Made by a program: the position numbers and the translations under genes. This document shows positions 1 through 64,000 of a stretch of DNA of 64,000 nucleotides, one piece after another. The notes under the pieces were generated by a model. That model worked only from the letters and a program-made list of their open reading frames with translations, was not told the origin of the DNA and did not search any database. Position 1 is the stretch's first letter, and each line of letters begins with the position of its first letter. This DNA is from an uncultured Clostridia bacterium (GTDB lineage: Bacteria; Bacillota; Clostridia; Christensenellales; UBA3700), in contig CAMQSU010000001.1 of NCBI GenBank assembly GCA_947037025.1, positions 1 to 64,000 of the forward strand, written 5' to 3'.

Positions 1-1791
1 GATAGGAGGATGAGGCAAGTTACGCCACTCTGATGATTTTATTTCTTGAGCAACATCAATTGTGTCAATAAGAACAGAGTTTTTGAAAAGCTGTATTTTA
101 TCACAGTTAGTGAAGATATAAACATCACCAACTTCGCCGCCAGCATTATCACCAATTTCTAAATTAGAAGTTAGCTCAAGAGTTGGATATTCATCTTGTT
201 GAGACTTATAGAACTCTGCAGCAAGTTTGTCCATACGGAACATATCCGAAACGCCGTGATAACAAATCTTATCACCCGATCCAAAATCTTTGTGAGTATT
301 ATAATCGCTCATGCACCAGCCGATAGCACCGCAAGTATTTTTGCGTTTGTAAGCAGCATTAAGCACTGTTGCATGTCTAAGAGCGTGCTCTTCACGTACT
401 TTTTCACTATCAAAAGACTTTGTAGGGAACATATGACCGTTGTGCTCTGTGATTAGTAGAGGAGTTTGACGAGTGGTTGTAAATATTTTAGGTAGCAACG
501 GACTTCTAGAACCGTTGTAGTAAAAATCATTATAAGTGTAAACATCCTCAAGGAGTTCTGATCTAGGAATGCATCTAACTCCGCCAGTTTGACGAGTACG
601 ATCTAGTTCGCGAGCAAGCTCGTTAGTTTGAGTGTACAAGTCAGTATCGTCAGCAGATTCGTTAATTCTAACGCCCCAAAGAACGATACTAGCATGGTTA
701 AAGTCTTGTTCAATCATTTCGCGAACGCTTTCAATAGCAAGATTTCTCCATTCCTCATTATCGCTGCTAACATACTGCCATCCTGGGATTTCAGTAAAAA
801 CAAGCAAACCAAGCTCGTCACAACGGTTTAGGAAGTGATGAGAGTTAGGGTAATGAGATGTTCTAACTAAATTAAGACCTAAATCGTTTTTGCAATATTC
901 AGCATCAGCAACTTGTGCAGAAGCAGGCATTGCATAACCAACGTACGGATAAGATTGATGTCTGTTAAGACCTCTAATTTTGAAAGGCTTTCCGTTAAGG
1001 AAAAAGCCGTTTTCAGTAAACCTAGCGTGTCTAAAACCGAACTTGTATTTAAATTCCTCTCCAGCGTAAGTAATAAACACAGTATAAAGAGAAGGACTTT
1101 CAGGACTCCAAAGTTTAACGTCTGGCACGGCAACGCGCGCTTTTATTATTTCAGATGTACCTTTGTTCTCTATAACAAAGTCTTTAACAATAGTGCCAGT
1201 GTCGTCAGCAATTTTGATTCCAAGAGGTAGAGTAGAAGGAGTATTAAGAACAATCTTCATCTCACAACGAGGGGTTTTGCTTAAAACATTGATAGGAGAG
1301 AACATCGCATTAGTAACGAATGCAGCGTTATGTACATGAAGGTTTACTTCACGATATATACCGCCATAAACTAGATAGTCGATAGCGTTTCCAAATGGAG
1401 GAATCTCATCTCTCTCTGTGCTATCAACCATAACAGCGATCGTGTTAGTTTTTCCGACCAAAATATGCTCAGTAACGTCAGCGCTAAAAGCGGTAAAGCT
1501 GCCTTTATGGCTCATAGCTTCAACGCCATTTACGTAGACAATAGCATAGTTTGCTACTGCTTCAAATTCAAGCACAAAGGTTTTGCCTTCATAGAACTCT
1601 GGCACGTCAAAAGTTTTTCTATAACCACTAACAAAAAGGTTTAAGTTTTCGTCAAAGTAGTTGTAAGGAATTTCCTTGTTAGTGTGCGGAATATTGACAG
1701 TATCAAAAAGACTGTCATCAAAATTAGGATTAATAAAATCATTTGACCATTCAGTAATATACTTCCAGTCATAATTCAAATTTATTTTCAT
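1..1791 (-). CDS. GH2 beta-galactosidase/beta-glucuronidase-type glycosidase, 3' end cut by window edge
   Basis: An uninterrupted reading frame of 597 codons runs from the ATG at 1791-1789 (GGAGGT upstream at about 1801-1806) to the left window edge with no stop, so the C-terminus is missing. The order matches GH2: an N-terminal jelly-roll sugar-binding domain, an Ig-like domain, then the TIM barrel with the 'RGLNRHQSYPYVG' entry segment. The acid/base glutamate is probably E378 in 'WGVRINES' (usually W.xGNE), and the nucleophile E449 in 'LITEHNGH'. There is no signal peptide, so it should be cytoplasmic and hydrolyse an imported beta-galactoside or beta-glucuronide. Substrate cannot be fixed from sequence. 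The family is clear; the exact substrate is inference. Confidence 0.88.
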   Translation of the reverse strand, partial: MKINLNYDWKYITEWSNDFINPNFDDSLFDTVNIPHTNKEIPYNYFDENLNLFVSGYRKTFDVPEFYEGKTFVLEFEAVANYAIVYVNGVEAMSHKGSFTAFSADVTEHILVGKTNTIAVMVDSTERDEIPPFGNAIDYLVYGGIYREVNLHVHNAAFVTNAMFSPINVLSKTPRCEMKIVLNTPSTLPLGIKIADDTGTIVKDFVIENKGTSEIIKARVAVPDVKLWSPESPSLYTVFITYAGEEFKYKFGFRHARFTENGFFLNGKPFKIRGLNRHQSYPYVGYAMPASAQVADAEYCKNDLGLNLVRTSHYPNSHHFLNRCDELGLLVFTEIPGWQYVSSDNEEWRNLAIESVREMIEQDFNHASIVLWGVRINESADDTDLYTQTNELARELDRTRQTGGVRCIPRSELLEDVYTYNDFYYNGSRSPLLPKIFTTTRQTPLLITEHNGHMFPTKSFDSEKVREEHALRHATVLNAAYKRKNTCGAIGWCMSDYNTHKDFGSGDKICYHGVSDMFRMDKLAAEFYKSQQDEYPTLELTSNLEIGDNAGGEVGDVYIFTNCDKIQLFKNSVLIDTIDVAQEIKSSEWRNLPHPPI

Positions 1792-2333
1792 AAAAATAGT
1801 ACCTCCATAGTGTTGTCAATAGTTTATCACATTTAACTGCTATTTGCAATAGTTTTTAAGGGTTTATATCTATATTTATCATAATTCTATTGTTAGTGTC
1901 GAAAACATTACTAATTAGTCGATTATTTTTTAGTCTTTTTCAAAAAAACATACTATGTAAAGCAACAAAAGCATAATTATTTAAGCAATTTTAATTTTGA
2001 TGACAGCAATTTTTGTTGAATATAATGCCAATTTTAATTAAATGTACAGGATTAAGTGGTGCAAAATAATTATATTTATTAGTATTTAAGGACAGTTTAT
2101 ATCTTAAGATGGGGTATTACAAAAACATATGGTAAATAATACATAATCAATAATGCATTATATTCAACATTGCAAAAATATATATGCAAATTTTATTGAC
2201 TATTTATTGGAATAGGTGTATTATTAAAATGTATAAATATTACTCTATTCATGAGTAAGTATAATTAGCAAAAAATAGTAATTTGTGCTAATATTATACA
2301 AAGAAAAATAATAAATAAAGGAAGATTACCGAA
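1792..2333. other. 542-bp AT-rich divergent intergenic region
   Basis: Separates the divergently transcribed GH2 gene (-) and the phosphoglycerate mutase-like gene (+). I see the ribosome binding site of the GH2 gene at its left end and a good sigma-A promoter near its right end (separate entry). The rest is A/T-rich with no convincing ORF, RNA gene or hairpin. Confidence 0.5.
2196..2224 (+). promoter_or_regulatory. sigma-A promoter for the phosphoglycerate mutase-like gene
   Basis: TTGACT (2196-2201), a 17-nt spacer and TATTAT (2219-2224). It lies about 110 nt upstream of the start codon at 2334, leaving a leader of roughly 100 nt. Confidence 0.6.
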
Positions 2334-3545
2334 ATGAAATATATTGTGCTTTTAGGCGATGGAATGGCTGATTTGCCTAGTGAAAAATTATCTAACAAAA
2401 CACCTCTAGAGATTGCTAAAAAACCTAATATCGATAGCCTTGCAAAACGAGGAATTTGCGGTATGGTAAAGACCGTTCCTGACGGAATGAAGCCGGGAAG
2501 TGATGTTGCAAATTTATCTGTTATCGGATACGATCCTTTAAAGTATTACAGTGGCAGATCTCCGCTTGAAGCGTTGAGTATCGGCATTGATATGGCGAGT
2601 GATGATTTATCAGTCAGGTGCAATTTAGTAACGCTGTCTAGTGCTAGCAAATATTCGGAAAAAGTAATGATTGATTACAGTGCCGGCGAGATATCTACAG
2701 CGGAGGCAGCTGAGCTTATTAATGCATTGCAGCTGCAGCTAGGAAGTGACAAATTTAAGTTATACAGTGGAGTTAGTTATAGGCATTGCCTTATTGCAAA
2801 GCACTCAAAGCGAGGCACTGAATACACTCCACCACATGACATATTAGATAAGTGTATAAGCAAATATTTACCTTGCGGACTATACGGAGCGGAGCTTTTA
2901 CAATTGATGGAGAAGTCAGTGCAAATTTTGGAGAGTCATCCTATCAATATTGATAGAGTGGCGAAAGGCAAAAAACCTGCAAACAGCATATGGCTATGGG
3001 GTGAAGGGGTAAAACCAAAGTTGCCTCTATACAGTGATCTATACGGAAAAAGTGCAGCAATAATATCCGCGGTCGACTTGCTAAAAGGCATAGGAATAGC
3101 AGGTGGAATGAAGGTTATAGAAGTTGCCGGAGCAACAGGCACAATAGATACAAACTTTTTAGGAAAAGCTGAAGCATGTATTGAGGCAATCAAAAGCGGA
3201 CTTGATTATGTGTATTTGCATATGGAAGCTCCTGATGAGTGCGGACATCAAGGCGATTATGCGGGAAAGATAAAATCTATCGAGCTAATTGATGAAATTG
3301 TCGCAGGGCATGTTTTGAAGCAGCTTGAAGGTGAGGATGTTAGGATATTGGTAGTACCCGACCACCCGACGCCGCTAGATATGCGAACACATACAAGTGA
3401 CAGCGTTCCATTTATAATATATGATAGTACAACAGCCTATAACGGGGTGGAAAAATATACAGAATTAGAATGTAGCAAGACAGGAATAACTGTAGAAAGT
3501 GGAGAAGAGTTGGCAAAACTATTTTTCGGAGGGAAAAATAAATGA
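2334..3545 (+). CDS. apgM: cofactor-independent phosphoglycerate mutase family protein (ApgM-type; possible homoserine kinase)
   Basis: 403 residues of the alkaline-phosphatase-superfamily phosphoglycerate mutase type. The N-terminus 'VLLGDGMADLP' carries the metal-binding Asp, and 'GMKPGSDVANLSVIGYDP' holds the nucleophilic Ser region. C-terminal 'EAPDECGHQGD' and 'VVPDHPTP...HTSDSVPF' supply the remaining metal ligands. The family interconverts 2- and 3-phosphoglycerate. One subgroup of about 400 residues has been proposed to act as homoserine kinase, and that alternative cannot be excluded here. The length fits the ApgM group, not the larger GpmI (about 510). Its stop overlaps the next start by 4 nt (ATGA), so the two are translationally coupled. 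Confidence 0.85.
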   Translation: MKYIVLLGDGMADLPSEKLSNKTPLEIAKKPNIDSLAKRGICGMVKTVPDGMKPGSDVANLSVIGYDPLKYYSGRSPLEALSIGIDMASDDLSVRCNLVTLSSASKYSEKVMIDYSAGEISTAEAAELINALQLQLGSDKFKLYSGVSYRHCLIAKHSKRGTEYTPPHDILDKCISKYLPCGLYGAELLQLMEKSVQILESHPINIDRVAKGKKPANSIWLWGEGVKPKLPLYSDLYGKSAAIISAVDLLKGIGIAGGMKVIEVAGATGTIDTNFLGKAEACIEAIKSGLDYVYLHMEAPDECGHQGDYAGKIKSIELIDEIVAGHVLKQLEGEDVRILVVPDHPTPLDMRTHTSDSVPFIIYDSTTAYNGVEKYTELECSKTGITVESGEELAKLFFGGKNK

Positions 3546-5740
3546 AAGAATTTAATAATAACGAGTTTGAAGACGAAAACATGGAGTCACAAAACGATAT
3601 CGATATAAATTCGATAGACGGTGAGGATAATATAATCAATAATGATTATTTGCAATCGGATAATAACGGTGCGGATAATGTATCAAGCGAGAACGCAGAA
3701 GAAAACTTAATCGATAGTGAGATTATGGATGAGCAAACAGACATAAACGCTTTTGACATAGAAGAAAATGAGATGAGAAACAATGATGTATCGCATGAAG
3801 ACGAATCAAATGAGTATAAAGAAGATATCAACGTTGATGATGAAAGCATTGACAACCTTGACAATCTAAACAGTTATAATATAGATGATTCAGAAATAAT
3901 AAGCATTGCAGATAAGGCAGAAGACGAAAGTGAGAGCGATAGCAATTTTGAAATTTTTGATGATAGAGAAGCATTAGACAACGGAAAAGGAAAAAAGTCA
4001 AAGAAAAACGGTAAAAGCAAAATTAAAAAGCCAAAGAAAGACTTAACTCCAGCGCAAAAAAAGAAAAAAAGGATAATAATTGCATGCGTTGCTGCTGCGA
4101 CTGTCCTAGTAATCACATTATCTATATTGATACCAATACTTGTTGTAAATGCACCAAAGCAGTTCATCGGTGCTGCGGAGGATTTTAGCAAGGAAGTAGG
4201 AAAAGGTAAGGATTATTATGTAATGCAGGAGAATATCGACACAACAATTGACATAAAGCTAGTAATGAGTGTTGATATGAATGATAAAAACATAAAAACA
4301 ACAGGAACAATCACGATTAACAACACAAAAAAGGCTGAGTTGGTTATCGGCACAAAGGATGGCAATGATTACATTGGTGGGGGAATTATCACGGCTAAAA
4401 AAGTGATATTCACAGATATTCCTTCAGCAAACATTTTATCTAGCATAGTAGCGGAAGAAATTGAAGTGACTAATGTAGTTAAATCAAACTTCGCAGGAGA
4501 AGTAAAAGCTGCCAGCAGAGTTCAACTAACTAATTCAAATGCTACTTTTAACGGTATTTTATTTGCTAGCGAAACGGCAGCAATGGCACTTGATAAATCG
4601 ATAGTTGCAATAAAAGGCGATGCACTCGCAGCGGTAAGCTCTACAAATAGCACGTTAGATATTACAGGCAACACAATGAATGTTAATCTTGACAGCACAA
4701 GTATTTTTAAGACAACAGGCACAGTGTATGCAAATAACACAAAGACTATTAAAGGAAATGTTATTGGCGGAAAGCAAGTAGTAATGAGAAAAAACAGCAG
4801 TGCAAAGATAGTTAGCGGAGCAGCAGAGTTGTGGGTAGATGAGTCTACAAGCAATCTGATAGAAAGTTATAATGCAATCGGCGGCAATATAAAGCATTTA
4901 CTATGGTTAAATACGCCAATCACTGCAAGAGCGACTTTTATAAATTCAAAAGTATTAGTATACGTTCCGGCAGTTGACAATGCGGAGAAAGTAGAATTTT
5001 TCATAAACGGCAGCGAAACTCCGATAGTTATGGATATTAATAGTGAAAACACATATGACCTAACAGAGCAGTTATTTAAAGTAGGAAGTCATGAAATCAA
5101 GATAATAATGAGAACAGGCATTGAAGAACAAAGAGAATTTATTGTCGACAGTGACCCAATAACAATTAACTATACGCAATCAATCACGCTTGCAATGGTA
5201 TCAAATGCAAAAGTTAGTCTTGTAGGCGGCGAATATATTTTGACATTCAATGCGGTAGAAAATGCAAAGGGATACAGAGTAATATTAGATGGAGTTGCAG
5301 TAAATATCACAGGTGAAGTGCAATCTGGAGCATTGGTAACATACAATTTATCTGACAGCCCTGAGCTAAAAGAATTATTGACTTTAGGCGACCATGTATT
5401 AAAGATTGTATCAACAGGCGATGTTAATATAAAAGAAAGTGATGAAGCGATAGCAGAATTTCCAACAATATCAGCAAAAGTTGGCAGTGCAGTAATCACA
5501 AGCACAACACTTGGTAAAAACATAACAATCAGCTGGGGCGAGGTGCAAAATGCAAATAGATACAGTGTGTATGTTATGCGTGCAGGTGTTCCGGTACTAC
5601 TTAGCAGTATAGCAGGAACAAGTCACACAATTGAAATCGGTAAAGATGTTTTAGTTGGTGAGTCAATATATGTTGTTGCAGAAGGTGCAGGCAATTACAC
5701 TAATTCAGATAAAAGCAACGAGATAATAATAGCGGCATAA
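3542..5740 (+). CDS. large membrane-anchored extracellular protein of unknown function
   Basis: Not recognised as a named family. Residues 1 to about 145 are very acidic and rich in Asn, Asp, Glu and Ser. A lysine-rich stretch (about 146-177) is followed by one hydrophobic segment (about 177-201), giving an N-in/C-out type II topology. Residues about 230-440 contain short repeating beta-strand units rich in Asn, Thr, Val and Gly ('ITAKKVIFTD', 'IEVTNVVKSN', 'TVYANNTKTIKGNV'), suggesting a beta-helix or bactofilin-like solenoid. The C-terminus has about three Ig/fibronectin-like units ('SITLAMVSNAKVSLVGGEY', 'ITISWGEVQNANRYSVYV'). It overlaps the upstream gene by 4 nt. A surface or envelope role is inferred only from topology. 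Confidence 0.75.
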   Translation: MKEFNNNEFEDENMESQNDIDINSIDGEDNIINNDYLQSDNNGADNVSSENAEENLIDSEIMDEQTDINAFDIEENEMRNNDVSHEDESNEYKEDINVDDESIDNLDNLNSYNIDDSEIISIADKAEDESESDSNFEIFDDREALDNGKGKKSKKNGKSKIKKPKKDLTPAQKKKKRIIIACVAAATVLVITLSILIPILVVNAPKQFIGAAEDFSKEVGKGKDYYVMQENIDTTIDIKLVMSVDMNDKNIKTTGTITINNTKKAELVIGTKDGNDYIGGGIITAKKVIFTDIPSANILSSIVAEEIEVTNVVKSNFAGEVKAASRVQLTNSNATFNGILFASETAAMALDKSIVAIKGDALAAVSSTNSTLDITGNTMNVNLDSTSIFKTTGTVYANNTKTIKGNVIGGKQVVMRKNSSAKIVSGAAELWVDESTSNLIESYNAIGGNIKHLLWLNTPITARATFINSKVLVYVPAVDNAEKVEFFINGSETPIVMDINSENTYDLTEQLFKVGSHEIKIIMRTGIEEQREFIVDSDPITINYTQSITLAMVSNAKVSLVGGEYILTFNAVENAKGYRVILDGVAVNITGEVQSGALVTYNLSDSPELKELLTLGDHVLKIVSTGDVNIKESDEAIAEFPTISAKVGSAVITSTTLGKNITISWGEVQNANRYSVYVMRAGVPVLLSSIAGTSHTIEIGKDVLVGESIYVVAEGAGNYTNSDKSNEIIIAA

Positions 5741-5794
5741 TTACAGAAGATGTAAATTTGATATTAAAATAACAAATTATCACAATTACCTCAT

Positions 5795-5820
5795 ATAGTG
5801 CATATGATATATACTATAAT
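5795..5820 (+). promoter_or_regulatory. probable cysE promoter -10 within an imperfect palindrome
   Basis: A TATAAT hexamer (5815-5820) sits about 95 nt before cysE. It overlaps an imperfect inverted repeat in which TATAGT (5795-5800) faces ACTATA (about 5813-5818). No good -35 hexamer is visible, so activation or an operator at this site is possible but unproven. Confidence 0.35.
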
Positions 5821-5911
5821 GAAGTATAAATAAAAATTAAAAACAACATATTAAATTAAATGCAGTGAATAAAATCAGTTTCAATGCAAGTAATATTTAT
5901 AGGGAGACTAT

Positions 5912-6643
5912 ATGGGCAACTTTAAGACGGACATGAAAGCAGTTATCGATCGTGACCCAGCAGCGAGCAGCAAAATAATGGTGATGTGCACTTACGGTGG
6001 ATATAAGGCGATTAGAAGGCATAGGCGAGCACACTGGTTAAATAAGCACGGTTTCAAAAATTTAGCACTATTTGTAGCAGCAAAAACAAGACGCAAAACA
6101 GGAGTAGATATACATCCTGCGGCGGTTATCGGAAAAGGTGTATTTATTGATCATGGGGTAGGCGTAGTAATTGGCGAAACGAGTGAAATAGGCAATAACT
6201 GCACAATATATCAAGGTGTTACACTTGGAGGAACGGGTAAAGACATTGGTAAAAGACATCCAACAATACAGTGTGATGTTATGATAAGTTCTGGTGCAAA
6301 AGTATTAGGGCCGATAACTATTGGGCATAATAGCAAGATAGGAGCGGGAAGTGTAGTGCTAAAGGAAGTCCCACCGCACAGTACTGTTGTCGGAATACCG
6401 GGCAGAATAGTAAAGCTTAAAAATGAAAAGGTAGTAGATAACCTTGATCAAATGAGTGTACCAGACCCAATCATGCAGGAGCTAAAGCGATTGTGCTTAA
6501 GATTGCAGCGAGTAGAGGAAAGTGTGGGAATTAATTCTGATTGCCCTTATTCTATCGTAGATAAGGATGTTATAGAAGAAGTCAACTTTGATCAAATCAT
6601 GGCAGATATTGCAAAAAATAATAATGAAAAACAAATTTTATAA
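5912..6643 (+). CDS. cysE: serine O-acetyltransferase
   Basis: 243 residues. The helical N-terminal part is followed by a left-handed beta-helix of hexapeptide repeats ('GVDIHPAAVIGKGVFIDHG', 'VVIGETSEIGNNCTIYQGV'). The catalytic 'IDHGVGVVIGE' and 'TLGGTG' segments are present. It makes O-acetylserine from serine and acetyl-CoA, the acceptor for cysteine synthesis. The start has GGGAG eight nt upstream. cysS follows after 57 nt, a pairing common in Bacillota that couples cysteine supply to its tRNA charging. No cysK is in the window. Confidence 0.95.
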   Translation: MGNFKTDMKAVIDRDPAASSKIMVMCTYGGYKAIRRHRRAHWLNKHGFKNLALFVAAKTRRKTGVDIHPAAVIGKGVFIDHGVGVVIGETSEIGNNCTIYQGVTLGGTGKDIGKRHPTIQCDVMISSGAKVLGPITIGHNSKIGAGSVVLKEVPPHSTVVGIPGRIVKLKNEKVVDNLDQMSVPDPIMQELKRLCLRLQRVEESVGINSDCPYSIVDKDVIEEVNFDQIMADIAKNNNEKQIL

Positions 6644-6700
6644 TGCGGTTATTATTGTAATAAATAATAAATTAATTTAAAAAGAATGGAGAGGTAATAT

Positions 6701-8092
6701 ATGTTAAAAGTATACAACACGCTTAGCAGAAAAAAAGAAGAATTTAAGGCAATAAAAGAAGGGGAAGTCAGTATGTATAGTTGCGGTCCAACCGTGTACA
6801 ATTATGCACACATTGGCAATTTAAGAACATATGTATTTATGGACTTACTTAGACGAGTTTTATCATATGATGGATACAGTATAAATGGTGTTATGAATAT
6901 TACCGATGTTGGGCATTTAACAAACGATGCTGATGAAGGTGAAGATAAGATGGATAAAACAGCAAAAGCAACAGGAAAAACTCCTGCAGAAATTGCTGAT
7001 TATTACACAAGTGTTTTCATGGAAGACTTAGCAAAAATCAACGTAGAAACTCCAGAAATTGTTGCAAAAGCTACAGATCATATTGATGACATGTTAGAGT
7101 ATGTTACAAGGCTTGTGCAGGAAGGCTTTGCATACGAAATAAGTGATGGTATATATTTTGATATTTCTAAATTTCCTAAGTACGGACAGTTATCAAGACT
7201 TAATTTAGATGAGCAGATTGCAGGAGCTAGAGTAGTAATAAATACTGAAAAGAGAAACCCTCAAGATTTTGCGGTTTGGAAGAAAGCTGATCGATCACAT
7301 ATACAGCAGTGGCAAAGTCCATGGGGCATGGGATATCCTGGCTGGCATATAGAATGTTCAGCTATGAGTCAAAAGTATCTTGGCGAAACATTTGATATTC
7401 ACACAGGCGGAGTAGATCATATACCGGTACATCATGAAAATGAGTTAGCACAAAACGAAGCACTAACTAAGGCTAAAGTAGTAGATTATTGGATGCATGG
7501 CGAGTTTATGCTGGTAAATAACGGCAAAATGAGCAAAAGTTTAGATAATGCGTATACAGTATCGCAGCTACAAGAGTTGGGATATAGTCCGTTAGTATTT
7601 AGATATTTCTGCTTGAATGCACACTACCGCAAAAAGTTGAATTTTACGTTTGAAGGTTTAGATGCGGCGAAAGTATCATATGAAAGATTGTGCGGATTAT
7701 TATCAAGCCATTCAAGAGGACTTGCACTAGTAAACCCAGTAGATTTAGCAGCATATAAAGCTGATTTTGAAAGAGCAGTTAATGATGATGTTAATATCCC
7801 GATGGCACTAGGCACGTTATGGAAAATGGTAAAAGAGCCACTATGTTCTGATGTTTACGCACTTGCATTGCAGATGGATAAAATATTTGGATTGTCTTTA
7901 GATAAAGCGGATGAGTATATGCAAAGTATAAAGGAAGAAGTTCCTCTAAATATAGCTTCACTTGCGGACGCAAGATTGCAAGCAAAAGCGGAAAAAAATT
8001 GGTCAGAAGCTGACAGGATTAGATGCGAAATAGTAGAGCTTGGTTACAATTTATTAGATACAAAAGAAGGATATGAAATCAAGAAAATTTAA
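6701..8092 (+). CDS. cysS: cysteinyl-tRNA synthetase
   Basis: 463 residues, normal for bacterial CysRS. The class I HIGH-type motif is seen in 'CGPTVYNYAHIGN' and KMSKS in 'KMSKSLDN'. The zinc-site ligands are in 'SCGPTV', 'WHIECSAM' and 'HIPVHHENE'. It charges tRNA-Cys in the cytoplasm. The start has GGAGAGG upstream. It forms an operon with cysE and is followed by a terminator 230 nt downstream. Confidence 0.97.
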   Translation: MLKVYNTLSRKKEEFKAIKEGEVSMYSCGPTVYNYAHIGNLRTYVFMDLLRRVLSYDGYSINGVMNITDVGHLTNDADEGEDKMDKTAKATGKTPAEIADYYTSVFMEDLAKINVETPEIVAKATDHIDDMLEYVTRLVQEGFAYEISDGIYFDISKFPKYGQLSRLNLDEQIAGARVVINTEKRNPQDFAVWKKADRSHIQQWQSPWGMGYPGWHIECSAMSQKYLGETFDIHTGGVDHIPVHHENELAQNEALTKAKVVDYWMHGEFMLVNNGKMSKSLDNAYTVSQLQELGYSPLVFRYFCLNAHYRKKLNFTFEGLDAAKVSYERLCGLLSSHSRGLALVNPVDLAAYKADFERAVNDDVNIPMALGTLWKMVKEPLCSDVYALALQMDKIFGLSLDKADEYMQSIKEEVPLNIASLADARLQAKAEKNWSEADRIRCEIVELGYNLLDTKEGYEIKKI

Positions 8093-8323
8093 CGAAAAAA
8101 TGACCAAAAAAAAGATAAAAAAAACACTAATATAATACTGCAAAATCATGAGAAAAATTTGCAAAAAAGACTCAAAAAAACAAGATATAAAAACGCATTA
8201 AAATTGCGTAAGTTGAAGCAAATAATTTGCAATAAATTAATGTATAATAAATGCTTAAATATAACATATAAAAGCAAGAGAAAAATTGCAGTCAAATTCT
8301 TGCAAAACATTAAATAATATAAA

Positions 8324-8367
8324 TATAATCGGAGTAGTTTTTATAGCTAAGCCGATTATATTTTTTT
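8324..8367 (+). terminator. rho-independent terminator downstream of cysS
   Basis: TATAATCGG (8324-8332) pairs with CCGATTATA (8352-8360) and is followed by a run of seven T. The stretch 8093-8323 before it is A-rich and holds no feature I can support. Confidence 0.65.
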
Positions 8368-8527
8368 ATTAATATAATAGTATTAAACATCTATTAATTT
8401 AGCAGCACAGCAAATTATTTTAAAAGTAACGTTGGTAAAAAAAACAATAAAAGAAACTTGTTATTGCATAAATGATAGCATAAAGCAAATTGGTATTACA
8501 TATAATATTACATGTTGGAGGTGTTTG

Positions 8528-9076
8528 ATGATAGAGTTTGATATGATTCCTGATGATGAAAGTATAGAGAATATGAATAGAGAATACGATAAGGTGCTAA
8601 GGCGAAAAGAGCTACTAAATGGAGTGGATGATACGGTTAAAGTAGTCTCGCACAGGGCAAGTCCGCCATGTTATGGACTAAAGTGCGGCACGGGCGATTT
8701 GATGGAAAAGAAGCTTTTTGCGGACATATATCATATGCAAATGGACATGGTTGCACAGTTAAAGCATTTGCATACAATAGCGCCATATGACATGAGGGAA
8801 GAAATTTCAAATGTTATCAAAATCAAAAGGCGAGATAGTAAGATGATATTGAAGTGCTATTACAATACCACAGACGACGTGATGACGCATTCGCCAACCC
8901 TTTCCCATGATAGAAATTATTGCAGATTGCTAAGACATATAATTGCAAATCAGCAAAAACTATTGATAATGCTTGCAGGCAGTCATAAGCAGTGCGTGTA
9001 TATTAAGAGGGTAATTAGCAATGAGTTGACAGCGGGATACATACTAAACAGCATGGCAATATATTGTAGAAGATGA
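8528..9076 (+). CDS. hypothetical helical protein, 182 residues
   Basis: I do not recognise this family. The ATG at 8528 is chosen because GGAGGTG lies six nt upstream; an in-frame TTG at 8432 has no such site. The N-terminus is acidic, followed by a short Cys/Pro segment ('SPPCYGLKCGTGD') and then mainly amphipathic helix ('EKKLFADIYHMQMDMVAQLK', 'LLRHIIANQQKLLIML'). The C-terminus contains paired cysteines and basic residues. No signal peptide or membrane segment is visible. It is monocistronic, between two terminators. A helical-bundle fold is a guess. Confidence 0.7.
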   Translation: MIEFDMIPDDESIENMNREYDKVLRRKELLNGVDDTVKVVSHRASPPCYGLKCGTGDLMEKKLFADIYHMQMDMVAQLKHLHTIAPYDMREEISNVIKIKRRDSKMILKCYYNTTDDVMTHSPTLSHDRNYCRLLRHIIANQQKLLIMLAGSHKQCVYIKRVISNELTAGYILNSMAIYCRR

Positions 9077-9120
9077 TTAAATTCGCAAAATATTAATATA
9101 TAATAAATTGCAAATTGCAA

Positions 9121-9156
9121 AAAGTGGACGGATTTTATTCGTCCGCTTTGTTATTT
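9121..9156 (+). terminator. terminator after the 182-residue hypothetical gene
   Basis: AAAGTGGACG (9121-9130) pairs with CGTCCGCTTT (9140-9149, one G-T pair), followed by a weak T-rich tail. Confidence 0.6.
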
Positions 9157-9189
9157 AGCACATAATATAGCAGAATACTGATTTAGTCA

Positions 9190-9218
9190 TTGACTTGTAG
9201 TGAAATACTTGATATAAT
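9190..9218 (+). promoter_or_regulatory. sigma-A promoter of ade
   Basis: TTGACT (9190-9195), a 17-nt spacer and a perfect TATAAT (9213-9218), about 90 nt before the ade start codon. No purine riboswitch-like structure is apparent in the short leader. Confidence 0.75.
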
Positions 9219-9308
9219 AGGAAAGAATAAACTAATAAAAGCAATAAAAACAAACACTAACAATAACTGAGATCAATATTAAGTGATAAAGCGAGGAGTG
9301 GTAGGGTT

Positions 9309-11036
9309 ATGAAAGAGAAATTAATGAAAAAAATGATTAATGTTGCTATGGGCAGAGAAAAAGCTGACCTTGTAATAAAGGGCGGCAATGTAGTCAACGT
9401 GTACACTGGCGAGATACAAGTTGCGGATGTTGCTATCATTGATGGATATATTGCAGGCGTGGGCGAGTATGATGGCAATGTTAATATAGATGCACGGGGG
9501 AAATACATTTCTCCGGGTTTTATTGACGGTCACTGTCATATAGAAAGCACAATGTTATCGCCTGTGGAGTTTGCAAAAGGAGTAATGCCTTGCGGAACAA
9601 CTACAAGCATATGTGACCCGCACGAAATCGCAAATGTATGTGGGCTAGATGGAGTGAAATACATGATATCGGAGAGCAATCGCACTCCGCTAGATGCAAT
9701 ATATATGGCACCGAGTTGCGTTCCGGCAACAGCTTATGAAAACAATGGAGCTACTATTGACAGCAAAGGAATTACCGAGTTGTTAGAGGGCTACTGTTAT
9801 GGAGTTGGCGAGTTCATGAACGCACCGGGAGTGATTAATTGCGACCCAGAAGTAATGGCAAAATTAGCAGTTGCAAGGGAAAAAGGTGTAATTGTTGATG
9901 GGCATTATCCACTAGCAGATACAAAATCGCTTAACGCGTATATCGGCGCAGGGATAACTACAGATCACGAGTGTTTAGATGTTATTGATGCAAAAAACAA
10001 GTTAAGATGCGGAATGTATGTGCTTATGAGAGAGGGAAGTGCAACAAGGAATGTACGTGATTTAATCAAGATAATAACGCCAGCAACAATGCGACGAGTA
10101 GTGTTTTGCACTGATGATAAGCAAACGCATGACATAGCAAGTGTAGGGCATATTGATAATAATATCAGGATTGCGATTGAGTTAGGGGTATCAGCAATTG
10201 ATGCGATAACTATAGCAACTCTAAATGCTGCAGAGTGTTTCAAGCTAGAAGATAGAGGAGCTATCGCAGCTGGAAAAATAGCGGATCTTGTGATAATTGA
10301 TGACCTAACTTCCTTTAACATTTTGCAAGTATACAAGCGTGGAGAACTTATCGCAGAGGGCGGAAAAGCGTTATTTAGCGGCAAAGCAAAAACAAATAGT
10401 TCTGTTATAAGCTCCGTCCATTGTGCAAAAATCACGACAAGCGACCTAGATATACCGTTAAAAGGAAATAAAGTCAGAGTTATTGGGATTGAGCCACACA
10501 ACGTATCAACTACCAGCCTTACAAGGACTGTAAATGTAAAGCTTGGCAAGTATGAGAAGATAAAAGACGATGGTTTCAGCAAGGTGTGTGTTGTAGAAAG
10601 GCACAAAAACACAGGAAATATCGGTGTTGGATTGTTAGAAGGGTATGATATTAAAGGCGGGGCGGTAGCACTATCAGTTGCGCATGACAGTCATAATATA
10701 ATAGCTTGCGGTGATAATGATGCAGATATTGTTATGGCAATTAACGAGATAATTCGTGTTGGCGGAGGAATGACAGCGGTTAAGTCGGGCACAGTATTTG
10801 ATACTTTGGAGCTGCCAATAGCGGGAATAATGAGTGATAAAGATAGTGATTATATAAGTGAATATACTGCAAAGCTTAACAAGTTTGCATATGATGAGTT
10901 AAAAGTGAGCAAAAATGCTGAACCATTCATGACATTATCGTTTTTATCATTAGTAGTAATACCAGAGCTAAAAATTAGCGATAGCGGATTGTTTGATTAT
11001 AGCAAGTTTTCATTTGTTTCAATCGAAGTAGACTGA
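9309..11036 (+). CDS. ade: adenine deaminase
   Basis: 575 residues, the usual Ade length. The amidohydrolase metal motif appears as 'FIDGHCHIESTML', then 'PCGTTTSICDPHEIANVCG'. 'VDGHYPL', 'TDHECLD' and 'CTDDKQTHD' carry the remaining His/Asp ligands. The C-terminal Ade-specific domain is complete ('VALSVAHDSHNIIACGDND', 'PIAGIMSD'). It deaminates adenine to hypoxanthine, which the Hpt encoded at 43094 could convert to IMP. The start at 9309 is preceded by a GAGGAG/AGGG region; an ATG five codons later is possible. It is followed after 70 nt by an unknown gene, probably in the same transcript. Confidence 0.96.
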   Translation: MKEKLMKKMINVAMGREKADLVIKGGNVVNVYTGEIQVADVAIIDGYIAGVGEYDGNVNIDARGKYISPGFIDGHCHIESTMLSPVEFAKGVMPCGTTTSICDPHEIANVCGLDGVKYMISESNRTPLDAIYMAPSCVPATAYENNGATIDSKGITELLEGYCYGVGEFMNAPGVINCDPEVMAKLAVAREKGVIVDGHYPLADTKSLNAYIGAGITTDHECLDVIDAKNKLRCGMYVLMREGSATRNVRDLIKIITPATMRRVVFCTDDKQTHDIASVGHIDNNIRIAIELGVSAIDAITIATLNAAECFKLEDRGAIAAGKIADLVIIDDLTSFNILQVYKRGELIAEGGKALFSGKAKTNSSVISSVHCAKITTSDLDIPLKGNKVRVIGIEPHNVSTTSLTRTVNVKLGKYEKIKDDGFSKVCVVERHKNTGNIGVGLLEGYDIKGGAVALSVAHDSHNIIACGDNDADIVMAINEIIRVGGGMTAVKSGTVFDTLELPIAGIMSDKDSDYISEYTAKLNKFAYDELKVSKNAEPFMTLSFLSLVVIPELKISDSGLFDYSKFSFVSIEVD

Positions 11037-11107
11037 TTGACAGAGTAAAAACTAAAGATAAGTAAAAAAGCCGCACAAACAGAACGCTAAAAGAAAGAGG
11101 TGTACAA

Positions 11108-12406
11108 ATGTATGATATTGAAAAAGTTAATAAAATAGACTGGTCAATGAAAGAGCTTGAGGTTTTAGGTGGCGATTTAGCTGATGATTTAATATTGGCG
11201 CTTAACAAAAGCATGCGATATATAATCGGCAAGTTTTGGAGCCGTAAGTTATTTAAAAAGGAAGCTAAATCGGACTATTTGACATTCAGAGGCCCTTTTG
11301 ACAAGACGATAAGACAGTGTATTTATGGCGCTAAAGTTATGGCGTTATCTTTCAGATTCAAGTTATTTGATGCGGATGCAACAGGAAATGCGGAGTTCGT
11401 TGCAAGGGATAAATACATCAAATTATTAAGATCATGCGTATATCATCATGAGTCTAACAAGATAAATGGATGGGGTGGTGAGGAAGCGACAATTTCGCAT
11501 GTGTACGAGCTTGCAGTTTCTGCATGGATGGTATGGAGCAAGTTAAATGCTCGCGACAGGCAGTTGGTAGTGAATATGGTAGAGTATGAAGCATTAATGC
11601 TTGAGGATGCATCTCCAAGATTTGATTTCAGTGTGGACGGCAAGGCGTTGCATTCGTCACAATCAAGTGTTTTTTACAATTCTGATGTTGCAAATTTCCT
11701 GAACTTAGCAAGCAAAATGCTGGATAAGCATGAGTGCGTGCAAAAGTGGACTGAAATAATGACACAGTTTTATAAAGCAACTTTCGTGATTAAATCAGAT
11801 GCAGATGATCGCGGATACAATGTTAATGATCAAGGATACATTATTAATTATGGTGGACGCAGTCCATATGCAAGCAGTCAAATATCTACAGTTAGCAAGC
11901 CAATGATGCTAGCGTGGATGACTGGTGAAGATTTACCAGCGGGTGTCGGCGATAAGTTTGAGATAATATATAAGGCATTCTATGCTTCTGAACAAAATAG
12001 CAAAGGACTTAATGAACCTATATTTGTAACTTTTGACAAAAAAGAAAGACCTTGTCCGGAAATAAAAACGCCAGACGGAGCGGTAGGTGGCAAGGTGACG
12101 TATAGTTCAGTATATTGCATGGATTTAATGGCATATTGTTTAGGGCTTGACAGTGTGACAGTTCCAAAGAGCAGGGACTGGGCGAAGATAAGAATGCGTG
12201 GTATACTTAAAAAACAGCGTAACGGAAATTCTAAATGCAGTCTATATGCACCACAGGTTATCAAAGGTGTACACAGAGAGGCATTAAGTAGCAGTCTGAT
12301 GGATGCGTATATTGCACTGTTTATATATATCGCAAATAAAAAAGTTAAGGAACCTACTAAAACAGATAGACATAGACAAGATAGAAACATCAGAGTAAGA
12401 AGATAA
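11108..12406 (+). CDS. hypothetical protein, 432 residues, downstream of ade
   Basis: Not recognised. The start at 11108 has AAAGAGGTG upstream. The sequence is mostly helical with aromatic-rich segments ('WGGEEATISHVYELAVSAWM', 'CVQKWTEIMTQFYKATF'). A conserved-looking 'DDRGYNVNDQGYIINYGGRS' segment and a second 'SVYCMDLMAYCLGLD' block are visible. This pattern loosely recalls alpha/alpha-toroid carbohydrate-active proteins, but I see no catalytic motif I can name. There is no signal peptide or membrane helix. The C-terminus is basic. A strong terminator follows, so ade and this gene appear to form one unit. Confidence 0.8.
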   Translation: MYDIEKVNKIDWSMKELEVLGGDLADDLILALNKSMRYIIGKFWSRKLFKKEAKSDYLTFRGPFDKTIRQCIYGAKVMALSFRFKLFDADATGNAEFVARDKYIKLLRSCVYHHESNKINGWGGEEATISHVYELAVSAWMVWSKLNARDRQLVVNMVEYEALMLEDASPRFDFSVDGKALHSSQSSVFYNSDVANFLNLASKMLDKHECVQKWTEIMTQFYKATFVIKSDADDRGYNVNDQGYIINYGGRSPYASSQISTVSKPMMLAWMTGEDLPAGVGDKFEIIYKAFYASEQNSKGLNEPIFVTFDKKERPCPEIKTPDGAVGGKVTYSSVYCMDLMAYCLGLDSVTVPKSRDWAKIRMRGILKKQRNGNSKCSLYAPQVIKGVHREALSSSLMDAYIALFIYIANKKVKEPTKTDRHRQDRNIRVRR

Positions 12407-12491
12407 AGATTATGTCTATAGAGTAAAAAAGCAATAATTAACAATTTAAAACATTAATTATTGAATATATCCAAAAAATAACTTAATAATT

Positions 12492-12532
12492 ATAGTAGAG
12501 CCGCGTGTTTGCACGCGGCTCTACTATTTTTT
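12492..12532 (+). terminator. strong terminator of the ade operon
   Basis: A perfect 16-bp stem (12492-12507 with 12512-12527) with loop TTTG and a six-T tail. It is one of the most stable hairpins in the window. Confidence 0.9.
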
Positions 12533-12743
12533 ATATATTTTAATATAACTCAATATATACATATTTATCATAATTTATTCGCAAGTTTATATATTGCAAG
12601 TTGCTTGCAGAAGCACAGAAAAAAAATTTATTTTTAAATAATCGAAAAAAATAGATAAAAATCTTTGTGTTATTGTTCAAAAAGTACTATAATATAATAG
12701 TAAAAATAAAGCGAGCGACTAATTTGTTATGATAGGGAGGGGT

Positions 12744-12965
12744 ATGGATATATTTTTTGTGATGAAAGGAATGTTTTCAATCAATAGTAAAAAGGCTGAA
12801 ATTATCAGCGCGAAAGAGTGTAGACTTATAAACGGAAACAAAGTTATTTGGCATTATGAATCGGGCAAAACATTAATCTGCTATTACGGAAATTATAATG
12901 ATAAGGATTATATCAACACGCTAAAATCAATAGGCATGGATATTGAGAAGTCGACTGAAGTATAA
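12744..12965 (+). CDS. small hypothetical protein, 73 residues
   Basis: A short ORF with its own upstream TATAAT (12693-12698) and a GGGAGG (12735-12740) just before the ATG at 12744. The spacing is short (3 nt). The alternative ATG at 12729 has no ribosome binding site. The product is mixed beta/alpha ('KVIWHYESGKTLICYYGNY') with no known motif. It lies alone between a terminator and the ABC-F promoter. Whether it is translated is uncertain. Confidence 0.45.
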   Translation: MDIFFVMKGMFSINSKKAEIISAKECRLINGNKVIWHYESGKTLICYYGNYNDKDYINTLKSIGMDIEKSTEV

Positions 12966-13068
12966 GTTATCAATCTTTTAAAAAGTAAATGTAATGATGA
13001 TGTTAAAATTTGCAACTAGATATTGCAATGGTTAACTAATATATATGTATGATATCAATACGTTTTGG

Positions 13069-13097
13069 TTGCTTTAAAAGTATCAATATGTTATAAT
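13069..13097 (+). promoter_or_regulatory. sigma-A promoter of the ABC-F gene
   Basis: TTGCTT (13069-13074), a 17-nt spacer and TATAAT (13092-13097), giving a leader of only about 27 nt before the ATG at 13131. Confidence 0.7.
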
Positions 13098-13130
13098 AAT
13101 AAAGAATTTTAATTTATAGTGAGGTGTTTA

Positions 13131-14708
13131 ATGGTTCAAGTTACTGATTTGTGTCTACAATTCGCATCAAGAAAGCTTTTTGATGAGGTTAATATCAAGT
13201 TCAATACAGGTAATTGCTACGGCGTTATCGGTGCTAACGGAGCGGGAAAGTCTACTTTCTTGAAGGTGCTTTCTGGGGAAATAGAGCCAACACGTGGCAA
13301 TGTATCTATCGGAAAAGGCGAGAGAATGTCGGTGCTTGCGCAGAACCAAAACGCTAGTGACGACCTAACGGTACTGCAAGCGGTACTTAAAGGACACGTA
13401 CGTCTTTATGAGATTATGGTTGCAAAAGAGGCGCTTTATAGCAAGGAAGATTTTACTGAAGCTGACGGAATTGCGTCTGCTGATTTAGAGGCGGAGTTTG
13501 CGGAGCTTAACGGATGGGAGTCAGAGTCTGAGGCGGAAATGCTTTTGAATGACCTAAAAGTTGATAATACGCTTAACAATACATTAATGGGCGAGCTTGA
13601 CGCAAAAACAAAGGTGAAAGTGTTGCTAGCGCAAGCGTTATTTGGCAACCCTGATATCCTAGTTCTTGACGAGCCAACAAATAACCTAGATGCAAAAACT
13701 GTTAGATGGTTAGAAAACTACCTAATGGATTTTGAGAATACAATCATAATCGTTTCACATAACCGTCACTTCTTAAACAAAGTATGCACGCATATTTGTG
13801 ATGTTGATTTCGGACACATACATATATTCATGGGCAACTATGATTTCTGGTATGAGACTTCTCAGCTACTAGCAAGACAAGCGCGTGATCAAAACAAAAA
13901 AGCAGAATCAAGAGCAAAAGAGTTGCAAGACTTTATACAAAGGTTCTCAGCAAACGCATCTAAGTCAAAGCAAGCAACAAGCCGAAAGAAGGAACTTGCA
14001 GGACTTACACTAAATGATATTAAGCCATCAATGCGTAAATATCCATTCGTTGACTTCAAGGTTGAGCGAGAGGTTGGCCGTGAGATTTTAACGGTTGAGA
14101 ATTTAACTAAAAAAGGCTATTTCGAAAATATCAGCTTTATGGTTAAGCATGAGGAAAAGATTGCATTCCTTGCAGACAAGTCAACAAGCATATCTATGTT
14201 ATTTGAGGTTATCAATGGCACAGCAGAGGCAGATGGCGGTACTGTAACATGGGGAAAAACTGTCACTTCTACATATTTACCAGAGAATAACGATCAATTC
14301 TTTAACGGATGCGAACTAAATTTAGTTCAATGGTTAAGTCAGTATTCACCAAATGAGCAGTATGAGGAGTTTATACGTGGCTGGTTGGGAAGAATGCTTT
14401 TCTCTGGTGAGGAAGTTAAAAAGTCAGCAAAAGTATTATCAGGTGGAGAAAAAGTTAGATGTATGTTAGCAAGAACAATGCTTGCAGGCGGCAATTTCTT
14501 AACACTTGATGAGCCAACAAATCACCTTGACCTAGAGGCAATCACAGCACTAAACAAAGGAATGATTAACTTTAAGGGAAATATGCTATTTGCAACACAC
14601 GATCAAGAGATAATGAGTACAGTTGCAAACAGAATTATTGAGCTGAAAGATGGCAAGAAAGTATTTGATAAAGAGATGACATATGATGATTATCTTGACA
14701 TCGACTGA
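13131..14708 (+). CDS. ABC-F family ATPase (YkpA/YbiT-like), degenerate second Walker A
   Basis: 525 residues with two ABC domains and no membrane segment, as in ribosome-binding ABC-F translation factors. Domain 1 has Walker A 'GANGAGKST' (residues 34-42), a degenerate signature 'MGELDAKTKVKVLL' and Walker B 'LVLDEPTNNLD'. The linker contains the basic helical P-site-tRNA interaction region. Domain 2 has signature 'LSGGEKVR' and 'LTLDEPTNHLD', but its Walker A region reads 'LADKSTSISML': the invariant Lys position is Ile354 and the first Gly is Ala. The ATG at 13131 has GAGGTG upstream; an in-frame GTG at 13119 overlaps that site and is rejected. It is monocistronic. Confidence 0.9.
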   Translation: MVQVTDLCLQFASRKLFDEVNIKFNTGNCYGVIGANGAGKSTFLKVLSGEIEPTRGNVSIGKGERMSVLAQNQNASDDLTVLQAVLKGHVRLYEIMVAKEALYSKEDFTEADGIASADLEAEFAELNGWESESEAEMLLNDLKVDNTLNNTLMGELDAKTKVKVLLAQALFGNPDILVLDEPTNNLDAKTVRWLENYLMDFENTIIIVSHNRHFLNKVCTHICDVDFGHIHIFMGNYDFWYETSQLLARQARDQNKKAESRAKELQDFIQRFSANASKSKQATSRKKELAGLTLNDIKPSMRKYPFVDFKVEREVGREILTVENLTKKGYFENISFMVKHEEKIAFLADKSTSISMLFEVINGTAEADGGTVTWGKTVTSTYLPENNDQFFNGCELNLVQWLSQYSPNEQYEEFIRGWLGRMLFSGEEVKKSAKVLSGGEKVRCMLARTMLAGGNFLTLDEPTNHLDLEAITALNKGMINFKGNMLFATHDQEIMSTVANRIIELKDGKKVFDKEMTYDDYLDID

Positions 14709-14873
14709 TTTATTTGCAATATAAATTAGCGCAACAAAGATATTTAATGTATAAAACGCATATATATAGATAATAATTATTATAATAAATATAATATACA
14801 CTATATAATGTTATCTACATAATACAAAATGCAGTTGCAAATACAATTTAATGCAAAGAAACATATTAACATT

Positions 14874-14928
14874 ACACCGTTTTACATATTACCTCAATAG
14901 GGTAATTCTAGTAAGGCGGTGTTTTTTT
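14874..14928 (+). promoter_or_regulatory. terminator-like hairpin abutting the thioesterase start codon and covering its ribosome binding site
   Basis: A 12-bp stem (14874-14885 with 14911-14922, two G-T pairs) is capped by a 6-bp stem (14888-14893 with 14901-14906) and followed by a T7 run at 14922-14928. The ATG begins at 14929. The Shine-Dalgarno AAGGCGG (14913-14919) is inside the 3' arm. The structure could terminate upstream transcripts, hide the ribosome binding site, or both. Confidence 0.65.
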
Positions 14929-15384
14929 ATGAGCAAATTATTTCACGACATGCAAAAAGAGGAAATGGATAGAGCTAAAGAGCAATTAAGCCATATTCAG
15001 AAAAAGGTCGCAGATGGAAATATTTTAGAGCAAGTCCACATAGTAATGGCATCAGACATAAACGGAATGGGAAGGCTTTTCGGCGGCAGAATAATGGAAT
15101 GGATAGATGTATTATCAGCAGTGGTAGCAAGAGATTTTACAAAGCAGGATGTTACAACAATCAAGGTGGAGGAGTTAGTCTTTGAAAAACCTGCATTTAT
15201 AAATGATACAATAATTATGCGAGGCAAAGCTGTAAGCTATGGCAAAACTAGCGTACTTGTAGAGATTATTTCATATGCAAGAAAACTCACAGGCGAGGAG
15301 TTTCCTATCAATTGTGCACGGCTAAAGATGGTCGCAGTAGATAGTTTAGGCAAAGCTGTAAATATTAGAAAGTTTATTAGCTAA
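14929..15384 (+). CDS. acyl-CoA thioesterase, hotdog fold (YkhA/YciA type)
   Basis: 151 residues. The hotdog core is visible: 'VMASDINGMGRLFGGRIMEW' contains the Asn/Asp and Gly-Gly region typical of the YciA/YkhA acyl-CoA thioester hydrolases. 'TIKVEELVFEKPAFINDTI' and 'GKAVSYGKTSVLVEI' are the following strands. It hydrolyses acyl-CoA to free acid and CoA in the cytoplasm. The ATG at 14929 is chosen because AAGGCGGTG lies about eight nt upstream; an earlier in-frame ATG at 14851 has none. The gene stands alone, preceded by the hairpin described separately and followed by a terminator. Confidence 0.88.
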   Translation: MSKLFHDMQKEEMDRAKEQLSHIQKKVADGNILEQVHIVMASDINGMGRLFGGRIMEWIDVLSAVVARDFTKQDVTTIKVEELVFEKPAFINDTIIMRGKAVSYGKTSVLVEIISYARKLTGEEFPINCARLKMVAVDSLGKAVNIRKFIS

Positions 15385-15400
15385 CACTGAATCAGCAATA

Positions 15401-15445
15401 AAAACCACTACATTGAGTTTTATATGTAGTGGTTTTGCTTTTTTT
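15401..15445 (+). terminator. terminator after the thioesterase gene
   Basis: AAAACCACTACAT (15401-15413) pairs with ATGTAGTGGTTTT (15424-15436) followed by GC and seven T. Confidence 0.85.
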
Positions 15446-15592
15446 ATCCAAAATTAGCGTGCAACGTGCATAATATAGCGTGCAACTTGCAAGAGTTTGC
15501 ATAAATTAATCGCAAAACTGCAGAAAAAAAACAGAGAAACAGCTTATTTCTGCTAAATAGCCTGAATTGGTCTAAAAAAAAGCAAAAAACAC

Positions 15593-15649
15593 TTTACTTC
15601 TTTAGCGTGATGAAGTATACTATCAATATAACAAACATATGATAGTATA
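15593..15649 (+). promoter_or_regulatory. promoter and overlapping inverted-repeat operator of the first amino-acid importer
   Basis: TTTACT (15593-15598), 17 nt, TATACT (15616-15621). The -10 forms part of a perfect 10-bp inverted repeat, TATACTATCA (15616-15625) and TGATAGTATA (15640-15649), separated by 14 nt. A protein bound there would block RNA polymerase. A second pair of CTAG half-sites lies at 15676-15679 and 15685-15688, just before the gene. Confidence 0.55.
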
Positions 15650-15705
15650 AGAAGCAGCACAAAACACTAACGGTGCTAGCTTTACTAGATAAGAAGGAGC
15701 GAATT

Positions 15706-16503
15706 ATGAAAAAGAGGATTTTAGGAATTATAGCAGTTGCGGCTGTTGCGGTAATATCAATGGTAAGTTTGGTAGCTTGCGGGCCAAAGCTAAGCGACTG
15801 GAATTATATAGAAAATAAAGGCGAGATGGTAATAGGATATACAAATTATGCACCGCTTGCAAATGTAGTAGATGGCGAGCTAGTAGATGGTTTTGATATT
15901 GATCTTGCAAAGGCAGTGGGCGAAAAGTTAGGCATTGATGTTAAATTTAAGAGAATTCAATGGAATGACAAAATCATATCACTTAAAGCTAGAAACATTG
16001 ATGTAATATGGAATGGGATGACAATCACAGCTGATTTAAAAGAGAGCATTAATATCAGCGCGCCATACTTAACAAATAGTCAAGCACTAATAGTACCAGT
16101 AGCAAATGCAGATTGGTCGAAGAGTGATTTAGTAGGCAAAAAGATCGGTGCAGAGTCAGGCAGTGCAGGACAAGAAGCGGTAGAAACTGATTTTGCGGAT
16201 AGCACATATGTGGGTAAAGAGTCACAAGTAGATGTATTCACAGAGCTATTAGGCGGAACGGTAAGTGCGGGAATAGTAGATGCACTACTTGCAGCGGAAA
16301 TGCTTGCAGGATCTACTTATAAGGGTAAGTTCGTAGTATCAAATAATTTTACTTTTGATAGCGAAAATTTTGGAATAGGATTTAGAAAAGGTGATGACGT
16401 ATTAATGAAGAAAGTTGAGGATGCGCTTGCTGAGCTAAAAGCTGACGGAACGGTTAACACAATCGCAGTTAAATACGGAGTGCAAGGTTTAATACCGGCA
16501 TAA
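15706..16503 (+). CDS. amino-acid ABC transporter substrate-binding lipoprotein
   Basis: 265 residues. The start at 15706 has AAGGAGCG upstream. A lipoprotein signal peptide ends at 'SLVAC', so the mature protein is lipid-anchored outside the membrane. It has the canonical polar amino-acid binding protein order: 'GFDIDLAKAVGEKLG', 'NGMTITADLKESINISAPY', 'KKIGAESGSAGQ', and last 'SENFGIGFRKGDDVLMKKVED'. It delivers a polar amino acid to the permease and ATPase encoded next. The specific substrate is unknown. It serves as an in-window reference topology for the permuted paralogue at 30927. Confidence 0.93.
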   Translation: MKKRILGIIAVAAVAVISMVSLVACGPKLSDWNYIENKGEMVIGYTNYAPLANVVDGELVDGFDIDLAKAVGEKLGIDVKFKRIQWNDKIISLKARNIDVIWNGMTITADLKESINISAPYLTNSQALIVPVANADWSKSDLVGKKIGAESGSAGQEAVETDFADSTYVGKESQVDVFTELLGGTVSAGIVDALLAAEMLAGSTYKGKFVVSNNFTFDSENFGIGFRKGDDVLMKKVEDALAELKADGTVNTIAVKYGVQGLIPA

Positions 16504-16586
16504 AACAAATCAATTAGGATGAAACAATTTAAACGATTAAATCAAATTGCAAATTTGCAATAATTTGCTGATAGGATTGTGCAAAA

Positions 16587-16622
16587 GCTAGTTACATACT
16601 TAGTGATAGGTAAGTGACTAGC
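16587..16622 (+). other. intercistronic stem-loop between binding-protein and permease genes
   Basis: GCTAGT (16587-16592) pairs with ACTAGC (16617-16622) and ACTTA (16598-16602) with TAAGT (16611-16615), leaving a one-sided bulge. Without a T run it is more likely an mRNA-stabilising or processing hairpin, as often seen after highly expressed binding-protein genes. Confidence 0.45.
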
Positions 16623-16681
16623 AATTGTGCTTAAAAGGCTAGTTTTTAAAGCAGCCTAAATAATAGGATAGCGTGATTAAA

Positions 16682-17323
16682 ATGGGATTTTGGGATGTAA
16701 CACTACAATTATTAGAGGGATTTGCAGTAAGTTTGCAGATATTTGCTGTAACTCTAGCAGTATCATTACCGCTAGGATTATTAATATGCTTTGGTTCAAT
16801 ATCAAAGTTTGCACCGTTAAAATATTTAACAAGGTCTATAGTATGGATAATTAGAGGCACGCCACTTATGTTGCAACTAATGATAATCTACTATGTACCA
16901 GGGATATTATTTGGCACACCATTTGAGAGTGCATTGCTAGCAACATTTATCGCATTCGGCGTAAATTATGCAGCGTATTTTTCCGAGATTTACAGAGGCG
17001 GAATAGAGTCAATACCTAAAGGACAGTATGAGGCGGGATATTTGTTAGGAATGACAAAAGTGCAAACTTTCACTAAAGTAATAGTCCCTCAAGTATATAA
17101 ACGCATACTTCCACCAATGGGCAATGAATTTATAACACTTGTAAAAGATACATCACTAGCAAGAATACTTGCTGTAGGTGAGCTATTATTTATAGCATAC
17201 GAGTTCAACGCAAAAGGAATAATATGGCCGCTGTTTTATAGTGGAATATTCTACCTAGTAATGTGCGGACTGCTTACAATACTTTTTTCTTATCTAGAGA
17301 AACGAAACAGACGCTGGTCATAA
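16682..17323 (+). CDS. polar amino-acid ABC transporter permease
   Basis: 213 residues with about five hydrophobic segments. The HisM/GlnP-type EAA loop is 'EAGYLLGMTKVQTFTKVIVPQ', which contacts the ATPase. 'RGTPLMLQLM' and 'KDTSLARIL' are also typical of the family. The ATG at 16682 aligns with the usual N-terminus; an in-frame GTG at 16673 is closer to the AGGAT at 16665 and cannot be excluded. It forms an importer with its neighbours. Confidence 0.92.
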   Translation: MGFWDVTLQLLEGFAVSLQIFAVTLAVSLPLGLLICFGSISKFAPLKYLTRSIVWIIRGTPLMLQLMIIYYVPGILFGTPFESALLATFIAFGVNYAAYFSEIYRGGIESIPKGQYEAGYLLGMTKVQTFTKVIVPQVYKRILPPMGNEFITLVKDTSLARILAVGELLFIAYEFNAKGIIWPLFYSGIFYLVMCGLLTILFSYLEKRNRRWS

Positions 17324-17335
17324 GGAGGCAAAATT

Positions 17336-18445
17336 ATGAAAGCATTAGAAGTAAACAGTATAAATAAATATTTTGGCTCAAATCACGTGCTAAAAGATGT
17401 AACATTCTCTATGGAAAAAGGCGAAGTATTAGCAATAATCGGCTCATCAGGCGGAGGCAAAACAACGCTACTACGCAGCCTAACATTTTTAGAGCGTATC
17501 CAAAAAGGAAGCATAAAAATCAGCGGCGAGATAATAGTTGCGGAAGTTGAATGCTTAGAAAAACCAAAGAAATATATAGTGCAAGAGTGGGAAAGAAAGG
17601 AAAAAAAATCTGATTGCAATTGCGATAGTGAATGCAGCTTAAAAGAAGCAAAATCTGATAATGCAACTGCATTAAATAGTGATTTAAACACAGCTGAAAA
17701 TAGCGAAATGATTAGCAAAAAATGCAGTGATATAAACAGCGAAAGCGGTGCAGATAACGCCGCAAAAAGTTGCAAAATTTGCAATAAAATAAAGTCAATA
17801 TGCAGCTTTAAGCTAAAGAAAATAGTCAAAAATCCTATCACTGAGAGTGTCGCGACAACAAAAAGCACATATCCAAATGATGACGAATTAAGACTAAAAA
17901 GGCTGAAAATGGGGCTAGTTTTCCAAGATTTCAACCTATTTCCACACAAAACAGTAATAGAAAACTTGATTCTTGCACCAATGCTTATCAAAAAGGACGT
18001 AAAGGACGAGAATGGAGTTGTAATATGCAATGAGAGTATGCCTGAGGATAAAGCACGCGAGCTTGCAATGCAAATCCTTGAAAAAGTTGGACTAAGTGAT
18101 AAAGCGGACTCGTATCCATGTGACATTTCAGGCGGACAAAAACAGCGAGTTGCAATTGCAAGAGCGCTGTGTATGAGTCCGGATATTTTGTGTTTTGATG
18201 AGCCAACATCAGCACTTGATCCAGAGCTTACTGGCGAGGTGCTAAAGGTCATAAGCAGTTTAAGAGATTCAGGAGTTACAATGCTTATTGTTACGCATGA
18301 AATCATGTTTGCAAGAGAAGTTGCGGATACAGTGATATTTTTAGATGGCGGACGAATTGTCGAGATGGGCGAGGCGAAAAGTGTAATAGATAACCCGCAA
18401 GAGCCAAGAACAATAGAGTTTATGGATAAGATTTTAAAAGCGTAA
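17336..18445 (+). CDS. polar amino-acid ABC transporter ATPase with a 115-residue Cys-rich insertion
   Basis: 369 residues against about 240-250 for the family. Walker A is 'GSSGGGKTT' (about residues 36-44), Q-loop 'VFQDFNLFPH' (Q197), signature 'ISGGQKQR' and Walker B '[14 protein letters not shown]', with the H-loop in 'IVTHE'. Between strand 'SGEIIV' and the Q-loop lies an extra segment (about 68-185), Lys/Asn/Ser-rich with eight cysteines including CNC and CKIC. All catalytic motifs are intact, so it should power the importer. The insertion is probably a surface extension of unknown role. Twelve nt separate it from the permease gene. Confidence 0.93.
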   Translation: MKALEVNSINKYFGSNHVLKDVTFSMEKGEVLAIIGSSGGGKTTLLRSLTFLERIQKGSIKISGEIIVAEVECLEKPKKYIVQEWERKEKKSDCNCDSECSLKEAKSDNATALNSDLNTAENSEMISKKCSDINSESGADNAAKSCKICNKIKSICSFKLKKIVKNPITESVATTKSTYPNDDELRLKRLKMGLVFQDFNLFPHKTVIENLILAPMLIKKDVKDENGVVICNESMPEDKARELAMQILEKVGLSDKADSYPCDISGGQKQRVAIARALCMSPDILCFDEPTSALDPELTGEVLKVISSLRDSGVTMLIVTHEIMFAREVADTVIFLDGGRIVEMGEAKSVIDNPQEPRTIEFMDKILKA

Positions 18446-18466
18446 CAAATCGAGGAGAAAGTAATT

Positions 18467-18742
18467 ATGTATCATGGCAGCAAAGAGATGTTAAATGATT
18501 TGTATAGTGCATTTGCAAGAGTGGAGAGTAGCTCTGATATGGAGTTCGTTCTTGAGGATTTATGCACATATAAGGAAGTGGAGCAAATGGCGCAAAGGCT
18601 GAAGTCGGCGGAGCTATTAATAGATGGAAAGACATATGCGGAAGTAATTGCAGCAACGGGAATATCATCTGCAACTCTAAGCCGTGTATCAAAATGCGTG
18701 CAAAAAGGAAATGGCGGATACAAAAAACTATTAAACAAGTAA
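18467..18742 (+). CDS. yerC: TrpR/YerC-YecD family regulator
   Basis: 91 residues matching the YerC/YecD branch of the TrpR superfamily: helical 'EFVLEDLCTYKEVEQMAQRL', then the DNA-binding helix-turn-helix 'KTYAEVIAATGISSATLSRV'. It starts 21 nt after the ATPase stop, with GGAGAAAG upstream, so it is the last gene of the amino-acid importer operon. This suggests it regulates the operon, perhaps through the inverted repeat at 15616-15649. That link is inference. Confidence 0.9.
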   Translation: MYHGSKEMLNDLYSAFARVESSSDMEFVLEDLCTYKEVEQMAQRLKSAELLIDGKTYAEVIAATGISSATLSRVSKCVQKGNGGYKKLLNK

Positions 18743-18835
18743 TTGGTATTTTCTTTCGGCAGTTGGGTATAAGTATTTTATAGAGCAGATATAACAATAT
18801 CAACAGCACAATAATCAAAAAATATCAAATTTCGC

Positions 18836-18864
18836 TTGTAAGTGAATACAAATTATGATATACT
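18836..18864 (+). promoter_or_regulatory. pdxS promoter with overlapping TTGTA/TACAA palindrome
   Basis: TTGTAA (18836-18841), 17 nt, TATACT (18859-18864). The -35 is the left arm of an inverted repeat TTGTA-n6-TACAA (18836-18851), a possible operator. Confidence 0.6.
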
Positions 18865-18902
18865 AAATAATGATAAATAAAAAAGAATAGAGGAGATTTT
18901 AT

Positions 18903-19766
18903 ATGTACAAAACAGGAAACAAGATAGCTGAAGGCTTGATAGGCAAAGTAATAATGGATGTAACAAATGTTGAGCAAGCAAAAATTGCTGAGGCAGCTGG
19001 TGCAGGTGCGATAATGGCACTTGAGAGAGTTCCTGCTGATATCCGTGCTGATGGCGGAGTTAGCCGTATGAGCGATCCTAAAATGATAAGAGAAATCCAA
19101 AAAGCTGTTAAAATTCCAGTAATGGCAAAATGCAGAATTGGACATATCGTAGAGGCAAGACTACTTGAGTCAATGAACATTGATTTTATTGACGAGAGCG
19201 AAGTTTTATCACCTGCTGATGAAGTTTTTCACGTTAACAAAATGAAATATAAAATCCCATTCGTATGTGGAGCAAGAGATTTAGGCGAGGCATTGCGTCG
19301 TATCCAAGAGGGTGCAAGCATGGTACGTACTAAGGGCGAGGCTGGCACAGGTGATGTAGTTCAAGCAGTTAGACATATGCGTATGATCCAATCACAAATG
19401 CGTAAAATTCAAGGAATGTCATCTGATGAGTTATATGTTGAGGCGAAGCTACTTCAAGTACCATATGATTTAATTAGTTACATCAAAGAGAACGGCAAGC
19501 TTCCAGTACCTAACTTTTCTGCAGGCGGAGTAGCAACTCCAGCTGATGCAGTATTAATGTTAGAGCTAGGCGCACAAGGCGTATTCGTTGGTAGCGGAAT
19601 ATTCAAATCAGGAAACCCTGCAAAAAGAGCAGCAGCAATCGTAAAATCAGTAACTAACCCTACTGACTATGATTTAATTGCTAGACTTTCAGAGGATCTT
19701 GGCGAGCCAATCGTTGGTATCAACTGTGACGAAATTAAAATTAAAATGGAGTTAAGAGGTAACTAA
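18903..19766 (+). CDS. pdxS: pyridoxal 5'-phosphate synthase lyase subunit PdxS
   Basis: 287 residues, highly conserved. The two active-site lysines lie in 'VMAKCRIGH' and 'RTKGEAGTG', and the phosphate-binding '[12 protein letters not shown]' and '[10 protein letters not shown]' are present. It condenses ribose 5-phosphate, glyceraldehyde 3-phosphate and ammonia to PLP, normally with the glutaminase PdxT. No pdxT follows: a terminator and a convergent gene come next. PdxT must be elsewhere, or free ammonia is used. The start has AGAGGAG upstream. Confidence 0.97.
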
Positions 19767-19806
19767 TTGATTATATTTTAAAGAGTAAAATCAATTGATA
19801 CAAAGC

Positions 19807-19859
19807 CTAATAATTTTAGATTAACAAAAATAATAAAAAATCTAATGATTTTAGATTAA
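19807..19859. repeat. short direct repeat after pdxS
   Basis: An 18-nt sequence (19807-19824) recurs at 19842-19859 with one mismatch (CTAATnATTTTAGATTAA). The second copy also forms a small inverted repeat. No function is evident. Confidence 0.4.
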
Positions 19860-19872
19860 ATAAATAAAAATA

Positions 19873-19910
19873 AAAAACCCCCACAAGTAGTAATACTTGT
19901 GGGGGTTTTT
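19873..19910. terminator. bidirectional terminator between pdxS and the dipeptidase gene
   Basis: A 17-bp perfect stem (19873-19889 with 19894-19910) has a five-G/C core, an A run on the left and a T run on the right. It can stop pdxS transcripts and those from the convergent gene. Confidence 0.9.
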
Positions 19911-19961
19911 AGTCGTTAAATTAATAGTGATATATTCCAATTCTATAATGTTTATAATTCA

Positions 19962-20149
19962 CTCGAAAGCAAGTTTCCTTATAGCCACAACATAAATGTC
20001 GACCAGTTGCCTAAGGTCGCTGACCAAAAAGGTAACTTTGATAGCAAAAACATTACTCGAAAGCAAGTTTCCTTATAGCCACAACATAAATGTCGAGCAG
20101 TTGCCTAAGGTCGCTGACCAAAAAGGTAACTTTGATAGCAAAAACATTA
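19962..20149 (-). repeat. two tandem 94-bp copies of the 3' end of the dipeptidase gene
   Basis: Units 19962-20055 and 20056-20149 differ by one base. The true gene end (20150-20211) is a diverged third copy of the first about 62 bp. On the minus strand each unit reads 'VSDLRQLLDIYVVAIRKLAFE' plus a stop (TGA at 19959-19961, TAA at 20053-20055). The gene itself ends 'VSDLRRMYDIYLVAIRKLAFE' plus stop. The extragenic copies are therefore tails of a related coding sequence, not of this exact allele. Confidence 0.85.
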
Positions 20150-21439
20150 CTCGAAAGCAAGTTTCCTTATAGCCACTAAATAAATGTCGTACATACGCCT
20201 AAGGTCGCTGACCTTGCAGCGTTCGTTGCGTTGATGAATAGTAGATTCTTGGTTAGGAAATATCGGGCCAAAAGCGACAGCAACAGGCAGCGCCCTTGCA
20301 TAAGTTCCGCCACCGATTGTTATCGGGTTCAATTTATCACCGGTAACTTCCGCATACGCATCAAGCAAACTCTTGCAAAGCGGATGATCAGGAGCAATAT
20401 ATAAAGGATTATGAAAGAATCCTTTTTCCACTTCAAAGCCAGCAAAAGCCGAGCAAAGTTTGACATGCAAATTGTCACGAGTAATGCAAAGCGGATGCCT
20501 TACATCAAGACTGAATTTGATAAATTCTCCCTCAGACTTAACCGTTCCAACATTGATAGTCAAATGCCCACTAACCTCATCGCAGCAGTCAATGTTATAG
20601 CCAGACCCGTCAGTGTTAGTGATTATCTTATCCATTTTAGCCGCCCAATCATCATGCGGAGCAAGTGTTTTTAGCAGTTTCCAGAACGCATTATCGCCGT
20701 TAGTAGGAGTGCTTCCGTGTGCTGAAATTCCTGTTGCAATAATACTGTTACCGTTCACGGTTACGCACTTATCGTCTATTGAGAGGTTTCTTAGTATCTC
20801 ATCATCAGCGATTTCCGCCTTGACATAATCCATAACCATGTTAGCCCTATCTCCGCCATTTATGCATTTAATATAGCTAGGTTTTTTACAAGTAACATCA
20901 AAGTAAGCAACACCTTTTTCGCAGTTAATAACAGGAAAATCTCCATCAGGAGTAAAAGCAATAGTAGGAATTTCTTCCTTCTCTACATACTTATCAATGC
21001 ACTGCCAGCCCGATTCTTCATCCGTTCCAAATATCAAGCGAATACGTTTATTAGGCACAAGACCGCTATCAATAATTTGTTTCACTGCATAAAGAGTCGC
21101 AATAATCGGGCCCTTATCATCAAGAATACCTCTACCATAAAGTACGCCGTCTATGATATCACCGCTTAGTGCCGGAACAGTCCAGTCAGCGCCAATCGGC
21201 ACGGTATCAAGATGTCCTAAAATACCTAGCATTTCACTACCTTTTCCAATCTCCGCATAGCCATAATAACCATCGCCGTTAAAGGTTGTAAACCCTAATT
21301 TTTTTGCAATGTCAAGAGCAAGCAAAAGCGCGTCATTGACCCCCTTGCCAAAAGGCATATTTTCTAGCGGTGCATCCTCAACGCTATTAATGCGAATAAG
21401 TTGTTTAGTAGACTGAATAAAACTTTCAAAATAATCCAT
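20147..21439 (-). CDS. pepV: M20 family dinuclear zinc dipeptidase (PepV-like)
   Basis: 430 residues. The metal ligands and catalytic residues are visible in 'ILGHLDTVP' (His and Asp), 'YGRGILDDKGP' (bridging Asp), 'GTDEESGW' (Glu-Glu) and 'FTPDGDFP'. A C-terminal His lies in 'ESTIHQRNE'. PepV-type enzymes cleave dipeptides in the cytoplasm. The start at 21439 has AAGGAGTG upstream on the minus strand; a longer reading to 21481 lacks one. It converges on pdxS. Its last 21 codons are echoed twice downstream. Confidence 0.92.
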   Translation of the reverse strand: MDYFESFIQSTKQLIRINSVEDAPLENMPFGKGVNDALLLALDIAKKLGFTTFNGDGYYGYAEIGKGSEMLGILGHLDTVPIGADWTVPALSGDIIDGVLYGRGILDDKGPIIATLYAVKQIIDSGLVPNKRIRLIFGTDEESGWQCIDKYVEKEEIPTIAFTPDGDFPVINCEKGVAYFDVTCKKPSYIKCINGGDRANMVMDYVKAEIADDEILRNLSIDDKCVTVNGNSIIATGISAHGSTPTNGDNAFWKLLKTLAPHDDWAAKMDKIITNTDGSGYNIDCCDEVSGHLTINVGTVKSEGEFIKFSLDVRHPLCITRDNLHVKLCSAFAGFEVEKGFFHNPLYIAPDHPLCKSLLDAYAEVTGDKLNPITIGGGTYARALPVAVAFGPIFPNQESTIHQRNERCKVSDLRRMYDIYLVAIRKLAFE

Positions 21440-21591
21440 AAAATCACTCCTTAATATTGATAAAATAAACGGCAAAAGCAAGCAAATAACTGCTTATAAA
21501 TAATATAGCCTATTATCTCTATTATTATATACTATTTTTGCAAAAAAAAGAATAAAATATCAATAATTTTATAGAAATTTTATAAAGGTTA

Positions 21592-21600
21592 TGCTATAAT
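21592..21600 (+). promoter_or_regulatory. extended -10 promoter of radC
   Basis: TGCTATAAT at 21592-21600 is a perfect extended -10 element (TGnTATAAT). No clear -35 is seen, as is allowed for this class. Confidence 0.6.
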
Positions 21601-21663
21601 ATAGTGATAGACTATTTTCTAGTGAAAAAGCAAGCAATTAAACTAATTGCAAAGGAGGCGAGT

Positions 21664-22395
21664 ATGGCGGTACATGATGGACACAGAGAGCGAATGCGAG
21701 AGAGAATTGCGGAGTTTGGAATAGAAAGTTTAAGAGATCATGAGGTATTAGAGTACATGTTATATTCGTTTGTTCCAAGGCGAAACACTAACGAGATTGC
21801 GCATGATTTATTAAACGCATTTGGCAGTCTTGCGAGCGTGTTTGATGCAACAAAAGAAAGGTTATTAAAAGTAAAAGGAATGACAATTAATGCCGCACTA
21901 AATCTTAGCATAATGGGCGACGTTTCAAGGCGATATATCAGCCACGAGCGAAACGTAAACATATACATTGGATCATCTGAAGGATGTGTAGATTATATGG
22001 CTCCGCTAATGTCTACCAAAACAAAAGAGGAAGTACATTTATTAATTGCGGATAGTCTTGGCAAACTGACCAAGCATATCGTGCTTGATAGAGGAGTTGT
22101 CAACGAGTCGCATTGCAATGCAAGAGCGGTTGCGGATATTGCACTGAATCATGATGCAGTATCAGTCGTGCTAGTACATAACCACCCATCGGGAAAGTCT
22201 GATGCATCGCTATCTGATATCAACATGACAAAGCGGTTATATGTTGTGCTAAACGGAGTGGGAGTAAGATTATCTGAGCATCTGATTATTTCAAGAAACT
22301 CATACTATTCATTCTCAGAGAATGGCATACTAGATAGCTTAAAAAATAGCACAGTAAACATTGTCGGCGGCAGGATTGCTGATGTTGATTATTAA
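21664..22395 (+). CDS. radC: RadC family JAMM-domain protein
   Basis: 243 residues. The N-terminal helix-hairpin-helix part ('ERLLKVKGMTINAALNL') is followed by the JAB/MPN domain with 'VHNHPSGKSDASLSD', the JAMM metalloprotease-like motif. RadC proteins were linked to DNA repair, but the function remains unclear. AAAGGAGGCGAGT precedes the ATG at 21664; an in-frame upstream start (21604) has no such site. It is followed by gltX after 174 nt. Confidence 0.93.
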   Translation: MAVHDGHRERMRERIAEFGIESLRDHEVLEYMLYSFVPRRNTNEIAHDLLNAFGSLASVFDATKERLLKVKGMTINAALNLSIMGDVSRRYISHERNVNIYIGSSEGCVDYMAPLMSTKTKEEVHLLIADSLGKLTKHIVLDRGVVNESHCNARAVADIALNHDAVSVVLVHNHPSGKSDASLSDINMTKRLYVVLNGVGVRLSEHLIISRNSYYSFSENGILDSLKNSTVNIVGGRIADVDY

Positions 22396-22569
22396 AATAA
22401 AAAAGCAATTAAAATCAGCAAGCAAAACTCGCAACAAAAACTTTAACTTTGCATGATGATAATAATACAAAAACGTATTGATATAATTATCAAGCAAAAG
22501 TTGCAAATAAATAAAAACTCACTGCTCATAAATGCTAAAATGAATGAGTAGCAAACTAAAGGAGATAAT

Positions 22570-24015
22570 ATGGATATAAGGACTAGATTTGCACCAAGCC
22601 CAACAGGGTTTATGCACGTAGGCAATTTAAGGACATGCCTATACGGATACCTATTTGCAAAGAAAAACGGCGGAACATTCGTACTTAGGATAGAGGACAC
22701 TGACCAAGAGCGATATGTAGAAGGCGCGGTAGAAATTATATATAGCACGCTTGCAAAAGCTGGCATTGAGCATGATGAAGGCCCTGATAAAGACGGCGGT
22801 TATGGTCCATATATCCAAAGCGAACGCAAAGGAATGTACCTTGATTACGCAAAGGATTTAGTTGCAAAAGGCGGAGCGTATTATTGTTTTTGCGACAAAG
22901 CAAGACTTGACACGTTGTCAAATGATAGCGGAATAAAGAAGTATGATAAGCATTGCGCAAGCCTAAGTCAAGCAGATATTGAAAGTAAAATAAAGTCAGG
23001 CACGCCATACGTAATCAGACAAAACATTCGGACAGAAGAAGGCGGAGTATCAAGTTATGATGATATGGTATTTGGCACAATCAGCGTACCATATAGTGAT
23101 ATGGAGGACGGCGTATTAATCAAGAGTGACGGAATGCCGACATACAACTTTGCAAATGTAGTTGACGATCATTTAATGAAAATAACGCATGTAATACGTG
23201 GAATGGAGTATCTATCAAGCACGCCAAAGTACAACCTAATGTACGATGCGTTTGGCTGGGACAGACCGTTATATATGCACTTGCCGCAAATCATGAAAGA
23301 TGCAACGCACAAGCTAAGTAAAAGATATGGCGATGCAAACTTTGAGGATTTTTTAGAAAAAGGATATCTAGTGCCGGCAATAATAAACTATATTGCACTA
23401 CTAGGATGGTCGCCATCAGGCAATCAGGAAAAAATGGATATGGCGGAGCTAACAGAAGCATTTGATGTTAAAGGTGTTAGCAAAAGCGGAAGTATATTTG
23501 ATGAGGCAAAAATGCGTTGGTTAAACGCAGAGTACATTAAAGAGATGACTCCGGAGCAATTTGCGATTGTAGCAAAGCCGTATTTTGATAAAAGCAAAGT
23601 AGCTGGCAAGTATGACTATGTTCAGCTGTCAAAGCTTCTTACATCAAGGATAGAAATATTAAGTGACATTGCTAGCAAAGTTGATTTCCTTGAGGAGTTT
23701 AAAGGCTATGACTTAGCGCTTTATGATAACAAAAAGAACAAAATGAGCGGAACGGTTGCACTAGAGATATTAGAGAAAATGTTACCGCTATTGCAGTCGG
23801 ATAATGATTGGACTAATGATAGTATGCAAGTAGTTGTTAATAATTTTATTGAGCAAGGCGAGTATAAAAAAGGCCAGATTTTCTTAGCACTTAGAGTTGG
23901 CGTCACAGGCAGCGGAATGACACCGGGCGGGGCAACAGAGATGGCGGAGTTATTAGGAAAAGCGGAAAGCATTCGCAGGATTAGCGAAAGCATCGAAAGA
24001 CTAAGGGGACTATAA
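22570..24015 (+). CDS. gltX: glutamyl-tRNA synthetase
   Basis: 481 residues. Class I motifs are 'PSPTGFMHVGNLRT' (HIGH) and 'KLSKRYGD' (KMSKS), with the GluRS-type 'LRIEDTDQERY'. It charges tRNA-Glu, and tRNA-Gln too if a Gat amidotransferase exists. AAAGGAGA precedes the start. Its stop overlaps the mrnC start by one base, opening a tight four-gene unit gltX-mrnC-thyX-rlmB. Confidence 0.97.
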   Translation: MDIRTRFAPSPTGFMHVGNLRTCLYGYLFAKKNGGTFVLRIEDTDQERYVEGAVEIIYSTLAKAGIEHDEGPDKDGGYGPYIQSERKGMYLDYAKDLVAKGGAYYCFCDKARLDTLSNDSGIKKYDKHCASLSQADIESKIKSGTPYVIRQNIRTEEGGVSSYDDMVFGTISVPYSDMEDGVLIKSDGMPTYNFANVVDDHLMKITHVIRGMEYLSSTPKYNLMYDAFGWDRPLYMHLPQIMKDATHKLSKRYGDANFEDFLEKGYLVPAIINYIALLGWSPSGNQEKMDMAELTEAFDVKGVSKSGSIFDEAKMRWLNAEYIKEMTPEQFAIVAKPYFDKSKVAGKYDYVQLSKLLTSRIEILSDIASKVDFLEEFKGYDLALYDNKKNKMSGTVALEILEKMLPLLQSDNDWTNDSMQVVVNNFIEQGEYKKGQIFLALRVGVTGSGMTPGGATEMAELLGKAESIRRISESIERLRGL

Positions 24016-24437
24016 TGATAGATTTTTTACCACAAAACCTAGGAGTAATGGAAAAACCAGATGTTATGGCGCTAAATCCATTAGTCTTAGCGTTTGTCGG
24101 AGATAGTGTGCAGCAGTTGATGGTTCGAGCAAAATTAGCATCAACAACAACACTTAAAGCAGGGGAGTTGCACAAGCTAACAACAGCACTGATAAAAGCA
24201 CCATCGCAAGCGATATTTATGGATAGAATCATGCCACATTTAACTGAGGAAGAGCATGATATATTCCGCAGGACACGCAACACAAAGATGAATACAGTGG
24301 CAAAACATGCAAGCATAGCAGACTACAAAAAAGCGAGTGGCTATGAGGCAGTTATAGGATATTTATATTTATTAGGCAGACACGATAGATTAAAGGAACT
24401 TATCGCAATTGGCGCGATAGAAGTTGAGGGGGAATAA
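24015..24437 (+). CDS. mrnC: Mini-ribonuclease III
   Basis: 140 residues, an RNase III catalytic domain without the dsRNA-binding domain. 'LAFVGDSVQQLMVR' contains the catalytic Asp, and 'GYEAVIGYLYLLGR' the C-terminal Glu region. In Bacillus it matures the 5' and 3' ends of 23S rRNA. It overlaps gltX by one base (TAATG), and thyX follows immediately. Bacillus places the same family near cysS and rlmB, so this is a rearranged version of that neighbourhood. Confidence 0.93.
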   Translation: MIDFLPQNLGVMEKPDVMALNPLVLAFVGDSVQQLMVRAKLASTTTLKAGELHKLTTALIKAPSQAIFMDRIMPHLTEEEHDIFRRTRNTKMNTVAKHASIADYKKASGYEAVIGYLYLLGRHDRLKELIAIGAIEVEGE

Positions 24438-25187
24438 ATGGCACGAGTTAAACCAAGCGTAGAGCTTTTAGCATACACACCAAATCCAGAGCAAACTGTC
24501 GCAGTAGCGGCAAAATTATGTTACAGTGACAGCACAATCAGTCAGTTGAAGGAAGGAATTGAGGATAAAGATATCAGCAAGTTCATCGCAAAGTTAGTAG
24601 AGCTTGGGCATTTATCACCAATTGAGCACGCAAGTTTCACATTCGGAGTTGAGGGCGTAAGCAGAAGTTTACTAGCTCAAATCACAAGGCACAGAATAGC
24701 AAGCTTTAGCGTAAAGTCACAAAGATACGTATCAGCAAATAAGGGTGAGGTATTTAATTACATAATCCCGCCAGCGATAGTTCAATTAGGAAGCGATAGC
24801 GTAGCTAAATTTGAGAGTCAAATGGCAACAATGCAGGAGTGGTATAACGAATGGCAGACTGAGCTTGGCGGCGCATCGGAGAAGTCAAATGAGGATGCAA
24901 GGTTCGTACTTCCAAACGCATCGGAAACAAAAATGGTAATCACAATGAATGCAAGAGAGCTAATGCATTACTTTGAGCTAAGATGTTGCAATAGAGCGCA
25001 GTGGGAAATCAGGGCGATATCATGGGAAATGCTAAGACTTGCAAGGTCAGTAGCACCAACACTATTTGCAAGTTGCGGGCCTACATGTATTGCAGGCAAA
25101 TGCAGCGAAGGCAAAATGAGTTGCAAATTGATGGCAGAAGTAGCAGAAACACACAAAACCATGATGGAAAAGGAGAGCATGTTATGA
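24438..25187 (+). CDS. thyX: FAD-dependent thymidylate synthase
   Basis: 249 residues. The ThyX signature RHRxxSxxxxSxR appears as 'RHRIASFSVKSQRY', preceded by 'LSPIEHASF'. The enzyme methylates dUMP to dTMP with methylene-tetrahydrofolate and reduced FAD. The C-terminus holds a cysteine cluster ('ASCGPTCIAGKCSEGKMSC') also found in clostridial homologues. GAGGGGG precedes the start. The stop overlaps the rlmB start (ATGA). Confidence 0.96.
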   Translation: MARVKPSVELLAYTPNPEQTVAVAAKLCYSDSTISQLKEGIEDKDISKFIAKLVELGHLSPIEHASFTFGVEGVSRSLLAQITRHRIASFSVKSQRYVSANKGEVFNYIIPPAIVQLGSDSVAKFESQMATMQEWYNEWQTELGGASEKSNEDARFVLPNASETKMVITMNARELMHYFELRCCNRAQWEIRAISWEMLRLARSVAPTLFASCGPTCIAGKCSEGKMSCKLMAEVAETHKTMMEKESML

Positions 25188-25909
25188 TAATAGTAGGCAA
25201 AAACCCAGTTAAAGAGGCACTAAAGAGTGAAACAACAATCACGAAAATATACATCCAAAAAGGGATTCACGATATGGAAAGTATCGTAAGCATTGCAAGA
25301 GATAGAAAAATAAGGATTGATTTTACTGATAAGAACTATCTTGATAAAATGACAGAAAATGGCAAGCATCAAGGACTAATCGCGATAGCGGAGGAGTTCA
25401 AGTACAGCACGCTAGCGGAGATTAAGAAGTCAGCAAAAGAGAAAGGTGAAAGTCTATTTTTACTAGTGCTTGATGGCATAGAAGATCCACACAATTTAGG
25501 CAGTATATTAAGAGTTGCAGAGTGCAGCGGTGTGCATGGTGTAATTATCCCTAAGCACAGAGCATGCAGCGTTACAGATACAGCCGCTAAAGTATCATCA
25601 GGAGCTAGCAATTATGTTAAAGTTTGCATGGTAACTAATATCAATGATACTCTAAGACAGCTTAGTGATGACTTTATAAATATATTCTGTGCGGACATGG
25701 ACGGCACTAGCATGTGCGACCTAAATATGACAGGCGATGTAGCTATGGTAATAGGCGGAGAGGGCAACGGCGTAAAACCACTAACTCGCAAGTTATGTGA
25801 CGGAGTTGCAAGCATAGATATGTTCGGAGAAATCAACTCATTAAATGCGTCAGTTGCATGCGGAATTATCGTATATGAAATAGTTAGACAACGTAAATTA
25901 TTAAAGTAA
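25184..25909 (+). CDS. rlmB: 23S rRNA 2'-O-ribose methyltransferase (TrmH/RlmB family)
   Basis: 241 residues. The N-terminal substrate-binding domain is followed by a SPOUT methyltransferase. Motif 1 is 'VLDGIEDPHNLGSILRVAE', motif 2 'VIGGEGNGVKPLTRKLCD', and motif 3 'INSLNASVACGIIVYE'. It methylates rRNA (G2251 in E. coli) with SAM; the exact target here is inferred. The start is set at the ATG overlapping the thyX stop by 4 nt. Confidence 0.92.
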   Translation: MIIVGKNPVKEALKSETTITKIYIQKGIHDMESIVSIARDRKIRIDFTDKNYLDKMTENGKHQGLIAIAEEFKYSTLAEIKKSAKEKGESLFLLVLDGIEDPHNLGSILRVAECSGVHGVIIPKHRACSVTDTAAKVSSGASNYVKVCMVTNINDTLRQLSDDFINIFCADMDGTSMCDLNMTGDVAMVIGGEGNGVKPLTRKLCDGVASIDMFGEINSLNASVACGIIVYEIVRQRKLLK

Positions 25910-26025
25910 AAAACTTATAAAAAAGGCAAATATATTATATAAAAATCTGCAAATTATTATACCATTAATTGATCGTATTTTATTAAATTAAATATTGTAA
26001 AATGTTATAATAAAGGAGGAATGTT

Positions 26026-27717
26026 ATGCAAAATAAAAAGCAGACTTTACAAGCTATAAAACGTTGGTTAATAACACCTAGTGTTGTTGATATTTCTATG
26101 GCGAATAATAAAGAATATAACAGAATAGAAACTCCGCCAATGGGCTGGTCAAGTCGCAAAGTTTTTGCAGGCGATATCAGCTGCGAAAAGCTGCAAGAAA
26201 TTGCAAAAGCAATGTCAGATAAAGGACTGATTGAATCGGGTTACAATATGATTAATATTGACGATGGTTGGCAGTCAGTGCAGCGTACGCATGAGGATGC
26301 AATAACTGCTGATAAAAGCAAATTCCCTAATGGAATTACTGATTTTATATGCAATTGTAATAAATTAGGTGCGAGTGTAGGTCTTTATGCCGCATGTGGA
26401 GATAGCAGTAAATTAGGACTTATAGGCAGTCAATTCCACGAAGTTGATGATGCAATCACAATTGCAAAAAGTGGTGTTTCTAGATTAAATTATAATTTTA
26501 GTAACCATAGATATGCATCAGTTATTGCCCCTGTAATTAGTGGCATAAATGTGCAGTTATCTAGCGAAAAATGCGGGAAAAGGTCACAAGATGAACACGC
26601 AAAAAATATTATAGAAAGTATTGATAATAATTGCGTGAAAAGTGAGTGGTTAGATTTATCAAAAGGTGAAGTAATTGGGCTTGCAAAAGTTAAAGAAAAT
26701 AAAGCAGAAGATGGTAAATATTTAGTCGTAGGTCTAAGCAAATCAAACGGAAGTTTTAGTATAAAATACAATGCGGAAATTTGCGGAGAATATGATATTT
26801 ATATTGTTGTAAAAGCAAATCATGGTAGAGAAAAAATGATTGTAGTTGCAGCAGATGATATTGAGTATAAAATCATCAATGAGCCCGTGCATGAAAAAGG
26901 TATTTCAACATACTGTTTATCTGCAAAGTTGCACCTTGTGAAAGGGGAAAATACTTTAACTTTTACAAACCCAGTCAGGACAAAAAAAGATAGTGTTAAA
27001 TTATATTATAACCGTATGGCAACAGCACTTAAAAAAGTTGCAAATGATATATCAATTGAAAATAATGCAAGCAAGCCGCCAATCATATATGCAATATGTG
27101 ATAACGGAAAAAGCAAGCCGCATCAATGGGCAAAAGGTGTATGTAACTCATGGGAAACAACACGAAGCATTACGAATAAGTGGGAGCGAATTAAGAGAGT
27201 TTATGTTAAAAATTCCGCACTTTATGCATACGCAAGTGTTGACGGATGGAATGACCCTGATATACTAGAAGTCGGCAATGGAAAGCTTACGAGCGTGCAA
27301 AACAAAGCGCACTTTAGTTTATGGTGCATGATGAATGCACCGCTAATACTTGGCACTGATGTTAGGTATATAAGTGATAGTTTGCTAGAGATAGTGACAA
27401 ATAAACAAATGATAGCAATCAATCAAGACAGGCTAGGCAAGCAAGCGAAAGTTGTGAGGAAAGGTGCAATAGATATGATAGCAAAGCCATTATCTGGCGG
27501 AGATATAGCAGTCTGCATTTTTAACAAAACATCGGTAAAAGGATTTTATAATTTCAGTCTAGCAAGTTTAATTAAGGATGCATACGTTCAATTACCAAAC
27601 AGCAGCAGTTACACCGCGCGAGAAGTGTGGAGTAATAGAGATCAAACAGTAACAAAGAGTCTATGCGGCAGCATTGATAAGGATGATGTACATGTATTCA
27701 TACTATCAGCAAAGTAA
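26026..27717 (+). CDS. GH27-like protein lacking the catalytic nucleophile, with an inserted beta-sandwich domain
   Basis: 563 residues. The GH27 alpha-galactosidase barrel is recognisable in 'PPMGWSS', 'GYNMINIDDGW' and 'WNDPDILEVGNGKLT' (acid/base D412), followed by 'MMNAPLILGTDVR' and a C-terminal beta domain. The nucleophile segment, normally YLKYDNC, reads 'RLNYNFSN': Lys is N155 and the Asp nucleophile is N157. The usual Trp after PPMGWSS is Arg. Between residues about 180 and 345 lies an inserted CBM-like beta-sandwich ('GEYDIYIVVKANHGREKM', 'LVKGENTLTFTNP'). There is no signal peptide. Retaining hydrolysis is unlikely; sugar binding or altered chemistry is inference. GGAGGA precedes the start. 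Confidence 0.85.
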   Translation: MQNKKQTLQAIKRWLITPSVVDISMANNKEYNRIETPPMGWSSRKVFAGDISCEKLQEIAKAMSDKGLIESGYNMINIDDGWQSVQRTHEDAITADKSKFPNGITDFICNCNKLGASVGLYAACGDSSKLGLIGSQFHEVDDAITIAKSGVSRLNYNFSNHRYASVIAPVISGINVQLSSEKCGKRSQDEHAKNIIESIDNNCVKSEWLDLSKGEVIGLAKVKENKAEDGKYLVVGLSKSNGSFSIKYNAEICGEYDIYIVVKANHGREKMIVVAADDIEYKIINEPVHEKGISTYCLSAKLHLVKGENTLTFTNPVRTKKDSVKLYYNRMATALKKVANDISIENNASKPPIIYAICDNGKSKPHQWAKGVCNSWETTRSITNKWERIKRVYVKNSALYAYASVDGWNDPDILEVGNGKLTSVQNKAHFSLWCMMNAPLILGTDVRYISDSLLEIVTNKQMIAINQDRLGKQAKVVRKGAIDMIAKPLSGGDIAVCIFNKTSVKGFYNFSLASLIKDAYVQLPNSSSYTAREVWSNRDQTVTKSLCGSIDKDDVHVFILSAK

Positions 27718-27840
27718 AAATATTAAATAAAAGACAATAGATTTTAATCATTTAACATACTAAGTACGCTAGATAAAAGAGGTTGCAAAATTCAACAAAG
27801 CATGTAGTCTATGGATATGACAATTAAATGGGGGAAATGT

Positions 27841-28512
27841 ATGAAAAAAATTATGACAAGTGTATCAGTAATAATGATATTAGTATTATCGGTGTTAGGT
27901 CTAGTCGGCTGCACGCCGCTAACGGTAGATAAATATTTGCAGAAAGTAGCAAGCACGGATAATTTCACGATGGAATTTTTATGGAATAATATAGGAACTG
28001 TTACAAAAGACATATACGAGTTTGACAAAAACAAGTTTAGGCGCTTAAGTACTGCCGAGATGGTAACAGAGCGTAACAGTGACGGAGAATACGAAATATT
28101 TAATAAAATATACAACGTATGGTCAAGAGGTAAAACAATGAGCGAAGCGGATTACCTTGAGGCAATTGGATTTGGCAAAGATGGTGGCGGATTTGGTGAT
28201 GAGTTTCAAAACACATACAAAAAGGAAAATATGACCTATGCTAACAAAATTCTTGATCTAGCGGCAACTGACCTTATGGGTTCTTTTGATATGGAAACTG
28301 ATCATTTTTCTCTAAAAAAGGAAAATTATGATTTTATCTTCGGAAAAAACAATTCAAGTGACATAGTAGCGGATATACTGCTTAAGGGCGGAAATATAGT
28401 TTTAACAATGCATCAAGCGAATGTTAAGTTAGTAGTGACATTTTCCAAGCTAGGATCTACCAAAGTTAGCATAACGGATGAGATGAGAAATGCAGAAAGC
28501 TTATATAATTAG
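27841..28512 (+). CDS. hypothetical lipoprotein between two carbohydrate genes
   Basis: 223 residues from the ATG at 27841 (GGGGAAATGT upstream). A signal peptide ends in the lipobox 'GLVGC', so the mature protein is probably membrane-anchored outside. The remainder is mixed alpha/beta with 'TMEFLWNNIGTVTKDIYEFD' and 'LLKGGNIVLTMHQANVKLVV', reminiscent of small outer-surface lipoproteins. No named family is recognised. It lies between the GH27-like and GH13 genes, suggesting a linked carbohydrate role, which is not proven. Confidence 0.8.
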   Translation: MKKIMTSVSVIMILVLSVLGLVGCTPLTVDKYLQKVASTDNFTMEFLWNNIGTVTKDIYEFDKNKFRRLSTAEMVTERNSDGEYEIFNKIYNVWSRGKTMSEADYLEAIGFGKDGGGFGDEFQNTYKKENMTYANKILDLAATDLMGSFDMETDHFSLKKENYDFIFGKNNSSDIVADILLKGGNIVLTMHQANVKLVVTFSKLGSTKVSITDEMRNAESLYN

Positions 28513-28596
28513 CAGTATATACAATCTTTTCAAGAGGAAATAGAATATAATGATAAAAATGCTAAGCAATAAATAATATTGCAGTAGGAGGCAACT

Positions 28597-30450
28597 TTGC
28601 AATTCAGATATAACAGTAGAGATTTATCACACAAAAACCCTTTCGGAGCGGTCGAGGCAGGTAGCACTGTAAGCATATCAATCACGGCCAGAGATGGCTT
28701 GTTTGTGCATGCAGTGAGCATAATTGTGTCAAAAGATGATGGAGAGGAATACTATATCCCAATGCCATTTGAATGCAAAAATGGCGAGTGGAGCAAGTTT
28801 AGTGGAGAGGTATTTCTAGATACAGCAGGATTATATTGGTACAGGTTCTCCGTTTTAACAGAGCACGGAGAGATAATTCTATCGCGTGGAGCGGATAACA
28901 ATATCAGCACTAATGGCGAAAGCTATCAACTTACCGTCTATGACAAAAATTATGTAACGCCTGATCATATGAAAGGCGGTGTAATTTATCATGTATTTGT
29001 AGATAGATTTAACCGTGGCACGGATAAAGATGCAATTTGGAATAAAACGGGAGTACTCAAGAATTGGAGCGATGCGGTTACAATCGTAGATAGCGACGGA
29101 GTTTTCAGGGCGAACGATTTTTACGGCGGCAATTTAGAGGGTATAACGGAAAAACTTCCATACTTTAAGGAGTTAGGAGTAACGTTGTTATATCTATCGC
29201 CAATTTTCAAGTCAGGCTCTAACCACAGATACGACACAGGCGACTACATGATGATTGATGAACTTCTTGGCAGCGAAAAGTCATTCAAAAGACTGATTGA
29301 TCAAGCAAAAGCAGTCGGGATCGGTGTAATGTTAGATGGAGTATTCAATCACACAGGCAGTGACAGCTTGTACTTTAATAAGCTAGGAACATACCCAGAA
29401 GTTGGCGCATATGGTGGCAAAACTTCTAAATATTATAAGTGGTTCAACTTTTCAAAATTCCCTAACGAATATAATTGTTGGTGGGGAATCACAGTAACGC
29501 CAACGGTCAACAAATCAAATGCAGGATACCGCAAGTTTATACTTGGCGAAGGCGGAGTAATTGACAAGTGGACAAAGTTAGGACTTGCAGGCTGGAGATT
29601 AGATGTTGTTGATGAATTAGATATCAAGCTAGTTACAGAAATCCGCAACTCTAGCAAAAGAGTGGACAAGAATGTTGCAGTAATAGGAGAGGTATGGGAG
29701 GACGCATCGTCAAAGATAGCGTACAGTGAGAGACGCCCATATTTACTAGGAAAGCAATTAGATGGCGTTATGAATTATCCATATAAGGAAGCGATAATCA
29801 AGTTTGCAAGAGACAACAATGCGGAGGATTTCATATCACGGACAATGACGATATATGAAAATTATCCACTGCAAGCACTTAATTGTTGCATGACGTTTTT
29901 AGGAACGCATGACACAGTGAGGGCAATCAATAGTCTAGCAGATAGAGATATTTCACATACAAGCAAAGCGGATAGATTGCATATTGACCTAACTGCTGAC
30001 GAGCGAAACCTTGCAAAGCATAGGTTAAAGGTCGCAACAGTATTGCAATATATGCTTCCGGGCGTGCCGTCAATTTATTATGGTGACGAGATAGGACTTG
30101 AAGGATATGAAGACCCTATCAACAGAAAGCCATTCCCGTGGGACAACATGGATGAAGAATTGCGAGCACATTATAGCAATCTAGGCGAAATGCGAAAATC
30201 TTGCAGAAACTCAATGAGCGGAAAAATGCAAGTATGGACGCAAGACGGCGCATTGCATATTGTAAGAGAAGGCAGTGAGCAAAAAACTCATGCAATAGTT
30301 AACAATTCTTTCAATGTAGCTAGCGTATGCGGATTATCGGGCGTTGATTTGCTAACTAGCAAAACAATCACACCAGATAGCAGCGTGAATTCCGGCGAGT
30401 ACATTATTGTAATAGAAAGCAGCAAAGGCAAAACGCAAAACAAAAAGTAA
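28597..30450 (+). CDS. GH13 alpha-amylase family enzyme (neopullulanase/cyclomaltodextrinase-like)
   Basis: 617 residues. An N-terminal Ig-like beta domain (about 1-110) precedes the (beta/alpha)8 barrel. Conserved regions are 'DGVFNHTG', 'GWRLDVVDEL' (nucleophile Asp), 'VIGEVWEDA' (acid/base Glu) and 'FLGTHDTVRA' (transition-state Asp). 'PGVPSIYYGDEIGLEGYEDP' follows. There is no signal peptide, so it should act on imported malto-oligosaccharides. The start is TTG at 28597, chosen because TAGGAGGC lies five nt upstream and no ATG is nearby. It is the third gene of the carbohydrate cluster. Confidence 0.94.
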   Translation: MQFRYNSRDLSHKNPFGAVEAGSTVSISITARDGLFVHAVSIIVSKDDGEEYYIPMPFECKNGEWSKFSGEVFLDTAGLYWYRFSVLTEHGEIILSRGADNNISTNGESYQLTVYDKNYVTPDHMKGGVIYHVFVDRFNRGTDKDAIWNKTGVLKNWSDAVTIVDSDGVFRANDFYGGNLEGITEKLPYFKELGVTLLYLSPIFKSGSNHRYDTGDYMMIDELLGSEKSFKRLIDQAKAVGIGVMLDGVFNHTGSDSLYFNKLGTYPEVGAYGGKTSKYYKWFNFSKFPNEYNCWWGITVTPTVNKSNAGYRKFILGEGGVIDKWTKLGLAGWRLDVVDELDIKLVTEIRNSSKRVDKNVAVIGEVWEDASSKIAYSERRPYLLGKQLDGVMNYPYKEAIIKFARDNNAEDFISRTMTIYENYPLQALNCCMTFLGTHDTVRAINSLADRDISHTSKADRLHIDLTADERNLAKHRLKVATVLQYMLPGVPSIYYGDEIGLEGYEDPINRKPFPWDNMDEELRAHYSNLGEMRKSCRNSMSGKMQVWTQDGALHIVREGSEQKTHAIVNNSFNVASVCGLSGVDLLTSKTITPDSSVNSGEYIIVIESSKGKTQNKK

Positions 30451-30736
30451 TTTCTATCAGCGCAGCAAATTATAGTATAATGGATGTATATAGAATCAAA
30501 AGAATATATATATTAGTTTATATATATATATTATAAGGGAATTAATATATAGCATTGCAAATGCAATAAAAAACCTATTTTATTGTGATTATATATGATA
30601 TAACAGTTCAAGCAAGATATAAAACCTATAATGATTACGAAAATCTATAGCATCCCCTACTTTAATTGTGATTATGTGTTAAAATTGCGGAAAAATTGAT
30701 AAAAGCATAAAAAACCTAAATATACACCAATATACA

Positions 30737-30765
30737 ATGATGCATAGTGATTATGCATCATTTTT
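30737..30765 (+). terminator. possible weak terminator or leader hairpin
   Basis: ATGATGCATA (30737-30746) pairs perfectly with TATGCATCAT (30752-30761), loop GTGAT, followed by T5. The stem is A/T-rich. It lies upstream of the importer promoter, so it may end transcripts from the GH13 gene. Confidence 0.45.
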
Positions 30766-30793
30766 GCATAAATTCTATAAATTATTAGCAATT

Positions 30794-30831
30794 TATGCAT
30801 AAAATACATTATTTATGAATAATAATACATA
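30794..30831 (+). promoter_or_regulatory. ArgR/AhrC-type boxes upstream of the second amino-acid importer
   Basis: 30814-30831 is an 18-bp match at every defined position to the ARG-box pattern TNTGNATWWWWATNCANA. A second, one-base-shorter copy starts at 30794 (TATGCAT, three A, ATACATT). This suggests arginine-responsive control; no argR is in the window. Confidence 0.5.
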
Positions 30832-30857
30832 AATATCAATAAATATGCACTAAAAGC

Positions 30858-30886
30858 TTGCTATGATGAATAGTATATGATATAGT
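30858..30886 (+). promoter_or_regulatory. sigma-A promoter of the second amino-acid importer
   Basis: TTGCTA (30858-30863), a 17-nt spacer, TATAGT (30881-30886); about 40 nt before the binding-protein gene. Confidence 0.6.
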
Positions 30887-30926
30887 AAGTACATAGAAAG
30901 TAATAAATTTAATGAGGTAAATCAAA

Positions 30927-31775
30927 ATGAAAAAGAAATTAATAATCGGAATGGCTGTAGCTTTAGTAATGAGCATATCAGTAGTAGCACTAGTAGGATG
31001 CGGACCAAAAATAACTGACCCAGTTGCAAACCAAATCACAAACGCAACTGAAGAGAGCTTTGCATTTGCAGTTAAACGAGGCAATGTAGATATGCTAACA
31101 AAGCTAAATGATTTTTTCGCATTAGAGTCAACAACAGCAGCAATTGATGTATCTATGGCGTACCATAGTGGATCATCGGAAACAACAATCGAATATCCTG
31201 ATCTTAGCGACAACACTGGAGTACAGATCAAGATGATAACTGAAGCCGGATTTGCTCCATACGAGTATGTTAAAAATACTGGTGCAGGATCAGTAAACGG
31301 TGTTGCAGGACTTGATGTAGATCTTATGATAATGTTTGCAGAGAAATATAATTACACTCTAAAAGTTGAGAACGGTACTTTTGCTGCAGTTATTCCTACA
31401 GTAGATAAAGACAATTTAAGCATTGCAGCAGCAGGCATGACAGTTACTGATGAAAGAAAAGAAAAAGTTGATTTTGCAACACCATATGTTAAATCAATCC
31501 AGTACATTATATCATCTAAGTCAACAGGCAACTACAAGACTATTGCAGAGCTTAAAGGACTAGAAGTTGGCGTGCAAACTGGCGCGACAGGTCACCTTAT
31601 GATGAAAGATGCAGTTGGAAAAACTGATAAAGGCGTTGAAGGCGAGTTATATGGCACTAAGACAGTAATAAATAACACTGAAAAAATTATGAATGTATAT
31701 CAAGACTTTTTGAATGGAAACATTGACGCAATCATAATTGATAAATTTGTAGCATTAAACCTTATTAAAGGATAA
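30927..31775 (+). CDS. amino-acid ABC transporter substrate-binding lipoprotein, apparently circularly permuted
   Basis: 282 residues with lipobox 'ALVGC' (Cys25). The core is standard: 'FAPYEYV', 'VAGLDVDLMIMFAEKY', 'AAAGMTVTDERKEKVDFATPY', 'LKGLEVGVQTGATGH', 'GNIDAIIIDKFVALNL'. The protein ends right there at residue 282. The closing segment normally found after it (EeyaiAVkKGN.eLL.kiN..L) is instead at residues 42-65 as 'EESFAFAVKRGNVDMLTKLN', just after the signal peptide. The first and last strands are joined through residues about 66-100. The fold should still bind a polar amino acid. It heads an operon with permease and ATPase. Confidence 0.9.
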   Translation: MKKKLIIGMAVALVMSISVVALVGCGPKITDPVANQITNATEESFAFAVKRGNVDMLTKLNDFFALESTTAAIDVSMAYHSGSSETTIEYPDLSDNTGVQIKMITEAGFAPYEYVKNTGAGSVNGVAGLDVDLMIMFAEKYNYTLKVENGTFAAVIPTVDKDNLSIAAAGMTVTDERKEKVDFATPYVKSIQYIISSKSTGNYKTIAELKGLEVGVQTGATGHLMMKDAVGKTDKGVEGELYGTKTVINNTEKIMNVYQDFLNGNIDAIIIDKFVALNLIKG

Positions 31776-31806
31776 ATTAAAAACAAGATAAAATCTAGGA
31801 GAACAT

Positions 31807-32517
31807 ATGAATAACACAGTACTTTTGTCAAGCTTTATGGATTCGTTCAATAAAGTATTTATAGAAGACGATAGATGGAAATCATACCTTGAGGGCATGG
31901 CAGTTACGATTGCCGTGTCCATCTTGGCGATTATAATAGGAGTTGCAATTGGATTAACTGTTGCTATCGTTAAAAACATAAATTTAAACACAGGCAAGCT
32001 AAAAATCCTGAATAAAATCGGCGATTTTTACGTAACAGTAATTAGAGGAATACCAGTAATGGTTCAGCTGTTGTTCATGTATTTTGTAGTGCTTTTTGCA
32101 TTTGATTATAAAATCATAACAGGAGCGATAGTATTTGGTATTAACAGCGGCGCATATGTTGCGGAAATTTTCCGTGGCGGCATCATGTCGATTGATAAAG
32201 GCCAGATGGAAGCGGGCAGATCACTAGGACTTAGTTACGGCAAAACAATGTCAAAAGTAATAGTACCGCAAGCGATGAAAAATGCAATTCCGCCACTTGG
32301 TAACGAGTTTATAGCACTTATCAAGGAGACTGCAATTATTGGTACTATAGGAATAGTTGATATTACTAAAGCAGCAGATGATATTAGGTCGGTAACTTAT
32401 GAGTTTTTCTTGCCATTAGCGGCAGCAGCACTTATGTATCTTGTCATTGTAATGACACTTACAAAGGTTATGAAAATAGTAGAGAGGAGGCTAGGAAAGA
32501 GTGATACGCGTAGTTGA
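31807..32517 (+). CDS. polar amino-acid ABC transporter permease
   Basis: 236 residues, about five membrane segments. '[15 protein letters not shown]', '[15 protein letters not shown]' and the EAA loop '[21 protein letters not shown]' place it in the HisM/GlnP group. A cytoplasmic N-terminal extension of about 28 residues precedes the first helix. AGGAG lies seven nt upstream. The gene overlaps the following ATPase by 17 nt. Confidence 0.94.
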
Positions 32518-33754
32518 TTTACACAAGCACTTTGGTGCATTAAAAGTCCTTAACGGGATAGATATTAACATAGAAAAAGGCGAAAAAGTTGCAGTAATAG
32601 GGCCATCAGGCTCAGGAAAATCAACTTTTTTAAGATGTATTAACCTACTAGAGCAGCCTACTGCTGGTCAAATATTCTTTGAAGAAAAAGAGATAACTTA
32701 TTATCAACCACTAAATAAGCTTGGGCTTATAATTGCTGATAAAAAAATACCTCGCCTAAACAAAACAGCGGATAAATATAAAGCAAAGCTAGATATTTTA
32801 GAGGCAAAATTAAGCGAAATAAAAATGACTAATACAAGTATTCCATCACCGGAAATCGGCGAGGGGAATGATAGTCAAAATGATGCAACAGCTGTTGATA
32901 CATCTAGTATTTTAGACAAGCAAGTTATTCGTACAAACAAAAAGATAGCAGCTGTAAAGTCAAAGATGATAGCCGCTACTGTTGAAAGCGAAAGTATACA
33001 AAAGCGTATGGAAATTAACGATAGTGTACTAGGCAAGCCAAAGGTAAAAATCAATGATATAAGGAAAAACATGGGCATGGTATTCCAGCACTTTAACCTT
33101 TTTCCGCATATGACAGTGCTTGATAACATCATCGCAGCGCCAACTGAAAGTCTTAATTATGAAGTGAAAAAAATCATTGCAGATAGTGATTTAACTAAAG
33201 ATTTCATGACAATAGAAAAGCCAATTTTGCAGACAAAAAAAGCCCCTGAAGGGCTTGCAAAAGCGGAGTATTCTATCGCAAATAAAGAGTATTTGCAAGT
33301 AAAAGCTGAGTATGATGCTAAAGTCAAAATCATGGCAACGAAAACAAAAGCGAAGTTGCATGCAAAGATTAAACCGCACGCATTACAGCTACTTGAGCGA
33401 ATAGGACTAACGGAGAAAGCCTTATCATATCCTAACACATTATCAGGCGGACAAAAGCAACGTATCGCAATAATAAGAGCGCTTGCAATGCGACCTGATG
33501 TAATGCTATTTGATGAGCCAACATCAGCGCTTGATCCGGAAATGGTCGGCGAAGTATTAGACCTAATCAAGCAGCTAGCAGAGGAAGGAATGACGATGAT
33601 AATTGTCACTCACGAAATGAACTTTGCAAAAGAAGTAGCAACAAGAGTACTGTTTATGGACGGCGGACTTATAATGGAGGAGAACACTCCACAAGAGTTA
33701 TTCGGCGCGCCAAAGAATGAAAGACTGAAAACATTCTTATCTAAAGTTTTATAA
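32501..33754 (+). CDS. polar amino-acid ABC transporter ATPase with two large insertions
   Basis: 417 residues against about 245 for the family. Walker A is 'GPSGSGKST', Q-loop '[10 protein letters not shown]' (Q196), signature 'LSGGQKQR', Walker B '[14 protein letters not shown]' and the H-loop 'IVTHEM'. Insertion 1 (about 66-185, Lys/Ser-rich, partly coiled-coil) sits immediately before the Q-loop. This is the same place as in the ATPase at 17336, but the sequence differs and there are no cysteines. Insertion 2 (about 217-290) lies in the helical subdomain before 'LLERIGL'. The start is GTG at 32501 with GAGGAGG ten nt upstream. Catalytic motifs are intact. Confidence 0.93.
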
Positions 33755-33844
33755 AAGCATATAAAGACTATAGCATAAAAAGCAAAGATTATTATGCTAA
33801 ATAGTCACAAAAACATTTTGATAAATCTCTATAAATAAACAATA

Positions 33845-33889
33845 AAAACAGACAGCATGACTTATGTCACGTTGTCTGTTTTGCTTTTT
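33845..33889 (+). terminator. terminator of the second amino-acid importer operon
   Basis: A long imperfect stem (33845-33861 with 33866-33882, one mismatch and one G-T pair) with loop TTAT, followed by GC and five T. Confidence 0.8.
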
Positions 33890-33981
33890 AATAATGTCAA
33901 GCAAACAATATAACGGTGATTAAATTATAAGCTAGCATTAATAAGGATATATATATATTTATATAAATATAGACAAAAGCA

Positions 33982-34010
33982 TTTACATATATATAAAAAA
34001 ATGGTATAAT
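33982..34010 (+). promoter_or_regulatory. sigma-A promoter of the acyl-CoA ligase-tex operon
   Basis: TTTACA (33982-33987), 17 nt, TATAAT (34005-34010); the leader is about 28 nt. Confidence 0.7.
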
Positions 34011-34044
34011 GATACATAATAAACTTATACAGTAAAGGAATTTT

Positions 34045-35694
34045 ATGAAGAAAAATAATGATTTCAGCATGTACGAATATTTAAGAATAAGAGATAAGGG
34101 GGATGACAGGCCGCTTATCAGCTTTTACAATTCACGCATAACAACTAATGAAGTGCACAGGCAGATTGCAAGATTAGGGTCAGCAATTACAGGGCTTGGA
34201 ATTGGCGAGGGAGATAACGTTGCGGTGTGTTTGCCGAATGTCCCTAATGCAATATTCAGTTTTTATGCATCAAATATGTTAGGCTTACCAGTTAATTTAA
34301 TACACCCACTAGTGCCTTCTGATTTACTTGCAAGTCAAGTAAGCGAGGTAGGAAGCAAGGTGTTATTTATATTAGATTTATTCTACAATCAGCACAAAAA
34401 AGCAATAAAGCAACTAGGAATAAAGTGTATAGTATGCAGTGCGAAGGACTACCTGAAAGGTGGACTAAAGCTAGCATTATCAATAGCGACAAATTCCAAA
34501 ACAAGAAAGATTGATTATGGTGAAAACATAATAAAATACAGTGATTTTATTGCAGGTGCACCGGCTGAAATACCGCCAGTTAGGCAGTTTGACGGAATTG
34601 GCGAAGAGGTCGCAGCGTATATGCACTCAAGCGGAACGACAGGCGAGCCAAAGACAGCAATGCTAACAAATCGCGCAGTGAATGAATGCTCTTATAGTGT
34701 CAGAACGCTAATCGGAGATGAAGTCGAGCTTGGCGAGAGTATGCTAATGGTATTGCCGTTATTCCATATATTCGGATTGGGAGTATGTATGCACACCACG
34801 CTAACAGCAGGATGCAGATGTTTACTAATTCCAAGGTTTAATCCAAAGTCGGTAGTCAAAACAATACGTCGAGAGCACGTCACATACATGACGGGAGTCC
34901 CATCAATGTATGAAAAATTGCTTAATGATAAAAACTTTAAAGGCGACTGGATGAGTGACATGAAGTGTTGTTATAGTGGCGGAGATAAACTTAGCATAGA
35001 TATAAAGCAGCGGTTTGACAAAGTGATGACAGATTACAATTCGGGATGTACACTTTGCGAAGGGTACGGGCTTACGGAAGCGGGAATATGCACGGTAAAC
35101 GTAAAAGATAACAGCTTGCAAGGGTCAATTGGAACGCCGCTAGGAGACATCAAACTAATTGCGGTAGATAATGAAAACAATTTCTTGACCGCGGATGAGC
35201 GAGGGGAAATTTGTATATCAGGTGACAACATAATGAGCGGCTACTATGGCGACAAGGAAACGACTGACAAAGTATTATTTACTGGCAGTGACGGAGCTGT
35301 TTGGGTGAAAACAGGCGACTATGGAAGCATAGCAGCAACAGGCCACGTATATTATGTAGATAGACTAAAACGCATGATGAAAGTTAGCGGAATTAACGTA
35401 TTTCCAACGGAAATCGAGCGATTGACAGCAGATAATGTAACGGAAGTGGACAAATGTTCAGCGATAGAGATGATGCATGAAGGCAAATCAGCGGTGAAGT
35501 TATTTGTCACAATGCGAGAAGGCTGCAAGTATAATGAAGAAGTTAAAGCAAAGATAATATCTGTGCTTAGCGATAAACTAATGAAGTACTCATTGCCACG
35601 GGTGATAGAATGTTTAGATAGTTTACCCATGACAGAGATAGGCAAAGTAGATTACCAAAAACTAACCATTAAGGAGCAAACTAATGAAAATTAA
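34045..35694 (+). CDS. acyl-CoA synthetase/AMP-dependent ligase
   Basis: 549 residues of the ANL superfamily. The P-loop is 'HSSGTTGEPKTAMLTN', followed by 'GYGLTEA', 'WVKTGDYG' and the hinge 'DRLKRMMKVSGINVFPTEIE'. The C-terminal catalytic Lys lies in 'MTEIGKVDYQKL'. It activates a carboxylic acid to acyl-AMP and then the CoA thioester. The acid is unknown; the sequence resembles long-chain fatty-acid ligases. AAAGGAA precedes the start. It overlaps tex by 11 nt. Confidence 0.92.
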   Translation: MKKNNDFSMYEYLRIRDKGDDRPLISFYNSRITTNEVHRQIARLGSAITGLGIGEGDNVAVCLPNVPNAIFSFYASNMLGLPVNLIHPLVPSDLLASQVSEVGSKVLFILDLFYNQHKKAIKQLGIKCIVCSAKDYLKGGLKLALSIATNSKTRKIDYGENIIKYSDFIAGAPAEIPPVRQFDGIGEEVAAYMHSSGTTGEPKTAMLTNRAVNECSYSVRTLIGDEVELGESMLMVLPLFHIFGLGVCMHTTLTAGCRCLLIPRFNPKSVVKTIRREHVTYMTGVPSMYEKLLNDKNFKGDWMSDMKCCYSGGDKLSIDIKQRFDKVMTDYNSGCTLCEGYGLTEAGICTVNVKDNSLQGSIGTPLGDIKLIAVDNENNFLTADERGEICISGDNIMSGYYGDKETTDKVLFTGSDGAVWVKTGDYGSIAATGHVYYVDRLKRMMKVSGINVFPTEIERLTADNVTEVDKCSAIEMMHEGKSAVKLFVTMREGCKYNEEVKAKIISVLSDKLMKYSLPRVIECLDSLPMTEIGKVDYQKLTIKEQTNEN

Positions 35695-38125
35695 TGAGAA
35701 ATTAGCGCAGGAATTTAACCTGAAACAAGAGTATAGTAATAATATCATAACACTAATAGAAGACGGCAATACAATCCCGTTCATTGCAAGGTACCGTAAG
35801 GAAATGCACGGCACATGTGATGACCAAGTACTACGCCAATTTGCTGATAGGCTAGCGTATTTGACTAACCTACAAACAAGAAAAGCTGAAGTTCAAAAGA
35901 GTATTGAGTCACAAGAGAAGTGGACAGAAGAGCTTGCGGCAGCGATTGCAAAAGCTGTTACAATGTCAGAAGTTGAGGATATATACAGACCATACAAGAA
36001 AAAGAAGAAAACTCGTGCGTCTGTTGCTATAGAAAAAGGACTTACACCGCTAGCTGATTTAGTAATTAGTGATTTAAGAGAGGGCGACCTTATCCTTATC
36101 GCAGCAGATTATATTGATGAAGAAAAAGGTGTTACAAACGTGGCTGAAGCGTATGCTGGAGCATGTGATATTATCGCAGAGCGAATCAGTGATGATGCGG
36201 AAGTTAGGCGTGAAATGCGTGAGTTGCTAGTCGGATTAGGCACAATTAACACAACTTTGGATGAGGAAAAAGACAAAGCGAATAGCGGCGTATACGGAAT
36301 GTATAAAGAGTATTCGGAGAATATAAAAGCGATACCATCACACAGAATCCTTGCAATCAACCGTGCGGAGAAAGAAGGCTGCCTTAAAGTTGATGTTAAG
36401 CTAGAGGCGGAAGTAGCGGTAGCAAAAATCAATATTAGATATGTAAAAACTGACAGTATATTTAAGGATATGATGTTAGCGACAACAGAAGATAGTTACG
36501 CAAGACTAATATTCCCATCAGTAGCAAGAGAAGTAAGGTCAGACCTTACAGATAAAGCGTCAGATGGTGCAATAAAGATGTTTGAAACTAACCTTAAACC
36601 ACTACTAATGCAGCCACCGATTAAAGATATTGTTGTGCTAGCGGTAGATCCAGCATACAGAACAGGTTGCAAAATTGCGGTAGTTGATGGAAACGGAAAC
36701 GCACTTGATACAACGGTAATATATCCTACACCACCACAAAGCAAGGTAGAGGAAGCGACAGCAAAGCTTAAAGAATTAATATTCAAGCACAGAGTAGATG
36801 CAATTGCAATCGGAAACGGAACAGCAAGTAAAGAGGCGGAAATCTTTGTAGCAGCGCTTATCAAGCAAGTTGACAGACCAATACAGTATATGGTAGTTAA
36901 TGAGGCGGGCGCGTCAGTATATAGTGCAAGTGAGCTTGCAGCGGAAGAGTTCCCAGAGTATGATGTATCACTTCGTAGTGCAATCAGTATTGCAAGACGT
37001 ATGCAAGATCCACTTGCGGAGCTAATCAAGATAGATGTTAAGAGTATCGGAGTAGGTCAATATCAGCATGATATGCCACAAAAACGCTTAACTGAAGTAC
37101 TAGAAGGTGTTGTAGAGGATTGTGTAAATAGTGTTGGAGTTGATTTAAATACAGCGTCATACAAGCTACTATCATATGTATCAGGACTAAACTTAGCTAT
37201 TGCAAAAAACATTGTAAAAGCAAGAGAGGAAAAGGCATTTACAACAAGAAGACAGTTGCTTAAAGTAGCAAAACTAGGACCTAAAGCATATGAGCAATGT
37301 GCAGGATTCTTGCGTATTCCAGGCGGAAAGGAAGTATTAGACAGCACTTCTGTCCATCCTGAAGCATACGATGCAGCTAAAAAATTATTAGATGAGTTCG
37401 GCTACACAGCTGATGATGTTAAGGCAAACAAGCTAGGAGAGCTTGCGGAAAAAGTTAAGGCAGTAGGACTACTAGCAATGTCAGAAAAATTAGGCGTAGG
37501 AATCCCTACACTTAACGATATTATTGACGAAATAAATAAGCCAGGTCGTGATATTCGTGACTCGCTACCTAAACCAATCTTGCGTGATGACCTATTAGAT
37601 ATCAAAAACCTAAAGGAAGACATGGAGATAGTAGGAACAGTTAGAAATGTTATTGACTTTGGCGCATTCGTAGATATAGGCGTGCATCAAGACGGACTTG
37701 TTCATATTAGTGAAATTAGTAATGATTTTATCAAGCACCCATCAGATGCACTTACAGTAGGCGATATCGTAACTGTCAAAGTTATCGGTGTAGATGTAGC
37801 AAAAAATCGTATTAGTTTGACAATTAAGGGCGCAAGCGGTGCTAAACCTAAGTCTGAGAGTACTGTTGCTAATCCTCAATTAAAGTCAAGAGATGGCAAT
37901 CGTAATAATGCTAATCGCAGTAACAGCAGCGCACCTAATGTTGCGGGCAACAAGGCAGGCAGCACGCCAAATGGCGGTGGTAATCGCAATAATAACAGAA
38001 ACAATACAGGACGCAATAATTATATAGATAATAGTAATGCTGCACCTAAAAATTCTGCACCAAATAAACCATTAGGAACTGTAGATGATTTAATGGCTCA
38101 GCTTGCAAATAAATATAAAAGATAA
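35684..38125 (+). CDS. tex: Tex-family RNA-binding transcription accessory protein
   Basis: 813 residues. The Tex N-terminal helical part ('TIPFIARYRKEMHGTCDDQVLRQF' spans its start) is followed by a YqgF-like domain ('VLAVDPAYRTGCKIAVVD'), helix-hairpin-helix motifs ('DLNTASYKLLSYVSGL') and an S1 RNA-binding domain ('GTVRNVIDFGAFVDIGVHQD'). After S1 comes an unusual Asn/Gly/Arg-rich low-complexity tail of about 80 residues (repeated NRNN/RNN), ending in the common 'DDLMAQLANKYK'. The start overlaps the ligase gene. Tex binds RNA and affects transcription; its exact role is unclear. Confidence 0.95.
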   Translation: MKINEKLAQEFNLKQEYSNNIITLIEDGNTIPFIARYRKEMHGTCDDQVLRQFADRLAYLTNLQTRKAEVQKSIESQEKWTEELAAAIAKAVTMSEVEDIYRPYKKKKKTRASVAIEKGLTPLADLVISDLREGDLILIAADYIDEEKGVTNVAEAYAGACDIIAERISDDAEVRREMRELLVGLGTINTTLDEEKDKANSGVYGMYKEYSENIKAIPSHRILAINRAEKEGCLKVDVKLEAEVAVAKINIRYVKTDSIFKDMMLATTEDSYARLIFPSVAREVRSDLTDKASDGAIKMFETNLKPLLMQPPIKDIVVLAVDPAYRTGCKIAVVDGNGNALDTTVIYPTPPQSKVEEATAKLKELIFKHRVDAIAIGNGTASKEAEIFVAALIKQVDRPIQYMVVNEAGASVYSASELAAEEFPEYDVSLRSAISIARRMQDPLAELIKIDVKSIGVGQYQHDMPQKRLTEVLEGVVEDCVNSVGVDLNTASYKLLSYVSGLNLAIAKNIVKAREEKAFTTRRQLLKVAKLGPKAYEQCAGFLRIPGGKEVLDSTSVHPEAYDAAKKLLDEFGYTADDVKANKLGELAEKVKAVGLLAMSEKLGVGIPTLNDIIDEINKPGRDIRDSLPKPILRDDLLDIKNLKEDMEIVGTVRNVIDFGAFVDIGVHQDGLVHISEISNDFIKHPSDALTVGDIVTVKVIGVDVAKNRISLTIKGASGAKPKSESTVANPQLKSRDGNRNNANRSNSSAPNVAGNKAGSTPNGGGNRNNNRNNTGRNNYIDNSNAAPKNSAPNKPLGTVDDLMAQLANKYKR

Positions 38126-38153
38126 TAACAATTAACAAAGCAAATAAAAGGAC

Positions 38154-38194
38154 AAAAAAATGACTATCTAGAATTACTAGATAGTCATTTTTCT
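38154..38194. terminator. terminator after tex, likely bidirectional
   Basis: TGACTATCTAG (38161-38171) pairs with CTAGATAGTCA (38177-38187), extended by an A run before and T run after. It can also serve the convergent gene at 38319. Confidence 0.85.
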
Positions 38195-38318
38195 ATTTTG
38201 AAATAGCAGTATATAATTGTATTAAAGGCTACAATAATGCAATATTTTGCAGCTATATATTAAAGGATAATTTATTGATAACAAGCAAAATAATTTGCAT
38301 AATAAAAGTAATTTATTA

Positions 38319-38765
38319 TCAAAAAAGAAGCAACTCAGGAGCAAAAAGTTTCTTTGCTCTCTCAAATAATAGCTCTTTTAATTCGGTAGGTAATGTATCA
38401 GAATATAAGTTAATTAAAGTATTATAAGCGGCTACAATATCACTATCTTTTATAAGGTCTAGCAGTCGCTCACAGTTTGCAGCATTTACTAGCAAATTAT
38501 CAATTATAATATCAATAATTATTGGCGCACAAGTATAGTTTTCATCAATCTTATTATCTGATTCTAAAGTTGTGATAAACTCCAAAATATCATATATAGG
38601 AGTATCAATATCAACAGTAACAAGTATCATTATGTCAATTAGCTCCGTTAATTTGTCATCAGCAAGCTTCCCACCATAAAGTTTTCGCACACTTTCAATC
38701 TCATAGTTTTCAGTGTCAATCCCTTCTGTTTTTAACACATTAATTAGCTCGTCATAGCTTAACAT
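38319..38765 (-). CDS. hypothetical acidic protein, 148 residues
   Basis: Not recognised. It is an acidic, leucine/isoleucine-rich, probably all-helical protein ('LTELIDIMILVTVDIDTPIYD', with further Ile/Leu-rich helices) without signal peptide or cysteine motif. The ATG at 38765 has GGAGG just upstream on the minus strand. It is a lone minus-strand gene between tex and spoIIE. The helical solenoid look is only an impression. Confidence 0.75.
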   Translation of the reverse strand: MLSYDELINVLKTEGIDTENYEIESVRKLYGGKLADDKLTELIDIMILVTVDIDTPIYDILEFITTLESDNKIDENYTCAPIIIDIIIDNLLVNAANCERLLDLIKDSDIVAAYNTLINLYSDTLPTELKELLFERAKKLFAPELLLF

Positions 38766-38953
38766 AATATCCTCCGATTATACGTAATATGTTTAACATA
38801 AATACGCAAGTAAATTTATTTATTTTATATATATTATTGTAACATATTTATGCAATATTGGCAAGACTTTTTCTAAAACAAAAATAATATTATTTATATA
38901 AAATTAGCATATGATATAACTAAATTAAACATTAAATTAAATTTATTACATTA

Positions 38954-39019
38954 TGCGACACAAATATATTATTTGCGACAAAAAAATATCTTTTTTATAA
39001 CACAAAAATTCGTTATAAT
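38954..39019 (+). promoter_or_regulatory. spoIIE promoter region with two Spo0A-box-like repeats
   Basis: TATAAT at 39014-39019 lies about 30 nt before the start codon. Two identical TGCGACA heptamers (38954-38960 and 38974-38980) are exactly 20 bp apart. Each is one base from the Spo0A box TTCGACA. No good -35 is visible, fitting an activator-dependent promoter. Confidence 0.5.
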
Positions 39020-39050
39020 ATAAATGTATTATAGATAAAGGAGTTGCAAA

Positions 39051-41594
39051 ATGAGTAAGGAATCAAAAGACAATAAAAGCAATAATAACAGTAATTTTAA
39101 TAGCCGATTTTCGCCTATGGAGTTAGGAGAAAATAATATAGTAATGGATGGTATTTACCGCAGTAATAATGCGGAAAATCACCCAAATAATCACATGCAA
39201 AATAGCGATAAAAACGCACAAGAATATGAGCGAAATTATAGCGATAATTCTGCTATTAATGAGATAGCAGCTGATAAGCAAACAGCAAAAAAATCAGCAC
39301 GAGCAAAATTTAAAGATGCATTTAAGGGCGAGATAAATTATATGTTGCTTGGTAGATATGTTTTGTATTTTGCAATGATGATTTTGCTTGGCATTGCAAA
39401 AGGTCCTGCAGGTATATCACCATTCCATTTAGGCTTTTTTGTAGCATTAGTATATTGCAGAGAAAACATAGCACTATTATCTATTGAGTACATACTAGCA
39501 CTAATTATATGCGATGTTTCTTTGTATACTTTGATTATTGCAGTAGTTCCGCCTATAGTATTTATAGGTGCGCTCTTAGTCCACAAATTATTATCAAAAC
39601 CAATGAAGGTGTTAAACGCGAATATTTATGCTATGCTATGTCATTTGCCAATAATATTGCTAAACATAAATAGGCTTGATATAATAATACAAGTAATATC
39701 AATGACAATACTATCTCAAATTTTTACGTATTGTGCAATAATCATATGTTATGCGGTGTTAGTTAGGGGGCTTCGATACCGATTTGCAAAAGATGAGCTT
39801 TTCGGCGGAGCCATGGTAGTTGCCGCACTGTCAATGGGAGTATTTAGTTTAGATTTTTTAGGTTTTAACCCGTTTTATTTAATAACACCATTTGTGCTTA
39901 TGATGTGCTTATATTCAGCAAATACAACACTTGCATTTGTCGCAGCACTAACCCTTGGTGTGGGAGCGGGGATAATGACAGGAAATATAATGATAATAGG
40001 AGGATTAATATTATGTATTTCCTTATCAATGATTTTCATGTCAACCAACATATATTTTGCAGCGCTAGCCTATTTATTAGGGGATGTGTTAGTCGGATTA
40101 TATTTCAAGGCATTTGGTGCTTACGGATATGAGCATATAATATTTATTGCAATCGGTTTGCTAGCATTCGTAATCACTCCTAAAGGCGTAAAGGATAACA
40201 TTGTACAGGTTTTCGGAGGAGGCGAGTGTGTGGGAGCAGAGCGAGCAATTGTTGGCAAAAACAGAACAGATGTAGCTTCAAAGCTTAATAATATGTCACA
40301 AGTATTTAGTGAGATAGGCGCAGTACTTGGTGGAGGGGTAGTATCGCTATCCTCTTGTAGTAGCGACGGACTTTCAAAGGAAATTTCAGCAGAGTATTGC
40401 GGAATATGTCCAAATGTCAAGTTCTGCACAGGAATGCTTGGCGGAGATACTTCAACTTCAGTTCGCGAACTTGTTGATAAAGCAGTCAGCAACGGCGTAG
40501 TGACAATAGATGATTTGCCGCCATTCATTGCAGCAAGATGCGACAGAGCGGCAGGCATGATAAGCATAGTATCGGATAAAACAGCAAAAATGCTGCAAAT
40601 AAGAGAAAACCGTAGCCAAATCGGAGCGGGCAGAATGATACTTAGCGAACAAATGGTCAGTATAAGTGAGCTTTTGACAGTGCTTAGTAATGATGTAAAG
40701 CATTCAGTGTTTTACGATAGCGAAAGTGAAAGGCGAATTATAGAGGAGCTTTCATATCGCAACATAGTCGCAAGGGATATCATTGTCAGTGGAGAGAATG
40801 GTGGATATGGCGTAACATTGTCTATTAGAAGAAAAGACGTAGCAAATCCTAACCTACTTATGATAATAAACCGAGCATTAGCTAGCAAGTTTCGCATAGT
40901 AGAGCGAGTAAAATCAGAGATTGTCGGGTATGATACGGTCAGACTTATGATAGTACCGAGGTATTCAATCGTATATGGAGTTAGCAATCAAACGATGGAG
41001 GGCAGCATAGCAAGCGGAGACACGTACAGCATAGAGCGGATAGGACATGACAAAATAATGGTAGCGTTATGCGACGGAATGGGCAGCGGAGAGGAAGCAA
41101 AGTTTAATTCGTCAACAACAATCAGTATGATAGAAAACTTTTACAAAGCGGGCTTTAATAACAACGCAATATTATCATTAATCAACAAGATATTAGCCAC
41201 ATATAACGGCGAGTCGTTCACATGCCTAGATATGGCGATAATTGATTTATCTAAAGGCGCTATGGATATTATCAAGTTAGGGGGAGTGCAAAGTCTGCTA
41301 GTTAGACAAGGCGTAATAAATACAATTGAGAGCGGAGCGTTGCCACTAGGAATAATTGAGGAAGCGGAGCCGTATACGGAAAGACGAATGCTTATGGATG
41401 GCGATATGGTCGTGATGTTTACGGACGGAATCACTGATGCACTTGGCATGAACGGAATTGCAGAGATAATCCACGCAAGCAATGTCAAAAATCCTCAAGC
41501 TCTAGCGGATGAATTACTAGCAAGAGCGACTGAAGGAGGAGCAGGCGATGACAGCACAGTAGTTGCTACAAGGATATATATCAAGAAAGATTAG
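39051..41594 (+). CDS. spoIIE: stage II sporulation protein E, serine phosphatase
   Basis: 847 residues. A polar N-terminal part (about 1-85, Asn-rich) is followed by about ten membrane segments (about 95-380), a central domain, and a C-terminal PP2C phosphatase domain. The phosphatase has 'MVALCDGMGSGEEAKFNSS', 'MVVMFTDGITDAL' and 'GAGDDSTVVATRIY'. SpoIIE dephosphorylates SpoIIAA to activate sigma-F in the forespore and interacts with FtsZ. AAAGGAG precedes the ATG. Its presence indicates endospore formation. The gene order spoIIE-tilS-hpt matches Bacillus and many Clostridia. Confidence 0.96.
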   Translation: MSKESKDNKSNNNSNFNSRFSPMELGENNIVMDGIYRSNNAENHPNNHMQNSDKNAQEYERNYSDNSAINEIAADKQTAKKSARAKFKDAFKGEINYMLLGRYVLYFAMMILLGIAKGPAGISPFHLGFFVALVYCRENIALLSIEYILALIICDVSLYTLIIAVVPPIVFIGALLVHKLLSKPMKVLNANIYAMLCHLPIILLNINRLDIIIQVISMTILSQIFTYCAIIICYAVLVRGLRYRFAKDELFGGAMVVAALSMGVFSLDFLGFNPFYLITPFVLMMCLYSANTTLAFVAALTLGVGAGIMTGNIMIIGGLILCISLSMIFMSTNIYFAALAYLLGDVLVGLYFKAFGAYGYEHIIFIAIGLLAFVITPKGVKDNIVQVFGGGECVGAERAIVGKNRTDVASKLNNMSQVFSEIGAVLGGGVVSLSSCSSDGLSKEISAEYCGICPNVKFCTGMLGGDTSTSVRELVDKAVSNGVVTIDDLPPFIAARCDRAAGMISIVSDKTAKMLQIRENRSQIGAGRMILSEQMVSISELLTVLSNDVKHSVFYDSESERRIIEELSYRNIVARDIIVSGENGGYGVTLSIRRKDVANPNLLMIINRALASKFRIVERVKSEIVGYDTVRLMIVPRYSIVYGVSNQTMEGSIASGDTYSIERIGHDKIMVALCDGMGSGEEAKFNSSTTISMIENFYKAGFNNNAILSLINKILATYNGESFTCLDMAIIDLSKGAMDIIKLGGVQSLLVRQGVINTIESGALPLGIIEEAEPYTERRMLMDGDMVVMFTDGITDALGMNGIAEIIHASNVKNPQALADELLARATEGGAGDDSTVVATRIYIKKD

Positions 41595-41623
41595 CAGCAT
41601 AAAATAACATATAAACGCTAAGC

Positions 41624-41667
41624 AAATAAAATAATGCTAAATGTTGCATTTAAGTTGCGTTTTATTT
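41624..41667 (+). other. hairpin between spoIIE and tilS
   Basis: AAATAAAA (41624-41631) faces TTTTATTT (41660-41667), with an inner stem TAAATG-TTG-CATTTA (41638-41652). There is no T run after it, so it may be a weak terminator or an mRNA end structure. Confidence 0.4.
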
Positions 41668-41687
41668 AATAATTGCATGCAAATCCC

Positions 41688-41716
41688 TTGCAAAAAGGCA
41701 TAAAAAGTTATATAAT
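41688..41716 (+). promoter_or_regulatory. tilS promoter placed for a leaderless transcript
   Basis: TTGCAA (41688-41693), 17 nt, TATAAT (41711-41716). Transcription should begin at about 41722-41724, and the tilS ATG is at 41724. Confidence 0.6.
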
Positions 41717-41723
41717 AAATAAT

Positions 41724-43016
41724 ATGATAAAGTCAGATATTATTTCAATTATTAACAAATACCCAATTATCGCCCTAGCAGTTAGTGGTGGGAGCGATAG
41801 CATGGTTATGGCGGAGTGGTTTTTAAGAAACAGAGCAAAGGAAACTTTCATTTTTTTAAACATTGACCACAGCATACGCGGAGAAGATAGCAAGCAGGAT
41901 AGCGAATTTGTTGCGGCGTATTGCAAAGCAAACGCGATCAAGTTATTGCAATACAAGGTAGATGTTCCAGCATATTCAGCGAAAAAAGGAATGAGCCTCG
42001 AGCAAGCAGCAAGAGAAATGCGGCATGAAATTTTCAGGCAAGTATGTGTAGATCATGCGTATGTTGTAGCAACAGCGCACCACGAGTCGGACCAAGTAGA
42101 AAGTATACTTATGCACATATCAAGGGGATCGGGCATATCGGGACTTACGGGGATGAGAGCGGAAGACGGATATTTAATCAGGCCACTCATAAACACGACA
42201 AAAGATCAAATACTGCAGTACATAAAGCAGCATAATATAGACTATCGAGAAGATAGCAGTAACAAAGATACCACATACAGCCGAAATTATATGCGGCAGG
42301 AAATAATCCCAACAATCGAGAGCAGATACCCAATGTTAAAAGCGAGCGTGCTAAGGTTATCAAGCAGAGCAGAAGAGGTAATGGATTATATTGATAGCAT
42401 GACGCCGGCGCTTACAGTTAATAGCGGAGCGGTAGCGTGTGACATCAAATGCAGGCATAAAGTGATAGCTGTGGAAATGCTTAGACGAGCGTTTTCATTA
42501 TTAGGAGTGGAGAGTGACATTGAGGAGCGGCACATAGAATTGCTACTCGAGCTAGCTCGTCAGCAAAATGGAACCAAGCTTAATATGCCCCACAAAATCG
42601 TCGCATATAATGAAAATGGCGAAGTAGTGATAACAAAAGCTGTGCAAATACAGGATATAAATATTCCTTTTGGTGAAGGGATGTATGATCTTAATGGATC
42701 AGAGCTTATCATCGAAAAAGTAAAAGCACGAATAGCTAATGACAACGCATTATATATAGCGGGAGAAAGTATCCCCGCGGATGCAGTTATCAGGTATAGG
42801 AAGGACGGCGACGAAATATTAAAGTTTGGCGGCGGACGTAAGAGTTTGGGTGATTTTTTCACAGATAAAAAGATAGCGGTAAGACTAAGAAGTACAACTC
42901 CAGTGATTGCAAGCGGAAATGATATCCTATGTGTAGTTGGATTGGAAATTAGTAAGCAAGTGCAAATTGAAGAAAGCACGAGCGAGATATATAAAATACA
43001 GCTAATACTAAGCTAG
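41724..43016 (+). CDS. tilS: tRNA(Ile)-lysidine synthase
   Basis: 430 residues. The PP-loop ATPase motif is 'ALAVSGGSDSMVM', and 'EDSSNKDTTYSRNYMRQEIIP' is the TilS signature region. The C-terminal TilS domain follows ('RYRKDGDEI...KSLGDFFTDKKI'). It converts the C34 wobble base of tRNA-Ile(CAU) to lysidine. The ATG at 41724 lacks a Shine-Dalgarno sequence; the nearby promoter suggests a leaderless message. Earlier in-frame starts (from 41673) would lie upstream of the likely transcription start. Confidence 0.95.
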   Translation: MIKSDIISIINKYPIIALAVSGGSDSMVMAEWFLRNRAKETFIFLNIDHSIRGEDSKQDSEFVAAYCKANAIKLLQYKVDVPAYSAKKGMSLEQAAREMRHEIFRQVCVDHAYVVATAHHESDQVESILMHISRGSGISGLTGMRAEDGYLIRPLINTTKDQILQYIKQHNIDYREDSSNKDTTYSRNYMRQEIIPTIESRYPMLKASVLRLSSRAEEVMDYIDSMTPALTVNSGAVACDIKCRHKVIAVEMLRRAFSLLGVESDIEERHIELLLELARQQNGTKLNMPHKIVAYNENGEVVITKAVQIQDINIPFGEGMYDLNGSELIIEKVKARIANDNALYIAGESIPADAVIRYRKDGDEILKFGGGRKSLGDFFTDKKIAVRLRSTTPVIASGNDILCVVGLEISKQVQIEESTSEIYKIQLILS

Positions 43017-43093
43017 TAAGTGAACAGTTAAGCAAAATCAAAATGTAATGAATATAATATAAAAATATGTGATAATTACTAAGGAGATAGTTT

Positions 43094-43633
43094 ATGAATA
43101 AGAGCGATATCGAGAGAGTGCTAATAACTAAAGAGGAAATAGCGACACGAGTAGCAGAGATAGGCAAGCAAATCACAGAGGATTTTCAAGGCGAGGAGTT
43201 AGTCGTGGTATGTGTACTACGCGGCTCTATCATGTTTTTCGCTGACCTAATCCGAGAGATCAACTTAGCAATCCAGATAGATTTCATGGTATTGTCAAGC
43301 TATGGCGACAGCACAAACACAAGCGGACATGTAGTAGTTAAGCAAGACTTAGCTTGCGACATTAAAGGCAAAAACGTGCTAATAGTTGAGGATATCGTAG
43401 ACAGCGGCAGGACTATTAAAAGGTTGAGAGAGATACTAAATGAGCGTGAGCCAAAAAGCTTAAAGATAGCAACATTGCTAGATAAGCCAACAAGGCGAGA
43501 AGTGGAAGTTAGTACAGACTATACAGGAATGAGCATACCAGATGAGTTCGTAGTAGGATACGGACTTGACTATGCACAGCACTACCGCAACATGAAAGAA
43601 ATTTGCGTACTATCTCCAAAAGTTTATAACTGA
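43094..43633 (+). CDS. hpt: hypoxanthine-guanine phosphoribosyltransferase
   Basis: 179 residues. The PRPP-binding motif is 'VLIVEDIVDSGRTI', with 'CVLRGSIMFFADL' and 'FVVGYGLDYAQHYRN'. It converts hypoxanthine and guanine to IMP and GMP using PRPP. AAGGAGA precedes the ATG. It follows tilS as in many Bacillota, but the gene after it is cca, not ftsH; the stop and cca start share one base. Confidence 0.97.
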   Translation: MNKSDIERVLITKEEIATRVAEIGKQITEDFQGEELVVVCVLRGSIMFFADLIREINLAIQIDFMVLSSYGDSTNTSGHVVVKQDLACDIKGKNVLIVEDIVDSGRTIKRLREILNEREPKSLKIATLLDKPTRREVEVSTDYTGMSIPDEFVVGYGLDYAQHYRNMKEICVLSPKVYN

Positions 43634-44985
43634 TGAACTTAACGAGCGAGCTTGCAGAATTATCTAATATTTTCGCACCGCTAACACCGCTTTATCTAGT
43701 AGGAGGAGCGGTGCGAAATTCGTTATTGGGACTACCGATTAGCGATTATGATATTGCTGGAGCTGCAACAACGGAGCAAGTGCAAAGTATACTTGAGGGA
43801 AGCGAATTCACAATAAACGCAACATTCCCAAGAACAGGCACATTGCTAATTGATGGCAAGTTAGACAAATACGAGTACACTACATTTAGAGCGGACAGTT
43901 ACCCAATCAATAGCGGCGGACACACACCGGCGGAGGTTGTTTTTACAACAGATATAGCAGTAGATTGCACAAGGCGAGATTTCACTTGCAATGCACTCTA
44001 TTATGACATTTCTAGTGGTGAGATAATCGACCTTGTCGGCGGAGTTGCGGATATTGAGCGAAAAATAATACGCACCGTCAAGAGCGGAGATATAACACTC
44101 AGTGAGGATGCGTTAAGACTTATGCGACTTGTAAGGTTCAGCGTGCAGTTAGGGTTTACCCCTGATGCGGAAACAATCAAAAGTGCGAAAAAGCACTCAT
44201 CAGGATTAGCGGATATATCTAAAGAGCGAATCCATGATGAGCTGCTAGCGATTTTATTTGCACCGGAAAGATACAATGCAGTGCGGACTGATGGCAGCGA
44301 AGTTAAGGCGAGTGATGGCATAAGAATGCTAACAGATATCGGAGCAATGAAATATATCATACCAGAGCTATGTGACGGAATCGGCATGGAGCAAAATGAT
44401 AAATACCATAAATATGATGTATATAATCATATAATGCACACGGTAGATAATTGCCCGCAAAGGTTGCGGCTAGCCGGTTTATTCCATGACATAGCCAAGC
44501 CTATACAAGTCAAATTGACTGGCAAAATGTATGGTCATGATAAGGTGGGGGAAAGCATGACGCGACAAATCATGAAGCGTTTAAAGTTTTCCACAGCGGA
44601 GATAGACCACACAGCTATGCTAGTATCAATACATATGTTTAATTTAGAAAACAATGTAAAAGACAGCACGCTCAGAATGTTTATCGCAAACAATTACAAT
44701 TATGTTCACGATTATATGCAGCTTAGGATAGCAGATTGCAAAGCCTCTAAAAGGCAGCAGATTGACAGCGAAGCAATAGCTAGAACAACGCAAATGCTAG
44801 CGGACATGATTAAAAGGGATTTGCCGATAACAATAACGCAAATGGATATTAATGGCAATGACATAATGCAGGCAGGGTACAAAGGAATGGAAGTCGGGCA
44901 ATTATTACAGCGATTAAGAGATGAGCAAATAAGTCAAGGCAAAAAGTACACAAGAGAGCAATTAATTAATAATATTAGGAGGTAA
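43633..44985 (+). CDS. cca: CCA-adding tRNA nucleotidyltransferase / poly(A) polymerase family with HD domain
   Basis: 450 residues. The nucleotidyltransferase head has 'LVGGAVRNSLLGLPISDYDIA' with the metal-binding DxD; the usual GGxVRD reads GGAVRN. 'CTRRDFTCNALYYD' and 'EDALRLMRLVRFSVQLGF' select nucleotides, and 'SKERIHDELLAILF' is the ERxxxE-type motif. An HD domain follows ('LAGLFHDIAKPIQ', 'TAMLVSIHM'). It adds or repairs the CCA end of tRNAs. The ATG overlaps the hpt stop. Confidence 0.94.
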   Translation: MNLTSELAELSNIFAPLTPLYLVGGAVRNSLLGLPISDYDIAGAATTEQVQSILEGSEFTINATFPRTGTLLIDGKLDKYEYTTFRADSYPINSGGHTPAEVVFTTDIAVDCTRRDFTCNALYYDISSGEIIDLVGGVADIERKIIRTVKSGDITLSEDALRLMRLVRFSVQLGFTPDAETIKSAKKHSSGLADISKERIHDELLAILFAPERYNAVRTDGSEVKASDGIRMLTDIGAMKYIIPELCDGIGMEQNDKYHKYDVYNHIMHTVDNCPQRLRLAGLFHDIAKPIQVKLTGKMYGHDKVGESMTRQIMKRLKFSTAEIDHTAMLVSIHMFNLENNVKDSTLRMFIANNYNYVHDYMQLRIADCKASKRQQIDSEAIARTTQMLADMIKRDLPITITQMDINGNDIMQAGYKGMEVGQLLQRLRDEQISQGKKYTREQLINNIRR

Positions 44986-44991
44986 GTATTT

Positions 44992-46449
44992 ATGGAAATA
45001 GTAATGATAGTAATCGGTGCGATAGCCGTAATAATGCTTGCTGTCGTAATAATAATGATGATAAAGCAGCAAAAAGCAAGAAAAGGCGGACTAGTAAATT
45101 CGGCAATAACGGAAGATGGCAACCCAGCTTTCAGCGTAGCACAGGAAGATTTTTTAAACACTCAGCAAGAAGGAGTGGTAGAGGTCATAAAAGGCTACAT
45201 TAAAGAGGAAAGCGGAAGGACGCAAGACGGAATTAATCGTCAGTTATCAATCAATAATGACAATGTATTCAGAAGCATAACAAGTGGACAGGATGGACTA
45301 ACAAAAAGTGTGGAAAGCTTTAACAAAGTACAAAGCACATCATTTATATCACTAGAGAGCAAACTAATGGAGCACATTTCAGCAATGCGAAAGGAAGTTG
45401 GCGCAAGCTTAACTAACCAAAGTGACAGAAATGTTCGTGATAATAATGATTTAAGAGAGCTATTAGATTCAAGACTACACAAAATGCAAAAAGAAGTGGG
45501 CGAAAACTTAACGGATATCCGTTCAGCAAATGACAAAAAACTAGACCAAATGCGAGAGATGGTAGATGACAAATTACAAGACACGCTAAACAAGCGAATT
45601 GACGAGTCATTCAAAATGATAAGTGAACAGCTAAGTGCGGTGCATAAGGGACTGGGAGAAATGTCAAGTTTGACGGACGGCGTCCACAACCTAAACAAAG
45701 TAATGAGCAATATCAAGACTAGAGGAATCTGGGGTGAAGTTGCGCTAGACAATTTACTAGAGCAAGTTTTAACTCCAGAGCAATATGGCAGACAAGTAAA
45801 TATCGAGGGACGAGAAGCTGTTGATTTTGCAATCTACCTACCGGGCACGGACAAAGATGAGCGAGTAATATTGCCGATTGATGTTAAGTTCCCGCTAAGC
45901 GATTATGAAAGGCTTATCGAAGCAAGCGAAAATTTTGATAAAGATGCGGTGTTAGCATCAAGAAAAGCACTAATAAACAGAATCAAATTGGAAGCGAAAG
46001 ATATAAGCACAAAGTACATCAATGTACCTAAAACAACTAATTTTGCGATAATGTACCTACCGACTGAAGGCTTATTTGCGGAAGTGGTGCGAGAGATAGG
46101 ATTGCTTGAGGAGTTGCAAAGCCAGTACAAAATAGTACTGAGCGGGCCAACAACAATATCAGCGCTACTAAACAGCTTGCAAATAGGATTCAGAACATTA
46201 CAAATTCAAGAAAAATCAGCAGATGTATGGAAGGCACTTAACAAATTCAAAACAGAGTTTTCTAAGTTCACGGTATCACTTGATAAAGTCGGAAAGCAGG
46301 TAAATACTGTTGCAGTAACGGTTGAGGACAGCATAAGAAAGACAAAACGAATACAAAAAGTATTAAATAATATAAGCGAAATAAGCCATGAAGAGATGAG
46401 CATAGACTTGATAGGAGGTATAGCAAGCGATGAAATTAATGACGACTGA
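44992..46449 (+). CDS. rmuC: RmuC-family DNA recombination protein
   Basis: 485 residues. One N-terminal membrane anchor (about 3-24), then a long coiled-coil region (about 60-220), then the RmuC nuclease-like domain. The latter shows 'TRGIWGEVALDNLLEQVL', 'DFAIYLPG' and 'VILPIDVKFPLSDYERL', with the PD-(D/E)xK-type Asp and Lys. Homologues limit DNA inversions and rearrangements. AGGAGG precedes the start, seven nt after cca. It overlaps the next gene by 20 nt. Confidence 0.93.
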   Translation: MEIVMIVIGAIAVIMLAVVIIMMIKQQKARKGGLVNSAITEDGNPAFSVAQEDFLNTQQEGVVEVIKGYIKEESGRTQDGINRQLSINNDNVFRSITSGQDGLTKSVESFNKVQSTSFISLESKLMEHISAMRKEVGASLTNQSDRNVRDNNDLRELLDSRLHKMQKEVGENLTDIRSANDKKLDQMREMVDDKLQDTLNKRIDESFKMISEQLSAVHKGLGEMSSLTDGVHNLNKVMSNIKTRGIWGEVALDNLLEQVLTPEQYGRQVNIEGREAVDFAIYLPGTDKDERVILPIDVKFPLSDYERLIEASENFDKDAVLASRKALINRIKLEAKDISTKYINVPKTTNFAIMYLPTEGLFAEVVREIGLLEELQSQYKIVLSGPTTISALLNSLQIGFRTLQIQEKSADVWKALNKFKTEFSKFTVSLDKVGKQVNTVAVTVEDSIRKTKRIQKVLNNISEISHEEMSIDLIGGIASDEINDD

Positions 46450-47248
46450 TATGCATATACATACTACACACAGTGACGGGTCTATGAGTGTCGGCGAGGT
46501 AATGGATATAGCAAAACATAAAGGGCTTGATAGCATAGCAATCACCGACCACGACATAGTAAGCGGAGTTGATGAGGCGATGGCATACGGCAAAAAAATC
46601 GGCATGAAAGTGTTGAGCGGAATAGAAATATCTAGTTACGGCGTAACATCGGTGCATATTTTAGGATATGGCATTGACCACAAAAATGAGGAGTTGCAAA
46701 TAGTACTAGATGACCTTTTAGTCAAGCGAAAAGAGCGAGCAATAGAAATGATAGCAAGGCTTGCAAAATACAAGGTTTATGTAGATATAAACAGCTTGCC
46801 GAGCATAAATATCGGCAGAGGGCATATTGCAAGAGAGCTTGTAAAAAGCGGATATGTGAGCACAATGCAAGAGGCGTTTGAAAGGTATTTAGGCGAGCAT
46901 AAACTTGCTTATATCCCATCAAACCGCATAACGCCACTCAAGGCAGTGCAGCTGATAGATAGTATTGGCGGCGAGTCAGTAATAGCGCACCCAATGCAGT
47001 TATATCACGCAAAAAGGCTAGAGTTATTAATTGAAGGATTATTACCACACGGCTTAGGCGGATTAGAAGTATATTATGCAACGCATTCAGCAAAAGATAT
47101 CGAGATATTGACAGCCCTATGCAAAAAGTACAATTTATTCATGACAGGCGGAAGCGATTTTCACGGAAGCAGCAAGAGCGGACACCTTAACATGATAGGC
47201 GGAACGGCTTGCATAATGCCGGAAGAATTACAGCCATTTGTAAAATAA
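46430..47248 (+). CDS. PHP-domain phosphoesterase (RNase AM/YciV-like)
   Basis: 272 residues. Metal-binding PHP motifs are 'DMHIHTTHSDG', 'AITDHDIV', 'IEISSYG', 'VIAHPMQ' and 'GGSDFHG'. This subfamily includes 5'-3' exoribonucleases (RNase AM) and 3',5'-nucleotide phosphatases; which applies here is not decided. GGAGG lies in the end of rmuC, 11 nt upstream, so translation is coupled. Confidence 0.92.
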   Translation: MKLMTTDMHIHTTHSDGSMSVGEVMDIAKHKGLDSIAITDHDIVSGVDEAMAYGKKIGMKVLSGIEISSYGVTSVHILGYGIDHKNEELQIVLDDLLVKRKERAIEMIARLAKYKVYVDINSLPSINIGRGHIARELVKSGYVSTMQEAFERYLGEHKLAYIPSNRITPLKAVQLIDSIGGESVIAHPMQLYHAKRLELLIEGLLPHGLGGLEVYYATHSAKDIEILTALCKKYNLFMTGGSDFHGSSKSGHLNMIGGTACIMPEELQPFVK

Positions 47249-47366
47249 AATGATAAACTAAAAGCATAACGCTAAAAGTCAATATAAATGCAAAGCAAAA
47301 ATAATTGGAAAAACAAGTAGATATATTATATAGATATAATAAATACACATATTGGAGAGAGGAAAA

Positions 47367-48824
47367 ATGTCAAAGAAGAATAACGCACAATTCGTGCAAG
47401 AGATAGCAGATATTAAAGAAGATTTCCCACAATGGTACACGGATGTCGTGATAAAGACAGAGCTAGTTGATTACGGTCCAGTAAAGGGAAGTATGGTAAT
47501 CAGACCATACGGCTACGGAATTTGGGAGAATATCCAAAGCGCGCTTGATAAAAGAATCAAGGAAACAGGGCATAAAAACGCATATTTCCCTATGCTTATA
47601 CCATATAGTTTCCTAACAAGAGAGAAAAACCATATTGAGGGATTCGCACCAGAAGTAGCGCTAGTTACGCATTACGGAGAGGAGGAGCTAGCGGAGAAAT
47701 TAGTCGTTAGACCTACAAGCGAAACTATAATATGTGAAATGTATAAAAAGTGGATAAAGAGTTATCGTGACTTGCCAGTACTAATAAATCAGTGGGCAAA
47801 CGTATTCCGTTGCGAAAAAACAACAAGACCATTTTTAAGAACAAGCGAGTTTTTATGGCAGGAAGGCCACACTTTGCACGCATCGCATGAGGAAGCATTA
47901 GGCGAAACTCTAAAGATGTTAGGCGTGTATGAGGAGTTCATGAAAAACGTACTTGCAGTGCCAGTACTTACAGGTCGCAAGACAGATAAGGAAAAGTTTG
48001 CAGGAGCGAATGCGACATACAGCATGGAAGCTATGATGCTAGACGGCAAAAGTTTACAAGCAGGTACTTCTCATGATTTAGGCACTAACTTTGCAAAAGG
48101 TTTCGAGATTAAGTACCTTGATAAAGATGGCGAACACAAGATGCCATTCCAAACAAGTTGGGGTGTATCAACAAGGCTAATCGGTGCATTAATCATGGCA
48201 CATGGTGATCAGCGCGGGCTTGCATTACCTCCAAGAGTTGCACCAATTCAAGCAATAGTAATCCCTATCGCATCACATAAAGAAGGCGTTATTGATAAAG
48301 CTGATGAGTTATACAATGAGCTAATGAGTGCAGGTATCAGAGCAGATAGAGATTATACAGACAATTCTCCAGGTTGGAAGTTCAACGAGTGGGAGATGAA
48401 AGGTGTACCTCTAAGAGTCGAGCAAGGGCCAAGGGATATTGAAGGCGGAGTCGTTCAAATTTTCCGTCGTGATACTTGCGAAAAGATGGAAGTATCAAGA
48501 GAAAACATTGCAGCAACTGTTGCAAGCTTGCTTGATGAAGTGCATGAAAACATGTATAATAAAGCGAAAAATTTCCTGGAAACTCATATCGAAATTGCAG
48601 CAACATTAGATGAGATGAAAGCAAGCCTTGACAACCAATGTTTTGTTAAAACAATGTGGTGTGGAGATGCAGAATGCGAGCTAAAAATAAAAGAGCTTTA
48701 CCAAGCATCATCAAGAGTAATGCCATTTGACCAAACTCCAGTTGGCACAAAATGCATCGTTTGCGGCAAAGAGCATACAAGCGAAAAACCATTAAAAACT
48801 ATCTACTTTGCAAGAGCATATTAA
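47367..48824 (+). CDS. proS: prolyl-tRNA synthetase, archaeal/eukaryotic-like short type
   Basis: 485 residues from the ATG at 47367 (GGAGAGAGG upstream; an in-frame TTG at 47352 overlaps that site). Class II motifs: 'KGSMVIRPYGYGIWENIQ', motif 2 'VFRCEKTTRPFLRTSEFLWQEGHT', and motif 3 'GDQRGLALPPRVAPIQ'. The bacterial editing insertion is absent, and a C-terminal Cys-containing domain is present ('CIVCGKEH'). This places it in the archaeal/eukaryotic-like class found in some Clostridia. It charges tRNA-Pro. Confidence 0.96.
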   Translation: MSKKNNAQFVQEIADIKEDFPQWYTDVVIKTELVDYGPVKGSMVIRPYGYGIWENIQSALDKRIKETGHKNAYFPMLIPYSFLTREKNHIEGFAPEVALVTHYGEEELAEKLVVRPTSETIICEMYKKWIKSYRDLPVLINQWANVFRCEKTTRPFLRTSEFLWQEGHTLHASHEEALGETLKMLGVYEEFMKNVLAVPVLTGRKTDKEKFAGANATYSMEAMMLDGKSLQAGTSHDLGTNFAKGFEIKYLDKDGEHKMPFQTSWGVSTRLIGALIMAHGDQRGLALPPRVAPIQAIVIPIASHKEGVIDKADELYNELMSAGIRADRDYTDNSPGWKFNEWEMKGVPLRVEQGPRDIEGGVVQIFRRDTCEKMEVSRENIAATVASLLDEVHENMYNKAKNFLETHIEIAATLDEMKASLDNQCFVKTMWCGDAECELKIKELYQASSRVMPFDQTPVGTKCIVCGKEHTSEKPLKTIYFARAY

Positions 48825-48921
48825 TAGTAAAAAAATAAACAAAAAAGCAATCATTTTTTTTCTGTAAAAAGTGAAAATTATATTGCAAAAAATAAATCAT
48901 ATATTGATCAAAAAGCATAAT

Positions 48922-48957
48922 AAAAAGGACACCGTTTGGTGTCCTTTTTTTTGTATT
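48922..48957. terminator. bidirectional terminator, left copy
   Basis: AAAAAGGACACC (48922-48933) pairs with GGTGTCCTTTTT (48938-48949), loop GTTT, T8 tail. It serves proS and, on the other strand, the XRE genes. The hairpin and about 12 flanking bases recur at 50050-50085 almost without change. Confidence 0.85.
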
Positions 48958-48969
48958 ATAAATAATAAA

Positions 48970-49242
48970 TTATACCTCTTTAATCAATGTTTTTATATTG
49001 TTTAATATTTCATGATAAGTATCTGCGACTTTTTTGTTTTCGTAATTTTCGTCTACTCTACCAACTAAATAATCTAGCGATACGTTGAAGTGTTCTGCTA
49101 ATGCAATAAGGATAACCATGTCAGGATTAGAAATTCCATTTTCATAATTTGACACAGATTGTTGATTAACGCCAATTGCAGTTGCTAGGTCGGATTGTTT
49201 CATCCCGATTAACTCGCGAAGATATTTTATTCTATTGTTCAT
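48970..49242 (-). CDS. XRE-family transcriptional regulator, copy 1
   Basis: 90 residues. The N-terminal Cro/CI-type helix-turn-helix is 'MKQSDLATAIGVNQQSVSNY' and continues 'NGISNPDMVILIALAEHFNVS', followed by a short C-terminal helix. It is a tandem paralogue of the gene at 49294 (unit length 324 bp). The C-terminal half is identical to copy 2, while the recognition helix reads VNQQSVSNY instead of IDQRTISRY. Such proteins repress mobile-element or toxin genes. The upstream GGGGGC is a poor ribosome binding site compared with copy 2. Confidence 0.9.
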   Translation of the reverse strand: MNNRIKYLRELIGMKQSDLATAIGVNQQSVSNYENGISNPDMVILIALAEHFNVSLDYLVGRVDENYENKKVADTYHEILNNIKTLIKEV

Positions 49243-49293
49243 AATGCCCCCGCGAATAAAAATATTTTAACACATTTTTTGATAAATAATAAA

Positions 49294-49566
49294 TTATACA
49301 TCTTTAATTAATGTTTTTATTTTGTTTAATATTTCATGATAAGTATCTGCGACTTTTTTGTTTTCGTAATTTTCGTCTACTCTACCAACTAAATAATCTA
49401 GCGATACGTTGAAGTGTTCTGCTAATGCAATAAGGATAACCATGTCAGGGTTAGAAATTCCATTTTCATATCTTGAAATAGTTCTTTGGTCTATACCAAT
49501 TGCAGTAGCTAGTTCAGATTGTTTCATCCCGCTTAACTCGCGAAGATATTTTATTCTGTTGTTCAT
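49294..49566 (-). CDS. XRE-family transcriptional regulator, copy 2
   Basis: 90 residues, a paralogue of the 48970 gene. The helix-turn-helix is 'MKQSELATAIGIDQRTISRY'. The start at 49566 has GGAGGT upstream, and a promoter is readable on the minus strand: TTATCA (49616-49611), 17 nt, TATAAT (49593-49588). It is divergent from the small gene at 49767, and the shared intergenic region carries three copies of a 9-bp motif that may be its operator. Confidence 0.9.
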   Translation of the reverse strand: MNNRIKYLRELSGMKQSELATAIGIDQRTISRYENGISNPDMVILIALAEHFNVSLDYLVGRVDENYENKKVADTYHEILNKIKTLIKDV

Positions 49567-49634
49567 AATACCTCCGTGAATAAAATTATTATAACATATT
49601 TTTTAATAAATGATAAGATTTCATATATAATAAG

Positions 49635-49716
49635 TTGACATACTCATATTTTGTTGCTATACTTAATATATAAGGTAATTATCAACAAAATATCGCTAAA
49701 TATACGCATATTTTGT
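49635..49716 (+). promoter_or_regulatory. near-perfect promoter with a three-copy ATATTTTGT operator array
   Basis: TTGACA (49635-49640), 17 nt, TATACT (49658-49663). ATATTTTGT occurs at 49646-49654 (inside the spacer), inverted at 49685-49693, and direct at 49708-49716. Copies one and three share further context (TACnCATATTTTGT). A repressor bound here would block the promoter of the 49767 gene. Confidence 0.6.
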
Positions 49717-49766
49717 ATTGGTATATTTCTATATCTAGTAGTAATATGATTTAAGGAGTACTATTT

Positions 49767-50051
49767 ATGAAATCAAAAGCAATGCACAAGTTAATAATTC
49801 AAGAATTATATTACGGAAATTTCACCTTAGACTCTATAGAAATAAGCGCAGCGCAAACGAGATTAGTAGAAAAAATATTACACTTGAAAAAAAGATTAGA
49901 AGAAAAGTTAGATAAAAAGTCGATAAGATTACTTGCGGATTTTGTTGATGCTGTTGTTGATTTGAATAAAGAAAAGTCAAATATCGCATACAATGCAGGG
50001 TTATCAAAAGGATTAGACATTGCAAAACAAAACGATAAAAAGCATAAATAA
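49767..50051 (+). CDS. small DUF6809-like protein
   Basis: 94 residues. 'IQELYYGNF' near the start, a central helical pair ('KKRLEEKLDKKSIRLLADF') and 'SNIAYNAGLSKGLDIA' resemble the small DUF6809-type proteins common in Clostridia next to XRE regulators. This comes from memory of the pattern and was not searched. The function is unknown. AAGGAG precedes the ATG. A terminator begins at its stop codon. It is divergent from the XRE pair and probably under their control. Confidence 0.75.
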   Translation: MKSKAMHKLIIQELYYGNFTLDSIEISAAQTRLVEKILHLKKRLEEKLDKKSIRLLADFVDAVVDLNKEKSNIAYNAGLSKGLDIAKQNDKKHK

Positions 50052-50085
50052 AAGGACACCGTTTGGTGTCCTTTTTTTTGTATTA
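50050..50085. terminator. bidirectional terminator, right copy
   Basis: AAAAGGACACC (50050-50060) pairs with GGTGTCCTTTT (50065-50075), T8 tail. It overlaps the stop codon at 50049-50051. It is nearly identical to the copy at 48922-48957. Confidence 0.85.
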
Positions 50086-50104
50086 AAATTAATATTTTTT
50101 TCAA

Positions 50105-51961
50105 TTATTCATTAAGTAATTTTTCAAGATGTTTCTGCGTTTTATCAGGCTCATAAGTATCAACTTTTATTGTTAAAATATCACCTTCAAAAAGCAGAGT
50201 ATCAGATGCTGGTATTATTATAGAATTTTGTCTACTAATACTCTCTACAGTACATCTAGGCGGCCATAATATATCTCTTATAGTCTTTTTATCTGTAAAT
50301 GACTTGCTAGCGATAGTTACATCAAATACTATTAATTCATGTTTTTTATCTTTATATTCTGCTAGTAAATTATTTTCTAAAAGTGCATCATATAGTGCAG
50401 GACTTTTAAATAATTCTGCGATAGTATATGCGATAATAACTGTAAAACCTGTATACATAAAACTATGTAGATCCCCAGTCACTTCTAGCACTAAAATAAT
50501 TGCAGTTATAGGAGTTTTTACACAAGCTCCAAATAAAGCTGACATGCTAATTATAACAATTATATTATATAGTTCAGGGTCAAGTCCAGCTAGCAAAAAT
50601 AATTCTCCAAATAATGCACCGACTAGAGCGCCGAGTGATAATATGGGGGTAAACAATCCGCCCGTTGCGCCACTATTAAATGAAAACATTATAAGCCCAA
50701 GTTTGATGACAAACAAACTCAGTAGAGCGTCCCACGCAAATTCACGAGCGCCAACACTAATTATTAATTCGTGACCACCGCCAAGAGTTACAGGCCATGC
50801 AAGACCGACAGAGGCACACACCAAAAATGCGAATACCAACTTTGCCCACTCAGGGATTTTTAAAAGTTTATTTATTTTTTTTTCAGAGTGCATTATAATC
50901 CAGTTAAATCCAACAGCAAGAAGACCGATAGCAATGCCCAAAATAACAAGCATCCAAATATTTGACATTGCAAATGACGCTGTGCCGCTATCAAAGCCAA
51001 ACATAAATTCCGCCCCGCCCCAAAGGGAAGCAAGTAATCTAGATACTATTGTACCAGTAATTATAGAGCAGCTAGCACTTATCATAATCATAGGAGTAGT
51101 TCTTCTATGAACTTCTTCAACGATAAAAATTATACCGGTAAGCGGTGCATTAAACGCAACTGCAAGACCAGTTCCGGCACCGGCGGACATTATGTAAGAT
51201 GACCACGCCATGCGGCACTTCAGCAGTTCGCTTATTCCTTGAGCGGAAGTTGCACCAATCTGAATAGAAGGGCCTCCAGAACCAAGAGACAAACCACCAA
51301 AGTAAGATAATATTGATGATGATAAAGTAGTTAGCAACACACGCAACCACCTAAAAGTTAAAAGACCACGAAGCACACCCACTGTTTTAGGTACGCCACT
51401 ACCACGACCGTCCGGAGTGTGAGTGAGTAGAGCATGAGCAAGTAAAGCTAGAATTACCACTACAAATAATAGCAGCGGAACGTAAGCAGGATTTGCTCTA
51501 ACTAGCGTGTAAATCCCGACTGACCAGTGAGAAAGCAGTGATGCAAATTTATTATAAGCCCCCACAAGCAGCCCTGTCACAATACCGACAATAACACTAT
51601 ACAGAATAACAGGGATAAGCACATTTTTAAAATAACCTAAATGGTTTGTATCTTTACCTGTAATTTTAGATTTAACTTGCCTAAACTTATTTATTATGCA
51701 ACTTTTGCCCATGTCAAGGTTGGTATTACTAATACCCTCGCCTAAATTATGTAAAACAATATCGGATGTATTATCAACAAGTTCATCAGGCTGATTATAT
51801 CCGGCAATTTCATCAGTCAGATTGTCATTATCAACAAGTTGATCAGGCTGATTATCATCATCGATAATTTTGTCATGACAAATACCGCTAGTGATATCAC
51901 TAGCAGAAAATTCATTCACAATTTCAGTATCAACTGACTTTTTTTCATCTTGTTTATTCAT
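50105..51961 (-). CDS. CLC-type chloride channel/transporter with C-terminal TrkA_C domain, gating Glu replaced by Gly
   Basis: 618 residues. An acidic N-terminal extension (1 to about 108) with a repeated 'NQPDxLVDN' is followed by the CLC membrane domain. Selectivity motifs are 'GRGSGVP' (185-191), then GSGGP (227-231) where GREGP is normal, 'FIVEEV' (E282/E283) and the late pore Tyr in 'KSPALYDALL'. The gating glutamate position is Gly229 (codon 51275-51277, read on the minus strand). A TrkA_C-like domain ends the protein. Loss of this glutamate in CLC exchangers uncouples Cl- from H+, so a passive channel is likely (inference). Confidence 0.93.
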   Translation of the reverse strand: MNKQDEKKSVDTEIVNEFSASDITSGICHDKIIDDDNQPDQLVDNDNLTDEIAGYNQPDELVDNTSDIVLHNLGEGISNTNLDMGKSCIINKFRQVKSKITGKDTNHLGYFKNVLIPVILYSVIVGIVTGLLVGAYNKFASLLSHWSVGIYTLVRANPAYVPLLLFVVVILALLAHALLTHTPDGRGSGVPKTVGVLRGLLTFRWLRVLLTTLSSSILSYFGGLSLGSGGPSIQIGATSAQGISELLKCRMAWSSYIMSAGAGTGLAVAFNAPLTGIIFIVEEVHRRTTPMIMISASCSIITGTIVSRLLASLWGGAEFMFGFDSGTASFAMSNIWMLVILGIAIGLLAVGFNWIIMHSEKKINKLLKIPEWAKLVFAFLVCASVGLAWPVTLGGGHELIISVGAREFAWDALLSLFVIKLGLIMFSFNSGATGGLFTPILSLGALVGALFGELFLLAGLDPELYNIIVIISMSALFGACVKTPITAIILVLEVTGDLHSFMYTGFTVIIAYTIAELFKSPALYDALLENNLLAEYKDKKHELIVFDVTIASKSFTDKKTIRDILWPPRCTVESISRQNSIIIPASDTLLFEGDILTIKVDTYEPDKTQKHLEKLLNE

Positions 51962-52091
51962 ATGTATGTAGTTTACCTTTTATTTAAATGAATGTCAATA
52001 TATATTAATAAACTTTTTAACTAAAGTGATAACATTTTGATAGTTTCATACATATATTGTAAGTATAAATACATAATATGGAGGGAATAGT

Positions 52092-52598
52092 ATGCATAAT
52101 AATATGTTAATGGCTGATATGCCATACCCAGAGTTGGAAAATGAATGCCCAAGTGTGAGCGACGTTAGATGTATGATGGATTTGTTTGCAGGTGTAGAGA
52201 GTGAACTTACAGCAATAATTCAGTATATGTACCAAAGTTACATAGTCGGAGAGGATTCTGAGGAGTTTCATTTATTGTTAGAGCAAGTTGCGATGGCGGA
52301 GATGAAACATATGGAGTTATTAGGAGAGGCAATAGTTGCGTTTGGCGGCACGCCAGTGACGGGAGGCAACAGGCAGTTTTGGAATGGAGCGATGGTCAAT
52401 TATACAAAAGATCCAATTGCAATACTTGATACAAACATAAAGTTAGAGCAGCATGCGATTGACGGATACAACAAAGCGATTCGTTGCGTTGATAATTATT
52501 CACTAAAAGAGCTGTTTGAGCGCATAATTCTTGATGAAAAGATACACCTTGCAGCGTTCAAGGCGATGAAAGTAAAATTAATTGAGCGAAATTGCTAA
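52092..52598 (+). CDS. ferritin-like diiron protein
   Basis: 168 residues, a four-helix bundle. Iron ligands look complete: 'AGVESELTAIIQYMYQ' (Glu), 'VAMAEMKHMELL' (ExxH), 'KLEQHAIDGYNKAI' (Glu) and 'ILDEKIHLAAF' (ExxH). It resembles the bacterioferritin/rubrerythrin-like proteins of Clostridia but has no rubredoxin domain. Iron storage or peroxide handling is plausible. GGAGGG precedes the ATG at 52092. It is monocistronic. Confidence 0.87.
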   Translation: MHNNMLMADMPYPELENECPSVSDVRCMMDLFAGVESELTAIIQYMYQSYIVGEDSEEFHLLLEQVAMAEMKHMELLGEAIVAFGGTPVTGGNRQFWNGAMVNYTKDPIAILDTNIKLEQHAIDGYNKAIRCVDNYSLKELFERIILDEKIHLAAFKAMKVKLIERNC

Positions 52599-52625
52599 TT
52601 TAACATAAATTTTCCATCAAAACAC

Positions 52626-52654
52626 TTGTTTTTATCTGAATAATGTGTTAGAAT
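52626..52654 (+). promoter_or_regulatory. sigma-A promoter of secG
   Basis: TTGTTT (52626-52631), 17 nt, TAGAAT (52649-52654), about 34 nt before the secG start. Confidence 0.6.
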
Positions 52655-52687
52655 AATAGGGCAAAAGTTATTTGGAGGTAATGAGAA

Positions 52688-52987
52688 ATGAGTTTATTTA
52701 ATTCGTTAATAGTGATGCTTGGGGCACTAGATTATACAGGTATTGCACTAGCTAAAAATATATTAGTTATATTTATGACGTTGCTAGCAATAGCCGTTAT
52801 CGTTGTAGTACTAATGCAAAAAGGTACAAGCGGCAATATCGGAGCTATTGGCGGTGAGTCAGAAACTTATATGGGAAAGAATAAAGGTCATGACAAAGAG
52901 CGTACGCTTAAGATTGCAACAGCAGTGTTAGGTGGACTTATCGTTATATTGTCAATAATCTATTTCGTGTTAAATGTTGCAATTTAA
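52688..52987 (+). CDS. secG: preprotein translocase subunit SecG
   Basis: 99 residues with two membrane helices (about 22-42 and 76-98). The SecG-type loop is 'VLMQKGTSGNIGAIGGESETYMG'. It is a subunit of the SecYEG translocon. TGGAGG precedes the start. The order secG-rnr-smpB is conserved in Bacillota, but here a terminator separates secG from rnr. Confidence 0.93.
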   Translation: MSLFNSLIVMLGALDYTGIALAKNILVIFMTLLAIAVIVVVLMQKGTSGNIGAIGGESETYMGKNKGHDKERTLKIATAVLGGLIVILSIIYFVLNVAI

Positions 52988-53005
52988 TATATTCTAGGAT
53001 TAATA

Positions 53006-53041
53006 ACGACTGAATTCCACTCGGATTTCGGTCGTTTTTTT
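53006..53041 (+). terminator. terminator or attenuator between secG and rnr
   Basis: ACGACTGAA (53006-53014) pairs with TTCGGTCGT (53027-53035, one G-T pair), followed by seven T. Confidence 0.8.
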
Positions 53042-53253
53042 ATGTTTATGCAAAACAGCGTTGAACTGAGCTAAAATAAACATAATTGTGGTATCATGTG
53101 GTATTATATAGTATAGAAATATTAATATAATACAATAATAATGTATTGAGCGAATGATTTCAGTCGATAATTCAATTACATTATAAATAGGCAGTGCTAA
53201 ATCGGACAATTAATGTCAGCGGATGTACTATCGGTTAAAAAAGGATGAACAGA

Positions 53254-55314
53254 ATGAGTTTTATTTTCAAAATTACGGAAAAAATTGAAGGATTAAATAT
53301 CCAAGGCGAATCGGCAAGAGAAATTGCTAAAAAACTTGATTTCTACACAAAGTTTGAGCTAGCAGAGCTTACAAAAGCGCTAGAAGAAATGGTTAGTGCA
53401 GGCAAGCTAGTAGAAAACAGAAGCGGCAAGTTTTTCAAAATCAATAGTACAAAACTATACAAAGGCGTGTTGCGCGGTAACAAGCGCGGCTTTGCATTCC
53501 TAATTCGTGAGGATGGCGGCGATGATTTATTTATCCCACACAAAGGCATGAACACAGCAATGCATGCAGATACTGTAGAAGTTTCTATTGTAAACGGCGA
53601 TGAAGGTCGAGTGGAAAATGTTTTAGAGCGTGGAATTACAAGAGTAGTCGGCGCATATCAAAAAAGTGCAGGATTTGGTTTTGTAATCGTAGACAATAAC
53701 AATTATTTCTCTGATATATTTATACCAAGAGGATACGATATCAATGCGGAAAATGGCACAAAAGTTATCGTAGAGATTGATAAATTTGGCGGAAAGAACC
53801 CATGCGGCAAAATTGTAGAAGTTATTGGCAAGGTCGGCGAAAAACAGTCGGACGTATTATCAATATTAAAATCACACGGTTTTGACAATATTTTCCCAGA
53901 GAACGTTGAAGCTGAAGCAAATGCAATGAAAGCTAAGTACACAGATAATCGTACAAGTTACGTAGATATGATGACTTTTTCTATTGATGGCGATGATAGT
54001 AAGGATCTTGATGATGCTATATCTATCTTAAAGTACAAAGGATTTTATAAACTTTATGTTCATATTGCGGATGTATCACATTATGTAGAGCAAGGAAGCA
54101 TATTAGATATAGAGGCATTCAAAAGAGCGACAAGTGTATATTTCCCAGGAAGCGTGTATCCAATGTTGCCACCAGTATTAAGTAACGGACTATGCTCACT
54201 TAACGGTGGCGAAGATAGACTTACATTAACATGCGTTATGACAATTAACGAGAATGGCGAAGTTACGGAAAAAGAGTTAGTTAAAAGTATAATCAACAAT
54301 GATTATGCAATGACATATAAAAACGTAACAAAAATTCTTGAAGGCGACGCGGAATTGCGTAAAAAATACGGTCCAGTAGTTCCTATGATAGAGGATGCAC
54401 TTGCATTATCTAAAATATTGAACGCTCGCCGTTGCAATAGAGGAAACATTAACTTTGACAGCAGAGAGAGCAAAATCATCATTGATGATGAAGGCAATGT
54501 AGCGGATATTCAAATATATCCATATACTGTATCTAACGGAATGATTGAGGAGTTTATGCTAATTGCAAATGAAACTGTAGCAGAATACATGTGCAATCTA
54601 GAACTTCCATTTGTTTACCGAGTGCATGAAGTACCTGATTCAGAAAAAATCACAAACTTCAAAAAGTTTGTAGAAGGTTGCGGATTCCAATTACAACCAG
54701 GCAAAGTACATCCAAAAACATTACAACAGCTTTTAGACGAAGTAAAAGGCAGCACAATGGAAGCAATTATCTCTAAGATAATGCTAAGAAGCATGCAAAA
54801 AGCCAAATATATGCCAGAGAATTTAGGCCATTTCGGACTAGCAGCTGAGTATTACTGCCACTTCACATCACCAATTAGGCGTTACCCTGACTTGCAAATT
54901 CACAGAATCATCAAAGCGATGTTGGATGGCAAATTAGGAAGCTTACCAAAGCTAGCTAACTGGTGCAAGGAAGTATCTGAAGTGTCAAGTGAGCGTGAAA
55001 GGGCAAGCGAGCAAGCGGAGAGAAGCATCAAAGATTACTACAAAGCAGAGTTCATGATGAGGCATATTGGCGAGCAGTTTAAGGGTGTTGTTAGCGGAGT
55101 TGCAAACTTCGGTATATTCGTAGAGCTTGAAAATACTTGCGAAGGAATTGCAAGACTTGACAACTTACCAACAGACAAATATGAATTTTTAGAAAATAAA
55201 TACCTATTAAAAGGGGACAGGTTGAGTTTCACTTTAGGACAAGACGTAAACATTGAAGTTATCGCTTGTGATATAGAGAATAGACGAGTTACATTCAAGG
55301 TATTAGAGGGGTAA
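53254..55314 (+). CDS. rnr: ribonuclease R
   Basis: 686 residues. An N-terminal helix-turn-helix-like region is followed by two cold-shock domains ('LRGNKRGFAFLIREDGG', 'VVGAYQKSAGFGFVI') and the RNB exonuclease domain. Metal-binding Asps lie in 'FSIDGDDSKDLDDAISI'. A C-terminal S1 domain ends it ('FKGVVSGVANFGIFVELE'), without the long basic tail of the E. coli enzyme. It degrades structured RNA 3'-5' and works with SmpB/tmRNA. The ATG at 53254 has AAGG nine nt upstream; the ATG at 53245 is too close to it. smpB starts two nt after the stop. Confidence 0.96.
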   Translation: MSFIFKITEKIEGLNIQGESAREIAKKLDFYTKFELAELTKALEEMVSAGKLVENRSGKFFKINSTKLYKGVLRGNKRGFAFLIREDGGDDLFIPHKGMNTAMHADTVEVSIVNGDEGRVENVLERGITRVVGAYQKSAGFGFVIVDNNNYFSDIFIPRGYDINAENGTKVIVEIDKFGGKNPCGKIVEVIGKVGEKQSDVLSILKSHGFDNIFPENVEAEANAMKAKYTDNRTSYVDMMTFSIDGDDSKDLDDAISILKYKGFYKLYVHIADVSHYVEQGSILDIEAFKRATSVYFPGSVYPMLPPVLSNGLCSLNGGEDRLTLTCVMTINENGEVTEKELVKSIINNDYAMTYKNVTKILEGDAELRKKYGPVVPMIEDALALSKILNARRCNRGNINFDSRESKIIIDDEGNVADIQIYPYTVSNGMIEEFMLIANETVAEYMCNLELPFVYRVHEVPDSEKITNFKKFVEGCGFQLQPGKVHPKTLQQLLDEVKGSTMEAIISKIMLRSMQKAKYMPENLGHFGLAAEYYCHFTSPIRRYPDLQIHRIIKAMLDGKLGSLPKLANWCKEVSEVSSERERASEQAERSIKDYYKAEFMMRHIGEQFKGVVSGVANFGIFVELENTCEGIARLDNLPTDKYEFLENKYLLKGDRLSFTLGQDVNIEVIACDIENRRVTFKVLEG

Positions 55315-55315
55315 T

Positions 55316-55777
55316 ATGGCAGGAGTAAAAATCATTGCGACTAACAAAAAGGCGTATCATGACTATTATATTGAGGACACTTTCGAGGCGGGCATCGTGC
55401 TTGTTGGCAGTGAAGTCAAGTCTATCCGATTAGGACAGCTTAATATGAAGGATACTTATTGTCTTGTACGGGACGGAGAAATGCAAATGATAAATTTGCA
55501 TATTTCGCAATATGACAAGGGCAGCTACTTTAATGAAGAGCCTAGACGAATGAGGAAATTACTACTTCACAAGGCGGAAATCGAGAAGCTTCGCAGCAAA
55601 GTTGATATCAAAGGATTTACACTAGTTCCTACAAAAATGTATTTTAAGCAAGGATTAGTCAAAGTTGAAATCGGACTAGCAAAAGGAAAGGAATTACACG
55701 ATAAACGTCATGTATTACAGGAAAAACAACAGAAAAGAAGTCTTGACAGAGAGATAAGATCTCTAAACAAGTTTTAA
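55316..55777 (+). CDS. smpB: SsrA-binding protein SmpB
   Basis: 153 residues. Family segments are 'YHDYYIEDTFEAGIVLVGSE' extended by 'VKSIRLGQLNMKD', 'HISQYDKGSY' and the basic C-terminus 'KGKELHDKRHVLQEKQQKR'. It binds tmRNA and brings it to stalled ribosomes. GAGGGG precedes the ATG. No ssrA gene follows within the 130-nt gap to metY, which is taken up by a terminator. Confidence 0.97.
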   Translation: MAGVKIIATNKKAYHDYYIEDTFEAGIVLVGSEVKSIRLGQLNMKDTYCLVRDGEMQMINLHISQYDKGSYFNEEPRRMRKLLLHKAEIEKLRSKVDIKGFTLVPTKMYFKQGLVKVEIGLAKGKELHDKRHVLQEKQQKRSLDREIRSLNKF

Positions 55778-55801
55778 CCTTCTTATCTCAATAAGAAGAA
55801 T

Positions 55802-55841
55802 ATGCGGGTTAATATTGGCAAAATATTGGCTCGCATTTTTT
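55802..55841 (+). terminator. terminator of the rnr-smpB unit
   Basis: A 15-bp stem with three G-T pairs (55802-55816 with 55822-55836), loop GGCAA, T6 tail. Confidence 0.85.
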
Positions 55842-55907
55842 CAATTACGCTAATAAATTATTAAAAATAGCGCAATATAATAATGACACTAAAAGGAGAA
55901 TTTAACT

Positions 55908-57179
55908 ATGGATATACAATCAAAATGCGTACAAGCTGGCTATGAGCCAAAGAATGGCGAGCCAAGAGTACTACCACTATATCAGTCAACAACATATGTA
56001 TATGATACGCCGGAGCAGCTAGCGAATTTATTCAATCTAAGCGAAGCAGGACATATTTATACAAGAATAAGCAACCCAACAGTCTGCGCATTTGAGGATA
56101 AAATGAACGCGCTAGAAGGCGGAGTGGGCGCACTTGCTTGTGCATCAGGACTTGCAGCGGAAACGTTAGCAGTGCTAAATGTATGCAATGCGGGCGACAA
56201 TATAGTATCACTATCAACAGTATATGGCGGAACTTACAATCTATTTAATGTAACTCTTCGCAAGTACGGAATAAATACAACATTCATTGAGCCGACAGCA
56301 ACAAAAGAGGATATACTTTCATTAATTGATGATAATACTAAAATTTTGTACTGTGAAACTATCGCAAATCCAAGTATGCACATTGTAGATTTTGACATGA
56401 TGTCAAGCATCGCAAAGGAAAAAGGAATACTTTTATTTGTAGATAATACTTTAGCAACACCGTTAGTATGCAAGCCAATTGAGTACGGCGCAAACATAGT
56501 AATCTATTCAACATCTAAGTATATTGATGGACATGCTAGCTGCATAGGCGGAATGATAATAGACGGCGGCAACTTTGATTTTGCAGGCAATCCACGATAT
56601 CCAGAGTTCAATAAACCTGATGAAAGTTATCACGGATTAGTATATACTAATTGTGCACCAGCAAGTTTTGTGACAAAAGCAAGAGTGCAAATGATGAGAG
56701 ATTTAGGCTGTTGCATGAGTCCATTTAACGCATATTTAACTAATATCGGAGCGGAAACATTGCATTTAAGAATGGCAAAGCATGGCGAAAATGCGATGGC
56801 ATGTGCGGAGATGCTTGAGGCTCACCCTAACGTTGAGTGGGTTAAATTCAACGGACTAGAAAGTGATGATAATTATAACAAAGCAAGAAAGTATTTCAGA
56901 GAAGGGTACAATTCAGGAATGATAGCATTTGGAGTGAAAGGTGGGCTAGCGGAAGCAAACACATTTATGAGCTCGCTAAAACTTGCTAAAATTGTAACTC
57001 ACATTGCTGATGCAAGGACAAGTGTAATTCACCCAGCAACAACAACACACAGACAGCTGAGCGGAGAGCAGTTAATTGCTTGCGGCATAACTGAAAATCT
57101 AGTTAGATTATCGGTTGGTATTGAGTGTAGTGCAGATATTATTCGTGATTTAGAGCGAGCGCTAGATAATATCAACTAA
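55908..57179 (+). CDS. metY: O-acetylhomoserine sulfhydrylase family PLP enzyme
   Basis: 423 residues of the Cys/Met-metabolism PLP family. 'LPLYQSTTYVYDTPEQLANLF' and 'GHIYTRISNPTVCAFEDKMN' open the protein. The PLP lysine is in 'VIYSTSKYIDGH', and the C-terminal 'SVIHPATTTHRQLS' contacts substrate. The length (about 425) and the insert after the PLP site fit MetY rather than the shorter MetB/MetC. It makes homocysteine from O-acetylhomoserine and sulfide. AAGGAGA precedes the start. metA follows 68 nt later. Confidence 0.92.
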   Translation: MDIQSKCVQAGYEPKNGEPRVLPLYQSTTYVYDTPEQLANLFNLSEAGHIYTRISNPTVCAFEDKMNALEGGVGALACASGLAAETLAVLNVCNAGDNIVSLSTVYGGTYNLFNVTLRKYGINTTFIEPTATKEDILSLIDDNTKILYCETIANPSMHIVDFDMMSSIAKEKGILLFVDNTLATPLVCKPIEYGANIVIYSTSKYIDGHASCIGGMIIDGGNFDFAGNPRYPEFNKPDESYHGLVYTNCAPASFVTKARVQMMRDLGCCMSPFNAYLTNIGAETLHLRMAKHGENAMACAEMLEAHPNVEWVKFNGLESDDNYNKARKYFREGYNSGMIAFGVKGGLAEANTFMSSLKLAKIVTHIADARTSVIHPATTTHRQLSGEQLIACGITENLVRLSVGIECSADIIRDLERALDNIN

Positions 57180-57196
57180 CATAACAAATGAAAAAA

Positions 57197-57230
57197 ATGC
57201 GACATTCTATTAATTATAGTGATATCGCAT
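57197..57230 (+). promoter_or_regulatory. inverted repeat in the metY-metA gap
   Basis: ATGCGACAT (57197-57205) faces ATATCGCAT (57222-57230) with one mismatch. It lies about 18 nt before the metA start and could be an operator or a translation-modulating hairpin. Confidence 0.35.
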
Positions 57231-57247
57231 ATACATAAGGGGGACTC

Positions 57248-58156
57248 ATGCCGATAATTATACCAAAAACATTACCAGCATTTAATGTGTTGCAAAATGA
57301 AAATATATTTATTATGCCAAAACTCAAAGCAGAAAAGCAGGACATTAGACCGATAGAGATAGCAATAGTAAATCTAATGCCGACAAAAATTGAGACAGAA
57401 ACGCAGTTAATGAGGTTGCTTGGTAACTCTTCACTCCAAGTAAATGTAAGCCTAATAAATATGCAATCGCATGAGAGCAAAAACACCAGTACGGAGCATT
57501 TAGAAAAGTTTTATAAAAGTTTTGATGAAGTCAAAAATATAAAACTAGATGGAATGATTATAACAGGAGCGCCAGTTGAAACGCTAGAGTATCAGGACGT
57601 ATCATATTGGAACGAGCTTACCAAAATAATGGAGTATGCAGACAAAAATGTCACGTCTACAATCTTCATATGTTGGGGCGCACAAGCGGGACTAAAGTAT
57701 TATTACGGAATAGAGAAAAAAATGTTATCAGAAAAGAAATTCGGCATTTTTGAAAACAAAGCAGTTACGGAACATGATAAGCTTTTAAAAGGAATGGACG
57801 ACACCTTCTACATACCAATGAGCAGACACACTTCAATTGATGAAGAAGCAGTCCGTGCACATGATCAACTGGTTGTTTTAGCAGAGTCAAAAAGCTGTGG
57901 GATAAGCATTGTTAAAAGCGCTGATGATCGCAAGATATTCTTCACTGGACATAGCGAATATGATAAAGAAACATTAAAAAATGAGTACTTGCGAGACCTT
58001 GTAAAAGGGAACGAAATAGCAATGCCTCAAAATTATTTTATTGACGGAAATGTCGATGAAATAAATATGAATTGGAGAAGTACAGCAAATTTATTATTTT
58101 ACAATTGGCTTAATTATTATGTATATCAGGTTACGCCTTTTGATAATGAAAAATAA
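57248..58156 (+). CDS. metA: homoserine O-acetyltransferase (MetA family)
   Basis: 302 residues, the MetA/HTS family. The catalytic Cys142 is in 'FICWGAQAG', and the His/Glu pair is in 'FTGHSEYD'. At position 111 the residue is Glu ('TGAPVETLEY'); in this family Glu111 marks acetyl-CoA use and Gly111 succinyl-CoA use. The product, O-acetylhomoserine, is the substrate of the adjacent MetY. AAGGGGG precedes the start. Confidence 0.95.
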   Translation: MPIIIPKTLPAFNVLQNENIFIMPKLKAEKQDIRPIEIAIVNLMPTKIETETQLMRLLGNSSLQVNVSLINMQSHESKNTSTEHLEKFYKSFDEVKNIKLDGMIITGAPVETLEYQDVSYWNELTKIMEYADKNVTSTIFICWGAQAGLKYYYGIEKKMLSEKKFGIFENKAVTEHDKLLKGMDDTFYIPMSRHTSIDEEAVRAHDQLVVLAESKSCGISIVKSADDRKIFFTGHSEYDKETLKNEYLRDLVKGNEIAMPQNYFIDGNVDEINMNWRSTANLLFYNWLNYYVYQVTPFDNEK

Positions 58157-58214
58157 CAAAGCACTAGCTAAAATTACTTGGCATAAAAGCAAATAAAATG
58201 ATAATAAAATAATT

Positions 58215-58245
58215 AAAAACTGCGTATTAATACGCAGTTTTTTTT
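58215..58245 (+). terminator. terminator after metA
   Basis: A perfect palindrome at 58215-58242 (AAAAACTGCGTATT and its complement) followed by more T residues. Confidence 0.85.
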
Positions 58246-58467
58246 CTGGAAATAAAAACAATAAAATAGCGACAAAGTTAATGCATAAAATAAAATGTAA
58301 GCAGATAAAAATAAATAACAATTCGAATCTATTGCTGTGATATTAATGCAAAATTTCTAGATATGAGCACAATATCGACTATATATAATCAAATGCTATA
58401 ATATAAATTAAATTAAACTTATAGAATTTTGTGTTATAATGCACTCAAATTTGCACACATTAATTAT
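58246..58467. other. intergenic region before the VanW gene
   Basis: A/T-rich. TATAAT at 58435-58440 probably serves the VanW gene at about 28 nt from its ATG, but no good -35 and no Shine-Dalgarno sequence are visible. Confidence 0.4.
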
Positions 58468-59343
58468 ATGAATAAGGCAAATAAGTACACAAAAATAATT
58501 AGTAGAATATTGATAATTTTAATGGTAATAACAACAGTTGTTATTGCAATATTTTTCATGCAAATAAACGATAGAAAGTCCGTAACAAGCAGCAATTTTT
58601 ATGCGAGCAAAAATGCCATAAAAATGCAGCAAAATAATCTAACAAAATTATCTACTTTTTCCACATCTTTTGAAGCAAGTGTGGATAATCGTGCACATAA
58701 TATTATTCTTGCAAGTAGTCAGTTTAATGGAGTGCAAATCCCGCGCGGTGGCAGCATAAGTTTTAATGAAATAGTAGGTGCAAGAACTTACGACCGAGGG
58801 TACCTTGATGCTAATGTTATTATGAAAGGTGTTTATGTTAAGGGTGTTGGAGGTGGAGTATGTCAAGTATCATCAACAATATACAATTCATGGTTAATGG
58901 CAGGTCTTGATGTTACATCAAGCCGAGCGCATTCGCTGCCTTCTACGTATGTTGCACTCTCACGCGACGCAACTGTCAGCAGCGAGATTGATTTAGTTAT
59001 GTCAAACTGTAGCGATAGTGAAGTAGTTATTGAAGTTTTAACGGATAACAATATTTTAGAAATTTCTATATTTGGCAGAGCAAGAGAGAATGAATATTTG
59101 CTAATATCAGATGTAATTGAGGAAGTACCTACTTACTTTGCGCCAGATGTCACAATTGAGGTGAACGATATGAGCGAAGTTGGTGAACAATTATATGCGG
59201 GCAAATCAGGTTATAAATCAAGACTAATCATTGAAGTGATTCATGATGGAACAGTGATTGCAAGGCGAGAGTTAAGGCGTGATAGTTATAATGCGACTCC
59301 GTCGCAAAAGGTAATTAAAATTCTAAAAGGCAGCGCAATATGA
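58468..59343 (+). CDS. VanW-family protein with C-terminal G5-like domain
   Basis: 291 residues. An N-terminal membrane anchor (about 9-32) is followed by the VanW domain: 'NIILASSQFNGVQIPRGGSI', 'FNEIVGARTYDRGY' and 'GVGGGVCQVSSTIYNSWLMAG', then 'RAHS'. A C-terminal G5-like segment ends it ('EVGEQLYAGKSGYKSRLIIEV'). The protein should face outward at the cell wall. VanW proteins are widespread in Clostridia; the function is unknown despite the name. The ATG at 58468 has no Shine-Dalgarno sequence; a TTG at 58429 is upstream of the -10 and rejected. Confidence 0.88.
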   Translation: MNKANKYTKIISRILIILMVITTVVIAIFFMQINDRKSVTSSNFYASKNAIKMQQNNLTKLSTFSTSFEASVDNRAHNIILASSQFNGVQIPRGGSISFNEIVGARTYDRGYLDANVIMKGVYVKGVGGGVCQVSSTIYNSWLMAGLDVTSSRAHSLPSTYVALSRDATVSSEIDLVMSNCSDSEVVIEVLTDNNILEISIFGRARENEYLLISDVIEEVPTYFAPDVTIEVNDMSEVGEQLYAGKSGYKSRLIIEVIHDGTVIARRELRRDSYNATPSQKVIKILKGSAI

Positions 59344-59380
59344 TCATGGCGAGAATAGAGCAAATAAAAGTAAAAATGTT

Positions 59381-59411
59381 ATGGAGTGCAATATAAATTG
59401 TGCTCCATTTA
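59381..59411 (+). terminator. possible terminator after the VanW gene
   Basis: A 12-bp stem (59381-59392 with 59397-59408, two G-T pairs), loop ATAA, with only three T after it. Confidence 0.5.
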
Positions 59412-59423
59412 GCATTGCTACTA

Positions 59424-59452
59424 TTGACAAAAGTCAGCATATAAGGTATAAT
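59424..59452 (+). promoter_or_regulatory. perfect-consensus sigma-A promoter of the phosphohexomutase gene
   Basis: TTGACA (59424-59429), 17 nt, TATAAT (59447-59452). It is the only promoter here with both consensus hexamers intact. Confidence 0.85.
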
Positions 59453-59494
59453 AATTAGTAAGAATAAAATAATTAATCGTCAAAGGAGATTTAT

Positions 59495-61234
59495 ATGCAA
59501 AAATATAACGAATGGCTAGATAAGGTGGACGAGAGCGAAAGAGCGGAGCTTATTGCGATCAAAAATGATAGCAACCAAATTAAAAGGCAGTTTGATATGC
59601 CTCTTGAGTTTGGCACGGCAGGAATGAGAGGGATAATTGCCTTAGGAACAGGATGCATCAATAAATATACAGTTAGACGAGCAACTTTAGGAGTTGCAAA
59701 TTACATATTAGGTTTAGGCGAAAGTGCAATGGCAAGAGGCGTTGTAGTCAGCTATGACACACGTAATTTCAGTTATGAGTTTGCACTAGAAACAGCCAAA
59801 GTATTAGAGTATAACAAAATAAAAGTTTATTTATATAATGACACCCACCCAGTACCTATGTGTTCGTTTGCGATTAGGCACCATAATGCGATTGCAGGGA
59901 TAATGATAACAGCATCGCACAATCCAAAAGAGTACAATGGATACAAAGTATATGGCGATGATGGTGCACAAATGGCACCTGAAGCGACTGATATAGTTGT
60001 AAATTACATTAATGCGGTTGAAGATTATTTTAGTGTTAAGACATCAAACCTTAATGTAACTCGTGAAAAAATCCTATCAATGAATGAGGAAAAATTATCC
60101 GAGTATATAGATGTAATTGGACGCGAAACTGATGCGTGCTATTATGCGGAGCTAGAGAAGCTGACGCTAAGCAATGCAGCGGTTGCAAGAGTGGCATCAA
60201 AGATAAAGATAGTATATACGCCAATACATGGCAGCGGATATAAGCCAGTAACGGAAATTTTGCGTAGAATGAACATACCTTGCAGCGTAGTAGAGGAGCA
60301 AAAATCCCCTGATGGCAATTTTCCAACGGTAGCAATGCCAAACCCAGAGCAGCCGGACACATTACTTATGGGAATAAACCTTGCAAAAAAACTTAAAAGC
60401 GATATCGTAATAGGAACAGACCCAGATGCAGATAGAATGGGCGTCGCAATAAGAGATACAAAAGGCGAGTTCTGCTTGCTAACAGGCAATCAAATAGGAG
60501 CGATGTTATTAAATTATATATTGCTAAGGCACACGGAGGAAGGAACATTACCTTCAAATAGTGCAGTAGTAAAGACAATAGTTACGACAATGCTCGCAGA
60601 TAAAATAGCAATGAATTATGGAGTAACAGTATTTAATGTACTAACAGGCTTCAAGTTTATAGGCGAAAAGATAAAAGAATGGGAAACAAACGGAAAGCAC
60701 ACATTTATATTTGGATATGAGGAAAGTTTCGGGTATTTATCAGGAACGCACGCGCGTGACAAGGATGCAGTAGTATCAAGTATGTTATTTGCGGAAATGG
60801 CGTGTTATTATGAAGATAAGGGCGAAAAATTATACAGTGTATTAGAAGGATTATATGCACAGTATGGATATTTTGTGGAAGTTAGCAAATCATTAGCATT
60901 TGGCGGACTAGACGGAATGCAGCAAATGTCTGATGTAATGGATAAATTACGATCACATCCAATCAATAACATAGCGGGCAACCCAGTTATAGAGTTTTTG
61001 GATTACAGAGAGAGCGTTGCGATATCAAGTAAAGGCGAAAAAACTATTATAGACTTACCAAAGACAAATGTGCTAAAATATCAACTAAGTGATGATGAGT
61101 GGGCGTGTGTTAGACCGTCAGGAACAGAGCCAAAGCTGAAGATATATGTAAGCGTGAAAGCTGCTACAAAAGCAGAATCAGCTGCAAAGAACCAAAACGT
61201 TTTGGGTTTTATTGAGCAGTTAGTGCTTAGCTAA
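59495..61234 (+). CDS. pgcA: phosphoglucomutase/phosphomannomutase
   Basis: 579 residues of the alpha-D-phosphohexomutase family. 'PLEFGTAGMRGI' opens the protein. The phosphoserine is in 'MITASHNPKEYNGYKVY', the metal loop is 'IGTDPDADRMGVAI', the sugar loop 'FGYEESFGYL' and the phosphate loop 'RPSGTEPKLKIY'. It interconverts hexose 1- and 6-phosphates. The length matches the Bacillus PgcA-like type; the preferred sugar is not determined. AAGGAGA precedes the start. It shares a transcript with the next gene (33-nt gap). Confidence 0.94.
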   Translation: MQKYNEWLDKVDESERAELIAIKNDSNQIKRQFDMPLEFGTAGMRGIIALGTGCINKYTVRRATLGVANYILGLGESAMARGVVVSYDTRNFSYEFALETAKVLEYNKIKVYLYNDTHPVPMCSFAIRHHNAIAGIMITASHNPKEYNGYKVYGDDGAQMAPEATDIVVNYINAVEDYFSVKTSNLNVTREKILSMNEEKLSEYIDVIGRETDACYYAELEKLTLSNAAVARVASKIKIVYTPIHGSGYKPVTEILRRMNIPCSVVEEQKSPDGNFPTVAMPNPEQPDTLLMGINLAKKLKSDIVIGTDPDADRMGVAIRDTKGEFCLLTGNQIGAMLLNYILLRHTEEGTLPSNSAVVKTIVTTMLADKIAMNYGVTVFNVLTGFKFIGEKIKEWETNGKHTFIFGYEESFGYLSGTHARDKDAVVSSMLFAEMACYYEDKGEKLYSVLEGLYAQYGYFVEVSKSLAFGGLDGMQQMSDVMDKLRSHPINNIAGNPVIEFLDYRESVAISSKGEKTIIDLPKTNVLKYQLSDDEWACVRPSGTEPKLKIYVSVKAATKAESAAKNQNVLGFIEQLVLS

Positions 61235-61267
61235 TAACATTGCAAGCAAAAATACTTTAGGAGAAAA

Positions 61268-62704
61268 ATGAGGAAAAGATATATTACAAGATTACCCGAC
61301 CAAGTTGGCGCGTTTATGAAAGCTAGCAAGATTGTGACAAATGCGGGAGCGAATATAGTAAGGTGCAGTTATAATAAAGCAGTGGATACCAACACATTAT
61401 TTTTAGATGTAACAGGAACGAAAGAGCAAATTAATAATATTACTAGCGAATTAACTAGTAGCGGATACATTGCAAATGAGGAAGATATAGCTAAAGTTCT
61501 TTTAATGGAGCTTAAACTTACGGATACAGCAGGCTCGGTATATCCAGTGCTTGAGCTGATAAATAAATACAATTTCAATATATCTTATATCAGTTCCGCA
61601 CAAAACGGCACAGCCTACCAAAACTTCAAATTAGGCTTATATATAGAAAATGTCAGTAGTATAACAGAATTTTTAAGCAAGATAAGTGAAATATGTGAAG
61701 TAAAGATTGTTGACTATGACATGAGCGAGAAGTATCTTGACAATACGGTATTCTACATGTCATTTGCTGCAGAAGTGTCAGAAAAATTGAACCTTACAAG
61801 CAAGGGGAGACACAAACTGATAGTGTATTCTAACATGATAATGCAAACATTAGACGAGCTAAATAAACCGTCACACAAGACATTTGAGTATATTGGCAAC
61901 TTTGCTGACTGTATCGCAAAGTATAAGGGTAGTGCATTCAATTGTAAATTGTACAATATTAGCTTAGTAGATGATATATATATGTATGTAATTGAGCCGC
62001 CCGTCGGTGCTAACACGTATATAATCCGCAAGGGCAATCACTTGCTTTTTGTAGATTGTGGTTTTGCTTGCTACCGTGAGGAAATGAAAAATATACTCGA
62101 TATAATGATAATAGATTACAGCAAATTGAAAAAAGAGCTTATTCTAACTCATTCAGATATTGATCATGCAGGGCTAATGGATATGTTTGATAAAGTTTAC
62201 GTAACTCAAGAGAGTTATGATAATTTTGAGGCGGAAAACAACCACACTCCAAATATCAGAGAGAGCAATGAAGAGCATCTACCATATTGCAAGATAAGCA
62301 AAATAATGTCAGGATACAATCCGCCACCAATGAATATATTAAAGGTAATAGGTAGCAGAAAGAAAGACAGCACCGCAGCAATCGAATATTTATGTGACTT
62401 AAAATTGCTTGGAGAAAAGTTTGAAATATATATCGGAAATGGTGGTCATGTAGGCGGAGAAATCGTAATAAAATGTGAGAGATTATCGCTTTTATTTACG
62501 GGCGATATAATGGTTAACGGCAAAGGTTTTTCTAAAGAGCAGCAGGAGTTTAATATGATCGCGCCATACCTAATGACAAGTGTAAATACCGATTCAAAAA
62601 AAGCACTTCAAGAGAGAAAAGCGCTTTCTAAATTATTCGATTTATCTAAATATAATGTGTGCTGTGGACATGGTGCAGTTATTAATAAAGGCAAAGGAAA
62701 ATAA
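61268..62704 (+). CDS. ACT-domain / metallo-beta-lactamase-fold fusion protein
   Basis: 478 residues. Two ACT-like units open the protein (about 1-75 'YITRLPDQVGAFMKASKIV' and 76-155 'LTDTAGSVYPVLELINKY'). A helical linker follows, then a metallo-beta-lactamase fold from about 225 ('VGANTYIIRKGNHLLFVDCG'). The metal motif reads 'THSDIDHAG' (H295, D297, D299, H300), i.e. HxDxDH instead of HxHxDH, closer to the HxExDH of flavodiiron proteins. Later ligands are 'GNGGHVGGE', 'LFTGDIMV' and 'CCGHGAV'. An amino-acid-regulated hydrolase is suggested; the substrate is unknown. GGAG precedes the start. Confidence 0.85.
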   Translation: MRKRYITRLPDQVGAFMKASKIVTNAGANIVRCSYNKAVDTNTLFLDVTGTKEQINNITSELTSSGYIANEEDIAKVLLMELKLTDTAGSVYPVLELINKYNFNISYISSAQNGTAYQNFKLGLYIENVSSITEFLSKISEICEVKIVDYDMSEKYLDNTVFYMSFAAEVSEKLNLTSKGRHKLIVYSNMIMQTLDELNKPSHKTFEYIGNFADCIAKYKGSAFNCKLYNISLVDDIYMYVIEPPVGANTYIIRKGNHLLFVDCGFACYREEMKNILDIMIIDYSKLKKELILTHSDIDHAGLMDMFDKVYVTQESYDNFEAENNHTPNIRESNEEHLPYCKISKIMSGYNPPPMNILKVIGSRKKDSTAAIEYLCDLKLLGEKFEIYIGNGGHVGGEIVIKCERLSLLFTGDIMVNGKGFSKEQQEFNMIAPYLMTSVNTDSKKALQERKALSKLFDLSKYNVCCGHGAVINKGKGK

Positions 62705-62783
62705 TTTTAAGATAAACATAAATGCAATTATATAATTAGTTTTAATTTATCATTTTAAATTAAAATATACGATTGTATATTAA

Positions 62784-62824
62784 ATAAAAAAGCAGTAAAT
62801 ATTTAAATATTTACTGTTTTTTTT
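62784..62824 (+). terminator. terminator after the ACT/MBL gene
   Basis: A perfect palindrome CAGTAAATATTT and its complement (62793-62816), preceded by an A run and followed by eight T. Confidence 0.8.
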
Positions 62825-63269
62825 ATTGTTTTAATTATAGAGCATATAGCAATATATTGTTATATGCTCGCATATTTGCGATAAAATTAATATATTATAA
62901 TATATATATACTAATATTATTAAATATTTATGCTTGAAAAAATGCAAAACTGATTATTTTTTTTGAAGAAGAAGACACCAAATACTTGAAATTTTAGTAG
63001 TGGTTTTTTTGGATAAAATATCAAAAAATTGCATACAATTAATGAAATATAAGTTTTAGGTTGTATAGCTTTAAATTGCATTTTAAAATAAAAAAACAAA
63101 ATATTATACCCGAAAAAATGCTAAATATCATATGCAAAATAATGCTTAATATTTAACATAAAATAAATAATTAATATCAATAATAAACACATGCAATTCT
63201 CAAGTAAATTATACTTATAAAAATATAAAGCAATATAATTCTCACGCAATTTATACATATAAAAAATAA

Positions 63270-63309
63270 AAAAACTCACTGAAAAATAAAATCTTTTCAG
63301 TGAGTTTTT
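63270..63309. terminator. terminator of upp
   Basis: AAAAACTCACTGAAAA (63270-63285) pairs perfectly with TTTTCAGTGAGTTTTT (63294-63309). Read on the minus strand it ends in a T run, 40 nt after the upp stop. Confidence 0.8.
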
Positions 63310-63349
63310 ATTATAATTATAATTAAAATATAGTGTAACTTATTCTCTA

Positions 63350-63979
63350 TTATTTAGTACCATAAATCCTGTCGCCCGCGTCGCCAAGACCTGGTAGAAT
63401 ATATCCATTTTCATCTAAACATCTATCAACTTTTACAACGTATATTTGCACGTCAGGGTGTGCTTTTGCTACAGCTTCAATTCCTACTGGAGCCGCTAAT
63501 ATGTTCATCATTTTAATGTTTACAACCCCGGCATCTTTTAGCGCTTGAATAGCTGCAATTGCAGATCCGCCAGTTGCAAGCATCGGGTCAAGAACTATTG
63601 CAATCATGCTTTCAATGCCTGCTGGCAATTTATTATAATATGATTCAGGCAATAAAGTTTCTTCATTGCGGCACATACCAATATGTCCGACCTTAGCAGT
63701 AGGTAGCAGATTTAATACGCCGTTTACCATTCCAAGACCTGCTCTAAGAATAGGTACTAATGCAATACTATTCTCTTTAATAACATTTTGCTCAACTACC
63801 TCAAGAGGAGTTGTAACATTGATAGTCGTTGTAGGGATATCAGCTAATCCCTCGTATGCCACTATAGTAGAGAGCTCGTCAATAAGTTCACGAAACTCCT
63901 TAGTGCCAGTATTCACACTGCGTAGTTTTGCCATTTTGTGGTCAATTAGCACATGGCTTAAAATATGTACATTATTCAT
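63350..63979 (-). CDS. upp: uracil phosphoribosyltransferase
   Basis: 209 residues. 'MAKLRSVNTGTKEFRELIDEL' is near the start. The PRPP-binding 'AIVLDPMLATGGSAIAAI' and the uracil-binding C-terminus 'LPGLGDAGDRIYGTK' are present. It converts uracil and PRPP to UMP. The start at 63979 has AAGGAG upstream on the minus strand; an in-frame ATG six codons earlier (63997) overlaps that site. The gene is complete within the window. Confidence 0.97.
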   Translation of the reverse strand: MNNVHILSHVLIDHKMAKLRSVNTGTKEFRELIDELSTIVAYEGLADIPTTTINVTTPLEVVEQNVIKENSIALVPILRAGLGMVNGVLNLLPTAKVGHIGMCRNEETLLPESYYNKLPAGIESMIAIVLDPMLATGGSAIAAIQALKDAGVVNIKMMNILAAPVGIEAVAKAHPDVQIYVVKVDRCLDENGYILPGLGDAGDRIYGTK

Positions 63980-64000
63980 TAATATTCTCCTTATCATTCA

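Follow-up and report, generated by a model that had tools for sequence, protein, structure and literature searches.

Automatic annotation would label the protein discussed here an alpha-galactosidase, as its Melibiase_2 score lies far above the cut-off. Does such a gene still encode a galactosidase when asparagine stands in the place of its nucleophile and, if not, why is it kept? The question is raised by one open reading frame of the window, i.e. the whole 64,000-nucleotide stretch from an uncultured Clostridia bacterium (source genome G000) that was analysed. The best reading of the sequence is that of a genus-specific pseudoglycosidase, probably kept for binding or scaffolding.

Gene, fold and active-site residues

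The gene is located at 26026..27717 on the forward strand, as are all features of the window described below. It starts with ATG, contains no internal stop and encodes a product of 563 residues (P0001). A ribosome-binding site, AAAGGAGG, was read directly at 26012..26019, 6 bases upstream of the ATG. The intact frame with a good start and the GH27-like character, both proposed in the sequence-only reading, are thus confirmed. P0001 matches the Pfam families Melibiase_2 (128.6 bits, cut-off 23) and Melibiase_C (41.4 bits, cut-off 22.9), and its predicted model (pLDDT 90.2) consists of a (beta/alpha)8 barrel and a C-terminal beta domain that superimpose on rice alpha-galactosidase 1uas with a Z-score of 51.7 and an rmsd of 1.5 over 359 residues. 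From these profile matches and the predicted fold, P0001 is a GH27 protein by descent and fold. It resembles the GH27 alpha-galactosidases of rice (1uas), Nicotiana (6f4c) and human (GLA, 1r46) in barrel and C-terminal beta domain (rmsd 1.5–1.8 over about 360 residues), but differs from them by the loss of the nucleophile, the acid/base, a Lys, an Arg and two Trp, by an insert of 140–160 residues, and by an N-terminus in which no signal peptide is seen by eye. The protein is, from this N-terminus, probably cytosolic. No family was matched in an NCBIfam search with P0001. A scan of viral contigs with P0001 found no relative, and a Foldseek search against viral models gave one clear match, the GH27 protein of Tetraselmis virus 1.

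The active site of human alpha-galactosidase, as given in the available part of PMC8234732, comprises W47, D92, D93, Y134, C142, K168, D170 (nucleophile), E203, L206, Y207, R227, D231 (acid/base), D266 and M267; the parts available of PMC3016270 and PMC4598101 are further sources on the human active site and on GH27 specificity, respectively. Residues were assigned here from human D170 and D231 and from residue spacing. An Asp two residues after the Lys, an Asp four residues after the Arg and an adjacent Asp-Met match columns K155/D157, R377/D381 and D412/M413, so that the acid/base sits in R-T-T-x-D and not in WNDPD. We take D130/D185 to be the rice alpha-galactosidase numbering. The same labels in the available part of PMC5980557 denote other proteins.

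In the alignment, N155-Y156-N157 (26488..26496) replaces the Lys-Tyr-Asp of active enzymes (human K168 and nucleophile D170) within the sequence RLNYNFSN, the codon of N155 being at 26488-26490 and that of N157, AAT, at 26494-26496. R44 (26155..26157), just after PPMGWSS, replaces a pocket Trp (human W47) that is found in 66 of 66 distinct active rows. Both substitutions had been reported correctly from the sequence alone, and N157 does fall in the nucleophile column. The same reading had considered the acid/base region to be kept in WNDPDILEVGNG (27247..27282). This stretch is present and conserved, but its Asp412 is the substrate-side residue equivalent to human D266, which lines the active site with M267. 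The true acid/base (human D231, four residues past R227) has been lost as S381, E377-T-T-R-S381 (27154..27168) replacing R-T-T-x-D. Neither the alignment nor the secondary-structure register of the models, in which strand beta-4 spans residues 153–157 of P0001 and 142–146 of an active relative, offers an alternative Asp at the nucleophile position.

These losses are shared by a second species of the genus (G002), whose orthologue is described below. The conserved pocket columns 44, 155, 157, 360, 377, 381 and 413 read R, N, N, N, E, S and I in P0001, and K, N, Q, C, Q, N and V in the G002 orthologue. With Asn157 or Gln in the nucleophile column and Ser381 or Asn in the acid/base column, the retaining nucleophile and acid/base of GH27 are absent in both. 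The C129-C159 pair is absent as well. Carboxylates D79, D/E80, D/E359 and D412 are present in both species, either kept or exchanged between Asp and Glu, and P0001 retains PPMGWSS, DD, WNDPD and the HFSLWCMM region. The N-termini of active relatives (e.g. L021:916-2547 and L063:9917-11587) begin with a conserved MKRNGMCPxCYxK, preceded in one of them by a hydrophobic, membrane-anchor-like stretch ahead of CPIC; this CPxC pair is missing in P0001 and in the G002 orthologue. Because both acids and the pocket Lys, Arg and Trp are lost, GH27 catalysis is very unlikely, and P0001 is, judging by its residues, almost certainly dead as a GH27 galactosidase. The suggestion that it might use another mechanism is weakened, since the pocket lacks, besides the nucleophile, its acid/base Asp, its Lys and Arg and two of its Trp.

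The inserted domain follows strand beta-4 at approximately residues 170–330 (26533..27015) and is CBM35/CBM6-like in active relatives. A homologous insert of about 140–160 residues is present in a clade of Clostridia GH27 proteins. A profile built from 24 inserts matches CBM35-type modules of the PDB (best E 1.1e-16), and Pfam CBM_35 matches 11 of the 24 insert-bearing members. Searched alone, the insert of P0001 gave no CBM match, and its weak legumain matches in phmmer were taken as chance. The insert of the active relatives is, by profile, like PDB chains 2w47 and 2w1w and the module of 5x7o, which we take to be CBM35; unlike them, it lies within the barrel, and the match, which is partial, suggests that it starts with the strand that is last in a CBM35. 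In the Clostridia clade (e.g. L107:9998-11578), the module is possibly circularly permuted, an APxIxxI strand coming first. The Clostridia GH27 proteins with this insert (within L003-L074, and L107) have the same architecture as the pseudo-GH27 protein and are roughly 30–42% identical to it. All those inspected keep both acids, and the pair from G000 and G002 shows the reverse order of domain conservation.

Orthologue, gene order and relatives

The G002 gene is a syntenic orthologue, 49% identical to P0001 at the protein level. Both genomes have the order radC-gltX-mrnC-thyX-rlmB-[pseudo-GH27]-lipoprotein-GH13-SBP-permease, in which all names other than GH13 were assigned by eye. A sequencing error was rejected as the cause of the losses since the second species carries the same ones, which is more than chance. 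Paralogy with an intact GH27 gene elsewhere in the genome was rejected too, G000 (73.6% complete) and G002 each having a single GH27 copy. In the third species of the genus, G001 (96% complete), the GH27 gene and the lipoprotein gene are absent, and rlmB is followed by a response-regulator-like gene and then by GH13. The pseudo-GH27 gene is therefore dispensable at the genus level. The response-regulator-like gene (G001:C10, L128:11934-12626, reverse strand) occupies the place where the two sisters carry pseudo-GH27 and lipoprotein. A search for thyX in the G001 genome gave no match.

The putative lipoprotein (27811..28512), with 233 residues and LVGC near its N-terminus, is the next gene in both species that carry pseudo-GH27. 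It matched no Pfam family. In total, 4 of the family's 46 genomes contain a match to it, and two of these matches are marginal (E about 4e-4 and 9e-4). From these two genomes, it could be a partner of the pseudo-GH27 protein. The GH13 enzyme (28597..30450), of the alpha-amylase family, is a conserved neighbour, and its motifs seem intact by eye. Among the active GH27 copies, no recurrent gene neighbour was found in more than 5 of 37 loci.

Seven sites (N124C, K155N, H160N, K264A, N277D, G406D and L485I) carry an identical new residue in both species, which points to a common ancestor. The tree groups the two sequences as one clade (100/100) whose stem is 1.84 changes per column long, and their position within the insert-bearing clade is not firm (84/88). 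Neither the tree nor the conservation counts include rows L071, L073 and L119 (L119 duplicates L002). As to whether N157 is fixed in a subclade, the loss of the Asp is indeed common to both members of the genus that have the gene, but the replacing residue is not, G000 having Asn and G002 Gln.

Relatives were chosen by two family peptide patterns and ranked by similarity to P0001. The alignment of 121 open reading frames comprised P0001, two copies of the G002 orthologue and 118 others (113 distinct). The nucleophile column is Asp in 117 of these 118 others and Gly in one; the acid/base column is Asp in all 118. As the relatives are the best 80 of 545 confirmed, pattern-selected places, degenerate copies elsewhere could be missed. 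The Gly belongs to a GH27 gene in a bin of Acidobacteria, gp2 (L117:9557-11068), where the nucleophile motif reads KYGWC and the acid/base is kept; it could be a point error. A GH27 match is present in 43 of the 46 genomes of the family, and both catalytic motifs are intact in 41 of 41 copies outside the pseudo-GH27 pair, all of which were inspected, 35 within the alignment of 121 and a further 6 apart from it (two of these 6 are split between contigs). Among the 46 genomes examined, the loss is thus restricted to this genus.

Constraint has moved from the barrel to the C-terminal domain

Over 551 aligned codons, P0001 and its orthologue differ at 0.387, 0.287 and 0.566 of codon positions 1, 2 and 3 (pN 0.34, pS 0.69). 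The resulting dN/dS of 0.23 for the pair is rough because dS is close to saturation. A crude neutral simulation in which half of the differences were placed on one lineage gave a mean of 16.6 internal stops and a minimum of 6 in 200 runs, compared with 0 observed. From the comparison of these two species, the gene is very probably under selection as a protein. The pair also evolves fast, with a GH27/gltX distance ratio of 5.4; in 295 active pairs, which are non-independent (27 genomes with both loci, 25 of them active), the ratio has a median of 1.9 and never exceeds 3.0. This high value for the pair also fits a partly relaxed selection.

Which parts of the protein are kept is informative. In 66 distinct active rows, 119 columns are at least 95% conserved, and 15 of them are pocket columns. 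Both pseudo-GH27 sequences keep 2 of these 15 versus 71 of the 104 other conserved columns (Fisher p 7e-5). The catalytic pocket has been selectively eroded. The C-terminal beta domain (residues 476–563, 27451..27714, matching Melibiase_C) is under the strongest constraint between the two species, with 67% identity versus a median of 32% in active pairs, and the N-terminal half of the barrel is the least conserved part, with 41% identity versus a median of 64%. In none of 1293 active pairs with an overall identity of 0.44–0.56, which share branches and are non-independent, is the C-terminal domain as much as 67% identical or the N-terminal half as little as 41%. The C-terminal beta domain has gained constraint, and the N-terminal half of the barrel has lost it. 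Since the fourfold sites of the C-terminal domain have diverged, differing at 0.71 (12/17) between the two species, its conservation is a constraint at the protein level; gene conversion or a DNA-level constraint was rejected on the same ground. The shift suggests that this domain could be the present working surface. The conserved residues could also serve stability instead of contact. The proposal that the gene is no pseudogene and may encode a binding or regulatory protein gains support from a frame that is intact in both species, between which 41% of aligned nucleotide sites differ, from the bias among codon positions and from the redistributed constraint.

Possible roles of the protein

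We give a probability of about 0.55 to a pseudoglycosidase, i.e. a vertically inherited GH27 protein with a CBM35-like insert in which both catalytic acids and most of the galactose pocket would have disappeared before the two species of the genus diverged, and which selection would then have retained for a non-catalytic role. The catalytic residues are lost with an intact predicted fold, and purifying selection after the loss is seen, in two species only. Such a protein would act by binding. It may be a cytosolic scaffold or sensor in which the C-terminal beta domain provides a new surface for contact with a partner, and the inserted CBM35-like module perhaps still holds sugar. That contact is made through the C-terminal domain is a tentative proposal, with slightly less than an even chance of being right.

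Glycosidase pseudoenzymes have already been described in other families. One is the chitinase-like lectin YKL-39, which we take to be a GH18 member. Like the pseudo-GH27 protein, it has a glycosidase fold without catalysis and is kept as a protein, according to the available part of PMC7828330; the pseudo-GH27 protein belongs to another GH family, its old pocket is eroded and its binding is putative. A search of the open-access literature for a GH27 or alpha-galactosidase pseudoenzyme found no GH27 case, which is not proof of absence. The present case is a clean one: a single orthologous gene is involved, almost all other genomes of the family still have the ancestral active form, and the shift of constraint can be measured.

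The old barrel pocket itself could bind a sugar, possibly a different one, and sense or sequester it as chitinase-like lectins do. Both species still have D79, D/E80, D/E359 and D412, which surround the sugar site of active members, the available part of PMC7828330 describes glycan-binding pseudoglycosidases, and the title of PDB entry 4nzf indicates a GH27 arabinopyranosidase, mutated at its nucleophile, in complex with arabinose. However, Lys155, Arg377, Trp44, Trp360 and the C129-C159 pair are gone, and the N-terminal half of the barrel is where the two species agree least; a lectin of this kind is unlikely. More doubtful still is that selection has relaxed and the gene is heading for loss, or that it is an artefact of assembly, the genome being 73.6% complete. 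The gene is, together with the lipoprotein gene, the fastest-evolving of the ten-gene block and is absent in the third species, but the frames are intact, the gene order is shared by genomes from two separate species, differences are twice as frequent at third codon positions as at second ones, and the C-terminal domain is 67% identical despite diverged fourfold sites.

A new reaction catalysed by the surviving carboxylates is improbable. The four acidic positions are kept or exchanged between Asp and Glu in both species, but no new conserved catalytic motif is visible and constraint is low in the N-terminal barrel half. Moreover, the equivalents of D79, D/E80, D/E359 and D412 presumably bind sugar hydroxyls in known GH27 enzymes. 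Finally, it is hardly credible that P0001 is still a retaining alpha-galactosidase in which another residue, or N157 after deamidation, acts as nucleophile. The fold is unchanged (Z 51.7 to 1uas) and N157 is one base from Asp, but Lys155, Arg377 and the acid/base Asp have all disappeared, Gln and Asn stand in the two catalytic columns of the sister species, and deamidation is unable to restore an acid/base at S381.

The genus offers a parallel to the pseudoglycosidase reading of P0001. A GH36-like gene adjoins a thioredoxin-reductase-like gene in all three species (G000:C7:16629-18284, also L126:724-2382, forward strand; G002:C2, L129:1500-3296, forward strand; G001:C11, L130:2051-3532, reverse strand). 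Its IDDGYQ motif has become LEEGYC, IEEGYC or IGDGYA. The second conserved Asp persists in G001 but has become His in G000 and Ala in G002; among the other GH36-like rows compared, 20 of 21 have CRxGxD and the remaining one MRIGAD. In the KLD motif, the Asp is unchanged in each of the three species. The G000 and G002 proteins are 55% identical, with differences of 0.314, 0.258 and 0.568 at the three codon positions. Judged from these motifs and codon positions, this is a second degenerate clan GH-D protein of the genus, under purifying selection between two species. It is conceivable, though we think it improbable, that the GH27 and GH36-like proteins of the genus have been retooled as a non-catalytic pair for sugar sensing or scaffolding, with the C-terminal beta domain as the contact surface of the GH27 member. 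In another genus of the same family (g4), several genomes (e.g. G014, G025, G018, G021 and G031) carry a GH36-like and a GH27 gene no more than about 10 kb apart.

Follow-up and report, generated by a model that had tools for sequence, protein, structure and literature searches.

The gene at 30927-31775 on the forward strand of the window, by which we mean the whole 64,000-nucleotide stretch of DNA analysed, encodes what we take, with a probability of roughly 0.88, to be a truly circularly permuted family-3 substrate-binding protein (SBP) that serves a polar-amino-acid ABC importer as its lipid-anchored amino-acid-binding subunit, and one product of repeated rotations within its class that likely came about via tandem duplication. 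What was observed is the rotation and its conservation, the operon around the gene, the use of several cut points and the existence of more than one origin; that the protein binds and delivers an amino acid, where its tether sits and the route by duplication are inferred. The initial annotation had read this single protein as circularly permuted, a reading that holds on sequence, genomic and model evidence, and the phenomenon is wider in scope, permuted forms being widespread in the class, cut at several points and of more than one origin.

Segment order of the permuted protein

Segment profiles were built solely from canonical proteins, with N1 covering lobe 1 up to hinge 1, L2 covering lobe 2, and C1 covering hinge 2 and the remainder of lobe 1. 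By these profiles the window protein has the order C1-N1-L2, and the canonical order N1-L2-C1 is not met.

30927-31775, + strand: ORF of the family-3 SBP lipoprotein, 282 aa, Cys25 lipobox
30927..30998, + strand: signal peptide, residues 1-24 (MKKKLII...ALVG, followed by the lipobox Cys), read from the sequence
30999..31001, + strand: lipobox Cys25, the lipid-anchored mature N-terminus as predicted from sequence
31020..31166, + strand: segment C1, residues ~32-80, the hinge-2 strand and the canonical C-terminal lobe-1 segment, here N-terminal
31167..31220, + strand: linker from the old C-terminus to the old N-terminus, residues ~81-98, between the C1 and N1 matches
31221..31523, + strand: segment N1, the canonical N-terminal part of lobe 1 up to hinge 1, residues ~99-199 (N1 profile, 92.8 bits)
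31524..31772, + strand: segment L2, lobe 2, ending just past the helix that follows the ligand-site Asp (L2 profile, 41.1 bits)

The assignment of C1 in this protein is based on a profile match of 17.0 bits together with the rotation scan, null test and AF2 secondary structure given below. That a C-terminal-type segment lies right behind lipobox Cys25, as had been proposed, is borne out by the segment profiles. The motif reported there, EESFAFAVKRGNVDMLTKLN, is indeed present, but it occupies residues 42-61 and not 42-65, and the full homologous segment, which takes in the hinge-2 strand, spans residues ~32-80. The chain terminates at IDAIIIDKFVALNLIKG, as was read in the ORF, and this new C-terminus corresponds to cut B, at position 173/183 of the 234-position family profile. 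The protein passes the gathering score of SBP_bac_3 (PF00497) with 69.9 bits against a cut-off of 26.4; the match starts at residue 101, and Pfam sees only a partial family-3 SBP. Some caution is in order here, as domain profiles read permuted SBPs as two broken halves.

The lipobox Cys is invariant in 48 aligned cut-B proteins, the sequences having been trimmed at that Cys. The binding-site pattern of T-x-x-R, G-x-T-G and an Asp before the C-terminal helix is retained, and R153 and D248 (mature chain) are invariant across 48 permuted proteins. From knowledge of the family we take these two residues, the Arg after the T-x-x motif and the Asp of lobe 2, to be the holders of the alpha-amino-acid moiety. 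With the fold and ligand-site residues kept, amino-acid binding and the usual delivery to the permease would be expected, although there are no binding data and both remain inferences. In the proposed rearrangement the last part of lobe 1, from the second hinge strand on, would have moved to the N-terminus, where a linker connects it to the old N-terminus, and the new termini would be found where lobe 2 ends, next to the second hinge. The membrane tether is inferred to run from the hinge/lobe-2 side and not from lobe 1.

Support for the rotated order

Each rotation of the mature chain was scored against a full-length profile made from canonical proteins only. The window protein scored 161.8 bits in its native order, covering positions 4-172 of 231, and 186.1 bits when rotated to start at mature residue 71, covering positions 4-229. 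Rotation gained 0-1.4 bits in canonical proteins and 22-101 bits in other permuted relatives. A gain of 22.6 bits was matched by none of 2000 shuffles of the N-terminal segment, the shuffle maximum being 18.6, and a chance motif is excluded by the scan and the shuffles together. The incomplete native coverage also answers one objection raised in advance, namely that the core might be complete without the N-terminal segment. The other, an error at the 3' end of the gene masking a normal C-terminus, did not materialize either: a search of all six frames 3' of the gene found no C1 fragment, and because no C1-like stretch lies elsewhere around the gene in any frame, no normal C-terminus can be concealed by a frameshift. 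Across the window, C1 matches rise above noise in its two SBP genes alone. Assembly artefact is likewise excluded, since orthologues occur in many assemblies, including the one-contig genomes G594, G622 and G741.

Taken alone, the C1 match is weak (17 bits), and one shuffle gained 18.6 bits. This modest score would be compatible with gene decay, in which the C-terminus was lost and the N-terminal resemblance is accidental. However, the orthologue in G002, from the same genus, is 69% identical with the same order over its full length, the observed gain was never attained by shuffling, more than 100 relatives have a rotated order with strong scores, and the operon is intact, so that decay can be dismissed for practical purposes.

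Predicted structure

Structure prediction, which had been suggested as a check on the permutation, gave a confident fold for the window protein with AF2 (pLDDT 88.5, pTM 0.86, with 48 permuted sequences as input). Block means in the N-terminal segment are 86-98, and its strands and helices are ordered as expected for C1, from E8-12 to H43-56 of the mature chain. A relative with cut A was modelled with pLDDT 95.4 and pTM 0.89. In Foldseek, 185 columns of amino-acid-binding proteins of ~225 residues were aligned with the window model at 2.2-2.3 Å, and the part of the target left unmatched is about the size of C1; Foldseek is sequential, so the permuted parts are not superposed. The cut-A model gave mostly poor, lobe-swapped matches. 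Where the N-terminal segment lies in space, as modelled, is judged from the profile, the secondary structure and the prediction confidence, there being no experimental structure.

The same segment might instead complete lobe 1 of a neighbouring molecule or of another SBP domain, with a dimer as the functional form. Such a domain swap is possible in principle for permuted and tandem SBP domains, and the tandem arrays described below can be parsed in two ways. The AF2 monomer models are confident, however (the monomer being the only state modelled), and the former termini are joined by linkers of about 10-30 residues, and we regard a swap as improbable.

Relation to known binding proteins

The circularly permuted protein shares with SBP_bac_3 members (PF00497; GlnH/ArtJ/HisJ type; structural Type II) the sequence family, the lobes, the ligand-site residues, its character as a lipoprotein, and an operon with permease and ATPase. 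It differs from them in being rotated, with termini at lobe 2/hinge and not at lobe 1, and with profile matches that fall into two swapped stretches. A permuted ABC binding protein was already known in TpMglB-2 (Tp0684) of Treponema pallidum, described as a 'Type Ic' circularly permuted sugar-binding protein, whose authors likewise raised a link to membrane anchoring (PMC4990184). Both cases are natural circular permutations of a tethered ABC binding protein, but TpMglB-2 has a Type I/cluster B sugar-binding fold, one described cut point and a fourth crossover, whereas the family-3 SBPs differ in fold type, are cut at several points and were permuted repeatedly. Measured against Type Ic/cluster Bc, the window protein has the permuted order (by rotation scan and shuffles) and lacks the Type I sugar-binding fold, its matches being family-3 amino-acid-binding proteins. 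GlnPQ-type fused transporters with tandem SBD1-SBD2 (6h30) also have tandem family-3 domains fused to a permease, and 6h30 is the only PDB entry among the best matches whose match spans the junction; their domains are canonical, whereas the arrays found here open with L2-C1 and have N1 as the last segment ahead of the permease. Neither an experimental structure nor a curated family representing the permuted form turned up in PDB, Pfam or NCBIfam, and no report of permuted family-3 SBPs, or of such recurrence, was found in the open-licence literature. On that basis permutation in family-3 SBPs appears to be new, and its recurrence is the surprising part.

Operon and syntenic loci

The SBP gene belongs to an ABC import operon, with permease and ATPase genes downstream.

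31807..32517, + strand: amino-acid ABC permease (BPD_transp_1), the next gene in the operon (Pfam, 2.9e-25)
32501..33754, + strand: ABC ATPase whose Walker A motif and Q-loop are separated by a large insert (Pfam matches ABC_tran in two stretches)

The window, G002 and G001 have common neighbours at this locus, an amylase-type gene upstream and permease, ATPase and AMP-ligase-type genes downstream. The SBP between them is permuted in the window and G002 and canonical in G001, and since the neighbours are shared, both orders are present at one syntenic locus of one genus. The upstream gene in the window (28597-30450) is of amylase/neopullulanase type and lies 5' of the SBP operon, a place kept in G000, G001 and G002.

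A second SBP locus in the window goes one step further.

15706..16503, + strand: second window SBP, canonical N1-L2-C1 (ORF from 15673, ATG at 15706)
L144 2449-3384, - strand: its orthologue in G001, whose C-terminus carries strand 1 of lobe 1 (cut C)

The segment profiles agree with the earlier description of this paralogue as normally ordered. Its syntenic orthologues have cut A3 in G002 and cut C in G001, so that one gene has three orders in three congeneric species. Permease and ATPase are in the same order in all three, and in G002 a nearby gene is 96% identical. The cut-C protein gained 10.6 bits on rotation, only with a paralogue-specific profile. In both window ATPases, at 17336-18445 and 32501-33754 (369 and 417 aa in total), a large charged insert separates Walker A from the Q-loop; its length varies, given that the ATPase ORFs of related loci measure between about 298 and 435 aa.

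Cut points and number of origins

Cut positions were mapped on the 234-position family profile, and at least five were found, four of the five within lobe 2.

Cut A1: native termini at about 96/100
Cut A2: native termini at about 111/113
Cut A3: native termini at about 128/136
Cut B: native termini at about 176/177 (window pair, 173/183)
Cut C: between strand 1 and helix 1 of lobe 1 (second SBP of G001, strand 1 C-terminal)

A scan with the family profile revealed no further hidden rotation above 4 bits among canonical-type proteins. Judging from what is known of the fold, the four lobe-2 cuts presumably shift the lipid anchor from lobe 1 to lobe 2/hinge.

Trees were built from chains rotated to canonical order, the careful tree having 60 rows; the groups tested for origins were partly chosen after the first tree had been viewed. 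The 60-row tree requires at least 12 order changes, and well-supported branches alone force at least four changes for cut A and at least three for cut B. A single origin of all permuted forms was rejected, with AU p=0.0004 for one clade of all permuted rows, as was one clade of all cut-B rows (AU p=0.0001). At least two origins are firmly required because canonical and permuted proteins of paralogue 2 fall together in a single 100/100 clade, and four permuted lineages are likely. The window pair is placed among canonical proteins with support 97/92, so the tree favours, without forcing, an origin apart from the main permuted clade; one clade of the two is not rejected (AU p=0.21). This last result leaves some room for one ancient permutation behind all single-domain forms outside paralogue 2, the nested canonical proteins then being gene replacements or reversions. 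The grouping of all permuted rows without paralogue 2 as one clade has AU p=0.033, however, the cut-B rows do not hold together, and two origins or more are needed in any event; we consider a single ancient event unlikely, without discarding it.

On the most far-reaching reading, family-3 SBPs of this class would undergo rotation again and again, in some four lineages and with five or more cut points, with proteins that were permuted before being permuted anew, and with the three orders at one locus in three congeneric species. Permutation would then recur because an anchor on lobe 2 or next to the hinge alters opening or docking and is selected, but this reading is offered only tentatively and we would not presently favour it.

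Route of permutation

Several permuted SBP domains are fused to a permease. The order L2-C1-N1-permease is found in L234, L236, L239 and L252, and C1-N1-L2-permease in L201, and there are phase-shifted arrays of the form SP-L2-C1-(N1-L2-C1)n-N1-permease with n=0, 1 and 2 (n=1 in L247, L248, L249 and L251; n=2 in L250, 1013 aa).

L250 752-3790, - strand: fused transporter with up to three domain equivalents
L239 2133-3743, + strand: permuted SBP domain fused to the permease right behind hinge 1, likewise in L234, L236 and L252

The hinge-1 junction of the L239 type is close to the point of channel insertion in ionotropic glutamate receptors.

The inferred, likely route to the single-domain permuted proteins is tandem duplication of the SBP domain, after which the first copy would have lost its front, behind the signal peptide, and the last copy its back. 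Doubly trimmed tandem repeats are a prediction of the permutation-by-duplication model (PMC3320104), and the phase-shifted arrays resemble its intermediates. They illustrate the kind and not the ancestor: the arrays form their own clade, and a direct descent of the single-domain proteins from them is unsupported. Fission into two genes followed by re-fusion in the other order, without tandem duplication, would yield an identical final order, and both routes are recognised (PMC3320104). Against fission, no SBP halves in separate genes came to notice in the loci examined, though no systematic search was made, and phase-shifted tandem arrays do exist; we think it a rather unlikely route.

Most of the natural circular permutations on record are ancient and separate distantly related proteins. 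The present case is a living series within one family: sister species have canonical and rotated versions of a gene at one locus, the cuts fall at several positions, and there are tandem arrays of the type in the duplication model. With it, the route that natural permutation takes, how fast it proceeds and how well it is tolerated become directly testable. The series also offers ready-made permuted amino-acid binders for sensor design.

Distribution of permuted forms

Whole genomes were searched with a profile of the junction region (C1-linker-N1; A1). A strong junction-spanning match was found in 24 of 46 species of the window's family, and in 66 of 396 genomes of the order sample (E<=1e-41). 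The search for homologues that had been suggested alongside the structure prediction found the permuted order widespread in the class, where 58 of 391 sampled genomes, one-contig genomes among them, encode permuted forms (E<=1e-36). In the phylum sample of 398 genomes there were no matches outside the own class at E<=1e-38; all came from the few own-class members that it contained. A permease gene lies on the same strand within 2.5 kb for 113 of 118 distinct permuted proteins (56 of 58 with cut B, 57 of 60 with cut A). One permuted SBP without a nearby permease, from Lachnospiraceae (L044 3662-4459, + strand), lies directly behind a membrane-GGDEF-like gene and could be a sensor rather than part of a transporter.
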